Origin: Entamoeba invadens IP1 | Lineage: Eukaryota > Evosea > Mastigamoebida > Endamoebidae | Length of the DNA: 64,000 nt | Assembly (NCBI RefSeq): GCF_000330505.1 | Contig: NW_004440113.1 | Coordinates: forward strand, 458,177 to 522,176 | Direction of reading: 5' to 3' | Shown: piece after piece, positions 1 through 64,000 of the stretch | How positions within the stretch are numbered: the stretch's first letter is position 1 | How the letters are laid out: each line of letters begins with the position of its first letter | Made by a program: the position numbers and the translations under genes | The notes under the pieces: model-generated | The model's input: only the letters and a program-made list of their open reading frames with translations | What the model was told of the DNA's origin: nothing | Database searches by the model: none

Positions 1-13
1 CAAGAAGAGAAGA

Positions 14-604
14 TCAATTTTCTTGAGGCATTGGGAGTTCGCCAGACGCGATAATAGTGACCTTTTGTGAGGTCTTTCCACTCTGCGAACCGACTGCAGC
101 AATTTTATCGACGATATCAAGGCCTTCGATCACTTCACCGAAGACGACATGTCTTCCATCGAGCCAAGCCGTTGTCACCAATGTAATAAAGAATTGTGAG
201 CCATTTGTATCTTTGCCAGCATTTGCCATCGACAAGATCCCTTTTTTGGTGTGGCGCAATTTGAAGTTCTCATCGGCAAATTTCTCGCCGTAAATTGATT
301 CCCCACCCGTCCCATCAAAATTGGTGAAGTCCCCCCCTTGAATCATAAAACCGGGAATAACTCGATGGAAGATCGAACCTTTGTATGACAGAGGTTTACC
401 AGATTTGCCAAGCCCTTTCTCTCCAGTACACAAGGCACGGAAATTCTCAACTGTTTTTGGTACAGTTTTTCCATAAAGACCCATTACTATACGGTGTGCA
501 GTCTCTTCATTGCCAATGGTAACATCAAAGTACACTTTGTTTGTGATTTTGGGTCCATGACTCGAAACTAATACAATTAGAAGAAGGAGGTTTACAACTC
601 CCAT
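14..604 (-). CDS. Secreted cyclophilin-type peptidyl-prolyl isomerase
   Basis: This is a cyclophilin (peptidyl-prolyl cis-trans isomerase) that would act on proline bonds of client proteins in the secretory pathway. The first ATG of the frame at 604 gives 196 aa; an upstream TTG in frame is not needed. Residues 1-15 ([17 protein letters not shown]) form a hydrophobic signal peptide. The cyclophilin core then shows the active-site block [16 protein letters not shown], the segment GSQFFIT and the substrate-binding [10 protein letters not shown], all typical of cyclophilin B. There is no KDEL-type ER-retrieval end (it ends PMPQEN), so secretion or vesicular location is inferred. No intron is needed. 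The family call is very secure; location is less so. Confidence 0.95.
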
Positions 605-1535
605 TGACCGTTTGGAGTTCAAATAGAACTTTTAATAGTCACATATTTTAGTCTTTTTATTGAAAAGAATCAATGCTATTGTTATGGTATAGTTTTAAGT
701 CGTTTTTTGAATAAATTTGAATAAAGAAGTTATGTCCTCTTTATTTATATTAATAGATATTTAATTAATTAAAATATAATTAATAATATAACTAATATCA
801 TTAATAATTATTTATTATTTGTTTGAATTGTTAATGTATTATATAATATTAGTATTTATATAATTTTAATATAATACAATTATATAAATAACAAAATAGA
901 TAAAAAATGTTTTTTATATCATCGTTTTACTTAATAACTAATAAAACTTAAGTAATTTTATTATATTTATTATTTATTATAAATTAGTTTTTATATTAAA
1001 AAAAAAAATAAATTTCTTCTTTTTTTTCGTTTAGTCAGAACTATATTATTAATTGTTTTAACTATATGTAATGGTAATTGAACTATTCGAAAACAAGGAA
1101 AAAGAAAGGTACATAAAATGAATAATCTTAATTTGGTCTTTTTTCGTCACAAAAACGGGAATTTGGTCGAAGACTAAAATTCAAAATACTTTTTTATTGG
1201 TTTAATGAAGCCTATTTTTTTACCTATTTGAAGCTAATTGTAATTTGTTTTTTTTATTTTGTGCTTTACCAAATAAGAACCACATTTTCAAAATGTTCTT
1301 CTTCTTCCAAATAGAACACAAAATATTACCAATAATAATAAAATAAACCATAAAAATATAATAAGACGACCGCACTAATAAAACGAAGTAAAAGTTGTAC
1401 TAAAACTCCACCACGCCACACATATACAAATATTCGACACAAAAAAGAAGCTTAGAAAAATCGGGAATTATCGAAATTTTGATAAAGAAGAAAATGAAAA
1501 AATGAACACTCTTTGGAACTCAAAAAGAATTTCAA
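605..1535. other. AT-rich intergenic region
   Basis: About 0.9 kb of AT-rich sequence between the divergent cyclophilin and Rab genes. It must hold both promoters, but I see no open frame, RNA gene or repeat I can support. Confidence 0.6.
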
Positions 1536-2422
1536 ATGGTTTGTCCTCCATATCTCCGCTATGTTCTATTAACAAATAGGAAGACTCTACTGACGCACTC
1601 CAACTCAAAATCATAGTCATTGGTGAACCATCCGTCGGCAAGACAAGTACCATCAAAAAGTACTGCCACGGGGTATTTGACCAACTGTACCGAGCTACCG
1701 TTTGTTATACTAAACATATTAGTTAAATTTACTATATTCCATTAGTAATTTTAATTTAATAAAATATCCAATTTAATTAGTTTATATTATTCAATTGAAC
1801 GTACTGACAGACAGATTGGTGTAGACTTTGCTGTCAAATTTGAGAAAGTTGATGACAAGGAGGTTGAGTTAAGATTATGGGATATTGGTTTGTTTATACT
1901 CCTAACACACTAGAGTTTTGAATAGAAGAACTTATATATAGCTGGTCAGGAGAAGTACATTGCAATGACACGAGTCTACGTTTGTTCTTCTTCATAGCAA
2001 AAATGACTGAAATAGTAACGGAATAGTATAATGGAGCACATGGAGCTATTATTATGTACGACGTCACAGCGCCGAATACATTTGGAGCGACCGATAAGTG
2101 GAAAGAAGACTTGGAATCGAAAGTTAAGTTTAACGATCAACCCATTCCAGCCCTCTTGGTCGGGAATAAAGCAGATCTTTTAAGCGAAGAAGAAATGAAG
2201 ACGGCCGAGAAGGAAATGCGAGCGAAAGTCGAAGAACAGAAATACGCCGACGGGATCTTGACTAGCGCGAAAAGCGGACTGGCCGTTGAAGACGCTATGA
2301 AGAAGATTACTCATCTCATTTTCGAACGTTTTAAAGAACTCTCAAACCCCGCACCAGACCCTAATAATGTCGATCTGTCCAAACAAAAACCAAAAGATGG
2401 GGAAAGCTCAGGTTGTTGCTAA
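1536..2422 (+). CDS. Rab32-like small GTPase, five exons
   Basis: A Rab-family GTPase for vesicle trafficking, closest in motif pattern to Rab32/38. Exons inferred from GTTTGT donors and phase: 1536-1538, 1580-1699, 1815-1887, 1942-1979 and 2027-2422, giving 209 aa. G1 is GEPSVGKTS, the switch I region reads YRATIGVDFAVKF, G3 is WDIAGQE, G4 NKAD and G5 SAK. The segment MTRVYYNGAHGAIIMYDVT is the Rab32-type sequence after switch II. The protein ends SSGCC, a double-cysteine prenylation signal. The first exon would be only the ATG: a 41-nt intron (1539-1579) starts at the next base. The alternative in-frame start hits a stop, so this is the only model I found that joins the G1 exon to a Met. 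Confidence 0.88.
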
Positions 2423-3281
2423 TACATTATTGCCGTTTTTTATTTTTGTATTTGAATTGCGTCATGACCATTATTATGGTATTATATTATAGTATTATAT
2501 TACTATACTCGACTATTTTTTTCATGTTATTTGTGTGTGATTAGAAGCGGAGTTTGTGTTGTGTTTTTATTTTTCATAAGAAAAGAAATGTTATTTCTTT
2601 ACTTGATACTGTTGTTCGGTCATTGAGTAAACAAATGTTTATTTATTTTGTAAACGTTTTGGAATGTCAATTACTAATAAGAATGTCGGAAAATGGTGTT
2701 TAAGCTTACTCATTGAATTTATTATCTTTAACATAATATCTTAGGATTTCTATATCAATTTAAAAAAATTACAATTTGATTCTACTGTTTGATAAATTTA
2801 AAAGTTATTAATAAGTCGAAAAAGAACTTCAAAAAGCTTATAACAACATTATTAACAATTTAATACATTTTATCTTACAATTATAATTTGAGACATGGGA
2901 TGTAATGGAGAATTAAAAATGAAAAAAAATAATTGTCGAGTTTAATACACCCACTCTTTGTGTTTAAAATCGTTGTAATTTTAATTAAATTTATATTCAT
3001 TTCGTTAAAGATTTTGGCTATATTTGATTTTTTTTAAAAATAATGTCTCAAAATTTTGATGTGACCCCTTTGACTTCTTGTTAAAAAAAATAAATTAAAG
3101 AACATACAGATTCTATTTATAAAATAGGTACTATTTAATAATTCTAATATCAATTATTGTTAAAGTTGATATAAATATAAAAATTGATATTATATTTTAA
3201 TTAAATTAAATTTACTATATAATATAGTACATAGTAGTTAAAAAATTTTTGAATAAAAAAACAAAAAAATAAAACAAAAGG
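2423..3281. other. AT-rich intergenic region
   Basis: About 0.86 kb of A/T-dominated sequence between two same-strand genes. I see no ORF, RNA or repeat here. Confidence 0.6.
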
Positions 3282-6200
3282 ATGGATGGAGAAGTTGATC
3301 ATTACCCAGATTTTTTAAATAAAGACTTTGTACAAATCACGAAGATCGACAAAGGCGCTTTTGGTGTTTGTTTTGATTTATACAAATTAGAGAACAAAAA
3401 AAATGAGAAATAGAAAATTTTTGTTGCCCGGCGGAAAGACGATTCGAAGTTTGTGAAAAACAAGAAGCGAAAGAAAAATATTTAAGGGTAGAGTATACGT
3501 GCTCAAGCTGATGTTTGGAGAGACTGACAAGGATGTGGAGTCGGTGTGCGATGAGATTGTTGTCTTGGCATCGACAAACCACCGGAATGTAGTCCGGTAT
3601 TTGGATGCGTGGATCGAATCGATGTGTTTGTGAATATTTAATTTCAGTTTTAAAAGTTCAGAAATCACAATCTTGTGGAAATGAGTGAAAGTGACGAATA
3701 GGCGTGACGGAGTACGACAAATATTACAAAGAGATTGACGAAGAGAGTGAGGAGTGCGAAACGCCGAAAATTTCCGAAAAAATCAAGACTGTCCCATCTC
3801 GAAAGAAGAATCCCAACCTCAAAGTTTCCGATCTTGATTATGAGTTAGGGAATAAAGAAGACGACTTTTCAGAAAATGATTTCAACCAAGATTGGTCTGT
3901 TGAAGATACTGCTGTTCCTGATGCGGATGACATACAATGGGGGTTTGATGAAGATTTGGACGGTTCCGATAAAGTAACAAAACAATCTGATTTGAAATGT
4001 GATTGTGATTTTGACAACGAGATTGACGAATGTCAGAATAAATCTGCTCAAGAGGATACAGAAAACGAAGAAATTGAATACTTTTCTGAGAAGTCAGGAA
4101 TTGACGATGAAAAATTGTCTGACAAAGACAATTCCTCAACCTCCTCTCCTGATGCTCAACCCGATAATGTAGCAAACCAACCTATAACTTTATCCCATTC
4201 TCGGCTCGACACAAGAAGTGAGCAAGAGAAATTGGCGACCGTTCGAGTCGTTGTGATTCAAATGGAGTACTGTAGTGGCAGCAATTTGAGTCGCGTTTGT
4301 TATTTTTGTACTATAAATAATAGTTAAATAAACAATAAAATATAATACAGTATAATAGTAACGACAAGATCATTGAGTCGGGGGAGCTCCACGTTTCGAA
4401 GAAGAACTCGACTGAAAAGGTATCGAATTATTTCAAGCAGATCATGAAAGGCATCGAATACATTCATTCGAAGAATATTATCCACGGTGATTTAAAACCC
4501 GCCAACATCTTTCGGGAGGGTGACGTGTTGAAAATTGGGGATTTTGGATATGCGAGTTTGATCACGACGAATAACAAGTGTAAATTTGTGGGAACACCTG
4601 GATATACTGCGCCTGAAGTTGAAACGGGGAATTATGACACGAAAATAGACATTTATAGTGCGGGTGTTATTCTGATGGAAATGTGCATGAGCTGTGTGAC
4701 GCGGACGGAGTTCATTGGAGGGTTGGAATTATTAAAGAAGGGGAAGGTGAGCGATAGCGTGTTGAATTACTACCCGCAGTTGAGCGAGTTGATACCGAAG
4801 ATGACAAATGAAAGTCCGGAGAGAAGGCCAACGAGTGAGGAAATTCTCGGAAGACTTTTTGGGATGGAAGAGACGAAGAGAAAACTCGAGGGGATTGCGC
4901 CGATGCTACAAAATCACTTTGGCGTGTTTCCGACGATTGTCTCGAAGGCTGAATATAGGAACAGTGATGAGTGTGTTTTTCGAGAAAAGTTCTTGGAAGG
5001 GGTTGGGAAAATTCAGAACTTAATGAAGAAAATAATTAAAATGTGTGGCGGAGAAGTGAGAATTTTGTATCCCATAGTCCCATATAAAGTGGTGGAAAAC
5101 AATGAAGTCACATCACCATTACTTATTAATTGTGATAAGAATTTACTTGTGGTGTTGAACAATTTCAATGATATCACCAAATATGTCATGGAACAAAGAA
5201 AATGGAAAGACGAACGAGTGATGGGGGTATTTGTTGGGATTTATGATATGAGTAACGCAGATGTCGCGAATTACTCCGGGGGATTAATACTGAAAAGTTC
5301 GATGAATGAAGATTTGACAATGGATATCGCCGAGATATTTGGGATTGTGATTGAATTGTTAACAAAGATATCGAATAACTTTAAAATCAAAGTTTGTTGG
5401 TATATTGAATTAAATAGATATACTACAATAATATAGACTATAATAATACTAATATATTTATAATATAATAATATAATACTAATAACATATTTAACGAATA
5501 GATAACAAACGATTTTATTAACACGGTAATCATGAGACTTCCAAAAGACCAACAGAAACGATTATTTAAAGAAGAGAATTCACTTCCACAAATGATTCGG
5601 GCATTAAAGATGATGAAAAGTGGGAGAGTTCTTCAAAATCCATTTGAAGAGTCTTCTGTAGAAAATTTCATACAAGAACTGGAGATGTACTGCGACGTGT
5701 GTGATAACAAGGTTTTTTATTCGTCGGTATTGCATAGCCAAAGTCATGACGGAGATCTTTTGGATATTGAAATTCAAATCAACGAACAAGTAGTTGGGAG
5801 TGGTGGTGTCTTAAAGCGAGTTGGTCGTGATGCGAATGAATCAGCAGTTGGTGTGTTACTTAACCAGACGATCATCGCTCTTTTAGAAGAGGAAAGCATC
5901 ACCAAGAATCTTGACACCCCTCAAATTGGGGATGTCTTCATTGACATTGAGAATGAAACATTACTTAAGATGGTTCGCCTGTACTTTGAACGAAGTAACT
6001 TACACGTCATCGAGAGCAACTTATATCGTGAGAGTAATAAGAAGTGGATTCGTGTGAAAATGACCGACCATTCGAATATCGTTACTTTTGATGAAATAGA
6101 GTTTGGGACGACACAAATCTCGGTGAACTTATTCTTAGAAGACCAGATAGTTGGTGGGAAGGGGAATATGAATATATTAGACGCCATAGAGTACATCAAA

Positions 6201-6548
6201 GAAGTATACAAGAGTAACTGGATCGTTGGAGAGAAAGTGAATATTCCATCGCGACTTGCTCTCTATAACAAAACGCCAGTGATTCCAAGTGTAAGCGTTC
6301 AAGAAGAGTATATCAAGTGTTTGATTGAAAAGAATGTCAGATTTACGCTCTCAGAAATACAGAAGGATAAACATTTTGACAAAACACTCTTTCAAAAGAT
6401 CACGTCTACTGTAGTTAAGTTGAATCAATGCTTTGGTGCGGTGGCAGATGATATTACCGTTCCGTCCGTGTTAATTGTGTATTCAAAACCGGATAAAGTG
6501 TATATTCCTCTCATGATCAATCCCTCGCGACTGCAGACCGACAAATAA
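3282..6548 (+). CDS. GCN2-like eIF2-alpha kinase with HisRS-like C-terminal region
   Basis: A stress kinase of the eIF2alpha family, expected to phosphorylate eIF2alpha and reduce translation. Six exons fit consensus sites and phase: 3282-3365, 3414-3448, 3492-3625, 3702-4294, 4351-5391, 5502-6548 (977 aa). The N-lobe has GAFG, then VYVLKL with the ATP lysine, then HRNVVRYLDAWIES, the signature of this family. An acidic insert of roughly 170 residues splits the N-lobe, as in other eIF2alpha kinases. The C-lobe has HGDLKPANIF (residue ~326), DFGYASL and GTPGYTAPE. The catalytic HRD is HGD here. Residues ~460-977 resemble the histidyl-tRNA-synthetase-like half of GCN2 (LQNHFGVFPT, then YPIVPYKVVENN), but weakly. 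I see no RWD domain upstream. Kinase class is secure; the GCN2 label is likely. Confidence 0.87.
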
Positions 6549-6587
6549 ATCCATTCAAATGATATTTATCTTAAAAAATCAATTAAA

Positions 6588-7379
6588 TTACTTCTTTTGG
6601 GTTAGGAATTTCTTGAAGTCTGAGAAGAACGATGGGAGGTCCAAGTAAGCGTCCAAGTCCATCTGTGTCAAGTCGAATTTGTCGTTATCGAAATACGGGA
6701 AAAGATATAACCAAGTCGAGTGGTCGACGCCATCTGCACACTTCTCTGTGACGAAGTGTATGAAGTCCTCCAATTTCTTATTTCCATTGAAAAAGAGGTT
6801 GACGGTCAGTTGAGTCATTTCAGGCGGGATAGTCCCACTTGCTTTCTCCGGACCATTAAAGAAGAAACAGGCGTTAAAGACTTGTTCTGCTATTAATTTG
6901 TCTTCTAAGATGGTTTTTGGTAGTTTCTGCTTAAAGTTGTTCAATGAATTCACTTGTGCATGTGTCAATCCTTTGATGAAGTGGTCGTACGAGATTTCGT
7001 TAGTCTTCGCGTCGAAGATCCACGCAATGTAAGTCGTTCTGAAATCGTCAAACACTGTAATTTCATTCTTCTCATCTTTTTTGAAGTCACATAAATCCTC
7101 GTAGAAGGAAACTAACTTCTCATTCATAATAAGACCATCAGTCGAGTAAGTCTCAAATTCATTTTTAAGTGCCAAAAGCTCTTCGTCGGAAAATTTGGGC
7201 ACTTCATTGTCGATTTTGTAGATTGGAGCTAAAGTGAACTCAATCAAAGATGGGGCTTCGGGTTCTTTCGGTTTGGAAAATTCTTTGGGTATTTCCTTTG
7301 GTGCTTCGACTTCGGGGGTCTGTGGTGGAGGCGTTGCTTTCGGACTTTTCTTACTTGGCTTCTCGTTCTTATTCCCCAT
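6588..7379 (-). CDS. DCN1-like (DCUN1 domain) cullin neddylation factor
   Basis: Probably a scaffold-type E3 that helps transfer NEDD8 to cullins. The 263-aa intronless protein starts MGNKNEK, a good N-myristoylation signal, followed by a Lys/Pro-rich linker to residue ~45. The rest matches the potentiating-neddylation domain in order: an opening helix pair, IAWIFDAKTNEISYDHFIKG (near residue 115), LNNFKQKLP, a helix before LEDFIHFV, and DHSTWLYLFPYFDN near the C-terminus. A membrane-anchored form would be comparable to animal DCUN1D3, which is also myristoylated; that comparison is inference. It is tail-to-tail with the kinase gene, 39 bp apart. Confidence 0.8.
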   Translation of the reverse strand: MGNKNEKPSKKSPKATPPPQTPEVEAPKEIPKEFSKPKEPEAPSLIEFTLAPIYKIDNEVPKFSDEELLALKNEFETYSTDGLIMNEKLVSFYEDLCDFKKDEKNEITVFDDFRTTYIAWIFDAKTNEISYDHFIKGLTHAQVNSLNNFKQKLPKTILEDKLIAEQVFNACFFFNGPEKASGTIPPEMTQLTVNLFFNGNKKLEDFIHFVTEKCADGVDHSTWLYLFPYFDNDKFDLTQMDLDAYLDLPSFFSDFKKFLTQKK

Positions 7380-7962
7380 TTTTTGTGTTTTTCAGTGGTT
7401 CGATTGAAAAACAATTTTTAATCGAAAAATGGTGAAATAACAATTTTTTTATGACAGTTTATTTGTATTATATTGTTATTGTAAATTTACTATAAATTTT
7501 TAATACAAAATTTGATGAATTATGTTATTTCAAAATCATTTATTTTACCATTAATTTGGTGTTAAAAATATATTATTTAAAATTTGAATCAAAAGGTAAA
7601 TAAAGAGTTTAAGAAAACATAAGAAAAAAACTTAACACAAGAAATCATCCAACATTTTTGACTTTTGTTTTTTTTATCCACAAAAAGTTTAAAGTCAAAA
7701 GACCGTATTATTTTAAAAAATAAATAAAAAATAATTGTTTTTTAGTATTAAATTACACTAAAAAAGTGGGAAAACTTTCATAATTGTTCATTTCGAAAAT
7801 CTGAGTTAAAATCAACAGTTCGTTCTGCCAAAAATGGACCATCAACGAAAAAAATCTCAAAAAAGATTTTTTTGTTTTGTCTTGTGACATGATGACAAAA
7901 GATTGAGAAGAATGGAACAACGGCTTAGGTAAGAGAGAAAAAAACTGGTAAAACCAGTTGAA
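7380..7962. other. Intergenic region with a small hairpin near the next start codon
   Basis: About 0.58 kb of AT-rich spacer between divergent genes. The only local structure I see is a perfect 7-bp palindrome, AACTGGT-AAA-ACCAGTT at 7943-7959, three bases before the next ATG. It may lie in the 5' leader of that gene; function unknown. Confidence 0.4.
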
Positions 7963-8835
7963 ATGGAATTGGTAATTGTCCTTCTAGCACAATTGCTTTT
8001 CATTGCAGTTGTGTTTGGGACGGCACTAGCTGTAGCATGTGCCTTCAGAGCACAGAAGAAAAAGAAAGACCAACAATACTCGAAGGTTGAACAGAATAAT
8101 TATAACCAAGTCCCCGAACTGTCTTTTCCAAAGATGGTGAACAGAATGACAGCTCTGTATCATAAACCATTAAGCCAATCATCTATTGGAATCGACATAC
8201 CCCGTCTTGTTCCAAAACTGATTTTTGTTTCTGAAGACGGGATTGATCGGAAAGAATTGATCAGTGGTGCGAACTTGTATAAAGATGATGACCAATACGC
8301 AATGGAACGCACTCTTGAAAAAGTTGTATCTGAGATGATACTCCAATTCGATGGGAAGAAACTTGTTGAAAAGTTTCGCAAGGAATTCGAAGCACAATTT
8401 GTTTATATAAAAAAGGGGGGAAATGGTGATTGTGGTACTTTTTTCACAAAATTATTACCAAAGGTCTTTCCTGAAGACTCACTCACTTTGATGGTTATGA
8501 AGACGTTTACTCAGGCTCTCTTCGCTTCTGCAGTCGAATTTTTATTACCTTTGAGACTGAGTCATGGATACCATGACGGGTTTTCTGGTTGGAGAATATT
8601 ATTAATAAACACACCTACTGAAGTTATTGTCAGACACGTGAAAGGGGAGAAAAGTTACAAATCTGACGGATTTACATTTGAGTGGTCGCTTGTTTATATC
8701 ATCAACAAGAAGACTCGGGAGATCTCCAACGTCAAAATCAACATCTTCAACGTCGACTTCATCAATTACCCTCTCGAAAATCAAAAGGGATTTAATTCCA
8801 TGATTGACAACATTAACCGCACCGCACAATTTTAA
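7963..8835 (+). CDS. Unidentified protein with one N-terminal membrane segment
   Basis: I do not recognise this 290-aa protein. Residues 2-29 (LVIVLLAQLLFIAVVFGTAL and on) form a strong hydrophobic segment, followed by the basic run RAQKKKKDQQ, so a signal-anchor with the bulk in the cytosol is likely by the positive-inside rule. The soluble part of ~250 residues looks like a compact alpha/beta domain and has no Cys or His cluster, no catalytic signature I know and no repeats. It is uninterrupted, has ordinary codon use and starts at a clear ATG, so it is probably a real gene. Confidence 0.7.
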   Translation: MELVIVLLAQLLFIAVVFGTALAVACAFRAQKKKKDQQYSKVEQNNYNQVPELSFPKMVNRMTALYHKPLSQSSIGIDIPRLVPKLIFVSEDGIDRKELISGANLYKDDDQYAMERTLEKVVSEMILQFDGKKLVEKFRKEFEAQFVYIKKGGNGDCGTFFTKLLPKVFPEDSLTLMVMKTFTQALFASAVEFLLPLRLSHGYHDGFSGWRILLINTPTEVIVRHVKGEKSYKSDGFTFEWSLVYIINKKTREISNVKINIFNVDFINYPLENQKGFNSMIDNINRTAQF

Positions 8836-9641
8836 TGATAATTTGTTTATTTGTCAATGAAAATTATATTTAAATTCATATTCCCCTCATAATCACAGTA
8901 AATTTAAAACAAAATTTCCTTTTTCAACAATTAACACTTAAACTTTTACACTTATTATTTGTTTTGTAAAAAATTTATTTTAGTAAAATAAACCATTTTA
9001 TACGTCAAATGTTATTTGATTTGTTTTTCTATAATAAAAAGTCCAAAAATACCACAAATTCGTAAGGTTTATATGTGATAAAGTCATTACGACATTATGG
9101 TGATAATTTGATTGGAAATAGAAGTGTTGATACAAAGAGTGCAAAGAAATAAACAAGAGTTAGTAGTTGACATGGGCAACATGGTAATATGTTAATATCT
9201 GGCGAAATGATAAGTAAAAATCAAGTAAATAATCAGAAAAACAATACATCACCGGTTTATTTTGCCTTCACAAAAGACTATTGAAGACACAACAAATCTT
9301 TGATCAACTTAATTGCAATAAACTGTTGAATGGGACATTGTTTTAGTTTAGACTGATTCAGAAAAAAAATAATTTTACTTACTTACAAAAAACAGTAAGA
9401 AAAGACTTGAAATGTTGTATATAATCACCAATTAATTAAATACATTTAATTCTTATTTTCATTTATTTTTAAATGTGTATTTAGTGTCGTTTAATCTTTT
9501 TCTTGAATTTAAATGTGTGCTGATCTCGTTTTTTATTTTATACCTTTAAAAACTAAGAAAATGAATAAAGTGACAAATTTGTCAAAAAATAACATGAATT
9601 CTTAAATTAGAAAAATAAAAAAGTCATTTACTTTTACTTTG
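8836..9641. other. AT-rich intergenic region
   Basis: About 0.8 kb between convergent genes. I see no ORF, RNA gene or repeat that I can support. Confidence 0.55.
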
Positions 9642-10574
9642 TTATGGATCAATAAAAGGTATACGATAAATAGTAGAAATGTGGAGATACCAAAAAGGAA
9701 TTCCAACAAATACAATTCCACCGATAATATTGCCAAAAGAAACTGGTATTAAATTACACCAGACTATCTGTAACATATTTATCTTTGCTCCATACATTTG
9801 GGCCAATGGCAAAAAGAACATATTTGCAACACTATGTTCAAACCCAAGTGAAACAAACGTCATTACAAAAATACTTAAAATTGCAACCTTTCCAATTACA
9901 TCTTTTGATGAAAAGCTCAAAATAACTGCAGTACAAACCACCCAGTTACAACCAATTCCACTCAAAATTGCTCTACCAAAATCAAGTTGAACTTTTGCTT
10001 CTCCGATTTTGATTAGAGCCTCAATGTAAAGTTTATTATCAAAACTGCCAAGTACTTTCCCAAACATAACAGCGACAAAAATTGAACCAATTAAGTTCCC
10101 AAAATAGGTTGTTATAAGTGATTTAATAACAAAATACCACTTAATTTTCCTTTCCAATAATGTTGGAATTAAAGTGGCGCAATTGGAAGTGAAGAGTTCA
10201 CTCTGTGTGAATACGACGAGAATAAGTCCGATACTAAAACATGCTCCAAACACAAATTTAGAAATTCCCAATTCAGAACTTGGCAGAGCGTTACCTATAT
10301 TAATAGACATCAATCCCCCAACTGATAATAACATTCCACCCATTATTGAAAGACCAATCATCTTAATTAGGGGATACTCACACTTTTGGATACCCGCTTC
10401 GACAATAGATCGCATCATTGAAGGAAAGGAAACGTAATGACTTGTTTGACATTTTAAGACGACGTCAGAATTGCTTTCACTAAATAATGATACTATCTTT
10501 TGCTGTGATGACACCTTGTTTTCTGGTGCAAGTATAGTGCTTTCCAGCTCTATTTCCTTTTCGTCTGTATTCAT
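9642..10574 (-). CDS. Formate/nitrite transporter (FNT) family channel
   Basis: A membrane channel for small monovalent anions such as formate, nitrite or lactate. The first ATG (10574) gives 310 aa. A cytosolic N-terminus of ~80 residues is followed by six hydrophobic segments. FNT features visible include FTQSELFTSN in the first half, NLIGSIFVAV, GIGCNWVVCTAV and the GFEHSVANMFF motif, whose His is the central residue of the pore. The last third (VSFGNIIGGIVFVG) matches the family's final helices. In an anaerobe with acid end products such a channel would plausibly export them; that role is inference. Confidence 0.92.
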   Translation of the reverse strand: MNTDEKEIELESTILAPENKVSSQQKIVSLFSESNSDVVLKCQTSHYVSFPSMMRSIVEAGIQKCEYPLIKMIGLSIMGGMLLSVGGLMSINIGNALPSSELGISKFVFGACFSIGLILVVFTQSELFTSNCATLIPTLLERKIKWYFVIKSLITTYFGNLIGSIFVAVMFGKVLGSFDNKLYIEALIKIGEAKVQLDFGRAILSGIGCNWVVCTAVILSFSSKDVIGKVAILSIFVMTFVSLGFEHSVANMFFLPLAQMYGAKINMLQIVWCNLIPVSFGNIIGGIVFVGIPFWYLHISTIYRIPFIDP

Positions 10575-10894
10575 TCTCAATGTAAAAATCAAAGATTAAC
10601 AAGTGTTTTAAATTTAGAACAGTTTAAATTCCATTGTGTTAATTCTTCTGGAGAACTAATTTACTATATTATATAGCTTTTTATTATTCCTTTTTTATAC
10701 CTAGGTATCATTTCTTATTCATCATTTTTTTTGATAAAAAATAACTGTATTGTATATTCTAGTTTATGAACTAAACCTTATACCCCAATTTGTCTTTCAC
10801 ATCGAACTATATTATCTAAAAGATTAACTAAAAAAACAACTAGTACAATGAACCATAATTAAACAACTTTCTTCTAACAAAACACAATCAACAT

Positions 10895-12690
10895 TCACTC
10901 AAAGAACTTCATATCCTTGTCTGTACAGAACAATTTTGACTTCGGGAAGATGGGGAGTGGTTCCGTGTACATTTTGAGGACGTCTTCGTTGTCCATATTC
11001 ATTGGGATGTCCCGAGTGAATCCCTTAACCGCGTCGTCGAACGTGTTCATATCCTCGTCCACTTCCATATCTATAGTGTGTTCGTCATGTCTTGGTGGGG
11101 CCTTGAACTGTAAACTCGGAAGTGTTGAGTTCCCAACTTCCTCTAAAACTTGCATGACTTTTCCTAAGATATCATCACAATAATTTCGGGAATTGCAATT
11201 TTTCATTTGGGCACTCGTGGGAATAGTAATCTTCAAGTCAGGAACGTAATACTCAAGATAATCATTCACTGGTATCTCTTTTCGTCATTGTTACTATCCT
11301 ATAGTTCGGTTCTATTATATTGAATTGTTTCTCATAAAAACAAGATTGAAATATATGGAACGAAAAAACATTTAAGCAGAAAAAAAAGAATAAAACAAAC
11401 GGTCTGGGATGGTTAGATCACACGCAGCAGCAGTCTCATAACACCAACACCGAGCGGTATTGCTGACAGTATATCCGCCACCACCAACTAGAATCATTGG
11501 CAGACCAAAGGCTTTGACCCTTTTCATGCACTCACAATGGCCTTGGATACTTAAATTGAAGAAACCAAGCCTGTCACCATTCAAACTGTCGGCTCCACAT
11601 TGCATGACGACAGCACCTGGCTGGAAAACTTCCATCGCTCGGTCAATTATTGGGTTGAAAAGTTTGTGATAATAATCGTCGTTTATACCGTCTTTCAGTG
11701 GGACATTGATTGAGTAATTTTTGCCTTCGTCAACACCAACCTCGTCCACGTCTCCGGTTCCTGGGAAGTAGTTGTCGCCATATTTGTGTAGAGATAATGT
11801 CATCACCCTGTTCGTCGCTTTGAACGCCTCTTCTACTCCATCTCCGTGGTGATGATCAATGTCAATATAAAGTACCCTCGAGTGCACTTTGAGCAGCTCC
11901 AAAATCGCACACACAATGTCGTTGATGTAACAAAATCCAGAGGCTTGTGACTTTTTGGCGTGGTGAAGTCCGCCAGACCAGTTCACACAAACGTCAGCAG
12001 CTCGCTCATTAATTTTCATGGCGCAGCCCAACGAACTCCCAACTACAGTTTGGACAAACGGGTAAAGTCCTGTTTGTTATTAAAATTCATTCTCCCAACA
12101 TAAAACAAACCGTCAAAAACTGGACAATCGTCGGTGAAGTTGAACTCTTCCAATGATCTTCTGAAGTGCTGGAGTTGCGCCATCTCTGGTGTGACTCTCT
12201 GCAAAAAGTCAATATAGTCTTTTGAGTGGAACATTTCCAGTTGCTCGTTTGTTGCTCTCCAAGGCTTCTAAACGTTATTCGATTCACTTTGAACACAAAT
12301 GATATCACATGTATATTTAAAGTTTATTTCTTATTATAGTGGTTCTATTTATGTTATGAATAAATGAGTTTAAAATATATTTGACAAAACACAAAAAGTC
12401 AAATACAGTGTTAATAAAATGAATAGTTCTTAAATAGTTTAACATAGAAAATGTCATGAAAATATATGTAAAGAAAAAAGAAGTAATTTATTAAAACTTA
12501 AACTATATTGTATGGTTAAATTGCGACACAACTAAATCGAAAAGCAAACGTAAATGTTGAGGCGTTGGTATATGCCATACTCCATTATGAGGTGATGGAC
12601 CAACTTGTTGCGCAACGGTTTCATTGGATGTCCGAACCCGTAGTCGAATTCACCCACGTTATGATCGTAGAAATAGCAGACTCTTGTCAT
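10895..12690 (-). CDS. Class I histone deacetylase (RPD3/HDAC1 type)
   Basis: Zinc-dependent lysine deacetylase acting on histones in corepressor complexes. Exons on the minus strand: 12550-12690, 12111-12267, 11401-12069 and 10895-11277, total 449 aa. Visible motifs: GHPMKP near the start, [20 protein letters not shown] across intron 2, [21 protein letters not shown] with the catalytic histidines, [15 protein letters not shown] with metal ligands, GADSL, and [14 protein letters not shown] with the catalytic Tyr. The last exon continues [16 protein letters not shown], the class I tail, and ends acidic. The third intron needs an AAG acceptor at 11278. The first intron (12268-12549, 282 nt) is long for this genome. 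Start at 12690 chosen because the in-frame upstream codon is TTG. Confidence 0.93.
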
Positions 12691-13718
12691 CTTCTCTTTT
12701 TGAATTTTCAGATCACTTGTCAAAACCTATTTTTCGAATCAAAATTTTCTTGTTTTATTTATAGCTCTGTTTGGTTATTTATTTCCTGATTCACAAGATT
12801 TTAATAGAGTAATTTTTCGGTCCAAAACAAAAAAATAACAAGCTTTGTATTTATTATAATTTTTTTGATGTTTTCATTTCGAAACTTAAACTTTAAGCAT
12901 TATTATACTTTAAGTACATCTAGACTCGATTCAGGCGATTGCAAAGTCTTAAAAACAAACTTTGTTTGTTAAGGTGTTTTTTGATCAGGGATTTCTTATA
13001 AAACTACTTTGTTTGGAATGAACAAAACACGTTTCTCTTAAAATAGAATTGTTATATAGTTATTTATTATTATTTTATAATTTGTAAAGTTCTATTTTTA
13101 AAAAGATTCCATTTTAGAATAAAAATGTTAAATAATTAAATAAATACAAATCAACTTTCAAATTACATCATTTTTATTGATACATTTCAGCACCACCTTT
13201 TTTAAAGCTGAATAAACAATGTGATTCCAACGGTATAGAAATACTTATCGATTTTTATTGAATGTCAATTAAATATAAAACACATTAATTTTTTGTATAA
13301 TTTAAGTCAATTCATTATAATTAATTGTTAATTAATTAATAAATAAAACATTATTTTGATGGAAACTTCGTTTTGTTATTTTCATCTTTTTTCATTAAAC
13401 ATAAAGAAAAGTTTATGCTATTCCTATGTTTGGATGATTGTATTATTTGATTAACTAAATTATATAAATAATAAACTTAAACATATAGTTCTTTTTATTT
13501 ATACATTACCATTTAACATTAAATGCCACACCTACTTTGCTCTAAAAAAGTCATATTTCAAAACTATTCAATTGTAATAGTAAACTATTATTAAACTATA
13601 TAATTCTCGCCAAAATAGAGTAGACACCACATTTTTGTCAACAGAAGTATACTTACCCCCTAGACTTTCCTTACAAGTGAAATTTAATAAGTTTCATTCC
13701 AAACCCATCCAAAAGACT
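12691..13718. other. AT-rich intergenic region between divergent genes
   Basis: About 1 kb of AT-rich DNA. No ORF or repeat is supported. The right end (13605-13718) is an open frame continuous with the RasGEF gene but has no ATG, so an upstream exon or 5' leader may lie there. Confidence 0.5.
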
Positions 13719-15359
13719 ATGTCCCGCCAATCACATTCTAAAAATCATTCTCTTGATTCGTGCCCGGTTACCCCACGCTCACACAAGCACTCTTCCGATG
13801 ACATTTCACTCCAAGACAGTTCTATCGTAAAGATGTGCATTGATGCAACCGATAAAGTTCTCAGTTCCGAAATGCCTCCATCTAAGCTTTTGAAAACATT
13901 TTCAAAAACAAAAATAAAAATTTTAGATTCAAATTTTTCAAAAGCTTTTCTTCGAATTTTTGTTTTTTCGTTGCCACCTGACAATCGTCTTATTCTCTTC
14001 AAACTGACTGACTTGGTCCAAAACGGGAAAATCGACAAAACTACTCTCGGCAGACTTTTATTTGGAAAAACCTTCTTAGAAGAGACTTGTTTGACCTTTG
14101 TAAACACTTTATTGGCTAAGAAGGAGGAAGTTTTCTTATTAAATGGCGACCCGGCGTATACCGAAGACGGAAAAATTATTTCAGCAAGTCCAAGTGCTTT
14201 ATGGGATTATCAAATGGCTAATAGTGCAGAGGAACCACTCTTCTTTCAATACGTGGCAAACCTCTTCTCAGATGATGATTTTGTGATTGAAAAAGCCAGA
14301 ACGGAGGTCGTAAGATTGAAAGCCGTTTCGACACAAGAATATGAAAAGTTCGAGATTTTAATCAGATTCCTGAGATTGAAAAAAATCATTATCTCACTTC
14401 TCAAAAAAGGGATCGACGGAACGAAGAGAAATAGAATACTGGAATTTTTCAATGAGAAAAACTTCCCTAAAGGACTTTTAAGGGAATTTGATGATTCTTT
14501 TGCATTAAACCAAAGTCAAAAGGTGTCTGAAATTGTACGAAAAAGAAATTTAAAGTTGCGGATTATAAGTAACGAAAACGTGCCTTCCTCCATTGAGCGA
14601 GTTTACGTCAAAAAACTCAAAAAATACATTTTAAGTTCCACATTGCCAAAATCACAACCCATCCAAAAATCAAAAGCAGAAACTCAAAATGGTTTTGAGT
14701 TTGGAGCAGGTAGTCCTCTAAAAAGCGAATCATTCTGGTTGATTACGAAGGAGAATGTTGAGACTGTCGTGGAGCAACTTGCTCTTGCTGACCAACAGAG
14801 ACTTTCTGAAATACCTGTTTTTGAATTTTGTTCGGAGTTGATAGAAGAGAGTCCGAGTGTTTGTCAGTACATCGAATGGCTGAAGTGTCTTGAGCAGAAG
14901 TTTATGAAACTTGGTAATGAGAAAGATGTACTGAATTGGTTAGTTAAATTAGCGTGGAGTATGTCTAAGATCTACGAAATGAATCTCTCGCATTTACTCT
15001 TTTCTATTCTTGTGAGGAAGTCCATTGAAGTCCAAGACTTCACATCCCTTTTAAAGAAGAATAGAAAGATCGAATATGCCAATTTGTACACACTCTTCTC
15101 AATTCAAAAGAACTGTGGGATCTATCGGAATCACATGAAATTGGTCAGCGAGAACGTGTCTAAAATCCTTGTCTTTACTATTTGGCTCAAGGACATGATT
15201 GGCATCAAACAAATTCCAATCTGGGAAGAAAACTCACACAACGTCGTTTGTTATAATCGCGTCAAGCTTCAAACGGAGAAGATTCATGAACTAGTAAAAT
15301 GTATTAATACGCCTTTTCCTTACTATCGGGTCGACAAGTTTAATATGTATTTCCAGTGA
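13719..15359 (+). CDS. RasGEF (CDC25-type) guanine nucleotide exchange factor
   Basis: Predicted activator of Ras-like GTPases. From the first ATG (13719) the protein has 546 aa. The C-terminal half carries the CDC25 homology domain: EQLALADQQRLSEIPVFEF, then SPSVCQYIEWLKCLEQKF, then YEMNLSHLLFSILV, then CGIYRNHMKLVSENV and VFTIWLKDMIGI. The N-terminal part (residues ~50-270) is helical and may include a RasGEF-N-like module (KTFSKTKIKILDSNFSKAF), which is weaker. The frame stays open to about 13605 without a Met, so a short upstream exon is possible. The catalytic domain call is good; the target GTPase is unknown. Confidence 0.83.
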   Translation: MSRQSHSKNHSLDSCPVTPRSHKHSSDDISLQDSSIVKMCIDATDKVLSSEMPPSKLLKTFSKTKIKILDSNFSKAFLRIFVFSLPPDNRLILFKLTDLVQNGKIDKTTLGRLLFGKTFLEETCLTFVNTLLAKKEEVFLLNGDPAYTEDGKIISASPSALWDYQMANSAEEPLFFQYVANLFSDDDFVIEKARTEVVRLKAVSTQEYEKFEILIRFLRLKKIIISLLKKGIDGTKRNRILEFFNEKNFPKGLLREFDDSFALNQSQKVSEIVRKRNLKLRIISNENVPSSIERVYVKKLKKYILSSTLPKSQPIQKSKAETQNGFEFGAGSPLKSESFWLITKENVETVVEQLALADQQRLSEIPVFEFCSELIEESPSVCQYIEWLKCLEQKFMKLGNEKDVLNWLVKLAWSMSKIYEMNLSHLLFSILVRKSIEVQDFTSLLKKNRKIEYANLYTLFSIQKNCGIYRNHMKLVSENVSKILVFTIWLKDMIGIKQIPIWEENSHNVVCYNRVKLQTEKIHELVKCINTPFPYYRVDKFNMYFQ

Positions 15360-15487
15360 TTTTGGTTTTATTTGATTGTGTTATTTAGTGTTAGAGTAAC
15401 TTTAATATAAAACAATAAGTTGAATTAAAAATAGAACAATGAATATGAATAAATAATGTGTGTGTTTTTTCATTGTACTTAATGGTA

Positions 15488-16594
15488 CTAGGAAAGAGTA
15501 CTGTTAATCATACTCTTTTTGTTTTCACCGTTATTTTCATTTTCTTGTAGAATTGTTGTTGAAACAAAGTACTTAAAATAAGAATCAACATTATAATGGA
15601 CATTATTAGAAGATTCTGATTCACTCTGGTGTTCAATTGGTGTTGGAAAGGTGTCCATATAATTCTGTACAAATCCATGATCATTCTCAGTTATTACATC
15701 CTGGAAACCCATTTCACATGGCACTTCGATTGAGTCGAAACTACTTTGTTCTTCAAAAATGTGTACTTCATTTTGATAGTGTGGATTATTATCATTGGTT
15801 TTTGTTTTGGAAGTTGATGATGTTGTTTCTGTTCTACAATTACAATTAATATAACTTACACTTTCTGATGCACACAAATTACTTGTAGCATACATATAAT
15901 TTGATAAAGATGTAATATCCAATGGAATGTAATTTGAGGTTTCATCAAGATGCACTTGTCCGTTTTGATACAAGAAAATGTGTTTATTAATTTTTGGAGT
16001 ATTAACAACACTTTCAAATAGTTCTCCAATTTTCTGATGTACTTTTGCCCCAATTTGGTATATAAAATCTTTTTTATTGATTAATTCCCATTTATTATTA
16101 TTTTTGTTAAACATTGGGATTGAATTGAGTTTAGGTATAAAGGTTGTTTTTCCGTTTGTTTTTGTCACTTTCATGCTTTGATCAAGGTTATGTTCCTTTG
16201 CACATTTGAACATCAATTTGTTCAAATATTGAAACAAAAGCGCTTCTCTTCTTTTGTTGTTTTGTTCACTCATTGGAGAAACTTCTAATTCAATTAACTC
16301 GTTATTTATTGTGATAGAATTCGTTATCTTTTGATCAAAGATAATATCCCCATCTTTGGTAATTATTTTGGATACAGTGAAATTTAAAGTAAGTAAAGTT
16401 TTTGAACCATCAACATACTTATATTTTTTGTTGCAATCAATGATAAACGATACATTTTCAATCTGCATTGCAACATAGACACATCCCATCAAATAATACC
16501 GTTTTTCTGTTTCACTCTTCCTTTTCATTATCATGTTTTTAAAATTATCTTTGGTCTTCTTTTTAGTCCCCTTTTCCATCTTTTTGAAAGACAT
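15488..16594 (-). CDS. Unidentified protein with polar, low-complexity C-terminus
   Basis: I do not recognise this protein. Start at 16594 (MSFKKMEKGTKKKTKDNF) gives 368 aa; the frame is open further upstream to an ATG at 16648. A basic N-terminus of ~30 residues is followed by a mixed alpha/beta region (RYYLMGCVYVAMQIENVSFI, then KTLLTLNFTVSKI) and a helical part (KRREALLFQYLNKLMFKCAK). The last ~130 residues are rich in Ser, Thr, Asn and acidic residues and look disordered. It could be a DNA-binding or lineage-specific nuclear protein because of the basic start, but that is a guess. It borders the gene desert. Confidence 0.6.
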   Translation of the reverse strand: MSFKKMEKGTKKKTKDNFKNMIMKRKSETEKRYYLMGCVYVAMQIENVSFIIDCNKKYKYVDGSKTLLTLNFTVSKIITKDGDIIFDQKITNSITINNELIELEVSPMSEQNNKRREALLFQYLNKLMFKCAKEHNLDQSMKVTKTNGKTTFIPKLNSIPMFNKNNNKWELINKKDFIYQIGAKVHQKIGELFESVVNTPKINKHIFLYQNGQVHLDETSNYIPLDITSLSNYMYATSNLCASESVSYINCNCRTETTSSTSKTKTNDNNPHYQNEVHIFEEQSSFDSIEVPCEMGFQDVITENDHGFVQNYMDTFPTPIEHQSESESSNNVHYNVDSYFKYFVSTTILQENENNGENKKSMINSTLS

Positions 16595-17225
16595 TGTGAA
16601 TATCCAAGTCGGCCATGTTCTTTTATAGCTAATTATGTTAAAATACATATAATAATATGGCAAAGTAGGATAGTCCTGTTCAGTTTTTTTACTAAGTACA
16701 TTACTGAAGCAAAAAGAGTAATTCTGTTTTAAAAATATATTTAAATTATTATTGTTAGTAATTTTAATGAATAGTTAATAGATATTTATTACGTTCATTG
16801 AATTGTGTTTTTATTATTGTTAAATGCCACAATTACTAAGACTAATACTTATTAAATAATATAATTATTTTTTCAGTTTTTTTACTATAACTCGTTAAAA
16901 AATCAATTTGAAGTATTATTGTAGTATTCAAATTCATTGACTTTAAACTCAAACAATGATGATATTAAATAATAATTGGTTGTTTTGTTTAAATATTAGG
17001 GATAATAATCCATTATACAAAAACAATAATGTCATAATTAATGTCCGTAATATTCCCGTTTAATCAAACTAAAAACATTTATTTTTATATGTTAAATTTC
17101 AAAAAATTGCAATTATTTATAAAATAATAATAATTATTAAATGGCATATTTATGTTTTCAAAATTTCATAATTTAATAATGATACAATCATAACAAACAC
17201 TATTTGTTAAGTTCATTACAAATAT

Positions 17226-17346
17226 CCCAAAAATAACTATCCTAATAACCCACTTCACCATTTTATAACCAAAATGCTCATTTTATTATATCAACTCGCA
17301 AATTATTATACCATTTTTTCATCAATAATTATTTTTGAAACACCTG
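17226..17346. repeat. Decayed copy of the MITE at 49980-50109
   Basis: The core is clearly related to the MITE at 49980-50109: both contain CCTAAT-ACCCA, a TCACCATTT-ATAACCAAAATG block and CAATAATTATTTT in the same order and spacing. By eye the match is roughly three quarters identical. The inverted ends are eroded (CCAAAAAT on the left, ATTTTTGAAACACCTG on the right), so this is the older copy. Confidence 0.7.
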
Positions 17347-19309
17347 TTTATAACCAATATAATACAAACCTCAATATCATTTACTATTTCTTTTAATTAT
17401 TTTTAACAATTTAAAACCATTTCAATATTAAAAAATAACCATACATTATAATTATAATTATCAAAAATACTAAAGCAACTTAACACACAAAAAACAACAT
17501 TTAACATGGTAAAAAGAAGATAAAGTAGTCATTAAATCAAAATTCATCGAATCATTTGTTAAGGTTTTAAAAATCAAAAATATTTTTTTTGGATTATACC
17601 TAGAGCAATTAGATTTCTAGATACATTTAACACGATTAAAAATAACAAATCAACAATGCAAACAACAGCAACATCACAAGACGACAAAAAAAGAGGATGA
17701 AGAAATACAACTATCAATTTAATACAAAATTCAACACAACCAAGACATTTAGTACAACTTTCAACACAGTCACCACAACAAGTAGTACAACAGAATAAAC
17801 TTTTAACAAATACACTCAACACATTCCAAAGGCAATAATTTTTTACAGATAGGTTTGTTAAATGCAAAGATTTTTATCAAATAAAATAATTTTTTAATAC
17901 ATTACTAGAATTACAAAGAACTAAATTATGATTAAAGTGTACCAATTATACTATTTCAAAATACTCAAATTCACCTACAAACAAAATTAAGTAATTTTTA
18001 ATTTACACATTAAAAATCCTCGAAAAAAATACAAATTTCAAGTGTTTAGAAAGATTCAATTACAAACAGTTTGATGAAGTGTTTGATCTAGTTACAAGTA
18101 ATGGAAAGTGAAATGCTGTAAATTATCATTATTTTATCCAAAAGAGATTTGACCTACATGATATTTCAAAAAACAACCCTGAATTGCAAAGAACTGTTTC
18201 TTCTTTTATTTGAATACATTAAATATAGGTTTTCTTATTTAATTTTATATCAAATACTAGAAAATAATTTTTTGTGACAAATATTATGATTATATTGTGT
18301 TAAATGTACAACAAGTTCTTTCATTAAAGAAAATATAATAAAGTGTTGAAAATATTTCTAGTAAAACAAAAATGTATTTTATTGATTCAATATATAAAAT
18401 TTAAGATAGTTGCCATATTATTCTATTGTTTAGAAAGAACTCTATTTTGGAAAGTGACACCAAATTTGGAGAATTCTACAATATAGTCAACGATCTTGAC
18501 TAAAAAATAACAACATAAAAATGTGGATGAAAAAATAGACAAGTAAAAAATAATTATTACTCATTTAACACAACTCAATTAATGTCAAAACATAACGATA
18601 TGTCAACTATTTTAAGATGGTAATAAATGTTCGATCGATAATTTATTCATTTGTCATTGATTAACCCGTTTATATGGCTTCATGGGATTCTTTTTAACCA
18701 TTAAAAGTCCAAAAATAGTTTACATGAAATACTTATTCAACCGTCTTTATATATTTTCAAAAATAAAAATGGGTGTGACAATAATTGATATTTATACTTT
18801 AATTAAAATTTAACGGTTCTAGTTTGATGTCATATTATTAACATCAAAAAGTTTGCAAGTTTTACAATTTATTTATTTTTATAATGTCTGTTTAACATTG
18901 ATACGTGTATGGTTATAATTTTATATGTGTATAATTAATTTTTTGATGAAAAATAACAATATCAAAACAATATATTTTGATGAATCATTAATATAATATT
19001 TTTATTAATATGTAAATATTAAATAAATATGCTTAAAATATTTAGTATTTTTTAATAAAAAATGAGAATTATAATCAAGTGTTTTTTTGGTAACACATTT
19101 CAATTGTGTCACGTTGTCAATGTTATATTTTTTTAATAAAAACAATTGAGGTTATATATTTAGTTATATGAATTTCAAATGTGTAGTATTGTTAATGAAA
19201 TGAGAAAAAGGTCATTTAGCAAAAAAACATTTTATATCCATCAACCAAAGTGTTTCTTAAACCATTTTCCCATTCGACACTTTTAATTTCGTAACTGTTT
19301 ATGGTAATT

Positions 19310-20343
19310 ATAATTTTACTTTTTTGTTACAACACAATTTAAACATTTTGTCATAAATGTTAAGACTCAATCTAATTAGAGTCAAACAATCAAACTCTGT
19401 GGAAATGTTTAAATCTAATAAATCCATAAATCTAAAGTAACAACATTTTTTTTGTATAATATGACTTGGTTCCAATAGAAAGTGGGTGTTCGGTAAATTA
19501 TTGATTCGATTTTGATACTCAAATAATGTTTCAACAAAAGATGTTTGTGGTCGTTCCAATGGTTTTGGAATTCACGTTCACCTCTAATAAATTGAGATAT
19601 ATTCATTGATCCATGAAAACTATTAAAATTTGTATCTTGCAATGAACATCTTGATTTGTTCTTTTTTGGAATGTATATGCTTGATGTGTTGTTGGGAATC
19701 CAAGGCCTTTTGACTAAGATATTTTATTTGAATTTTCATTTGAAAACATTTTCACTAACAATATCGTCAATTTGCATTTCGGTTTCAGTGTCATCGTATT
19801 AATCTATAAGTTGTATATTTGGAATTTCACTTGAGTAATCTTCATTCATATCAAAGGATAAAATTGAATCAATTCTAAAATCGCACAGAACATGAATTTG
19901 TGTTAGTAACTCTTATCATCATTTTTTGGTGTAAGTTCCATATCATTTGTTTTTTCATATTAGTCTTTTTCAAAAAATTCGCTTGTTGTTCATTATTAAA
20001 AACCTTGACATTTTGGAATTTTTCGACTGATTTATGTTGTAATAAAAACATATTTACATATTGTTTAAATCTTTTTGTATTTTTCTTATAAGTTGTCTAT
20101 GGAAATTGATGGTGATTGATGTGAAATGTTCTATAATTTAACACCTTTTATTTTTTGTTTTTTCTCTTTGAATTTTAAAATCGAGGAATAAGTTTTTTGT
20201 TGCCAAATTATCTTAATGGTAATTGTGAATGGTGTATAGAACTCTGGGAAATTGTTATAAAATGATCCAAATAATATGTTACAAACGGATTTGAATGTGT
20301 ATGGTAGTTTATTACCCTTGAACGCAAGCTCATGATCATACAA
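19310..20343 (-). pseudogene. Decayed protein-coding remnant, unidentified
   Basis: Reading the minus strand, protein-like stretches follow one another in shifting frames with stops between them: a first block LAFKGNKLPYTFKSVCNILF near 20320, then HKSVEKFQNVKVFNNEQQ near 20030, an acidic stretch DTETEMQIDDIVSENVF near 19780, and RPWIPNNTSSIYIPKK followed by a basic/aromatic block near 19500-19700. The last blocks overlap two open frames of 75 and 83 aa. I do not recognise the family. The pattern suggests a dead gene or mobile-element gene. Confidence 0.4.
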
Positions 20344-21237
20344 TGTTTAAAGATTATAATTTCAATTACATTTTCAATTATATTTGTTTAAAGTTATTTT
20401 TATAATCAATTATTTCTTAATTTTTGTAAGAATTAATTACAAAGTTACGCCCAAGTTACATAACTTTACATGTTGGTGTCCTTTCTTTCAAATTAAAGCA
20501 AAAAATTCCTAAAAAATAATTTAAAATTTTAATTAATTTATTAAAATTGAATAGATTTGTAAGGGTTAATAATTTAATTATAAAACCAAATTTTTGATTA
20601 TTTTTTTGTTATTTATGTTCTAAAAATAACAAATTAAAAACATATTATAAAAAATTATAAGTTTGTTTTATCAAGTAATTAGTTACGACATTTGATATAA
20701 TTTAAAAATTCTGAACTATTTTTGTTTAGATTTCTAGAAAATAAACCCAATTTTTTCCAATCCAAAAAGTCATTAAATCATGGGAGTTCAAGTTGCCAAA
20801 ACTAGAACAACGATTTTTTACTTTTGAAAGATCTCCAAAACGGCAAGTTGAGAAAAAAAATACTTCTCTTTTTTTCTTCGAAACTCAGTCTGGCTGTTCA
20901 AAACAAATTAGTATGTACTATAAAATATAGTTTGGTTCTAATTATTTGGGTTAGTTGTTGAGTTTGGAACATTCGCTCAATTTTTTTGCAATTTTTAAAA
21001 ATCGATTTTTTTAATTATTTTCTCTTTATTAATACACATTTTAATTGTAATTATTCGGGGGGTTTTCAGAAATAAAATGGCAAGTGATTTTCAGTTCCAC
21101 GAACTTGTTATTAAAAAAAACAATAATAGTATATCACTGGTTAAGTAAACTATTAAAATGTATGTTAGAAAGTCTTTAAATAGCAACTCAAAAACTTCTG
21201 CGAACAAAAGGCGGAAAAATCCTCACAAAATTCCACA

Positions 21238-21471
21238 ATGGAACAAAAATCAAGATTGGCTCTGAGTATTGGGCGTGCAATGACTAACTTTTTGGGAATA
21301 TTGGAAGAATGTGGCAAATCCCACGAATTCGATATCAAGTAGTTTTTCGGTGAAATGTGCCTACCCAGCCCGAATAAAAACAGTCTGTTGACTGTGAAAC
21401 AACAAATCAATAATATACACAATGACGTGGTAACTGATTACAATAATATTCTTCTATTAATAACAATTTAA
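21238..21471 (+). pseudogene. Small reading frame interrupted by a single TAG
   Basis: From ATG 21238 the frame reads MEQKSRLALSIGRAMTNFLG and on, meets TAG at 21340-21342, then continues open as FFGEMCLPSPNKNSLLTVKQ to TAA at 21469-21471. Without the TAG it would be a 77-residue helical protein. Its composition is distinctly less AT-rich than the surrounding desert, which suggests past or present coding. No consensus donor or acceptor removes the stop. It may be a recently killed gene or contain a sequencing error. Confidence 0.35.
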
Positions 21472-22055
21472 ACAAAAAGACCAATTTTGCTTTTTTTCTT
21501 GGTGAGTAGTAAAACAACACAAAAACTTGTTATTTTGGTCAATTAAGGGATAGAATGCCGAATACTTATTTCGTTACCAATGGAAAGGGCATTAAATAAA
21601 TAAGGTCAAGTATTCCAATAGAATAACCTAACATCCCTTTATGTAACAGTAATAACTTATATCACTTTCCTAATATCTATTAAATTTTCACCCCAAGAGC
21701 TAACTATTTTTGAATTATAAGGAAACCAAAAACACTAGTAGATGCCACCACACAATACAGTTTTAATTAGGTCATAATCCCCATTCTTTAGAGCGTTTGT
21801 CGCCGATATATTTGTCCCAAAAAATTCAACCCACAACTCCAGTCAACAAGTTAATAGCCTTTTCCAAACAGACAGAATAGAATTAAAGCAACCATTTATT
21901 TTTGATTTTTTTATTCCATCAAAAAAGAAATACCTTACAAATCACAATTTCGTTGAAATAATTCCAAAAACACGGGCTTTTTGTATGACAGTTCTGGCAC
22001 CAATTCAGGGTTTTAAAGAAAAAAAAACTGGATATTATTCATTTCGTTCAGAGCA

Positions 22056-22730
22056 ATGGGTTTGTGTAGTATTCAATTCGACTATCCTCTTCTCACTATT
22101 TAGGAAACATGAAGTCGCACGAGATCATCTTTGGGTCACAGGTTCGTGTGTTACTCCTTGGACTTGACTCAGCAGGAAAATCAACCCTTCTTTATCGATT
22201 GTCTTCAGGACAAGCCGTCATGACACTTCCAAGTTAGTTTCTAGTACATATTATTAGTATGTAATAATAATATATTCTGATTCGTATATGTATTAATAAT
22301 AATAACAATTTTATTAATTTATTATTAATAAATAGCAATTGGCTCAAATGTTGAAATTGTGAAGTACGAAAAGACTAAAATGCGGGTCTTGGACATCGGG
22401 GGGCAAGAAGTGATGCGGCCCTTCTGGCGGTGCAACTTCCCCAAAACAAATGTCGTCATCTTTGTTGTCGACTCGTGCGACAAAGAAAGACTTCCACAAG
22501 TCGCGCAGGAGATTTCTTTGATCGGACAGGAGAAGTGTTTGAAGAAGAGCGTCTTAGCCATCTTCGCGAATAAACAGGACGACTCACGACACGCTATCGC
22601 TATCGAGCAGTTGAAGACCGAACTTAAACTTGATCAACTCAATATCCAATGGCAAGTCTTCGCGACAAGTGGAAAGACGGGAATGGGTATTAACGATGGG
22701 ATGAACTGGATTGTGAGCCACTGTAAATAG
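22056..22730 (+). CDS. ARF/ARL-family GTPase
   Basis: Small GTPase of the Arf family, acting in membrane traffic. Exons: 22056-22059, 22104-22232 and 22336-22730 (175 aa, the usual Arf length). The first exon is only ATGG, so the myristoylated MGN start is created by splicing. G1 is GLDSAGKS, the interswitch begins TLPTIGSNVEIVKY, G3 is LDIGGQEVMRPFWRCNF, G4 is ANKQD and the last helix GMGINDGMNWIVSHC. Arf-like features are the Gly2, the GGQ and the PTIG. The second donor is GTTAGTTT, a variant. It differs enough from canonical Arf1 (Ser in GKS, LDIGG) that an ARL assignment is possible. Confidence 0.92.
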
Positions 22731-22956
22731 TATTGGCGTAATTTGGCATTGTTCTTTCGGTATTATTTATTTTTAGTTTCATTTTAGTTTATTTTTAGTT
22801 TATATCAATTACATAAAAAAGTATATATCTATAGTTTCAGATAGTTTGTGTTTAGAATAAAAAAGCTATATGATATTAACAAATTTACTATTTGAGAATT
22901 GTATTAAGTAGGTCAAGAACAGTCGAAGCGAAGAGGAAAAAATATTACAGGGTTCT

Positions 22957-22966
22957 GTATTTAAAT
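22957..22966 (+). promoter_or_regulatory. GTATTTAAA-type core promoter element
   Basis: GTATTTAAAT lies 24-33 bases before the ATG of the LYAR-like gene. Entamoeba core promoters are known to use a GTATTTAAA-type TATA variant about 30 bases before the transcription start with very short leaders, so the position is plausible, if slightly close. Confidence 0.45.
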
Positions 22967-22989
22967 GCGAAAGAAACTAGTTAGGGTAA

Positions 22990-24474
22990 ATGGTCAACTT
23001 CACGTGCGATAAATGCGGAGATACTATTAAGAAATCGAAGGCAAAACAACACGCATATCAATGCAGAGGGTTCTGCGGATACACTTGCATCGACTGCCAT
23101 AAATCATTCAAGACAGAGGCCGAGTATGACGCACACAAACAATGCATTACAGAAACAGAAGCTTACCAAGGAGAATTTTTGAAAAAGAAAGAAGCAGAGA
23201 AAAAGAAAGCAGAAGAGAAGAAAATAGAAAAAGAGTTAGAAAAGCCAGCTGAAAAAGAAGAGAAGAAACACAAACACGAGAAGAAAGACAAAAAAGATAA
23301 GAAAGAAAAGAAGCATCATCATCACGACGAAGAAAAGGATGACAAGAAGAAAGAAGAGAAAAAAGAAGAAAAAGCCGAGAAGAAAGACAAGAAGGAGAAA
23401 AAAGCTAAAAAGGAGGAAGTGAAAGCAGAAGAAAAGAAAGAAGAAGAGAAGAAACCCGAGACCAAAGAAGCTAAGGAAGAGAAGAAGAAGGAGAAAAAGG
23501 ACAAGAAAGATAAAAAGGAAAAGAAAGAAACTAAATCTGAGAAGAAAGAAGAAGAGAAACCAAAGGCTGAAGAGAAAAAGGACGATAAAAAAGAAAAGAA
23601 GGAGAAGAAAGAAAAGAAACACTCAAAAAAGGAGGAAAAAGCTGAAGAAAAGATAGTCGAGGCTGTTCCACTAGTTGAGGAAAAATCAAAAGAAGAAAAG
23701 AAAAAGGAAAAGAAGGAGAAAAAACATCATCACAAAGAAGACAAGGAAGAGAAAGCCGAGAAGAAAGATAAAAAAGACAAGAAGGAGAAAAAGGAGAAGA
23801 AAGAGGCTAAAGAAGAAAAACCAAAAGAAGAAAAGAAAGAAGAAGAGAAGAAACCCGAGACTAAAGAAACTAAAGAAGAGAAGAAGAAAGAGAAAAAGGA
23901 CAAAAAAGAGAAGAAAGAGACTAAACCCGAGAAAAAAGAAGAAAAGAAAGAAGAACCAAAAGTAGAAGAGAAGCCAAAGGCTGAAGAAAAGTCAGAAAAG
24001 AAAGAGAAAAAGGAAAAGAAAGAGAAGAAGCATCACCACCATCATGACGAAGAAAAGAAAGAAGAAAAGGCTGACAAGAAGAAAGAAGAGAAAAAAGAAG
24101 AAAAAGCCGAGAAGAAAGACAAGAAAGAGAAAAAAGCCAAGAAAGAAGAAGTAAAAGCAGAAGAAAAACCAAAGGAAGAAAAGAAACCTGAGACCAAAGA
24201 AGCTAAAGAAGAGAAGAAGAAGGAGAAAAAGGACAAGAAAGATAAAAAGGAAACTAAGATTAACAAGAAAGAAGAAGATAAAAAGGAAGAGAAACCAAAA
24301 GCTGAAGAGAAAAAGGAAAAGAAGGAGAAGAAAGAAAAGAAACACAATAAGAAAGAAGCTAAGGAAGAGAAACCAAAAGAAGAAAAGAAAGAAACCAAAA
24401 AAGATGTGAAGAAGTCGAATGCTGTTGTGATGACTGCTGCTTCCCTTGCTGACGTTTCTGTTGACGAGGACTGA
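22990..24474 (+). CDS. LYAR-like zinc-finger nucleolar protein with long Lys/Glu repeat array
   Basis: The first ~65 residues match the LYAR-type C2HC zinc fingers: FTCDKCGDTIKKSKAKQH, then CRGFCGYTCIDCHKSF, then YDAHKQCITE. LYAR proteins are nucleolar and take part in ribosome production and chromatin. The remaining ~430 of 494 residues are almost entirely Lys and Glu with EKKDKK/EKKEKK units and three His clusters (KKHHHHDEE, KKHHHKED, KKHHHHHDEE). A block of about 75 residues near 107-185 recurs near 347-430, and partly in between, so the array grew by internal duplication. Single exon, TATA-like element upstream. The family call rests on the zinc fingers only. Confidence 0.85.
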   Translation: MVNFTCDKCGDTIKKSKAKQHAYQCRGFCGYTCIDCHKSFKTEAEYDAHKQCITETEAYQGEFLKKKEAEKKKAEEKKIEKELEKPAEKEEKKHKHEKKDKKDKKEKKHHHHDEEKDDKKKEEKKEEKAEKKDKKEKKAKKEEVKAEEKKEEEKKPETKEAKEEKKKEKKDKKDKKEKKETKSEKKEEEKPKAEEKKDDKKEKKEKKEKKHSKKEEKAEEKIVEAVPLVEEKSKEEKKKEKKEKKHHHKEDKEEKAEKKDKKDKKEKKEKKEAKEEKPKEEKKEEEKKPETKETKEEKKKEKKDKKEKKETKPEKKEEKKEEPKVEEKPKAEEKSEKKEKKEKKEKKHHHHHDEEKKEEKADKKKEEKKEEKAEKKDKKEKKAKKEEVKAEEKPKEEKKPETKEAKEEKKKEKKDKKDKKETKINKKEEDKKEEKPKAEEKKEKKEKKEKKHNKKEAKEEKPKEEKKETKKDVKKSNAVVMTAASLADVSVDED

Positions 24475-24608
24475 TTGAGTTTTTTTTTAAATTTTTTAGT
24501 GTGGAAGTTCTGATTTTAGTTTTCGAAGATTTTCTAAAAACGACAACAAAAATTAAAAAGACCGAATTCAAACCTTTTTAAAAAATTTTTAAAAATTTTT
24601 TCAATTCC

Positions 24609-25469
24609 TCATTTTGAAGATCCACAGCAAGTGCACTCCAAACTTCTCTTCTTGGTCTGTGTGTTACTTCAGTTATTATGTATTTTTCATGAAATGGATG
24701 AACAAACCGTCACGATTTTGTGCATTAAAGTTAAACCATTGAACATAAACATCTTTCCTGATAATACCTCCCCTTTGTCAAGTATTATTTTAACAACTTC
24801 CATTGCTTCTATAGACCCAATAACACCACATATCGTGCCAACAACTCCAGCAGTCTTTGCAGTTGCATTTAAAGAAGCTGCTGGCATTGTTGGATATAAA
24901 CACTTGTAACAAGGTCCACCCTTGTAATTCAAAACAGTGACATGACCTTCCCATCGTACGACAGAACCAGTCACGACGGGAATACCAAGTTTAACACCAA
25001 CAGAAGAGATTAAATAACGAGTTTGGTGGTTATCGCAGCAGTCCACTAACACGTCACACCCCTGAAATATTTCAACACCATTGGTCTCATCAACTCTGAC
25101 CGACTTTTGAAGTATTTCTATGTTCGGATTTAAGAGGTGTGCACTCTTTTGAGCAGACTCAGATTTTAACATCCCAATGCGCTCAGAGTTGTGAATCACT
25201 TGGCGATTCAAATTCACGGATTCGACAATGTCGTTGTCAACTATTAATATGTGACCAACACCAAAGGAAGTCAAATACTGTATGACTGGACTTCCTAACC
25301 CACCAGCTCCTAATATCCCTACTTTACTCTTTAATAACTTCTCTTGGCCAGCTATACCTATCTCGGGAAGGATGTTGTGACGAACATATTGGTCGGATTC
25401 ACTCGAGGACATGACTACTTTCTTCAAGTTCGAGTTTATCGAACCTTTCGAATGGCGGTTACTCGGCAT
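24609..25469 (-). CDS. MoeB/ThiF/Uba4-like E1 adenylyltransferase
   Basis: An E1-like enzyme that adenylates the C-terminus of a ubiquitin-like sulfur carrier (Urm1/MoaD type). Exons: 24708-25469 and 24609-24656, 269 aa. It shows YVRHNILPEIGIAGQEKL, the nucleotide loop GILGAGGLGS, DNDIVESVNLNRQ, the DCCDN segment and the zinc cysteine pair CYKCLYP. The 48-bp last exon supplies the second pair, ECTCCG, which supports the splice. The usual catalytic-Cys stretch (AC.TAGVVG in relatives) is NATAKTAGVVG, so the Cys is missing; there is no rhodanese domain. Start at ATG 25469; the frame opens earlier only with TTG. Confidence 0.87.
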
Positions 25470-25786
25470 TTTGTATGTGTTCAATTCTATTTCTATTAAT
25501 TATTAATTATCAATTATAACACTAATTACTCTTCTTTGCATAGAAAATACGAGGCTGCTTTTGCGACAAAAAAATCGGTGACTCATCACTGAATCAAATT
25601 AGTCATAGTAAATTGTTTTAATAAAATTATAATACTATTAAAATTATTATACTATTTTCTTATAGTAAATGTGTTAATTGAATATTAATTAAAAAACTAT
25701 TTCTTATAGTAAGAAATTGATAATTAAAATATTATACAATATAGAATTTGTTTTTAAAGCCATAAGAACTCGAAAATTAGAGAGAA

Positions 25787-26113
25787 ATGGCAAGTGTACA
25801 GACTGGTTCGAAGAAGATGAAAATAGTGAATGGGATGTTAGTCGAGGTCGATGCAAATTCAAGCGGACAGCCACAACAACGTTTTGGAGCGCCACCCCCA
25901 AGTCAGCCGTATAATATGTTTCCATCACAAAACACCACAACCAATCAAACAACCGCGCGAAACCCTCGCCCACAAGATGAAGAAGTACAAATGCCTATTG
26001 CACTCTTATGTGTGTTTTTGTTGTTAGCAGAAGCACTTTTTTTGAATTGGGGAGTTGTTGCTGTTACTCTTCTCGTTATGTTGCTTACTCTAGCCTTTTT
26101 TATTGCTAATTAA
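25787..26113 (+). CDS. Small membrane protein, possibly FAM241/DUF4605-like
   Basis: A 108-aa protein with a short polar start containing KIVNGMLVEVD, a Pro/Gln/Asn-rich linker and a C-terminal hydrophobic hairpin of two closely spaced membrane segments (IALLCVFLLLAEALFL and VVAVTLLVMLLTLAFFI). The layout, a short NG-V motif, a disordered linker and a terminal membrane hairpin, resembles small ER proteins of the FAM241 type, but this rests on architecture and a few residues. Single exon. Probably ER or endomembrane; function unknown. Confidence 0.6.
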   Translation: MASVQTGSKKMKIVNGMLVEVDANSSGQPQQRFGAPPPSQPYNMFPSQNTTTNQTTARNPRPQDEEVQMPIALLCVFLLLAEALFLNWGVVAVTLLVMLLTLAFFIAN

Positions 26114-26193
26114 ATTTTCTATTTCACGTGTTTCCTTCAAGACTTCATAACTTGTTAAATGACAAAACTGCAAAATTCAATTGAAGAAGTGCT

Positions 26194-27760
26194 ATGCAAT
26201 ACATCGGAACTGTCCAAGGACTTTTCTTAACAAATTCTAATGTCCACTTTTGTCGTATTCAAATTGGTCAAGGCAATGTAGACGTCTTCATCCCACCACT
26301 AAGCACTTTATTCGCTTTTCCAGGAGATATTGTGACATTAGGAATCTTCCCCCCTTCCTTATGGAAATTAAGTCTGTGCGACAAAATCCAATTTCTGGAC
26401 GGCCCATTCAACTCCTCCCTCTTCTTCTCAACTCAAAATTTCAATTCAATTTTCGACGTCTTTTTGGCGCTTCGCACAGTCGAGAACAAACGACTTATTC
26501 CAGTCGGGTGTGTCACCTCAATCAACCAAATGGCAAGTCTCGACGCGTGTTCGGGATATGTGGAAAACAACATCTTCTACCCCGACGACAGAAACTTCCC
26601 GGTATGGCCTGCTCCAAACACATATGTGGAATTTCGTCGAGTGCTTGGGGTGTATAACAGACAGGCAATGAGCTTTGAAGTCCAAAATGGAAGTAAAGAG
26701 AAGAACTTCAACAGAGAAAGCGATATGGAAATAATCAAAATGGAAAGTGAAAGTCTGAAGAGAATCAAATTTGACTTTCCGTGTGTCCCAATTACTAATG
26801 CAACACCGTTAATATCATTTGATACAAAAACAGAAGAAATTCGGAAGGAAGAACCGTTGAAGGAGATCTTTAACGTCGATTTGAGGAATAGAAGAGTCTT
26901 CACGATCGATCACAGAACAACACGAATAAGAGATGACGCACTGCATGTCTGCTATGTTGGACCAAATCTCATTGAATTTGGCGTACACTGCACGGACTTC
27001 ACGGAAGACTTGAGCGTCGAGGAGTTCACTCATTTGTTTAATCAAAGACAGAAGGAAAGCGGTCACACATTCAATCAGAAGATCTGCGAGAAACTCTCAC
27101 TCGACTGTGGAAAGACTCTACACGCTTTTAGTATACTCTTTTATGTCAACACAACAACTTGCAGAGTGGAGCAATGCTGCTTTGGAAAGAGTGTCATACG
27201 GGTTCAAGCGAATTTGACGACAGACCAATTTACTCGGTTGAGTACGGCGAACACCGTCGACGACTTAAAAGTATTTAATGGCTTGAAAACAAGTCAAATG
27301 GATCTTGAAAGGATTTGTAGTGACTCTAAATTACTCAGTGAAATTACAGAGAAAGTACTTTGTTTGTATATTGCTAAAAACACTGTTGGACAAGGAGACG
27401 TCATTGCTGACTTGGGAAAGTTTGTTTGTTAATATATATAGTATATATATAGTATATAAATATATTACTATATATATACTATATATATAGTATAGATTAA
27501 GTAATAGATTTGTGGGGAGATGTATGGGAGAACAACTCCATCAGTACTATGGCGATCTTGCATTATTAAGAGATTACCGCCCTTGGTATTACAGAACTAC
27601 ATTTCGGTCACCACTTCGTAAACTATTTGACATCTGTGTGTTGCGTCAAATTGAGGCAATGAATTGTAAATACGGTGTGGAACAAATGGTCATTACTGTA
27701 TGTGGTACGGCAGAGCGATTACAAATGCTTATTGACGAACAGAAGATTTTGCCTTTGTAA
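26194..27760 (+). CDS. RNB-domain (RNase II/DIS3-like) protein, short and with altered active site
   Basis: Related to RNase II/DIS3-family 3'-5' exoribonucleases. Exons: 26194-27419 and 27508-27760 (492 aa). The N-terminus (MQYIGTVQGLFL, then VDVFIPPL and GDIVTLGIFP) looks like a cold-shock-type beta barrel. The RNB signature is FTIDHRTTRIRDDALHV; family members normally have four Asp in this stretch, here the second is Ile and the first, third and fourth remain. The C-terminal RNB block FRSPLRKLFDICVLRQIEAM is in the second exon, which supports the splice. No S1 domain or PIN domain is present. Activity is uncertain; it may be weakened or binding-only. The intron is largely TATA repeats. 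Confidence 0.75.
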
Positions 27761-27911
27761 ATTGGAAACACTTTAAATGAATTGATTGGTATGTATTATT
27801 ATTATAAAATAGAAATAATAAATAATATTATAAATAATTATAATAAATGGTCATAATTAAGTGTCACTTGTGTTACTTTGATGAATACAAAACTTGAACT
27901 GATTAATTCAA

Positions 27912-28175
27912 ATGCACCGAATGAAAACAATTATACCAAAACCCATCCGTCTATTGAATGAGATATACGACCTCAAAAATAGTGAAGAATGCCACGACTG
28001 CATTGTTGATTTCACACCAGACTATTCGTCAGACAGAGAACTGAAAGACGACGAACGAACATTATCTCCTCCACGCGTGAAAAACCCAATTGTGTTTGAC
28101 GCACAGCTCTTTACACAACAAGAACAACAAGACGACTTTTCGTTTTCCGATTCGTTTATGTTCACTGTTGTATAA
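27912..28175 (+). CDS. Small hypothetical acidic protein
   Basis: An 87-aa frame from ATG 27912 with coding-like composition: PKPIRLLNEIYDLKNSEECH, then an acidic middle (DFTPDYSSDRELKDDERTLS) and a Gln/Phe-rich end (QEQQDDFSFSDSF). I do not recognise it. It may be disordered; the repeated acidic-aromatic clusters could be an interaction motif, but this is speculation. Confidence 0.45.
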   Translation: MHRMKTIIPKPIRLLNEIYDLKNSEECHDCIVDFTPDYSSDRELKDDERTLSPPRVKNPIVFDAQLFTQQEQQDDFSFSDSFMFTVV

Positions 28176-28488
28176 ATATCTCTCTTTATTGATTTGTTCG
28201 TATTATTCTCCGTTTGAGAGCTGACTCATTCAAAGTCAACAAATGATGATAAAGTCTTCAGAAATTGTTTCATCACTTCTCGTCGAGCAAAACTCACAGA
28301 GATGAAGTTTATCCTTTATGTACCATTCTAATAGTTTTTTTATAATTTAAGTGACATTGATGTCTTTGGTACAAAAAGTTATTCCTGTATTATAGTATTA
28401 CTTTATTAATAGATATTGTCATTTGACCGTCACTTTTTAACATATTAAGGCATTGCACCTCAGCACAAGTCAAATAACATAAAAAGAA
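28176..28488. other. Intergenic region between convergent genes
   Basis: About 0.3 kb. It contains ATGATGA on the plus strand and GTGATGA on the minus strand, both of C-box form, but no properly spaced D box, so I do not call an RNA here. Confidence 0.4.
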
Positions 28489-30900
28489 CTAAATGATGTT
28501 AGAAAAGGTCTTTTCGTGAATCACTTTGTCTCTGTATTTATCTGCTATTTCCTTCAGTAGAACTTTGATCTCCCGTTTTGCCCTCGACAGGTCTTCTTCT
28601 GTTTTTCCTTCGATCAGAAGATATAACTTCTGTGTCCCCGCAGGAACAGGTTTACCCTCCGGAACGTATGTCCCCTTTGTTGTGATTTTCACGTTGCAAC
28701 TCTGCATGACGGGTAACAACTTCTCTTTGTTTGTCAAGACAAAACGCGACTGGAGAGAGAAGTCGTTAATCACAACTTCGGTTTGATATCCATCGGATGT
28801 CGCTTTGGCTATTTTCTTATTCAATCGGTCGATCGCTTCAAGTGCTTTTCGAACGGCCTCCCGCTTCTCAACTGGTATTTTGTTTTCTTCCATCTCCTCT
28901 TCCATCTTCTTATTTTCAACTCGTTCCTTTAAAGTCTCTCCGCCCGCCTCTTCTTCAAGATATGCACCAACTTTGGTCTCCAAATTTTTGATCTCCTCTT
29001 TTTTATCAAATTTAAAGCCCGACCCCCCATACCCCATCTTCCTCTTCTTCGTCTCTAAAAACAATTTCTTAGTCTTCCACCCCTCATTCAGTTCACTCAA
29101 CTCTTTACTTATTCGTCCTCCACTCAGGGTTAATGCTTTAACTATATCATCACTATACATGTCCTCTTCTTTCGTTATAAAGGTGATCGCCTTTCCTCTC
29201 TGTCCAGCTCTCCCAGTCCTCCCAACACGATGTACATAGTCTTCCATATGATTGGGACAGTCATAGTTGATGACTAATTCAAGTCCTTTCACATCAATAC
29301 CACGCGCACACACAGAAGTCGCTACCATTACTGTCTTCCCAACTCCAGATTTGAATTCATTGATGGTGTTCTGCCGATCTACTTGGTCGATTCCTCCGTG
29401 TAGCAATAAACACCCAATATCTTCGTTCATGAGGCATTGATACAGTTCATCGCAATTTTTCTGAGTCTCCGTGAATATCAGAATTCGCCCGCCTTGCGCT
29501 TTTTGAGTCTTCACTATCGCTACAACGGTCTGCAGCTTGTCCTCTTTTGGTAACACCACAACGTCTTGGTCTATCGTATCAGATACATGACTCCTCCCCC
29601 CACATATAATTTCTATCGGCTTCTTTAAAAATTCGCGCGCACTTTGTTCGACACTTTGCGGGAACGTCGCTGAAAACATCACTATTTGTTTGTCGGGGCG
29701 AATCCCATCGATGATGTGTTTAATTTGTGGCCCAAACCCTAAATCAAACATTCGGTCCGCCTCGTCTAAAACAACAAAAGAGACGCGTCGCAAGTTTGTG
29801 ATGCGCCCACTGTTGGTGACTAAGATATCTATCATCCTCCCCGGAGTGCACACGACGATTTCACTCCCACGCTTTAACGCACCTATTTGACTTGAAATAC
29901 CCATCCCCCCAAACACTGCAGTCGTCCGTAGTTTCAGAAACTTCGCAAACTTGGCTATCTCTGTGTTAATTTGTTCAGCTAACTCGCGAATAGGGACAAA
30001 CACAATAGCAATCGGACCATCGCCCGGCAATAGTGCTGGCTGTGACAAGACATCTACTGATAAATACTTCCTCTTTGAATCGTTCTCACACCATCAGGAC
30101 ATTTGCTGAAGGTCTCCTGATGGTATCAAAGACTAGAGTTCAGAGATTTTTTAATAAGACTTCATATAGAAAGAAGTAAAGTAATAATTACCATAATAAT
30201 ACTACTAATTGAGTATCTAAGACCAATTAAATAGTATAGTATAAAATATTAATAAGATATTATATTATAATAAATAGGAGGAATATTATATAATATAGTA
30301 TATAAATAGTAAATACAAACGTTTAAGTAAAGGCAAGACATAAGCAAGAGTCTTCCCAGACCCCGTCTTGGCACATACGATTGCATCAAGACCAGACATT
30401 ACAGCTGGTATTGCTTGACGTTGTACTGGTGTTGGTTTGTCATAATTTAAAATTCGGATGATCTCGAGCATCACGGGGTTTAATCCACATTGGGACCAAC
30501 TTTGAATTGGTTTTGGACATCTCTTTCCTCTGACTATACACCCCTCCAATTCGACTCTTCTTATCTCTTTCACTTCATTGTCAGTCAGACGAGTGACGTC
30601 GGGGACCTCGACGTATAATCCTTTGACAAGTGGCAAGTAATTGATTGTTTTATGGTCGACTTCCAGCAACTCCAAGCGCTTCTTCTTGATCTGTGTTAGT
30701 TCATCTTTATATTGAGTCAAATCTTCTGAGTCGGAACTCTCCTCTTTTTGTGGTGGTAACTTGTCAACAAACTCCAATGGAACAGGATCAGTCTTCTCTT
30801 TCTGTTTCAGTTCTTGAAGTTTATTCGTCGCTTCCATAACTTGCTTTGCACTCTCCTCTTCCATTTTGTCGAGAAAGTCGTCATAGTCTTCTTCCTCCAT
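28489..30900 (-). CDS. PRP5: PRP5/DDX46-type DEAD-box pre-mRNA splicing helicase
   Basis: DEAD-box ATPase expected to act with U2 snRNP at branch-site recognition. Exons 30321-30900 and 28489-30056 give 715 aa. The acidic N-terminus holds EEEDYDDFLDKME; then comes CPKPIQSWSQCGL and the Q motif PTPVQRQAIPAVMSG, typical of DDX46/Prp5. Helicase motifs: AKTGSGKT, PIRELA, TPGRMID, DEAD in VLDEADRMF, SAT, ARGID and HRVGRTGRAG. The C-terminal ~200 residues carry the Prp5-type tail (INDFSLQSRFVLTNKEKL and a KH-like end). The intron of 264 nt is long for this genome and contains a strong hairpin. Start at ATG 30900; the upstream frame has only TTG. Confidence 0.92.
30073..30131 (-). ncRNA. Hairpin inside the PRP5 intron; possible intronic RNA
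   Basis: On the gene strand a perfect 9-bp stem CCATCAGGA/TCCTGATGG encloses a 15-nt loop, and an outer 6-bp stem CTTTGA/TCAAAG flanks it. It sits ~16 bp from the acceptor side in an unusually long intron. It lacks clear C/D or H/ACA boxes, so it could be a structured RNA, a splicing-control hairpin, or an old inverted-repeat insertion. I only claim the inverted repeats. Confidence 0.3.
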
Positions 30901-31074
30901 TTCTAGTGTTTTGAGTTGGCTTTTTGTATTTTTTATCAATTACTTTTATCGGAGGGCACATTATGTAAATATTATCGTTATTAGTAATAATACTATAATA
31001 TAATCCACTACAATGTTCCGATATATAAAAGTATATGAAACTAAACAATACTAATAAATTAATAGTTACAAATA

Positions 31075-31959
31075 CTATACCAAGAGCGAGTCTTTTCTAT
31101 ATTGTCCTGAAGATACATACAAGTGGAGGAACTCTATTTTCTTTGACTGTTTGATTTTGTCGTAGTAAAATTTGTGTAGATGTGACAGAACGAGTGTTGC
31201 CTTTTGTAAATCGGCTTTAATAGTTGCTGTATCATTTCGAAGAATTACAGTGAATTTACACTCATCAAGTATCACCTCGTTCTTTCTGAGCCACTGTAAA
31301 ACGAATGCTGTGATATCATCGATTTTTACTGGTATTGTAGAATACAGGGAAGGAAACAATTCTTCGATTTGTTGGTCTATTTGAGGATTATACACATCGA
31401 AAACGTCTGTTTCGACATATATCCGAGTTAACGTAGTGTATGTATAAATTGCTTGGTTTATCGCAAACACTAGGGTTTTGGAAAATTTTGGATTGATTGG
31501 AAGAGGAAGCATATCTTCGGGAGTTTTGTCTGAAGTGTTAAGTAAATACCAAGGAATAAAACTGTTCACTTTGTGTTCTAATTCGTTTTGTAGTAATTCG
31601 TCTAATTGTTGGAGCTGTGAATTGGAAAGTAGACTTTTCAATGTGTCGCAAGAAAATTTGTCATTTTGAATTTGGAAAATGAGGCGTTGTGATAAAATTT
31701 CGTCGCAGTCGTTGCATTCATTCGTTTTGGGAAGAGGGTTTGTCCCCGTTTGTAAAAGTTGAGAAAAGTCATGTGCGCTTCTTTCTTCAACTTTTTGAGA
31801 CATCACTTTTTCTATTTGGCGCTTAGCAAATTCGTTAAAACATTTTCCATTGTTATGGTTTTGGAAGGTGTCCACATCATCATAATGATTTCCACAATAT
31901 TTACATGTATATTTCATTGACATTGTCGTTTTGGAATTGTTTTTTTTATTAGTTTTCAT
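31075..31959 (-). CDS. N-terminal zinc-finger protein, unidentified (possibly ZNHIT-like)
   Basis: 294 aa. Residues ~16-40 form one zinc motif, YTCKYCGNHYDDVDTFQNH followed by GKC, i.e. C-x2-C then H and C. The rest is helical; LLSNSQLQQLDELL followed by FIPWYLL is reminiscent of the C-terminal region of HIT-zinc-finger proteins such as ZNHIT2, and the domain order fits, but the zinc motif is not a canonical HIT finger. A role in snoRNP or chaperone assembly would follow if that is right. Otherwise unidentified. Single exon. Confidence 0.55.
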   Translation of the reverse strand: MKTNKKNNSKTTMSMKYTCKYCGNHYDDVDTFQNHNNGKCFNEFAKRQIEKVMSQKVEERSAHDFSQLLQTGTNPLPKTNECNDCDEILSQRLIFQIQNDKFSCDTLKSLLSNSQLQQLDELLQNELEHKVNSFIPWYLLNTSDKTPEDMLPLPINPKFSKTLVFAINQAIYTYTTLTRIYVETDVFDVYNPQIDQQIEELFPSLYSTIPVKIDDITAFVLQWLRKNEVILDECKFTVILRNDTATIKADLQKATLVLSHLHKFYYDKIKQSKKIEFLHLYVSSGQYRKDSLLV

Positions 31960-32238
31960 TTGTAATAAATGAAGTATAAAATCATTTTTATAATCTAAAT
32001 TGTATTAATTAAATCAATGGCATTTTGAACTATTTATTACCAGAAACTATGATACTATACAAACTCAATTACTGTATTATTTTTATAAATTATGAATTAT
32101 AATAAAAATATTAATTAATTATAGTATAACAATTTCTATTTTATAATGAAATCCAAATCAACAGTTCATAAATTTAAACCTCATAAAATATGAGGTTTGA
32201 GAACTTATAAACGAAATTTTTTTATTGGTTTTGAATAA

Positions 32239-32550
32239 ATGAGTTTTTATAGCCGCTACCTCAAAGACGAAGTCTGTGTTGGTACAATTGATGGCGTAGA
32301 AGAAGCAAAAACACCAAACACTTACAATAGAAAGCCTCATTGGCGTCGTGAAGACATTCTTAAGTTTTATGAAGGTCTTACATTGTATGGTGCTAACTTT
32401 GCTTTATTGGAACTATTTTTCAATGGAACAAGAACGCACAAACAACTTCTTGCTCGTTTCAAACTTGAACAAAAAATGCGACCAGAGTTAGTTTCCAAGG
32501 CTATGCTTCCCCAAGTCGTTCATTTAGATAAAGTTGTAGATAAAAATTAA
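32239..32550 (+). CDS. BDP1: BDP1 (TFIIIB B'')-like SANT protein, minimal form
   Basis: Only 103 aa, yet it contains the extended SANT domain characteristic of the RNA polymerase III factor BDP1: HWRREDILKFYEGLTLYGAN, then FFNGTRTHKQLLARFKLEQK and a final RPELVSKAM. This Trp / FYE-L / G-NF / RT-KQ-ARFK pattern is specific for B'' rather than for ordinary Myb proteins. BDP1 joins TBP and BRF1 at tRNA and 5S promoters. Known BDP1 proteins are several hundred residues long, so this is an extreme reduction. No splice sites that would add large exons are obvious nearby. Confidence 0.8.
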   Translation: MSFYSRYLKDEVCVGTIDGVEEAKTPNTYNRKPHWRREDILKFYEGLTLYGANFALLELFFNGTRTHKQLLARFKLEQKMRPELVSKAMLPQVVHLDKVVDKN

Positions 32551-32754
32551 CATCATTCTGTGGTATTTTCCATAGTTTATTTTCTACTAAAATTTATTAT
32601 ATTTAAAACTAAACAAACTTTATAAAAACAGAATCATTGAATATAGTAAACAATTTCTTTACTATAATTATAGTTTTAATATAGTAAAAAATACTAATAA
32701 TAATATAGTAAAAGTGTAATATTCAAATTATACAAATAACCCAACGAGACGCAA

Positions 32755-34161
32755 TTAAAACCATTCAAGTAATGTGAGTTCTTTCATATTAAAAGTGACT
32801 TGGTGAGCGGTCGAGTAATCTTTTCCAGTACAAAACAAGTCGAAACCGATATTTGTATTATCCTCATAAACCACATTAAAATTAGTTGAGATGTAAGAGT
32901 CTTGATTTGAATATATAATAAAGAAACTTGGGACTGCAATGACCTCACCGACTTTGGTGTTATACAAACGTAAAGCGACGACATATTCTTTCCTTTTATA
33001 GAACACCAATGGTTTTGTATTGTAAGGATTTTTCAAAGTGAATGCGAAGTGTGCGTTTTGCTTTTTAAAGTCGACATCGGTTCGGAAGACCTCTTCCTTC
33101 TTTTTGATTTGGTTTCCGACATAAGCGCCAAACACATGTCCTTCTAACGTCGTCACAACAACCATCACATTACTTTGTTCATATATTTTGTTACTCACTA
33201 CATTACCACATAACTCGTCTGTATTTGATGAATAGATAACTCGATACTTCTCAAGTCCCACCCATTTCCCTAATACTTCCTTATAATTGTCAACAAGAGA
33301 TAACGTGTCTTCGATCTCTTCACTCTCAATTGTACACACTCCTTCCCCTATATAAGTTTTCCCTGCACTTAAAAGAACTATTTCTTCTTCTACTTCTTTC
33401 GGTGTCGGCCGGAGTGTCGCTTTGTATTGGCAACACTTCTTAATTAACTCCCAAACTCCATCAGTCAACGGGTATTTCCGCTTCGCGCAAAAGGAAAATG
33501 TGCTTGAGAAAAAGTCGAAGAAGAGGATTTTGCCGTCGTCGGAAGTGTACGGCACACTCAGTGTAAACACTTCATACAGCAAAATCCCAAACGAGAAAAT
33601 GTCCGACTCGGGGTTCTGAAGAAATTTGGAGAAGACCTCCGGCGCACGATAGACTAATCGCTTAAAGAACTGCTTTGTTGGCATTCGGTGGACGTCGAGC
33701 TTTTTGATACGTCCCGAGACAGCGAGTTTCGCGATGGAGTCGAGTGTGATATCGAGAGATGTCACGAAGATCGACGACGGTAATATATTGCCGACTATGA
33801 GTCCGAAGGAGTGGACATATCCAATAGCGCGAGAAACGTCGAGTAATACTCTGTATTTGAATGCTTCACATGAGCTCTTTAAAAACGTTTCAAAAGTTCC
33901 CATTTCGCAGAATTCAGTGACTACCGTGAATGTATTCTCATCGCGAAAAAAGTCGAAGGTTTGAATCAAACAATTTTTGTTGTTTGCTTTCAGGGTTGTG
34001 TGAATCGCATGCAAATCGCTGAATGTATAACTTTTCGAAGAAGAGTAAACTTTTAAAAAACAAAGACCGTGTGACGTGTAACAACGATAGTGAGAAGAAT
34101 CTTGTCCTTGTGGGAGAGGAATTTCTGTGTCTATGTCGACATTAGGGAGTGAAGGTATCAT
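32755..34161 (-). CDS. Pseudokinase fused to a TLDc domain
   Basis: 468 aa, single exon. Residues ~25-265 have a protein-kinase fold: FLKVYSSSKS at the VAIK position, TVVTEFCEMGTFETFL at the hinge, RAPEVFSKFLQNPESDIFSFG as APE/DxWxxG equivalent, and a C-lobe with LRPTPKEVEEE. The catalytic loop is GLIVGNILPSSIF instead of HRDLKPxN, and DFG is AVSGR, so all catalytic Asp are gone. Residues ~300-468 resemble a TLDc domain: YRVIYSSNTDELCGN, VMVVVTTLEGHVFGAYVGNQ and NAHFAFTLKNPYN. TLDc domains bind V-ATPase or act in stress responses in other eukaryotes. A scaffold role is inferred. Confidence 0.78.
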   Translation of the reverse strand: MIPSLPNVDIDTEIPLPQGQDSSHYRCYTSHGLCFLKVYSSSKSYTFSDLHAIHTTLKANNKNCLIQTFDFFRDENTFTVVTEFCEMGTFETFLKSSCEAFKYRVLLDVSRAIGYVHSFGLIVGNILPSSIFVTSLDITLDSIAKLAVSGRIKKLDVHRMPTKQFFKRLVYRAPEVFSKFLQNPESDIFSFGILLYEVFTLSVPYTSDDGKILFFDFFSSTFSFCAKRKYPLTDGVWELIKKCCQYKATLRPTPKEVEEEIVLLSAGKTYIGEGVCTIESEEIEDTLSLVDNYKEVLGKWVGLEKYRVIYSSNTDELCGNVVSNKIYEQSNVMVVVTTLEGHVFGAYVGNQIKKKEEVFRTDVDFKKQNAHFAFTLKNPYNTKPLVFYKRKEYVVALRLYNTKVGEVIAVPSFFIIYSNQDSYISTNFNVVYEDNTNIGFDLFCTGKDYSTAHQVTFNMKELTLLEWF

Positions 34162-34526
34162 CTACTCTCTATGAAAATATGATTATTATTTATTGTTATA
34201 TTATTAGTTAATATTATATTATATTATTCCTAGAAAATACTAGTTACTCTTTTGTATTAATAAATAATTTACTTTTTACTACTATTTAATTAAAACTATT
34301 GTATTGGAATTATATAGTTTTTATACTAATAAAATACCGTTGAATAGTTTGAAAAAGATAGTGACATAATCCCACAATAATAAACAATATAAGACCGATA
34401 ATTGATAATGAATAATCGAAATAAAAATAAGGGTTATTTAAAACCCTAATTTACCCGAATTCATGCGATAAAAAGACTCGATGTTGAATGAGAAAAAAGA
34501 AACAGAGAAACTGTAAATAAGAGTCA
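34162..34526. other. Intergenic region between divergent genes
   Basis: About 0.36 kb of AT-rich sequence serving two divergent promoters; no further feature seen. Confidence 0.5.
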
Positions 34527-36377
34527 ATGCCTCGAAGTATGAAAAGAGGACGTTTTCAGCGCAGGTCTAGCATTCATAAAAGTGCCAGCAAACCGGTGAC
34601 AGAGGAGGAAGTTCATGACGAGAGTGAAGAAGAAAAAGTAGAACATTTAAATGAAGAAGAAGTTGAAGAACAAGACGCCTCAGAAGACAACAAAATGAGT
34701 GAGGATGAGAAGAGTGTTTCTGAAGAGTCCAACCCTTCAGAAGACAAAGAAAAGATGTCAGAAGAGGAGAATGCCGAAGTATCTGCAGAAGACGGCGAAA
34801 CCGATGTGATGAATTTTGAAGACGTTAGTTCCGATGATGAGGCTGAAAGTGGTTCAACAATGATGGACAAAACCAAATTAGAAGAACTGAAAGAGAAAGA
34901 CCCTGATTTCTATCAATTTATGCTGAAGAACGACCCCAAACTCTTTTCCATAGAAAAGGAAACCGACGCCGAAATGGGGTGGGCGATCGATAATGAAGCC
35001 CAAATCGAACAAGAAGCCAAAGAAAAGATTCAAGAGGTGTTGGATGAAGCCGAGAAAGGTGACCCAAATGCACTTCATCAAGCGACTTTATTGTTCTATG
35101 ATGCAGTTCAAGAGCGAAGAATCGACAACCCAGCTGACTACGAGTTGGTGATGACTTTTGCGATAGAAAAGCTCCCCGAGTTGGTGATCAATAAAGTAAA
35201 TTTGTTCAAGATGTATATGCGTGGGGTCACCGACGCCTTGCTGAACATCTCGGATCAATCGATTGTGACAATCTTCATTCAGATCATCGAGCAATACAAA
35301 GACAAATTTGCCGCGTGCGACTTCTTTGCGAAAGTCATCAAATCGCTTTCGTTGTACGGGTTCGACTATTTTGCAGACGTGCGGTCACAAGCTTTAATTA
35401 CTCTTTTGAACTTAATGGAAATTAATAAGAAGAAGGACGAGGCGTTTGCAAAAGGTCTTCGTGTGATCATTGGGTCGTTCATGGAGAATGCCAAACGGTA
35501 TTCCGAGTTGACCAAAGATGGGTTTGAAGAGTCCAATTCAGTAGTTCAGAAAGTCGTCAAGATGAATGAAAAAGCGGCTTACAACAGTTTCTTTGAAGTG
35601 ATCCGCCAACTAGGGTTATCCACAAATTCCGTCATAGAGTCTGCAAAGTCAAAAATGGATCTTTTGGTCTCATTCTCTTTTATTAAAACAATCGAGTTGA
35701 TCGCGTCATGTTTGAATAACGGGAAAGAAGTGAAATTTGTGCAACTGAAGTATCCCGTTTGTGAGATCATCAACGCCGTTTTGTCGTATTTGAATGGGAC
35801 GAATTATACCCCAGCTATATTACACATCTCGAAAGTACTTCTGATGTTGGCAACACCACAAAATTACACTAGCCCAGTCCCTTACTTGCTGAAGGCTTTG
35901 AATTTCCTTTCAATGATTTACATTCGTGGCGGCGATATCAAAACAGTCAACTCGACAAAATTGAAAGCAAAGGATATTAAGAACAAAATCGGAGGAACGT
36001 TCGGAAAGGCAGAATTGTCACGGAATAAGACAAAAGCCTTCTCCGAGTTCGAATTTGAATATTCACTGATGTCCACAAACGACGACGAGAGAAACCCAAG
36101 TTACGTGAAAAATGCGACGGATATCATCTTCAAACAGTTCGATGAATTCTACGCTATTTATAAGCATTCCATCGCATTCCCTGAACTCGTGTGTAACACA
36201 GTAAAGTCATTAAAGAAGATCATAAGATCGTCGAAAATAGTCTTCTTAGTGGAGCAGTGCAAAGTGTATGTCGCCAAGTTGATGAAAATGTCCGACGCAG
36301 TGAAAGCTAAAAGAAAAAATGTTTCATTCGGGCCGTTCGACTTAAATAAAGTCGATGAGTTCGAAAAGGAATTCTAA
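34527..36377 (+). CDS. NOC2: NOC2-like ribosome biogenesis protein
   Basis: 616 aa, single exon. A basic N-terminus (MPRSMKRGRFQRR) and an acidic stretch to residue ~110 are followed by LEELKEKDPDFYQFMLKNDP, the start of the Noc2 conserved region. The body is HEAT-like helices. The C-terminus has the family block SKTKAF-like SEFEFEYSL, then KHSIAFPELVCNTVKSLKKI and a final RRKNVSF-like KAKRKNVSFGPFDLNKVDEF. Noc2 pairs with Noc1 or Noc3 in nucleolar export of pre-60S particles. Family call is strong by motif order and length (yeast Noc2 is somewhat longer). Confidence 0.86.
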   Translation: MPRSMKRGRFQRRSSIHKSASKPVTEEEVHDESEEEKVEHLNEEEVEEQDASEDNKMSEDEKSVSEESNPSEDKEKMSEEENAEVSAEDGETDVMNFEDVSSDDEAESGSTMMDKTKLEELKEKDPDFYQFMLKNDPKLFSIEKETDAEMGWAIDNEAQIEQEAKEKIQEVLDEAEKGDPNALHQATLLFYDAVQERRIDNPADYELVMTFAIEKLPELVINKVNLFKMYMRGVTDALLNISDQSIVTIFIQIIEQYKDKFAACDFFAKVIKSLSLYGFDYFADVRSQALITLLNLMEINKKKDEAFAKGLRVIIGSFMENAKRYSELTKDGFEESNSVVQKVVKMNEKAAYNSFFEVIRQLGLSTNSVIESAKSKMDLLVSFSFIKTIELIASCLNNGKEVKFVQLKYPVCEIINAVLSYLNGTNYTPAILHISKVLLMLATPQNYTSPVPYLLKALNFLSMIYIRGGDIKTVNSTKLKAKDIKNKIGGTFGKAELSRNKTKAFSEFEFEYSLMSTNDDERNPSYVKNATDIIFKQFDEFYAIYKHSIAFPELVCNTVKSLKKIIRSSKIVFLVEQCKVYVAKLMKMSDAVKAKRKNVSFGPFDLNKVDEFEKEF

Positions 36378-36614
36378 GCTCTGATTGATTTATTCGTTTG
36401 ACTTTCTGCTGTCTTGTTTCTTTTATAGCATGTAATGACAAATTCTATATATAATACTAAATTAACTAGATGTTTAGAATTTGTTATTTTAGTTTTTTTG
36501 TTCAAAGTTTGATTCTATTTTTATTAACAAGTATCAATAACACAGTAAGTATGGTACTTTTATAATTTCTTTTACTATTATTAATGGAATAAAAACGAGG
36601 ATAATAAAAGTGAG

Positions 36615-37481
36615 TTAATCTTGTGGGGTGTCGACATATTTCATTTTCCAAGGATTGTATTTCTGAAGAATAGAAATCTCGGTGACGCCATCCTCTGTCA
36701 TGTATATGACATTTGGTTTCCAGTATATAATAATATTTTTATTAATTCCTTTATACCAAAAACGAGAACACAAAGTGATTTTTTTGTTTGTTAAAATGTC
36801 AGGAATTTGTTGGAATGAAGTGAGTTCTTTAATATTCTTGCAAATGATCACTACTCTTCCAATTTTGTAATCCTGAAGATTTTTAAAGGGTTCAATGTCT
36901 ATATTACCAGTCAATTTTATTTTGAGAATTAAGACGTCAATCTCCAAATTCTCGGGTATGAGTTTTTGGAGCTGGAACTGGTAAAGTGTGTCAATGGTTA
37001 AACACAACTTGTGAATTTTTTTAAACGCTTCCAAAGAAACAAAATCGGATTTCTGTTCGACTTTAGTTATTGTGTATTTAATTCGTGCTTCGTATAATTC
37101 TTTTGTGACGTTTTGTGAAATGTAAAAATTAATTGGCTTGCAAGAGACCTCTGGAAGTGTTGTTGGCGTGGAGCAACGTGGGTAAAATTGCATGGTCTCT
37201 GTTGTCAAAACAGTCACTTTTCGGTTTGAGAAAAGTGACATCTCCTGATTAAAACGTTTTTCTAAAAGTTCCTCTTTGGCGTCTTCGTCCATGTCACTCT
37301 CCTCGGAGTTATCGTCGGAATTTTTGGCCACCAATTCGGGAAATAATTTATACCCTGCGTTTTGGAATGACGTGGAGAATGCTTCTTGCACGGTTTTGTT
37401 CAACAAAACGAATGTGCGGGCTGTTATGATGTCCTCCAAAAAAGGTAACATCGTTTTGTATTCAATAGCAGTAAATTTCAT
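36615..37481 (-). CDS. Unidentified, possibly F-box/LRR-like Entamoeba family protein
   Basis: 288 aa. The N-terminus (FTAIEYKTMLPFLEDIITAR, then LLNKTVQEAFS) is like the short helical start of the large Entamoeba families that precede leucine-rich repeats, and the middle has LRR-like spacing (LTGNIDIEPFKNLQDYKIGR). An acidic patch EESDMDEDAKEE occurs near residue 60. No catalytic motif is seen. Assignment is tentative; treat as hypothetical. Confidence 0.5.
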   Translation of the reverse strand: MKFTAIEYKTMLPFLEDIITARTFVLLNKTVQEAFSTSFQNAGYKLFPELVAKNSDDNSEESDMDEDAKEELLEKRFNQEMSLFSNRKVTVLTTETMQFYPRCSTPTTLPEVSCKPINFYISQNVTKELYEARIKYTITKVEQKSDFVSLEAFKKIHKLCLTIDTLYQFQLQKLIPENLEIDVLILKIKLTGNIDIEPFKNLQDYKIGRVVIICKNIKELTSFQQIPDILTNKKITLCSRFWYKGINKNIIIYWKPNVIYMTEDGVTEISILQKYNPWKMKYVDTPQD

Positions 37482-37945
37482 CGTGTCGAGTTTTTGTCAG
37501 TTTCTTTTTTTTTTGGAAAAAGAGAAAATATTAAAATAGATTTTAAATAATTAAAATGAATTATATTTATTTCTATAACAAATAACACAATTTATTATTG
37601 TTATTATAATTACTCATTCATTGTTATAATATTTTTAATTATTATAAATAACTAAAAACTTTAGTGTGAGGAATATGAATAAAAAAACAGAAAAAAATAC
37701 TATTAAAAGTAAATACTTTTATTATTAAAGTATTACTATTACTTTTTTTCAAATAAAACCTCATACCGACAAACATCAAACTATTCAAATAATCACAGAC
37801 AACCTTTAAAATAAAACCTCAAAAAACCATATTAAACTATAAAAAATTATTGATGTAACCATTCGAAAGACAAAAGATTGAGTCTTAATTGGTGTTGTTT
37901 AGAATAGACTCTTAAACAACTCAACATCTTCAATACAGACAGAAA
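37482..37945. other. AT-rich intergenic region
   Basis: About 0.46 kb between divergent genes; rich in TTATTA-type repeats, no feature supported. Confidence 0.5.
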
Positions 37946-38614
37946 GTGGATATGGAAGAGTATACTTCAGCATTTATAAAAGTCCCAATCAAGAAAGTTT
38001 CAGTAGATGTCTATGAGGTTGAAGCCATGTCGATTCTGTCGACCAGTACGATACAGTCGAGTTCATCAGAGATGTCTAAATTACCACAAAATACCAGAAG
38101 AACAAAGCCAGAAGAGCTTTGTTTAGCAAAAAGAGCCTCAACCGATAGAGACTCTGCTCAACAAGGATTTCTATTGGGTATATTGATGTGTTATGACTTC
38201 ACCATTAAAATTAGAAGACTCTATAAGAAAGGGCACAAGACTCATCAACTCTTTGTTATAGAGTCTATATCTAAAAATGGGACAGTTTATTTCAAAGCAC
38301 CCACCACTGATAATAAAAGTGGTGATAAGAAACTAATGCGTCGTAACTTAGATGCTATGACAAATAACAGTCTCTTAAACATCGTTCAATATGAGTGTGC
38401 TACTAAACTCGACTTAAAACGAGGAAAAAGAAGCAATTTATGCACTGAGATGAAAAGGATCCAAGCCATTCAATTTCACAATGATTTATTTAAAGCACAA
38501 GACATTTTAAGACATGGGCTTTTTATTAACGAGTCAATACTTAATAAAATGACTCCAGAAGGCTGTGAATTAACTTCAAATGACAAACCATACCTTACTA
38601 GTTGTCTTTATTAA
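37946..38614 (+). CDS. Unidentified 222-aa protein
   Basis: I do not recognise this protein. From ATG 37946 it has a Ser-rich N-terminal third, then a basic alpha/beta region: GFLLGILMCYDFTIKIRRLY, KKGHKTHQLFVIESISKNGT and VYFKAPTTDNKSGDKKLMRR. Many Lys/Arg in the last half suggest nucleic-acid or phospholipid binding, but this is inference. A four-fold imperfect TATTATAAAC repeat lies just after its stop (38655-38695). Confidence 0.5.
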   Translation: MDMEEYTSAFIKVPIKKVSVDVYEVEAMSILSTSTIQSSSSEMSKLPQNTRRTKPEELCLAKRASTDRDSAQQGFLLGILMCYDFTIKIRRLYKKGHKTHQLFVIESISKNGTVYFKAPTTDNKSGDKKLMRRNLDAMTNNSLLNIVQYECATKLDLKRGKRSNLCTEMKRIQAIQFHNDLFKAQDILRHGLFINESILNKMTPEGCELTSNDKPYLTSCLY

Positions 38615-38875
38615 AAATGTTATTGATTGGATTGATTTTTTTTTAGTTATTTATAACTATTATAAACTATTATAAACTATTATAAACTATTTTAAATGGT
38701 ATTGAATAACACAAAACGATTAAAATGTTTTTTAAAGGCGTTTTTGAAATGAAAAATGTTTTTCAATTGATAACAAAGAAGAAAACAACCCACGTGGAGT
38801 GATAACCCCGCCAATCAAAAGAGAGCCATATACCTTGAAAAAAACTGCTAGTTGGAAGGAAACTAGATTCTCAAA

Positions 38876-39174
38876 ATGAGTTGGAAATGCGCGTTGTGTG
38901 GTTTGTTAATGCCAAGCAATTCTTTTAATGGACTTTTCAAGTGGTATTCTTACACTTAGGGAAATCAGTCTATTTTGCTGAACGTAAGCAAGCAGAAGGC
39001 AAAGATTGGCACAATATATGTTTCAATCAATACTACAAAAAGAAAAGACAAACTGATTCGGAAAAACAGAACGCAGAGTATTTAAAGGTCGCAGATGTGT
39101 GCCCAGAGTGCGGGGAATTACGTAAAGACTCAGAAGTACGCTTTTGCGCTGGTTGTGGTTATAAATTCCAATAA
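38876..39174 (+). CDS. Small LIM-like/zinc-ribbon protein
   Basis: Two exons, 38876-38900 and 38960-39174, give 79 aa. The splice joins MSWKCALCG to KSVYFAERKQAEGKDWHNIC, producing a LIM-type first zinc finger (C-x2-C, then H-x2-C). Instead of the second LIM finger, residues ~50-79 form a zinc ribbon, CPECGELRKDSEVRFCAGCG. LIM fingers mediate protein contacts, often with the cytoskeleton. The intron of 59 nt has GTTTGTTAAT and TAG. The Cys pair restored by splicing supports the model. Confidence 0.75.
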
Positions 39175-39411
39175 GTGTTGATCGTTTTTTGTTAACACAT
39201 TTCTCACAGTACCCTCTTTTTTTCTTGTTTCTTTCTCGTCAGAATTTGGTTAACATTATTATTATGATAAGACTCTGTATAATTCCTCATATTTATTAAC
39301 TTCCACATTTTTTAGCCTATCACTACGAAAAATTCTCTTGCAAAATTAGAGTTTATATGAATCTTTTTCAAGTTTGAACTTCATAGTAGTTCTATATATA
39401 AATAAAATAAA

Positions 39412-39880
39412 ATTTATATTATATATTATATATTATATATTATATATTATATATTATATATTATATATTATATATTATATATTATATATTATATATTATA
39501 TATTATATATTATATATTATATATTATATATGATATATGATATATTATATATTATATATTATATATTATATATTATATATTATATATTATATATTATATA
39601 TTATATATTATATATTATATATTATATATTATATATTATATATTATATATTATATATGATATATTATATATTATATATTATATATTATATATTATATATT
39701 ATATATTATATATTATATATTATATATTATATATTATATATTATATATTATATATTATATATTATATATTATATATTATATATTATATATTATATATTAT
39801 ATATTATATATTATATATTATATATTATATATTATATATTATATATTATATATTATATATGATATATGATATATTATATT
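39412..39880. repeat. 7-bp minisatellite (TATATTA)n, about 65 units
   Basis: About 470 bp made of the 7-bp unit TATATTA repeated head to tail, with occasional GATATAT variants near 39531, 39655 and 39861. Because 21 bases are three units, one frame stays open across it and reads as a YILYIIY repeat; this is a by-product, not a gene. Confidence 0.97.
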
Positions 39881-39935
39881 AAATTAAACTATACAACAAC
39901 CAATCAGTTCACACACAACAACATTATAATATGAT

Positions 39936-42461
39936 TCACAAATCCTTATCAAATACATCTATAAAATCAGAAACGGCGTTCTTGTATTTGTCATAGAAAG
40001 TGTCTTGGACAATCCCATGTTGAATCACGACAATCACTTTACAAAAGTTAACAACTTTTTGACTAGTTGGCTTCATTTTGGTGAATCTCTTCATTTGCTC
40101 AGAAACTTTTTTCACTCGCTCATTCCCCATTTCGCCCAACGTCTCGCAGTCGATGCAAACAACAACAAATTCTGCACCAAATGCATCCAATTCATTCCTT
40201 CGCTCTTCAAGACTGTTGACGTGAAGATACAACACACTCCGCTCTGTTATTTCTTTCTCCAATATTTCTTTAGTACCCACCTCGTTTTGGTCATCGCCGA
40301 TATTCACTATTATCACCTTCTCGACGCCAATAACATCTCTCATGTACTTCACGCCAACCCCAGTGTAATTCAAGAAATACGTCTCACCCAAATTTTCAAC
40401 GCTCTTCATACACGACATGTGGTTGGGAATGTCGATGCCGCTCTTTTTCATCACGACAACAATTGCCTTTTCTTTATCGTCATATTCAGGTGACAATTTA
40501 ATGACGATTTGTTCGTCGGAGTTCTCCTTATAATCGCAGCGCTTCTCTAACACGCCACCCTTCTCTATTTTTCCCCCTTTAAGACCCGTAAAAATATATC
40601 CTACTTTAACTCCTTCATTCTGCCCAAGCAATCTGATGCACTCACAAAACGCCTCACTGATTTCCTTTGAGATTTTAATCATAAAAACGCTTTTTGCGTA
40701 TTCTTCGTCGTAGACCCGATCTTCAATAAACAACGCAATTTGGAGTTTCACACTCCACTCGACTTTTTTATTCAATTTCTCCACAGCATTTAAACACTCA
40801 CAAAATTCTTGTGTATGGCATTTATTTATAAGCTCGTCGCTCACCATTTTATTACTATCGCGAACACTTATACTGCCGTCTTCACTCCCTTTTAAGTGTA
40901 ACATCTCGACTATCGATTCCCCTTTCGTCACTTCTGGACACAAAAAGTAGTTCGTCTCCGTCTGACTAAATAAAATGACGCCACGTTTCTCCAACGTGTT
41001 TTGTATTAAAGGCCTTTGCGTCGAAATTTCAAAGCGCCATTTGACCTCCAAAGCGCGCGGAAATACGACGCCGAGAAATTGAACGATCCGTTTGATGTTC
41101 TCCTTCCTCTTCACGACTTTCTCGACGCGTCGCTCCCGCTCGACGCGCATTTTCTCGGCAAGGTCTTTTCCCTCCTCCGTCAGAAATCTCTCGACGCGCT
41201 TTGTCGCGGCGTCGCGGACGATCGTGACTTGCCGCCGCAACACGTTCTCGCGCTCTTTCTCTCCTTTTAAAAGACACACTCCACATTTCCAATGTGCGGA
41301 TGGTTGTTGCAGATTTGTGTTATTGACTTCTGAGATGATCTTCTGGCATTCCGCGCAGAACACATTACGACATGACGAGCAGATGTAAATAGGCTTCTTG
41401 TTATGATAACCAAAGCACAAAGCGCATCTCCCGTCATTCCCCGTCTTAATGTAATTAGCAAGAGGATGATATTTAATCAAATTACATGGCTCTATTAACT
41501 CAAGGGTTTCTGTAGAGAGCACTAATTGCTTATCTAAGATCGCTTTCCTCATCAATTTCTGAATGATCTTGTAATGCGATAAACATATGTAAACATCTAA
41601 TGGACGGATAAAAGGTATCACACAATAAACCTCTTTCTCACATTTCCCAAAACAACACCTCTTCCCTTCATAACGGGTCATTTCAGTCACTTGGGGTACT
41701 AATTGATCGTACTTCGGATACGTCGACAAGTCGGAATAACTACTCAATTTCTCGGGATATGGCGGATCAAATTTTTGAGCAAAATTTTGAGCAAATTGCG
41801 GCTGAAACGGATTGTCGAGATTTTCAATTGCTGGTTTTTCAAGTTGATCGAATTTTTCGGTCTTTGTGAAATTTTGTGGAAGTTCTTCCGGTGTTCGCTG
41901 AAAGATTTTTTTATCGGCAGAAATGTCGGGACTTGATTTTTCGACTTTTTCAATTTTCGACTTTTTAATCTCGAAGAGAGACTCTTTGTCCTCTTCGAAA
42001 GTGCTTTCCGTTGTCTTTCTTTTGGTTTTTGATTCTTCCGGGACTTTATCGGAGGGTTTTCTCTTCTGTGGCGGGATTTTCGCGACTTTCAATTCTTTGG
42101 AGTGCCATTCACAGATTTGGTAGTGCGAATAATTGTCGTTGTGACGATTTAAATAGGACTCTGGGAGTTGATACTCTCGAGCACTTTCAGTACAACCAAT
42201 AACACTACAAGTCATAGACTCCAACGCCTTCTTAAAATGTTTCTTACACAAACACCAATCAGTCGGTAAAGTGTTAGTTAATTCACTCCGGATTTTAAAC
42301 GTCCCTTCTACCCGCCGAAGGGGTACTACACCAGCATTCCGACACTTGTGAAGACAACACCGTGGTGTTTGCGAAGAGTCATGCTCTTGGCGATCCATCC
42401 CTTTTTCTGTTTTGCGCTTTTCGAGTTGGAAAAGAAGCTGTGAGTAAATTCTTTTGGTCAT
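39936..42461 (-). CDS. ADD/PHD-like zinc protein fused to a degenerate HDAC-like domain
   Basis: 841 aa, single exon. Residues ~34-120 and ~268-297 hold Cys/His clusters of a repeated type (CCLHKC, WCLCKKH, CSVIGC, ICEWH; CCFGKC, ICLSH). Residues 346-397 form an ADD/PHD-like module: CALCFGYHNKKPIYICSSCR, then FCAEC and HWKCGVC, which in ATRX and DNMT3 reads histone H3. A basic coiled coil follows (~400-460). Residues ~700-841 align with the second half of class II HDACs: KVIIVNIGDDQNEVGTKEI, SVLYLHV, AEFVVVCIDCETL and KVIVVIQHG, but no metal-binding Asp/His remains. A chromatin scaffold role is inferred from these parts. Confidence 0.72.
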   Translation of the reverse strand: MTKRIYSQLLFQLEKRKTEKGMDRQEHDSSQTPRCCLHKCRNAGVVPLRRVEGTFKIRSELTNTLPTDWCLCKKHFKKALESMTCSVIGCTESAREYQLPESYLNRHNDNYSHYQICEWHSKELKVAKIPPQKRKPSDKVPEESKTKRKTTESTFEEDKESLFEIKKSKIEKVEKSSPDISADKKIFQRTPEELPQNFTKTEKFDQLEKPAIENLDNPFQPQFAQNFAQKFDPPYPEKLSSYSDLSTYPKYDQLVPQVTEMTRYEGKRCCFGKCEKEVYCVIPFIRPLDVYICLSHYKIIQKLMRKAILDKQLVLSTETLELIEPCNLIKYHPLANYIKTGNDGRCALCFGYHNKKPIYICSSCRNVFCAECQKIISEVNNTNLQQPSAHWKCGVCLLKGEKERENVLRRQVTIVRDAATKRVERFLTEEGKDLAEKMRVERERRVEKVVKRKENIKRIVQFLGVVFPRALEVKWRFEISTQRPLIQNTLEKRGVILFSQTETNYFLCPEVTKGESIVEMLHLKGSEDGSISVRDSNKMVSDELINKCHTQEFCECLNAVEKLNKKVEWSVKLQIALFIEDRVYDEEYAKSVFMIKISKEISEAFCECIRLLGQNEGVKVGYIFTGLKGGKIEKGGVLEKRCDYKENSDEQIVIKLSPEYDDKEKAIVVVMKKSGIDIPNHMSCMKSVENLGETYFLNYTGVGVKYMRDVIGVEKVIIVNIGDDQNEVGTKEILEKEITERSVLYLHVNSLEERRNELDAFGAEFVVVCIDCETLGEMGNERVKKVSEQMKRFTKMKPTSQKVVNFCKVIVVIQHGIVQDTFYDKYKNAVSDFIDVFDKDL

Positions 42462-44939
42462 TTCTTTCTATATTGTATAGTATTATTCTATAGAGGTAAT
42501 AGTATATTTGGTGGACTTGAATGTGGTGGTTGGTAAAAAACAATTACGCCGCAATTTTGAATATTTTGGTTATTTTTGGCTATAAAACGGGAATTTTAAG
42601 GGGTTTTATCGAGGGAAAATGTTTTTTTTTTAATATGTATTAGCAAAAAAATTTCATCTAATATTGTGTTGCGGTATTTTCACGTACAGTAACGGGATTC
42701 AAAATGGTTTCATCTGAAAAATAAATCTCGAAAGTGGTTTTCGCATTTCTCTTTTTTCTTCGCATTTTTTAAGGGAACTCATTACTGGATAATGTACGTC
42801 AAAAAACAGGATAAAAACAAAAAAGTATTTTTTTCTTATTACCCAAAAAAGTCAAAAGGATTGCATAACGAGAGTTTATTATTCTCTTTTTGTACATCAT
42901 AATTAAGGCAAATTGGTTGGAGAACAAAAAAAAGGAAAAATCAAAACATCTACAAATTATTTTTTTTGATGGTATGAAGCATTCTTTTAATTTTTGTATA
43001 AACGTTGAACACCGAAATTATTAATATAAAAAACCTGGAATATGTAATGAACTTAATACAATTTCTTTCGTTTTTGATTTATAATAATAAGTGGTAAACA
43101 AAAAAACAAAAACAGTGCGTTAACAAAATTCATTAATAAAAATAATAAAAGTTTCATCATATATTTAATTATAAAAATAATATACCATTAACTCTCGTTT
43201 TGAATGAACTCTATTATGCCATAAAAAATGTCGTTTTGTATTTTTTTAATATATTTTCCCATATTTAGGCTTCTTTTGTGATTAGTAATTTAATTGTTTT
43301 TTTTAACATTTACATTTTTTCAACAAATTGGTAAAACAAACAATTGTTTTTCTTTATTTATGTGAAACTATACGTGGCAAAAAACCTAATTTTTTTCTAT
43401 AATCATTAGGTCTTTCAATTGAGACATAATAATTGTTTATTTTATATAATTTTTTAAAGAAACATTTTAATAGATTTTTTATTACATAAAATGATAAATA
43501 TTATTCAAATTGTAATTAAAGATTTATAAACTTAATTTAGTTTTTGGAATTACTAATTAAATTACTTATTTACTATATTATATTAACACAAAAAAATAAT
43601 AATATTTAAATAGTCAAAATGTAAAAATTCAGGTTTTTTAGTATTAATAATTCCTCCCTAATAATATCCAATTAAATTAATTTAAAAGTAATAATGGTCT
43701 TATTGTCAAATTTATTTGTATGTATAAATTTTAAAATTCAAATACATTTTTTAACAAGAACTACCTTCTATATTACTGAAAAGATGTACATCATACTCTA
43801 TTGAAAATACTCAAATAACACTAGATTAAAAGGAGCTTTCTTCTTTATCTAAAAATCTTTGCAAATTTTTTAGCCAGAGAGAGTTTGAATTTGGCAAGAC
43901 GCATTTTCAACGACATTAATAATTTACAGATGTAAAGAAAATAACAATTTAAATGTTATCTATTGATTTTGGCTCTTTTTTCCTCACCAACCGTTTATTC
44001 CATAACAATGTTGTTGGACAAAAGAACTATTTTATTATTATTAAGAATTAAATTATTTTTACAATTTTAGTTTCCATAAAAAATTTGTCTATTATTATTA
44101 TTTATTATTATAATAACAAATTATTCAAACACTTTACATTAAAAGAGCCATTTTTAATCAAAACCAGTTTTTATGGAGAATAATGTGATAAAATTAAAAC
44201 AACAAATGATGTTTTAAATTAAATATCTTTAAAAAACATTTTCAAATCCTCGACGTTTCCCTTTTATATTTATTGAGGATTAGTTTTTTGTCGCAGTCAG
44301 GACTGAATGGAAACTTAAACAACTTTTGCAATAAATCAGTATCCATCGCAAAAATCATTATGCCATCCATTATAATTATGTGAATGGATAATTTGTTTTA
44401 TATATCTTTTATATACAACATTCTTAAACAGTTTGCACCATTTACAACCAATTTTGCTGATAACACAAAGCCAAAACATATTGAAATAGAAAGTATTTGT
44501 TTTAAATAAATTTTTATACTTTCATTTTACATAAAACTTATAACATTTTCATATTTTTGAAAATTACCATCAACAAAGAATAACTTTCTCGAGTACATAT
44601 TTTGTGTCAAGGTTTTTCTTTTTTATACTATGGGTTGTTTATTCTATTCAGTGTCAATTTGATTTTTTTGTCATAATATCTGTAAAAATAAAAGAATGAT
44701 GTTCGCTCCTTTATGATATTGTAATTGCAAAATACTTGGTATTGTTAGTATGCTAAAATTTGGCATAATCAAATTCATAAAAAACCCGTTTACAGTTAAT
44801 GATTTGACTTAATTTGTCTATTTATTCATTTGTCACAAATGACAAACGAATAACATATTTTGCTTTATCGTGCCAAATAATTATTTTATTCAAACAATGA
44901 AATAATAAAAACAAAATGTTACGTATTATTGTAATTATA
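42462..44939. other. 2.5-kb AT-rich gene-free region
   Basis: No intact gene is supported. The right part holds one arm of a 160-bp inverted repeat (44352-44511). The rest is AT-rich sequence without a recognisable ORF, RNA gene or transposon end. Confidence 0.55.
44352..44511. repeat. Left arm of a 160-bp inverted repeat
   Basis: The reverse complement matches 49607-49766 almost base for base; I find one difference (TAA here, CAA there). Read on the minus strand it has a protein-like frame (KQILSISICFGFVLSAKLVV) with one in-frame stop, and outside the repeat the same frame continues as MIFAMDTDLLQKLFKF and on to about 44260. Confidence 0.93.
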
Positions 44940-46974
44940 CAGTACAGAGAATGAGCCACCTGACGTGAATTAATGACCTGATAGTATTTGTGTTATAATA
45001 TTTAAATCATTGTTTTACTATTCATTAAACTGAAAAAACTAAAAATAAACGAAAACTGATAGTATTTTTAATAGTTAAATACAATAAATGTAGTTATTCA
45101 TTCTGAGCAAGAATTCTGAACTTGAAATCGAATTTAAATGAACGCAGGTTTGTCCTCTTTGAGTCGAAAGTACATTTTCATTATCAGTAATTGAATTCAT
45201 GCTGCGATCAGCTGTTATCTGTTGTGATCGTTGTGCTGGAATAACATCCGTTTCAGCTTGTATCACCTGTCTTGGGACAACCCAAGGCAAAGTTTCCATT
45301 TGGATTGTGACCAAGAAGCGATCAACTTCTGGTACAGTGAAGTACTCAATCATTTCTGAAGTAAAAACATTACCGGCTTCATGGAGTAAACGACTTGCCT
45401 CCTTTAACGAAACAAACATTCGCTTCACTCGACCCAAATTAACACCAACAACACCGGACCTTTTGAACGAACTACTATTATCTTTTTCGTCGCCTTTAAT
45501 TCCATTACTTCCAACACTTTCTTTGCGTGATATGTTATTGGCATACCAGTTGGTTCTCTTAATGTATCAGACGTTCTCAACGAATTGTGGAGTCTTCCGT
45601 CTTTATCGCTCAATTCTCGGATCCAATCACTTAAACCTTTCTGGAACTCATCCTCTTGTTCAACCATGCTAGTCGGGATTGAAGGAAGTGACCTTTCCTC
45701 AATTGTTGTTGAACCTCTTGTATTCATGGCTTGCTTGGTAACACCAAAAAGCACAAATCTGGTGGTTGGACAAGATGGCTCGAATGAGGTACGAAGTAAT
45801 GAAAAACGACATTGTGGTGACTTGCAAACTGGGTCATTTCACTACTAATATGACCTGTGAAATTGTCCATTGCTACGACCGCTGTTTCGTTTTCAAAATT
45901 CAACAGTTTTCTTGTTTTTTCAATGTGTGGTATGAGATGGTTAACTAACCACAATTGAAAAATTGTTCCACTGACAAACCCCGTTTTTGTATAATAAAAT
46001 GACCAACCAGGAAAATCCGCTTCAATATCAAAATAATATTTCTTGTTCGGAAGAACAATTGCTGGAGTTACAAAAGAACCATCAAGAGAAATACAAGCTA
46101 TACACGTGCTACGTTTGCATGAGTGAGACACTCCAAGTTTGGGTTCTTCTGAATCCTTAAGTTTTTCGTACTTCCCTTTGGTAACATAAACAAACATGTT
46201 ATGTTTATCCATCCAATCAGAGAAACAGACTTCATCTGCTTTAAAAAAGTGTTGCCGGTGTTCCATTTAACAATTTCAATGATTTGTAATTGTCGTAAAT
46301 ATGGATGAAATCAAGTTGTACTCGTTTCAATTCATCCGGCACTGCTTTGATTTTCACACAATCGTGAAAATGTTCCACGTGTCTTCTTAAACCACTATGT
46401 GATATTTCGAAGAAAGGATCATTTTTTTCACAGACATTTATTATAAGCGAATTAGTTAATGCAATTTTCTTTTTTGAACGTGATAGTATGAGTTTTTTAA
46501 ATATATTCATCCATTCTTTTGGTTATTTTACGAAAATGCCAATCTGGATCAACAGTTTTGGGTTTTTTAAATGATCAGAAAGTGTTTGAGGAGTGATGCT
46601 GAATAATCTACTCATGATTGTTAAAGAAAAATCAGTATTATTTGAAAGTAATTCGATTTGCCCTGTCATTGTTAAAGACTCCAATAAAGATTGTTTTAAT
46701 GATTCCGATTTTTTATTGTTTCAAGTAGTTTGTTAACTTTTTCCCTTTCCATTGGAGTGTTAATACGCGGAGCCAAAGCGTTTCTTCTGATTTCTTGAAG
46801 ACTTAAAGCTTTTCTTTTTTCGGTCATTTTTTTCGACATTTTGTTATTAACAGTTTTTGTTATTTAATTTTTTTGTTCTTAAAATAAAAAACAAATTTAA
46901 AATAAAACTATATAAAAAACCATAAGGTGGCTCATTCACGTCAGGTAGTTAATTCTTCATACTATACTTGCGGT
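44940..46974 (-). mobile_element. pogo-like (Tc1/mariner superfamily) DNA transposon, 2035 bp, inactive
   Basis: Both ends abut a TA dinucleotide (44938-44939 and 46975-46976), the target duplication of this superfamily. The ends form imperfect inverted repeats of about 39 bp, starting CAGTACAGAGAATGAG on the left and TAGTATGAAGAATTAA on the right, sharing CCTGACGTGAAT in the middle; about 28 of 39 positions agree. Inside lies a broken DDE transposase on the minus strand. The ends resemble those of the element at 50235-51342. Confidence 0.85.
45075..46839 (-). pseudogene. Broken pogo-type DDE transposase
   Basis: From MSKKMTEKRK at 46839 the transposase can be followed in several frames to 45075: an N-terminal helix-turn-helix-like part, KKLILSRSKKKIALTNSL, a block with FKADEVCF (first acidic residue), VVAMDNFTGH (second) and HSSHLVQPPDLCF (third), then a C-terminal tail ending SSSEFLLRMNNY. 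The third block is the typical pogo/Tigger HxSHxxQPxD signature. At least four frame changes separate the pieces (near 46706, 46540, 46245 and 45430-45750), so it is dead. The tail matches the one in the element at 50235-51342. Confidence 0.85.
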
Positions 46975-47025
46975 ATTATTTGTGTAGGATATATTTCTAT
47001 AAATATCACTTAAAAATGAATTAAA

Positions 47026-48033
47026 TTATTTGCTCAAAGGAAGCAGCGGACCTCTGTCTGTCCATGGAGAAACAAAATTTGCCTGATAAATAACGACCCG
47101 AGCAACATCAAACGTTTCTTCATCAAGTTTAAGTTTACTATCAGATTCATAACGAAACCTACAGCTATTTTTGTCACAACTGACAGCTTGATTATGTCCG
47201 ATTCGGAAGGAGTACTCATCAAACTGAACAAAGTACATTTCCCTATCGTGGGATGCATAATAATTTAAGCGACCTTTAATATGGAGGATAAATTTAATTC
47301 CAGTGTATATCCCATATTTATCCCTTAACCGCACCCTTTCGCAATGATCATATTCATCGATTGGTGTATATGATAAAGCCGCTCCGACTTGATTTCCATT
47401 TTTTCCAGTAACGATGAAGACCAAATTTCCTCTGTTTTTGCAAATGTGTTTTATAGAGCGTTGCTTGTTATTCCACCCATCTACTTCCGAGTCAAAAATA
47501 GCCTTCATATGTTCGCACCCAATCCACTTGTAGACAATTTCAGGAACCTTTTGGGTTGTAGTTGGTTGAATTCGAATTTTTTGACTTTCAATTTGAGTTT
47601 TCTTCTTGTTATGTTGTGCGGTGACAAGCGCAAGGCTGTGTTGTTTGCTACTTACAATTTGATTGTATTTTTCCTCTTCCAATTTAAGCATGTTTTCAAC
47701 GAGACTGTTTGTTGTTGTATCAAGCACTTGCTTGTCCTTTTTCAACCCAGAAACTAGTTTTTTAGTCACTTCTGTTATTTCAAAACAAATAGAACTGAGT
47801 GCTTCACCTAACTCAACTAGCTCTTTTCTACGGGTTTCAACTTCGGTAATTTGGTCATAAAGGCCTTCCACTCTTGTGATTGCCTCATCAACGTCTTCAT
47901 TTGTTTTCCGACCAAACAGTTGAATTGTATACTTCTTTACATAACTTGCTTGTTTCTTTTTTATTGAATCAAGCAAAGAGTTTATGTCGCAAGAGAGTTC
48001 TTGAATGTCATTGTTGATATGTGTCGTCTTCAT
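47026..48033 (-). CDS. Coiled-coil TLDc-domain protein
   Basis: 335 aa, single exon. Residues 1-170 are a long predicted coiled coil (DITEVETRRKELVEL-like heptads; EEEKYNQIVSSKQHSL). Residues ~175-335 match the Entamoeba-type TLDc domain: HMKAIFDSEVDGWNNKQ, GNLVFIVTGKNGNQVGAALS, GIKFILHIKGRLNYYAS and a closing VARVVIYQ. TLDc proteins are numerous in Entamoeba; functions there are not established. It lies inside the interval bounded by the 160-bp inverted repeat and between the two transposons. Confidence 0.8.
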   Translation of the reverse strand: MKTTHINNDIQELSCDINSLLDSIKKKQASYVKKYTIQLFGRKTNEDVDEAITRVEGLYDQITEVETRRKELVELGEALSSICFEITEVTKKLVSGLKKDKQVLDTTTNSLVENMLKLEEEKYNQIVSSKQHSLALVTAQHNKKKTQIESQKIRIQPTTTQKVPEIVYKWIGCEHMKAIFDSEVDGWNNKQRSIKHICKNRGNLVFIVTGKNGNQVGAALSYTPIDEYDHCERVRLRDKYGIYTGIKFILHIKGRLNYYASHDREMYFVQFDEYSFRIGHNQAVSCDKNSCRFRYESDSKLKLDEETFDVARVVIYQANFVSPWTDRGPLLPLSK

Positions 48034-48445
48034 TTCGTTGTTATCATTGAAAATTTTTTCTTTTTAAACCATTATCAAATGATGTTTATTTCACAAATGA
48101 TTAATAAATCAGTTTTACTATTTATTAATTATTATATAATATTATAAAAATCATTTACAATTTATTTTTTACAGTAACAATAAAACTATTATTTAATTAT
48201 ATTAATTATTTGTTTATTAAAAATTAACTATAACTAATTATATGTATTTTTATAATTCAATATCAATAATTAATTAAATAATATAAAATAGTTTTACTTT
48301 ATCTATTGAAAGTAAAACGCATTATCAAATTTCTTATGAAAACAATTTCTTTGTAAATTAAAAAAACTTTCCACCATAAAAAAACGATACAATTTAATTT
48401 ATTATTACTAGTAAATATATTATTAAATAACACAAGAAGGTCAAC
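48034..48445. other. AT-rich intergenic region
   Basis: About 0.4 kb; TAATTAAT-rich, no feature supported. Confidence 0.5.
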
Positions 48446-49605
48446 TCAAATAAAAAACTCACAATCGGCGAAACGATATGTATCCAACCTTGATTGGTAA
48501 TACCAATGGACAAAGAAGTGGTTGAAGTTTTTCAAAACAAAATCGATCACAACGTGCCGTTTTGTTTTGTTCAAGCAAGGACATAACTCGTATAAGAATG
48601 AGAACATGACAGTCATCGCTTTGTGTTATTATACTTATAGAATAATAATAATATTATTATTAGTATTTTTTAATATATAATTAATAAATTCATTAATATA
48701 GTATAATTTACCTATTAACTATAATAAAACAAACCATAGTATGAATCAGACAAAACAATAGCATCTAACACTTTAACTATTCGTTGTGTGTCGACGGAGT
48801 CAATGACATACTTCCTCTTGTTCATCAACTTAAAAACGTATTGTATTGAATACACAAAATTTGACAAATTGTCGATAGAATTAGCATTAGTATGGCTCAT
48901 TCTGTCGTCCAATATCTTGTTGAGGGTTGTTGGGTATTCAGTAGTACACAAGAGTGCTTGGACTTCATAGTGCATTTCACTTGAAACTTTTGACGTTTTG
49001 CCATGCGATATCTTTTCAACTAACCCACTTAATGCAGAGAAGCCTGGGATCAAACTGAATTGGTCTGATTTATGATCGAAGTACTTCAACAAGTGAGTGG
49101 TATACTCACAATAGAAGAAATAAGCTAATGGAAGTTTAGCAGAGAAGTGTAATGTCCACTTGTTATCGACGCCATTAATACCTTCGACAAACTTTTGACA
49201 CGTCTTGTTCTGTGAAATACAATACTTTGAGAAAGTGTCCCAAACGGAGATGTAATGGATGTTCCGACAGACTTGAATTGGCTTACCAGAAGCCGCTTCA
49301 AACAAATCCCTAAGCATTGAGGGAATACGCAAACAGACTGACGCCAAAAGTTTACCGACTGCCTCGTATTGACATGTTTCAAGAGCGGGTGCAGTCATCA
49401 CAAATTGGAAGGACGACAGTTTCTTGAACTTGACTTTGTCCTTCATGTTTTTGACTGTTTCAAGAATTTGAGTAGAACTCAGTGCACTTATTAAAAGGAG
49501 TCCAGTTCGAATGAGTGCAGAGAAGTAATTGCAAAACACAGTAGCCATTTCAGGTTTCAAATCTTGAGGGGGAACTCGTCGTAGAGGAATGCTTGATATC
49601 CTGGA
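48446..49605 (-). pseudogene. 5'-truncated helical protein gene, cut at the inverted repeat
   Basis: The minus-strand frame runs from the edge of the repeat (~49600) without a natural start codon at its beginning (reads RISSIPLRRVPPQDLKPEMA). It continues to 48735, where a GTTTGTTTTA donor and an acceptor at 48619 (AAG) join it in phase to 48446-48618, adding AMTVMFSFLYELCPCL and KRHVVIDFVLKNFNHFFVHW before the stop. That the second exon is open and protein-like supports the join. The protein is alpha-helical; I do not recognise the family. Upstream sequence is the repeat, so the 5' part is lost. It could be expressed from ATG 49548. Confidence 0.55.
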
Positions 49606-49606
49606 T

Positions 49607-49766
49607 ATTTATTTAAAACAAATACTTTCTATTTCAATATGTTTTGGCTTTGTGTTATCAGCAAAATTGGTTGTAAATGGTGCAAACTGTTTAAGAATGT
49701 TGTATATAAAAGATATACAAAACAAATTATCCATTCACATAATTATAATGGATGGCATAATGATTT
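49607..49766. repeat. Right arm of the 160-bp inverted repeat
   Basis: Near-identical reverse complement of 44352-44511. Here the frame starting at ATG 49589 is open (MLDILDIYLKQILSISICFG) because the stop of the left copy is CAA. The outer flanks differ: this copy continues TTATTGTTTTTTG, the other TTTGCGATGGATACTG. Confidence 0.93.
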
Positions 49767-49979
49767 ATTGTTTTTTGTTTTACACGATTTTTTGAAACGA
49801 CATTTGAATTACAAGGGTATTTGAGTTTATAAATAAATGTTATTTATTTTGTTTTTCAACAACATCCAAAAATAAAATGAAAGTTGAAAAAAAATGAAAA
49901 TAAATTGAGAATATTTTTTTTTATTTAGCTAAAAAGAAACTAGAAGATAACTATTAAATAATATCAGAGGTTCAAAAAA

Positions 49980-50109
49980 GCAGAGGTTTCCAAAAACACA
50001 ATCCTAATTACCCATGTCACCATTTCATAACCAAAATGATCATTTTCTCTTATAAATTCGTACGTTATAATACCACATTTTCGGCAATAATTATTTTGGA
50101 AACCTCTGC
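49980..50109. mobile_element. 130-bp MITE with perfect 16-bp inverted ends
   Basis: Starts GCAGAGGTTTCCAAAA (49980-49995) and ends with its exact reverse complement TTTTGGAAACCTCTGC (50094-50109). Both sides are flanked by AAAAAA, a possible target duplication. The inside is non-coding. A diverged copy lies at 17226-17346. A partial end-like CAGAGGTTCAAAAAA sits just left at 49966. Confidence 0.85.
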
Positions 50110-50234
50110 AAAAAAGCAAAGTTTTTAAATTTTTTAATTAATTGTTATTAATTAATTTATTATTTTAATAGTCTTTGTGTTTGGAAAAATAATAGAGTTA
50201 ATCTTTTAATAAAATTAAATTAAAAATATAATTA

Positions 50235-51342
50235 CAGTAGGGGGAGTGAGGGGCTTGACCTATTGTTTTATTATCCTTTTTTACTATACAGAGTTTTCCC
50301 GGTTCTATTTATAAAATAACAAAAACTATAAATAATTTATAATAAAATGTCAAAGAAAAAGATTCTTAGATTATCAAAATGAAATTAAAAGTTTTTTTGA
50401 AAAGAAAAGGTTAACAACCTTCTATGTTATGAAGAAAATTGAACGGCTAATTTTCATTGTTTGAAATAACCAAGAATTAATTCACAAAGCTTCAATTATT
50501 TATGTTTCTACAACAACACAAATACAACTTCTTTCTACAAAGGATTTCCTTTAGCAATAATAGACAAGTTGTTCCTCACACAAGCCAATTTGTCTCATCA
50601 TTTGGCTTGTGTATTTGGAGTTGTTTAAAAACCAACTTACTGAATACTCTGACAATTAAAGATCAATTGACGCCAATTTTACAGTAACTGAAGACAGCGA
50701 GGTTCAAATTGAATTGATTTTTGGATGAGAAAACATAGTGATAGTGATGGCAGATCACGACAGGTTCTAAGAGAACAAGGGGAGCCGAAAGAGCATATTT
50801 ATGTTTCCATTGATCGTCATACCAAAAAAGTATTGGGAGCATTAGAGAGCCAAGCAAAAAACATCATTGCTGCATCATATAACCGTTCTTGTGTTGTTGG
50901 AGTCAATACTGTAAAGATCAAGAGAATGTTCATTTTATCGAAGAGGCTTCCAGGTTGTTCCAAGAAGACAACAGTGTTTATACCAGAGAACACTTGGAAT
51001 TGTTTGTTCTTTCGCCTATACCAATATATTTGGTCAAATCCGAAGAGGAAAGGTTGCCTTCCAATATCCAAGAGCTGAACCAACAACAAGAGCCATATCA
51101 AATAAGAAGACTGACGCCTACGGATGACTTTATTGAGAAACAACTAACAAACACTAAAGTCGTTTTTAATATAATTTCAAGTTCTGACTTTATGCTAAGG
51201 ATGAACCAATACTGTTATGGTTTATAAACTATAACTTATAAGTCAAGGTTGTGTTTTTTAATAGAACATTAAAAATAGTTTTTATTTAAATATAGTAAAT
51301 AAACCATTAAAAGTATTGGTCAAGCCCCTCATTCCCCTACTG
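50235..51342 (+). mobile_element. Internally deleted pogo-like element, 1108 bp
   Basis: Flanked by TA on both sides (50233-50234 and 51343-51344). Inverted ends of 25-26 bp: left CAGTAGGGGGAGTGAGGGGC and right (reverse complement) CAGTAGGGGAATGAGGGGCT, both continuing TTGACC, with one gap and one mismatch. The ends share CAGTA and GAATGAG-like cores with the element at 44940-46974. The coding remnant inside lacks most of the catalytic core. Confidence 0.9.
50347..51227 (+). pseudogene. Remnant of the same pogo-type transposase
   Basis: Begins MSKKKILRLSK at 50347 (compare MSKKMTEKRK in the other element), then broken frames, then VPHTSQFVSSFGLCIW near 50572 (position of the third catalytic Asp region), HTKKVLGALESQAKNIIAA and VGVNTVKIKRMF, and, after a frame change, EEASRLFQEDNSVYTREHLE to the end SSSDFMLRMNQYCYGL. 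The order matches the minus-strand transposase, but the region between the start and the third motif is missing, so it is a deletion derivative. Confidence 0.8.
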
Positions 51343-51954
51343 TATAAAAAATCTCCAACATTTTCATTTTTATTTTTAAGTATGGTTGACAAAAAAATTA
51401 TTTAATTATTTTTTTAACATAATTTTTACTATAGATAATAGCTTTTATGAATTATTTGTCTAACCAAGTTTCCAAACAATTTTTTTAATAATATTTTGAC
51501 TACAAAACTTTTAATAATTTACCTATTTATGTATCTACTAATTGAATTATATAATTATAATTATTATAATGTAATTAAAACTATTATTACACATTGATAT
51601 TAATTTTTTATTTGTAAAACCAAACAAATATTTTTTTTAATTTTTTCCCAATTTAACAAAATGTTTTGGACTCTTATAATTATTTTTTCTGCATGAAGTT
51701 TAACAAAGTTTGCTCTTTTGTTGTTTATTTTTCAAGAAAAGATACGCAATTATTTCTGTAAGCAACCAAATTTTAATAAAAATATCTTGAAATTTAACAA
51801 GTTGACTAAAATGCATTTTAAATCGAAAAAAAAATATCAAACTGTCACTCATATTATTTTTTCCGCCCCAACTGTTTCTAAAATCAGCTATGGTTGTTTC
51901 AACTATAATTTATTATAAATTTACTATTCAATTTACTTAATAAAACAACATGCA
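51343..51954. other. AT-rich spacer
   Basis: About 0.6 kb between the transposon and the sulfatase gene. A 66-aa open frame at 51718 exists but its composition is that of the spacer; I do not call it. Confidence 0.5.
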
Positions 51955-53902
51955 ATGAATGGAAACTCTGATAACCACAATATGGCAACAGAGTACACAA
52001 AGGAAGTGAACAAAGCTTGTTGTAGTAATGCTTTTTTATCACAAGAAAGTGATTACAAAGACACATTTGTTGGATTCTACGCTGACATTCACGGTAATAA
52101 AAACACGAAGACCCAAGACGAGCTTTACAACGACTTTAAGACCATGTCAGAGATTAACGAGAGTTGTCCAGAGACAGTGAACCCGAGTTACTATCGATCT
52201 ACGTTTTTTGATAAACTCCAAGGAGTCTTTGAGATCATTCCGAATGAAATATATCAAGTCAGAATACGGTCAATGGACTTTGCGAATATGACTGTTGTTA
52301 GAGGGAAGACGGGGTGGATCATAATCGACTGTATGTCGACTAACAAAGCATCTAAATTTGCTTTTGAGCTTATTAAAAAGACAGTTGAAGATGTTGATGT
52401 GTCGGCCATTATAATCACTCATTCCCACGGCGACCATTATTTGGGATATGGAGGGGTTGGGACTTTAGTGACTCCTTTATACCTCCCAGCTTTATTTAAA
52501 GAGATGTGTTTCGATGAGACAATTATAGCTGGTGACGCAATGACACGAAGGTCTGATTATATGTATGGCTGTTACATTAATGGCATCACACATCTAGTTA
52601 CTGAACATGAGAGCTCACAGACTGAAAAACGGACTAGCTTTCCTATTTCTAAAAACACTACTTTCATTAAGGAATGGTGTACTTTGGAAATAGATGGAGT
52701 CAATATAGAATTCTTGCCAACTCCAGGCGCAGAGGCACCTTCTGATATGGTTCAATATATTCCAAAATACCACGTATTGAGTACTGCAGATAATGCGATG
52801 CATTTCCAACACAATCTTGGTTTGTTTATAATTATATTATTATATTATATTATTATATTATATATAGAACCATAACTTACTAAAAAGGAAGTTTAAGAGG
52901 AACTAAAGTGAGAAGTGGAAAAACTTGGAGCGGGTATTTAGACGAAATACTTGTTCGATATGGTGATGATGTCCAATACCAATTTGGTGGACATGATTGG
53001 CATCTTGTGGGGAAAGAAAAGATCACAACATTTTTGAAGACCAAACGGGACTTATACAAATACATCCACGACCAAACGTTACGCTTTGCGAACAAGGGAT
53101 ACAACTCAACTGAAATTGCTGAATTCCTCAAACTGCCAAAAAGCCTTGAGAGACTCAATGTTGTCGTGGATTGTATGGAAGCTTAATCCATAACATCAAA
53201 TCTCAATTCCAATTGTATCTTGGGTGGTATGATAACAACCCCGCACACTTAAATGAACTCCCTGATGTCGAATTAGCAAAGAAATACGTCGCTGGCTTTG
53301 GTGGTCCCGAAAAGACACTTCAACTTGGGCAAACTGCTTATACAAATGGAGAGTATAGGTGGGCTGCAACTGTTTTGAATCATCTTGTCTTCTCCGACAA
53401 AACAAATACAGAGGCTAGACTACTTCTTGCAAAGACGTACGACCAATTAGCTTATCAATCCGAGTGCGGCTCTTGGAGTAACAATTACTCGACTGCCGCC
53501 TTCGAATTAAGAAATTTGAACGTGAAGAAACCCCTTAGTCGAGCTGCAGCATTCCATGACCTTCCACTCTTCGCTTTTGCAGATATGATGTCCGTCTGTA
53601 TCAATCCAAAGAAAATCGTTGAACCGGAAATGAGCTTCAAAATCACTTACACGGACACTAAAGAACAAATAGTGCTCATAGTGTCGAATGGCGTTGTTCA
53701 CTTAAGAAGGTCTGGAGAGGTCGATTGTGAAATAACTGGCAAGAAGAATGACGTCTGTGACGTTTTTGAAAAAAGAGTCGCACTCGATGTCGCAAAGGAA
53801 AAAGGAATTCTTGTTGTCACACAAGTCGACAACGCCAAAACGTTTATTGACGCTCTCGACATCAACACTACATACTTCTCTTTCATTGAGCCTCGTGATT
53901 AA
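51955..53902 (+). CDS. Alkyl sulfatase (SDS-hydrolase type), with a frameshift
   Basis: Metallo-beta-lactamase-fold enzyme that would cleave alkyl sulfate esters. Exons 51955-52819 and 52888-53902. Metal motif THSHGDHYLGYGG; then NAMHFQHNLGSLRGTKVRSG across the intron (acceptor AAG at 52887), RDLYKYIHDQTLRFANKGY, and LYLGWYDNNPAHLNELP. After residue ~385 an SCP2-like C-terminal domain follows (FKITYTDTKEQIVLIVSNG). Between SLERL and CCRGLYGSLIHN (53150-53170) the frame must step back by one base; one missing base would restore the family's spacing exactly. So it is either recently disrupted or has a sequence error. The family is bacterial and fungal; lateral gain is likely. No secretion signal is seen. 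Confidence 0.85.
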
Positions 53903-54104
53903 TTCACTAACTTTAATATCTTATTCTTAATAGATTTCATGTGAGAATGGTGATACCTAAGATATTTTTTAATACTCAGTTATACCATGTAATACTATAT
54001 TATATCATTCAGATAGTATTATTAATAGTTCAATAGTAGAATACTAATAAAAGAATAAGAAACATAAACCCCAACCCAAAAGTGTTTATAAACGTAGCTT
54101 AGGC

Positions 54105-54710
54105 TTAAGCGGAGAGAGGGAAATCAAAGGCGACTTCGTTTCCGGTGATGACCTTGTAGACTGAGGAGTAAACGTTTAATCTTGCCTTAACGGTGTTTTT
54201 CAAAGCGAGGTCATCGACGCCCAAGGAGACTGTTTTTCTTCCTTCAGGGACATTAGAGTGCATTGAGACACGAATTCGTTGAGCGATGATTTGGACTGGA
54301 TACAACATTTCGTTCATATAAGCCTCATGGACGGCCTTTCTGGTTCTTGAAATTGGCTTGTACTCCGACTTATCAGCTTGTCCTGGTCTAGCGGCATGAG
54401 CAACGATTCTCTTTCCGATGATGAAGACCGGTTGGTTCATTTTCTTTTCAAGAGCGTCGACCAATTTGGCTTGAATGGGGCGAATCTTTCTCATCATTCT
54501 CAATGGGACAAATACAACGGTGGCAAATTTGTCCTTCGATGTTGGGATTTTACGTGCAGAGTGGACTTTGACTAATTTCATCTCGGGAATCGATTTCTCC
54601 ATAGCAGCAACAGTCTCACGCATCATCACGGAGTATGGCTCCATACCTGGCTTGCGTTCGGCAATTGGTGTCTCGTTTTTCTCTACTTTCTTCTCTACTG
54701 CAACGGCCAT
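54105..54710 (-). CDS. RPS7: 40S ribosomal protein eS7
   Basis: 201 aa, single exon, small-subunit protein eS7. It has the conserved central block FATVVFVPLRMMRKIRPIQA, LVDALEKKMN, SRTRKAVHEAYMNEMLYPVQ, AQRIRVSMHS and the ending SSVYKVITGNEVAFDFP. The N-terminus (MAVAVEKKVEKN) is basic-acidic. Codon use is noticeably cleaner and more GC-rich than neighbours, as expected for a highly expressed gene. Confidence 0.95.
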   Translation of the reverse strand: MAVAVEKKVEKNETPIAERKPGMEPYSVMMRETVAAMEKSIPEMKLVKVHSARKIPTSKDKFATVVFVPLRMMRKIRPIQAKLVDALEKKMNQPVFIIGKRIVAHAARPGQADKSEYKPISRTRKAVHEAYMNEMLYPVQIIAQRIRVSMHSNVPEGRKTVSLGVDDLALKNTVKARLNVYSSVYKVITGNEVAFDFPLSA

Positions 54711-54948
54711 GCCTTCAACAAGTCACTTCACAGTTCAGGGTTTGGCCATTTCGTTCAAAAAGGGTTTCATAGAAAACCTCTATAATTCCTAAGACGGGAC
54801 TTTTTCATAAATACTTTTTTTTTAATATATTTATAGTTTCAATATAGTTCTTATTTTTGTCGAGTGCCAATGGAGTCTAAAGAATGGAAGTCAATTGAAC
54901 AATCAATCCAACACAGTCTGTTATACAAAAACGACTCTGTGTGTAACA

Positions 54949-55365
54949 TTAAAGAATATTTGGCTTAGGGTCCGGGTGATTGAAATGAATGGGTTGAATA
55001 GTAGTAACTGTCGAACGTCTTGTGATGACGACGGTGTTTCTCTGAGCGTTTTCTTTAGTCAAAGGAAAGACTCTAACGATGTCGTCATGCTTCAGTTTCT
55101 TCACACTTTTTCTTTGTTCACTTTTTGATTCATTTTTCATTGGTTTCTGCTTGTTCTCAGAAACTTTTTTAACGGTTTTTCTCTTCTCCACGGTTTTTAA
55201 ATATGCTGGAATGTGTATTCGATGGCCACCTATTATTTTATATGACCCTCCAAGATTGGGACATATAGTTATTCTCTTAGTTGTTATACCATTCTTTGGC
55301 TTATAACTTTCCTTTTTATTTTTATTAGAAGTTGTGCCAGTGTGTTCACTATTTCGTGTTGACAT
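54949..55365 (-). CDS. Small basic hypothetical protein
   Basis: 138 aa, very Lys/Arg-rich: the first 35 residues are polar (NKNKKESYKPKNGITTKR), followed by GSYKIIGGHRIHIPAYLK, a Lys-rich linker and RSTVTTIQPIHFNH near the end. No family recognised. Likely disordered and nucleic-acid binding by composition. A good ATG and an uninterrupted frame argue for a real gene. Confidence 0.5.
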   Translation of the reverse strand: MSTRNSEHTGTTSNKNKKESYKPKNGITTKRITICPNLGGSYKIIGGHRIHIPAYLKTVEKRKTVKKVSENKQKPMKNESKSEQRKSVKKLKHDDIVRVFPLTKENAQRNTVVITRRSTVTTIQPIHFNHPDPKPNIL

Positions 55366-55449
55366 TTCCTCTTTCTTTTGAGTTCTTTCTTTTCTTAAAA
55401 GTCTATTGTTTGTTTAAAAGAATGAAAAGACGTCAAATTACTCAATTCT

Positions 55450-56486
55450 TCAACTCTTCTGCGCTTCTTCCTCCGCTCGAGTCACTTGTTGTTCTAATTT
55501 CCCGTATTTTCCCATCAATAATAACACATGCAATGCTAATGGCATATAATCGTGTTTTCTCCTTGTGTTTTCTTCCCTTTCTTTCTTTCGTTTTTGAATC
55601 TCTTCCTCGAACATACTTTTGTACGTCGTCGCCATGTCACTTTTTTCCTCTACAGCTCTTTCATATAACTGTTGATCAGTATTTACTATATTACTATAAT
55701 ATTACTATTATATATTATTAATAGTATATCTATAATGTATTGTATAGTAAATTACTAGTATTAGTATTGAAGACAAACTTCTTTGTATTTGTTCACTTGA
55801 TTGTGGACAACGGCTAATATAGTAAAGTCTAAACTCCCACTTAACGCTTTACACAACCCTTCAAAAAAAGGTTTAACGCCAGTAGTCACCCAATCATCTT
55901 CAGCACCACCGATTACTATAGGGTCTTCACTTAACCCATCTAACATTAATAAAATACCATTATATGGAATGATTCCTATGAAATGATGTGCCTTGCCAGT
56001 CACTCCAGAAAACTTATTTGATATTCTCTCTTGAAGAGCTTGCGATGGTTGAGCAAACTCGTTATGTGTTTTTCGGATGATATCTGATTTGCCAATTGCA
56101 ACACCTCTGTCATACGGAGAGAGCTTCATTGCCGATTCTTTAAACTGTTGCAGAGTCGATCCCACGTCTATCGTTTTCAAATTGAGTAAAACGGAAAGTA
56201 TGGCTTGAGTCGCACACGCGTTGTTCACAACTTGCTTTGCAAAGAAGAGGTCTGGGTATTCCTTGGTGTCAATACCACAAAATTCACTTTGGAAATAAGT
56301 CAACGCTCTTTTGTCATATTCAAACAGTAACACTATGCCTTCTATTGGTTTAATCCGGTCGAGTGTCTCAATATCATCGAGCGAATAAAGTTCTTTAAAT
56401 TGAATATTTGGACATCCCAACTTCTCTACCATTTCCGTAAATATTCCTGGGTCGGACTCTATTGTGTTCCAGTTGAATGTGGACAT
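55450..56486 (-). CDS. UCH37/UCHL5-like ubiquitin C-terminal hydrolase
   Basis: Cysteine protease (C12 family) that removes ubiquitin, expected to associate with the proteasome. Exons 55779-56486 and 55450-55668, 308 aa. Catalytic residues: Gln/Cys block VVNNACATQAILSVLLNL, His in TGKAHHFIGIIPYNG and Asp in LLMLDGL. The second exon restores the C-terminal domain specific to UCH37: IQKRKKEREENTRRKHDYMP and a KEKE-like tail ending EEEAQKS. The tail is the part that binds the proteasome receptor in other organisms. The intron has GTTTGTCTTC and CAACAG. Confidence 0.92.
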
Positions 56487-56814
56487 GAAAACTCAAAATT
56501 AATTATATGGATCATATTTTGAAGTTTGAATGCTTTTGTGATTAGATTGTTTACTATTTACTTATAATATTTTTTTAATAACACATTAATAATTTAAAAT
56601 AGTTTTAAAATGCATAAGTTGTATTGCTTTATAATCTCCTCAATACAACGTTAATTGTTTGCAATTTATTTAACTCGTTAATTTATAGTATTACTGGAAT
56701 TTGAAAATCTTAATGAAATAATTTCAATAAACAGGTAAATAAAAATAATTTGCCTAAGATAATTAAGGAATTAAAAATTGTGTTAAAGAAAAAGCCAACT
56801 TTAAAGCTCAAAGA
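56487..56814. other. Intergenic region between divergent genes
   Basis: About 0.33 kb of AT-rich DNA; no feature supported. Confidence 0.5.
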
Positions 56815-59800
56815 ATGGAAACCACTTTGGAGAATTTGCACTTCTCATGTGAAGTCACACCAACACTAAAAGAATGTCAAGTGATTCAAAAGGTGTATGG
56901 GTTTGGTCACACCAGCACAGGAGAGAGTTGTTGTGTTGTTTTTACTGACTGGAAAATGCACATTGACATTGACTTAACACAATCAATTCCACATGCAACT
57001 GAACAAGAGATATGCGAGAAGTTATTTGATGGTATTGAAACAGCCAATGACACCATCAACGAGAAAAAAGCTAAGAAAAAGAGGTATCATATTATAGAGT
57101 ATATAACAGTATTTCATAAAAGGTCAATAGCTGGCTATAACACTCGTCATATTTTTAGCCGCATCTTTATGAGGAATTTTAAAGACTGTGGAAAACTTCG
57201 AAAGGTATTGGGGGCGTTAGGGTTTGTTGTATTTGAAGCTCATCTGAAGAGTGATATTGTGTTCTTGAACGACTACGGAATGCGAACAATGACACTTTTG
57301 AAGTTTGAGGGGGTTGAGAGTTCAAGCAAAGAGAGTACCTGTACCCATGAAATCGTAGTGAGTTGTAAAGATCTCAAGCGAGAGATGTTCACAACACAAA
57401 CACAAGACATGAAGAATAATAATTTGAAAATCTATTGGGGAAGTGATGAGTATACAAACCATGTCCAAGGAGGGTTGAAAACACCTTCATTTCATGCAAA
57501 AGATGATGAAAACGTGAAGTTGTGGTTATGTAAAATGAAGGAAAAGGTCGAACGTGGTACTGATGAAGTGTCAGTCAATATAAATACGATAAATCTGTTT
57601 GTAGAAAAGTACAATGCAAACCACAAGAGACTCGTGAAAGAGTCGCATTTTCTGAATTACAAAGTGTTGCCCAAATTTGATAAAGACGATGAAATTGAAT
57701 ACAGGAACAAACTTGAAACACAAAGCATGAGTAGCGAAGATGAAGTTGATAAATTAGAAAAGGAGGAAGTTGTGATAAAAGAAGAAACAACTGAAATTAG
57801 AAAACACGATGAAACCAATGGTATTGGTAGTGATGTCCATAATGAAGAAATTGAGATAACACAAATTGATATTCAGAACAACGAAAACGCTGTTACATTC
57901 AATCAAGAGAGAAATGTTGATGTCATGTTCAATCAAGAAAGGTGCGAGGAAGAGTCTGAACACAATGTAGTATCTGAAATAGTTGACAAATTCGAGAACT
58001 CTTTAGGGATTGAGGAAGAGAAAAGTAGTATAGTATTCAATCAACAAATAAGTTCTGAGGAAGAACAAGAATTTTCAATTCCATGTGTTCGAAAAAAGGA
58101 AAGTCAACCTTCAATGTTACAATTAGTTGACTGTGATAGCGTTGCAGTATCACAAGAACATTCTTCACCAAGCGTTCTAAACGATTCGCATATTTTTGGA
58201 ACACAACGTCTTCTATTTACAAAAAGCCAAAATTTTGAAAATGTGAATTTTCAAAATAAAACTGAAAATTTTGTCGCAATGTCAAATAAAAATGATGTTG
58301 CGATAAAAAACAACGAAATTGTGACTTGCAATGCACCACCAACATTTGAAGAGGTGATCAATGACTTCAAGACAAACAATGTTAAAGTAACACACGAGGG
58401 GCTTACCGTTTCTTCTACGATAAAGAAAAGAGGAGAAATGAAAGTGTATAAATACCTCAAACCGCCACCTTCGTTGTCTGAAATCATTCGTAATGAAACA
58501 AAGTACGAACCACTTTATTACGCTAACCACCCTTACGAGCTTGAACTCTTTTACTCTCAGACAATAACTAATCTTGATATTCCATATAAATCCTCCCATT
58601 TTAATGTTCTCTTTTTTAAACTACTATTTCGTCGAATTGACGGCTTTATTGGGGATAATCCAACACCAAACCACGATAAGATCGAAGGTGCGATGTTATA
58701 CAGGTCATCGAAAAGTGAGAATTGTTTCATTTTTGTCCATACATCACAAGACACAATCAATGAATTTCACCGAAATTGTCATGATATCCATACAAAAGAT
58801 TGTGTTGTGGATTCCGAGCTTTCTGTTATCGAAACGATACTCACAGAGATCAACACCGACAGCGACATAATTGTTTCAGAAGACATCTCATTCTCCATGG
58901 ACTTTATTTCTATCAGATGGAAAATGTCCACAACGAAGCCACAAGAGACGATCAGTCGCTTAATTGGAAGTTTGGGGAGTGAAGGACGTGTACTTTTAAG
59001 TTTTTGGTACATCTATAAGAAGTGTGGGAATTACTCCATGTTTGACATTCAGTACATTGCACACAAAGAATTACATGTATTCCTACCACAAGTGAGTCAT
59101 ACACAATTCTCACCACTTGCTAATGTCGTCACCAATTTTCTTCTGTTCCATTGTAGTATTTATTTAGTCGCAAAATTTGGCTACTTCGAGCGATTGAAGG
59201 AATTTGCGACATTTCATTCGTGTCCACTTGAAGAGGAAATAGAAAGAGGCACACAATACCGTGTTGAATGCTGTTTGAAACGTGTTTCTGAAGACTTTGA
59301 ATTGTTCTCCCCGACACCAGAAGACTTGGAAGGAAGTCGCCCGACGACATGTGTACCTCTAGTGATGGAACCAGTGTGTGGATTTCATGAGAATCCAGTT
59401 GTAGTGTTAGACTTCTTGTCGATGTATCCAACAACGATGATAGCTTATAACATGTGTTACTCGACGTGTTTAGGCTATTTGGATGATTTTGACACTCATC
59501 GCCACATTGGGCCGTTTTGGAGTGATTTCGCTCGAACGACACTTTCTGGATTAGAAAATAACATTCACGTTGCGGCAAATGGAGTTATCTTTGTCGATGC
59601 GATACTTCAAAAGGGGGTTCTCCCTTTAATGCTTGAAGAGATCTTATCGACGCGACAACATGTGAAAGACGAATTAAAAACATGTGAGAGGGGAAGTGAC
59701 CGCAATAAACAAATTAATACACAGCAATTAGCACTCAAATTGTTATGTAATGTGGTGTATGGGTATACAGGAGCGGGATTTACTGGGCGGATGCCTTGTT

Positions 59801-61159
59801 CTGCAATTGCAGATGCTACAATAGAAACTGCTCGACAGACTCTAGAACGTGCGATTGAGTATGTTAGGAGTGTTTACCATTTCAATGTCATTTACTCTGA
59901 CACCGACAGCTTGTTTGTCGAAATGCCACATACAACATTGCACGACGCTTTTGTTCTTGGGAAGGAAATAGCTGCAAATGTCACGAAAAGCCTTCCTCGC
60001 CCGATGGAACTCCAATTAGAAAAAGTGTATTTTCCAAGTGTTTTAGTGACTAAAAAACGATACTTTGGAATGAATTACAGAAGTGAAGAATCAAAGCCAT
60101 TTTTGGAGATTAAAGGCCTTGAAGCAGTGCGAAGAGACAGTTGTCGAGCAACAAAACACATCATGATGGGGTGCATCAAATATTTGATGGGAAAGGATGT
60201 CGACGCGCTACAACTCTATTTACAAAAGAACTGGAAATTGATTGAAAAGGGTGAATACAATTTACTCGACTTTGTAATCAGCCGACCTATTCATTATAAT
60301 GTGTGGAGTACAAGAGGAATGACTGTAGGCGCACAAGTCGCATTAAAAGAGAAGAGCAATGATGAGACCTTCCATTGTCAAGACTGGCAAAGAATCAGTT
60401 ATGTCATAGTAAAGTCAAATTCTAAGAAAATTTGTGAAAAATCCATATCCCCTCAATTCGCCGCTAAAAACCGTCTTGAAGTCGACGTAGACTATTATAT
60501 CGAGAAACATATCAATAGTTCAATTGGGAGGATCTTACAAACTTGTGGAATTGGTTTGTTTGTATGTTGTATTAGTAATAATAGATAGTATTATAATACA
60601 GTATTATTTACAAAACAATATAGTAAATTATAGTAAATTATAGTAAATATATTAATTCAAAGATATCAACAGTTGGAGAACTAAACATTGGGTTAATTAT
60701 TCTGAAACTAATAGCACTTCTAAAGCAAGACTTGAGGACTTCTTTGGGTTGTTTGTTCTCTTCGAGATTATATTCAAAACTATACGTTAATAGTATTTTA
60801 ATTATTAATATACTATATGTGTGACATCAAGCAAACGGTGTCTTCTTTGCAACAAGATGACGCATAACGAGAATCTATTATGTGACAAATGTAACAAAAG
60901 CAATGCACTTTCACTTGTATGTCAACAAAACAATTTACGACAGATAGAGGAGAAGATAGTGTGGATGAAAAACCAGTGTATGTCGTGTCAATGTCTTTCT
61001 CCTCAAGTGTGCTCTTCTTTGAATTGTCCTCTCGCATTTCCTTTGATGAAGTTATCAAGTGAATACCTGAAACTGACTGCACCTAAACAACCACCACACA
61101 TCAATTTCATAACAATCAGCGACGATGAGAACTCCAATAATCATAACTCATTTGTATAG
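56815..61159 (+). CDS. REV3: DNA polymerase zeta catalytic subunit
   Basis: B-family polymerase for translesion synthesis. Exons 56815-60553, 60663-60750 and 60832-61159 give 1384 aa. Conserved blocks: CGFHENPVVVLDFLSMYPTT (motif A), NMCYSTCLG, which is a REV3 hallmark, KLLCNVVYGYTGAGF (motif B), VIYSDTDSLF (motif C) and TKKRYFG. The last two exons restore GIDINSWRTKHW and a C-terminal double zinc site, KRCLLCNKMTHNENLLCDKC then CMSCQCLSPQVCSSLNC, which in other organisms holds the iron-sulfur/Zn centre for accessory subunits. Both acceptors are AAG. Residues ~310-560 are an unconserved acidic insert. Exonuclease motifs look degenerate. Confidence 0.94.
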
Positions 61160-61326
61160 TATATTTGTATAATTACTATATAGTTTCACTCGAGATAGAT
61201 ATTATATTATATTACCATAATTATTCCATTCACAAGTATAGTTATTTATCCTAAAGTTATTAATTCGAACAAGTACAACTATAAGATATAGAATTATAAC
61301 TAATAAATATTAAAGAAATAAGTGGT

Positions 61327-61412
61327 TGGCTCAGATTCGCCTTTTTGTCAACATTGTCGTAGCACCTGATGCGTAAAGATGATGTCTGACTCAGAGCTTC
61401 TCATCACCGCCA
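61327..61412 (-). ncRNA. Candidate C/D box snoRNA
   Basis: On the minus strand an 86-nt segment starts TGGC, then G, then C box GTGATGA (61401-61407), and ends with D box CTGA (61331-61334) followed by GCCA. TGGC and GCCA form the short terminal stem expected of C/D snoRNAs, and the C-to-D distance is typical. An internal CTGA (61391-61394) could be a D' box but lies very close to the C box. The guide region would be the bases just before the D box (ACAAAAAGGCGAAT). It lies just downstream of LSm2, same strand. Confidence 0.45.
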
Positions 61413-61427
61413 TTGTAAACATAAAAA

Positions 61428-61798
61428 TCACTTATCTTTGACTTCATTCAATTCGAGTAACGTCGCGTCGTGGAGGAGTTGTATGTCAATAAGAGACTCA
61501 GACATCGAGATGTAACGAATAGTGTTTCCACGAATGAAACAGTTCGTGAGGGTTTGCTGTTTGTTAGAAACAACTTTAAACATGATCTGAGTAACAAACG
61601 AATTGCGGGAAGAGAGCGTTGTCGCTTTTCAAGGTATCCATCTTGACGTTCAAAAGTTGGTCAACAGCAAGGAGCTTACCCGTAATGATCGCGTCGTTTT
61701 TTAATTCGACGGTAACTTCTTTACCAATCAACGTTTTGAAAAACGAGTAAAAAAGCTGGGCGTCAGAGATATGAAAAATGCTATAACAAACAAACCAT
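61428..61798 (-). CDS. LSM2: LSm2, U6 snRNP / mRNA decay ring subunit
   Basis: Sm-fold protein of the LSm2-8 ring on U6 snRNA and the LSm1-7 mRNA decay ring. Exons: 61796-61798 (ATG only), 61600-61755 and 61428-61556, total 95 aa, exactly the length of human LSm2. The spliced start is MLFYSFFKTLIGKEVTVELK, which copies the LSm2 N-terminus; the Sm1 motif continues NDAIITGKLLAVDQLLNVKM and the Sm2 block is NCFIRGNTIRYISM. Introns are 40 and 43 nt. The second intron has CTAAC as a possible branch site before ACAAACAG. The first intron directly follows the start codon. Confidence 0.93.
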
Positions 61799-62091
61799 TT
61801 GATTTTTTTAGATCCTTTTTATATATCACTATTCGAACCATTTTCAATCTCAAATGATCATGATATATCTGTTTTACTAATAAAAATATAATATCTTTTA
61901 TTATTTTTATTTAAATCTATTATGGATTTGTATCATGAAGATACAGAAATGAGAATCTAAAAAACATAACAAATAGAACTATTATTTTTTTAGAATAAAA
62001 AAATACATGAAAATCTAAAATTAAATAGTATAATTATAGAGATATGAGAAACCATAAATAACTAATAATAAAACAATTAATTTAGCATTTG
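61799..62091. other. AT-rich spacer
   Basis: About 0.29 kb between the 5' end of LSm2 and the 3' end of the Maelstrom gene; no feature seen. Confidence 0.5.
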
Positions 62092-64000
62092 TCACACCTC
62101 GAGTACCTCTTCTTTTTCTTTCAAAAGCGATGCATTCAAAAAATTGAGAGTATACCCAACAATAGTGTTTGTTGTGAAAGGGCATTCTTCGATACCACTA
62201 GGGTGTAAAGCGCACTTCCCAACTTTCAAAGTCTTAATTACCTGTTTCTTTGCCTTGGAAAGGAGTCCGTGAGACTTTTTGAATGGAGATATTCGACTCA
62301 CAAAAAGTTGCATGAACTCAGACATCTCAAGAACAGGAAATTGGCGAAGCTTCAAAAACTCAAGCTTTTTCATCATCCCAAGAGATGTCTATTGTTTAAT
62401 TTACTATTAGTATTATTATTGTTAATTTATGGTATTAATAAAAAGAGTGAATGAGATCAAACAAACCAGAACAATCATAGTGTTGTCGCTCTGAGAAATG
62501 AAGGCGTTGAACTTTTCGATTATATCGGAAGGCTCGTCCTTCTTTTTTAAGATGCGTTCCGTTTGCTGAAACCGATAAAACAGTGAGTTTCCGGTCACCA
62601 TTTCGCCTTGAGGTTGAAAGAAAAATTCAGTGAACCCGACCTCGACTATCATTCGATTTCCCGTCGATGCACATGTTGTTATGAGTACTCTCCAGTTATC
62701 CAAGTTCTTAACTTCCCTTTTATGAACGATGCAATGTGGCAGATTTTCTTTTCCAGTAACAGGGAAATTCAAATCGTTAAGGGCGATGAGGACGGTCAGT
62801 GCTGTATGTCGAGCGTCCTCAAGTCCGCAGTGATATTTATCGGCGACACATTTATGATATTGACACCTTTCCACAACGTGTAATTGCTTATATACTTCAT
62901 TCATGAGAGTATCGTATTCCTTCACAACGGTACTTTTCCATCCCTCAAGCATTCCAATCTCCCTTAATAACATCTCATGCGTCAAAAATACAAAGTTGGC
63001 GTTCATCGTTTCGCCAGCCCACTCAAAGATTTTTTCAAAACATACAAAGTCACCCCCTATCGTTTCGTCCTTCAAAACTAAAATGATATAATCTTGATGA
63101 AATTGAGAGAAATACTCCTCAAATCTCTCTATGATCTTTTTATAGTTCTTTTCTAATAACAAACTAGTATAATCTATACCATGACAGGTGACCGCTCGAT
63201 CCATGTTTTCACAGAGAGATGGTGGCGAAAGAAGACAGTGAAAGTAATTTATTTCCTTGTTCTCGGTTATTCTATAAGATGAGATTCCAAGCTCAACGGG
63301 CACTACGCTCGTTTCTCCATCTGAGAACTCAAAATCGAAAAAGTGAAGAACTTCTTTTTTGAGATCGACTTTTGCAAGAATTTCTGCGACGCGGGAATCT
63401 TTCAAAATTTCGGGTTTTTCAATTTCGACTTTTACTGATTTTTCGTTTTTTTCGGTTTTGTCGATTTTTTCATTTTTTTCTTGTAAAATTTCGAGTTTAG
63501 CTTTTTGTTTTCGTTCTTCCTCTTTTTTTCGTTTTCGATCTTCTCGATCTTTCAAAATTTCGTCTTTTGATTTTTTGACTCTTTCTTCGTCTTTTTTGAG
63601 GTCTTCTTTTTGCTCGTTTTTTGTTTTGATTTTTTGATTTTCGCGGAGTTCGATTTTTGGCAACCCTTCTTTGTTTGTTAGAATGACGTTCATATGTGCC
63701 AAAATGATATAAAACGAGAGTGCGCCAACCCTAGCCACGTCAATAGCGCAACTTTTACCTTCCATTTCTTTGTGTAAATCGCACCTCTGAACGGACCCAA
63801 TTTTGTTTGAAATAGACATTAAAAAGGAGTAAGGGCCAAGGGGGAGTGTAATATCAAAATGTTTTGCGATGAAAGCAATGAGCATGTTTTCTCGAATGAA
63901 GTAGTATTCAGGTAGTTGTACATGGCTTTGACTTAATAAGAACATGAGACATTCGACATTAGGGTTATGCGTTTCTTTTCTTTTAACAACAAAAATAATT
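62092..64000 (-). CDS. Protein with three tandem Maelstrom-type (DnaQ-H/RNase-H fold) domains, 5' end beyond the window
   Basis: The reading frame is open to the right edge, so the N-terminus is missing. Exons 62467-64000 and 62092-62388 with a 78-nt intron. Counting from Met at 63945: a first domain end with CDLHKEMEGKSC (C-x2-H-x7-C); a basic coiled coil at ~95-190; a full second domain at ~200-390 with HFFDFEFSDG (DxE), VPVELGISSYR, RCQYHKC then HCGLEDARHTA (C-x2-H-x8-C plus the HxxxxD of DEDDh exonucleases); and a third domain from ~415 through the second exon with KCALHPSGIEEC. Only domain two keeps both the Maelstrom Cys/His set and the exonuclease residues. Likely ssRNA/DNA nuclease or RNA-binding protein in small-RNA or RNA-quality pathways. 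Confidence 0.8.

What the first reader, a model, noticed from the sequence alone, without database searches (positions are those of the whole stretch)
62092..64000. Three tandem Maelstrom domains in one amoebal protein, one with intact DEDDh residues
The C-x2-H-xn-C signature occurs three times at regular spacing (near 63786, 62865 and 62200), and the middle copy also keeps FDFE and HCGLED of DnaQ-type exonucleases. Maelstrom is known mostly as a single domain in animal piRNA proteins; protist versions with nuclease residues have been described, but a triple array with one active-looking and two Cys/His-only copies suggests an active nuclease flanked by RNA-binding paralogous domains. The triple arrangement is, as far as I know, not a standard architecture.
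Basis: partly seen in the sequence, partly recalled or inferred. Interest (0 to 1): 0.82.

Follow-up and report, generated by a model that had tools for sequence, protein, structure and literature searches.

The report
Amoeba protein with three Maelstrom domains
This reptile-amoeba gene encodes a protein with what look like three Maelstrom-type domains in a row: a central copy that keeps the residues of an RNA-cutting enzyme, flanked by two copies that keep only the zinc-binding residues; a pair like the first two was already reported from a related amoeba, and the third appears to have been overlooked.

Summary

A D1+D2-like pair in E. histolytica was published in 2008 (PMC2628886); an E. histolytica MAEL protein is an exoribonuclease (PMC4408791). 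What seems new is D3, and at least nine MAEL-family loci in E. invadens, five others pairing a MAEL domain with a diverged Cys/His-bearing segment. Most likely a 3'-5' exoribonuclease with two pseudonuclease binding domains; the RNAi link is inferred. New variant of a known kind.

The parts
62092..64000 (-). Gene for the triple-MAEL protein (722 aa); the start codon lies outside the window at window-equivalent 64338
   Evidence: spliced translation 100% identical to database protein P0003, 722 aa, source not shown
63679..64000 (-). D1, inactive-looking MAEL domain (residues 22-220; its first part lies right of the window, up to 64275): E45/C186/H189/C197 kept, DEDDh positions N30, K32, N127, S196, V201
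63379..63663 (-). Charged K/E-rich linker (residues 226-320; 59 of 95 residues charged), predicted partly helical
   Evidence: composition; helices 241-254, 258-290; C197 to D335 is 138 residues here, 137 in E. dispar
62755..63357 (-). D2, MAEL domain with both DEDDh (D335, E337, D430, H503, D508) and ECHC (E349, C492, H495, C504)
62467..62694 (-). D3, N-terminal half (residues 549-624; E566 kept, no DEDDh)
62389..62466 (-). 78-bp intron GTTTGT...AATAG, phase 0, inside D3
   Evidence: GTTTGT is the extended 5' consensus of RNA-confirmed E. invadens introns (PMC4053983, passages); same splice in the database protein
62092..62388 (-). Exon 2: D3 C-terminal half with C683-x2-H686-x6-C693 (domain part to 62113) and stop codon
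   Evidence: Cys/His residues identical in E. dispar

Best explanation
The gene makes a three-domain MAEL protein. D2 is a metal-dependent 3'-5' exoribonuclease of the DnaQ/DEDDh kind with a structural zinc site (ECHC). D1 and D3 are pseudonuclease MAEL domains that keep the zinc-held fold and probably hold RNA or a protein partner, as inactive animal Maelstrom does. D1 is separated from D2 by a charged linker of about 100 residues; D3 follows D2 directly. Most likely the flanking domains bring single-stranded RNA, possibly targets or precursors of the amoeba's small-RNA silencing system, to the D2 active site. Shown here: gene structure at sequence level, D1 and D2 as MAEL domains, residue patterns, conservation in E. 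dispar. Supported but weaker: D3 as a MAEL fold. Inferred: enzyme activity (from an E. histolytica MAEL protein), RNA binding by D1 and D3, and the RNAi role.
For: Splice model equals database protein. Pfam PF13017 on D2. D1-D2 profile match 99.69%. D3 vs six family domains: 1 of 100 local and 0 of 100 global column shuffles reach the real score. First model: the five best VIA-align rows are all Maelstrom structures, three on D1, one on D2, one on D3. E. dispar orthologue end to end, D1 36%, D2 46%, D3 38% identical, spacing kept. An E. histolytica MAEL protein with DEDD+ECHC degrades ssRNA with Mg or Mn, and inactive Bombyx MAEL binds ssRNA (PMC4408791, parts 1-2 of 4 and passages). Piwi domain at 2 loci and RdRP at 1 locus in this genome, both lower bounds.
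Against: D3 has no significant profile match on its own (0.17-13%). It reaches 77%, E 2e-5, only when aligned with the C100 second segment; with three more paralogue segments added the value falls to 29.5%, those segments without D3 match the MAEL profile at 0.25%, and D3 matches them at 0.17%. Both models are of modest quality (mean pLDDT 53.5 and 62.2), and for the second the 50 VIA-align rows lie mainly on D2, so D3 was not independently confirmed. No expression, binding or activity data for this protein. No GTSF1-like partner found: the one CHHC zinc-finger hit is in a TRM13 methyltransferase. Nothing ties this gene to Argonaute beyond presence in the same genome.
Confidence: 0.6

Rival explanations
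1. Two MAEL domains only (the published N/C pair); the C-terminal 170 residues are a different, lineage-specific zinc-binding domain with a chance Cys/His resemblance.
For: Pfam finds nothing in isolated D3; hhalign of D3 alone is weak (0.17 to 13%) and the paralogues' second segments do not match the MAEL profile without it (0.25%); C-x2-H-x(5-11)-C arises in 40 of 5000 shuffles of D3.
Confidence: 0.2
2. The protein is a general RNA-turnover exonuclease (mRNA or stable-RNA decay) unrelated to RNA silencing.
For: DEDDh exonucleases serve many RNA pathways (general knowledge); the tested amoeba MAEL protein degraded a ssRNA substrate with no silencing partner mentioned in the passage read (PMC4408791); the gene's neighbours (LSM, EF-hand, DNA polymerase B) give no RNAi hint.
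Against: Animal MAEL proteins act with PIWI complexes (titles of solved structures; review passage PMC13269885); Entamoeba has 27-nt small RNAs that associate with its Argonautes (PMC7724847, passages). Neither is direct evidence for this gene.
Confidence: 0.35
3. Wrong gene model: exon 2 belongs to another transcript, so the real protein ends with a half domain 3.
For: Exon 1 stays open to 62422, past the splice site; no RNA data were seen here, and the database protein's source is not shown, so it may itself be a prediction.
Against: Intron has GTTTGT and TAG ends and keeps the frame; database protein identical; the E. dispar protein continues collinearly through the junction and exon 2.
Confidence: 0.03

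Closest known systems
E. histolytica GI 67477376 (Zhang et al. 2008, PMC2628886): MAEL-N plus MAEL-C (residues 315-532)
   Same: N-terminal MAEL domain without DEDHD, then a MAEL domain with both DEDHD and EHHCHC; the E. dispar orthologue found here has its D2 elements at 323-513 of 704, which fits that range, so GI 67477376 is probably the E. histolytica orthologue (inference)
   Different: A third, C-terminal MAEL-type domain is not mentioned in the text I saw (parts 1-3 of 8 and searched passages; figures and supplements not seen)
EHI_192630, the E. histolytica MAEL protein assayed by Chen et al. 2015 (PMC4408791)
   Same: DEDD and ECHC in one domain; Mg/Mn-dependent exoribonuclease
   Different: Whether it is the orthologue of this gene or of a paralogue was not established; a tandem layout is not discussed in the parts read (1-2 of 4, and passages)
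Animal Maelstrom (Bombyx 5af0, Drosophila 4ybg, SIWI complexes 9nhc/9nhs)
   Same: MAEL fold and ECHC zinc ligands, like D1 and D3
   Different: One MAEL domain behind an HMG box, DEDD residues lost (PMC4408791); here three domains, no HMG box found, one copy with DEDDh intact
Cellular DEDDh exonucleases (RNase T, TREX1, ERI1/3'hExo)
   Same: DnaQ fold and DEDDh residues in D2

Membership tests
MAEL domain (PF13017), D2 | Pfam model over its cut-off (22 bits) | tested here: met
   60.2 bits for the whole protein, 3e-16, best stretch 344-535; the E. dispar orthologue itself gets no PF13017 match
MAEL domain (PF13017), D2 | ECHC zinc residues | tested here: met
   E349, C492, H495, C504, identical in E. 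dispar
MAEL domain, D1 | Profile homology and ECHC | tested here: met
   hhalign 99.69%, E 7.7e-26; E45, C186, H189, C197; plain Pfam scan of isolated D1 finds no PF13017
MAEL domain, D3 | ECHC residues in register | tested here: met
   E566, C683, H686, C693 identical in E. dispar, in the invariant columns of an 11-row alignment
MAEL domain, D3 | Significant profile match to the family | tested here: inconclusive
   No Pfam match; hhalign 1-13% alone against the family, above 99 of 100 (local) and 100 of 100 (global) shuffles; 77% with one paralogue segment added, 29.5% with four
MAEL domain, D3 | DnaQ-like MAEL fold | tested here: inconclusive
DEDDh 3'-5' exonuclease, D2 | Five catalytic residues | tested here: met
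   D335, E337, D430, H503, D508 in both species
DEDDh 3'-5' exonuclease, D1 and D3 | Five catalytic residues | tested here: not met
   D1: N30, K32, N127, S196, V201; in E. dispar only the second of these positions is the catalytic-type residue, E; D3: none in the aligned positions as I read them
DEDDh 3'-5' exonuclease, D2 | Nuclease activity | not testable with these tools
   Only an E. histolytica relative was assayed (PMC4408791)
Maelstrom protein in the animal sense | HMG box before the MAEL domain | tested here: not met
   Pfam scan of the whole protein up to E 10 lists only Maelstrom and DUF6860 (0.011, under its cut-off)
Maelstrom protein in the animal sense | Acts with PIWI in silencing | not testable with these tools
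   Piwi and RdRP genes are present; no functional data

The most novel reading that the evidence does not exclude
The protein is a small-RNA 3'-end caliper: D1, held away from D2 by the charged linker of fixed length, binds the Argonaute-held RNA, while D2 nibbles the 3' end (for instance the 3-4 non-templated adenosines that turn 27-nt into 31-nt Entamoeba small RNAs) and D3 grips the strand. It would be a trimming enzyme built wholly from one duplicated nuclease domain.
Probability: 0.05. Interest if true: 0.78.

Novelty: new variant of a known kind. Interest (0 to 1): 0.42.

Why it matters
Maelstrom is best known as an animal piRNA factor; the animal (Bombyx) protein assayed in 2015 had no nuclease activity (PMC4408791). 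Entamoeba carries what looks like an active ancestral-type domain fused to two inactive-looking copies, so one polypeptide would hold both states of the 'active site switch' proposed in 2008. If D1 and D3 bind RNA or Argonaute and D2 cuts, this would be a natural single-molecule test of how MAEL's binding role relates to loss of catalysis, and a candidate for an enzyme that acts on the 3' ends of Entamoeba small RNAs.

Tried and rejected
Plain Pfam scanning of the three thirds: only D2 is found; the E. dispar orthologue gets no PF13017 match up to E 10, so absence from Pfam is no evidence against D1 or D3. PDB sequence search: P0001 gave nothing relevant (best E 0.073); the 11-row profile gave a DnaQ-type chain at E 0.087.

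Origin of the copies: a tree of 11 domains does not place D1 with D2 as a pair (AU p 0.173, so not rejected either); in a 17-domain tree D3 and the paralogues' second segments lie on one side of a branch with support 53/66 only, with long-branch warnings. C137b was left out of that tree, and the C3 segments were found later and are in neither tree. So duplication within one gene is neither shown nor excluded. Blastp among second segments links C121, C178, C26 and C3 (E 2.1e-5 to 5.8e-118) but not D3 or C100; in the genome search, however, the C121 protein aligns with the C100 frame over its residues 22-498 at 28% identity (E 3e-12).

The 'single alpha-helix' idea for the linker: opposite-charge i,i+4 pairs are enriched in E. 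invadens (168 of 5000 shuffles reach the value) but not in E. dispar (3691 of 5000), so it is not claimed.

GTSF1 partner: the only CHHC finger hit is in a TRM13 methyltransferase. Published mention of a triple MAEL array: the searches 'Maelstrom/Entamoeba/DEDDh' (11 papers with two or more terms), 'Entamoeba/Argonaute/Maelstrom' (2 papers), 'MAEL domain/protist/tandem' (619 papers holding at least two of the three terms, 20 listed) and 'Entamoeba/MAEL/nuclease' (3 papers) showed none in what I read; I opened only three of these papers (PMC2628886, PMC4408791, PMC7968707), in parts or passages, and the library lacks most subscription papers.

Full report
WHAT IS THERE. The window is G000:C151:458177-522176 of a 34.98-Mb genome in 233 contigs. 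A database protein on a contig of 402,968 bases, the length of C137, is named EIN_274530 of Entamoeba invadens IP1 (contig length), so the genome is E. invadens. The gene runs leftwards. Its start codon is at window-equivalent 64338 and the first exon ends at 62467. A 78-bp intron with GTTTGT and TAG ends occupies 62466-62389 in phase 0, and exon 2 ends with the stop at 62092. The spliced product is 722 aa and is identical over its whole length to database protein P0003. That record's source is not shown and its contig (895,562 bases) is not exactly as long as C151 (892,505), so it may be a prediction from another assembly; it is not RNA evidence. GTTTGT is the extended 5' consensus of RNA-confirmed E. 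invadens introns (PMC4053983, passages).

THREE DOMAINS. D2 (about residues 328-528) is recognised by Pfam PF13017 (whole protein 3e-16, best stretch 344-535). It has all five DEDDh residues (D335, E337, D430, H503, D508) and all four zinc ligands (E349, C492, H495, C504). D1 (about 22-220) gives hhalign 99.69%, E 7.7e-26 against a profile of four D2-type domains, and 99.72% against seven. It keeps E45, C186, H189 and C197 but has N30, K32, N127, S196 and V201 at the catalytic positions. D3 (about 549-716) is split by the intron, keeps E566, C683, H686 and C693, and has no DEDDh residues in the aligned positions. The three Cys/His clusters are 306 and 191 residues apart, so 'regular spacing' in the finding is not right.

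CONSERVATION. The protein search returned one full-length relative besides the gene itself: P0004, E. dispar EDI_103980, 704 aa, in a cluster of 4 member sequences. It aligns end to end. Identity is 36% in D1, 36% in the linker, 46% in D2 and 38% in D3. The distances C197-D335 (138 vs 137) and C504-E566 (62 vs 62) are kept. All twelve ECHC residues and all five D2 catalytic residues are identical; the D1 catalytic positions are N/N, K/E, N/S, S/G and V/S. The search collects only candidates sharing short words, and only the 7,997 sharing most words were scored, so other relatives may have been missed.

THE FAMILY IN THIS GENOME. A Pfam search finds five loci, searching with P0003 adds C121, C178 and C26, and searching with the C121 frame adds C3 and some short pieces: at least nine loci. 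In a direct Pfam scan C121 is over the cut-off (23.0 bits), C26 and C178 are under it (20.6, 16.5) and C3 has no PF13017 match. As I read them, C100, C121, C178 and C26 have a MAEL domain with DEDDh, and C3 one without. All five carry a following diverged segment with a glutamate, a C-x2-H...C cluster and a charged tail (C3 has a further match to the cluster pattern in between). Whether C100 has anything before its MAEL domain was not established. That these second segments are MAEL domains rests on position and residue pattern, not on a profile match. C137 has DEDDh and a shorter follow-on segment without the cluster. The second C151 locus and C134 are single domains with D-x-Q in place of D-x-E. 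In a 17-row alignment (C137b dropped, C3 not included) I read the E, C, H and C as present in all 17 rows; in an 11-row alignment the tool lists these four among its five invariant columns. The second segments of C121, C178, C26 and C3 are related to each other (blastp E 2.1e-5 or better). Trees do not settle which copy arose from which.

HOW IT MOST LIKELY WORKS. A MAEL protein of E. histolytica with DEDD and ECHC is a Mg/Mn-dependent exoribonuclease, and inactive Bombyx MAEL binds ssRNA (PMC4408791, parts 1-2 of 4 and searched passages). By analogy D2 should cut and D1 and D3 should hold RNA or a partner. The genome has RNAi genes: Piwi domains at 2 loci, RdRP at 1 locus, both lower bounds. 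The genome paper lists two full Argonautes, a PAZ and a PIWI protein, two RdRPs and an RNase III (PMC4053983, passages), and PMC6796981 (passages) says all three E. histolytica Argonautes are conserved in species including E. invadens. Small RNAs of 27 nt, and 31-nt forms with 3-4 added adenosines, are reported for E. histolytica, and both sizes for E. invadens (PMC7724847, passages). Linking this protein to them is inference. Probability that D2 is an active ribonuclease: about 0.8. That D1 or D3 binds RNA: about 0.6. That the protein acts in RNA silencing: about 0.4.

WHAT IS KNOWN AND WHAT IS NEW. Zhang et al. 2008 (PMC2628886; parts 1-3 of 8 and searched passages) counted five MAEL copies in each of E. 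histolytica and E. dispar and named Eh67477376-N (DEDHD lost) and Eh67477376-C (both sets); the domain they used as query is residues 315-532 of that entry. That is the D1-D2 pair in all likelihood. I found no mention there of a third domain, nor in the other papers I opened from the listings. What this adds: the third domain hidden by an intron, its conservation in E. dispar, and a layout of MAEL domain plus second segment at six loci (the triple plus five paralogues). The finding is real and modestly new; as a kind of thing it is a variant of the known Entamoeba MAEL family.

Noticed in passing
window 56767-61156, + strand: Family B DNA polymerase (PF00136, 3.2e-85) whose frame ends at 60588, followed at 60809 by a separate frame with a C4 zinc finger of DNA polymerase delta type (PF14260, 8.4e-7): probably one delta/zeta-type polymerase gene with an intron.
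   Followed up: partly
window 61428-61818, - strand: LSM-domain protein in two exon-like frames, about 270 bases downstream of the MAEL gene on the same strand.
   Followed up: partly
L006 4898-5392 (-) and 5674-8475 (+): Upstream neighbours: an EF-hand protein on the same strand and a 934-aa frame without a Pfam match at E 0.01.
   Followed up: partly
L025 1429-3051 (-), genome C3:38511-40001: MAEL-family protein in which even the first domain has lost DEDDh and Pfam shows no PF13017 match; found only through a paralogue.
   Followed up: partly
G000 C120:107937, C186:500643, C187:66806, C148:25850: Short frames matching the MAEL-family protein of C121, perhaps gene fragments.
   Followed up: no
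L010 4145-4459 (-): Histone H3-like frame upstream of the C137 MAEL gene (seen by eye).
   Followed up: no
L021 391-1644 (-), genome C134: The genome's only CHHC (U11-48K-type) zinc finger hit lies in a TRM13-type tRNA methyltransferase, so no GTSF1 homologue was detected.
   Followed up: yes
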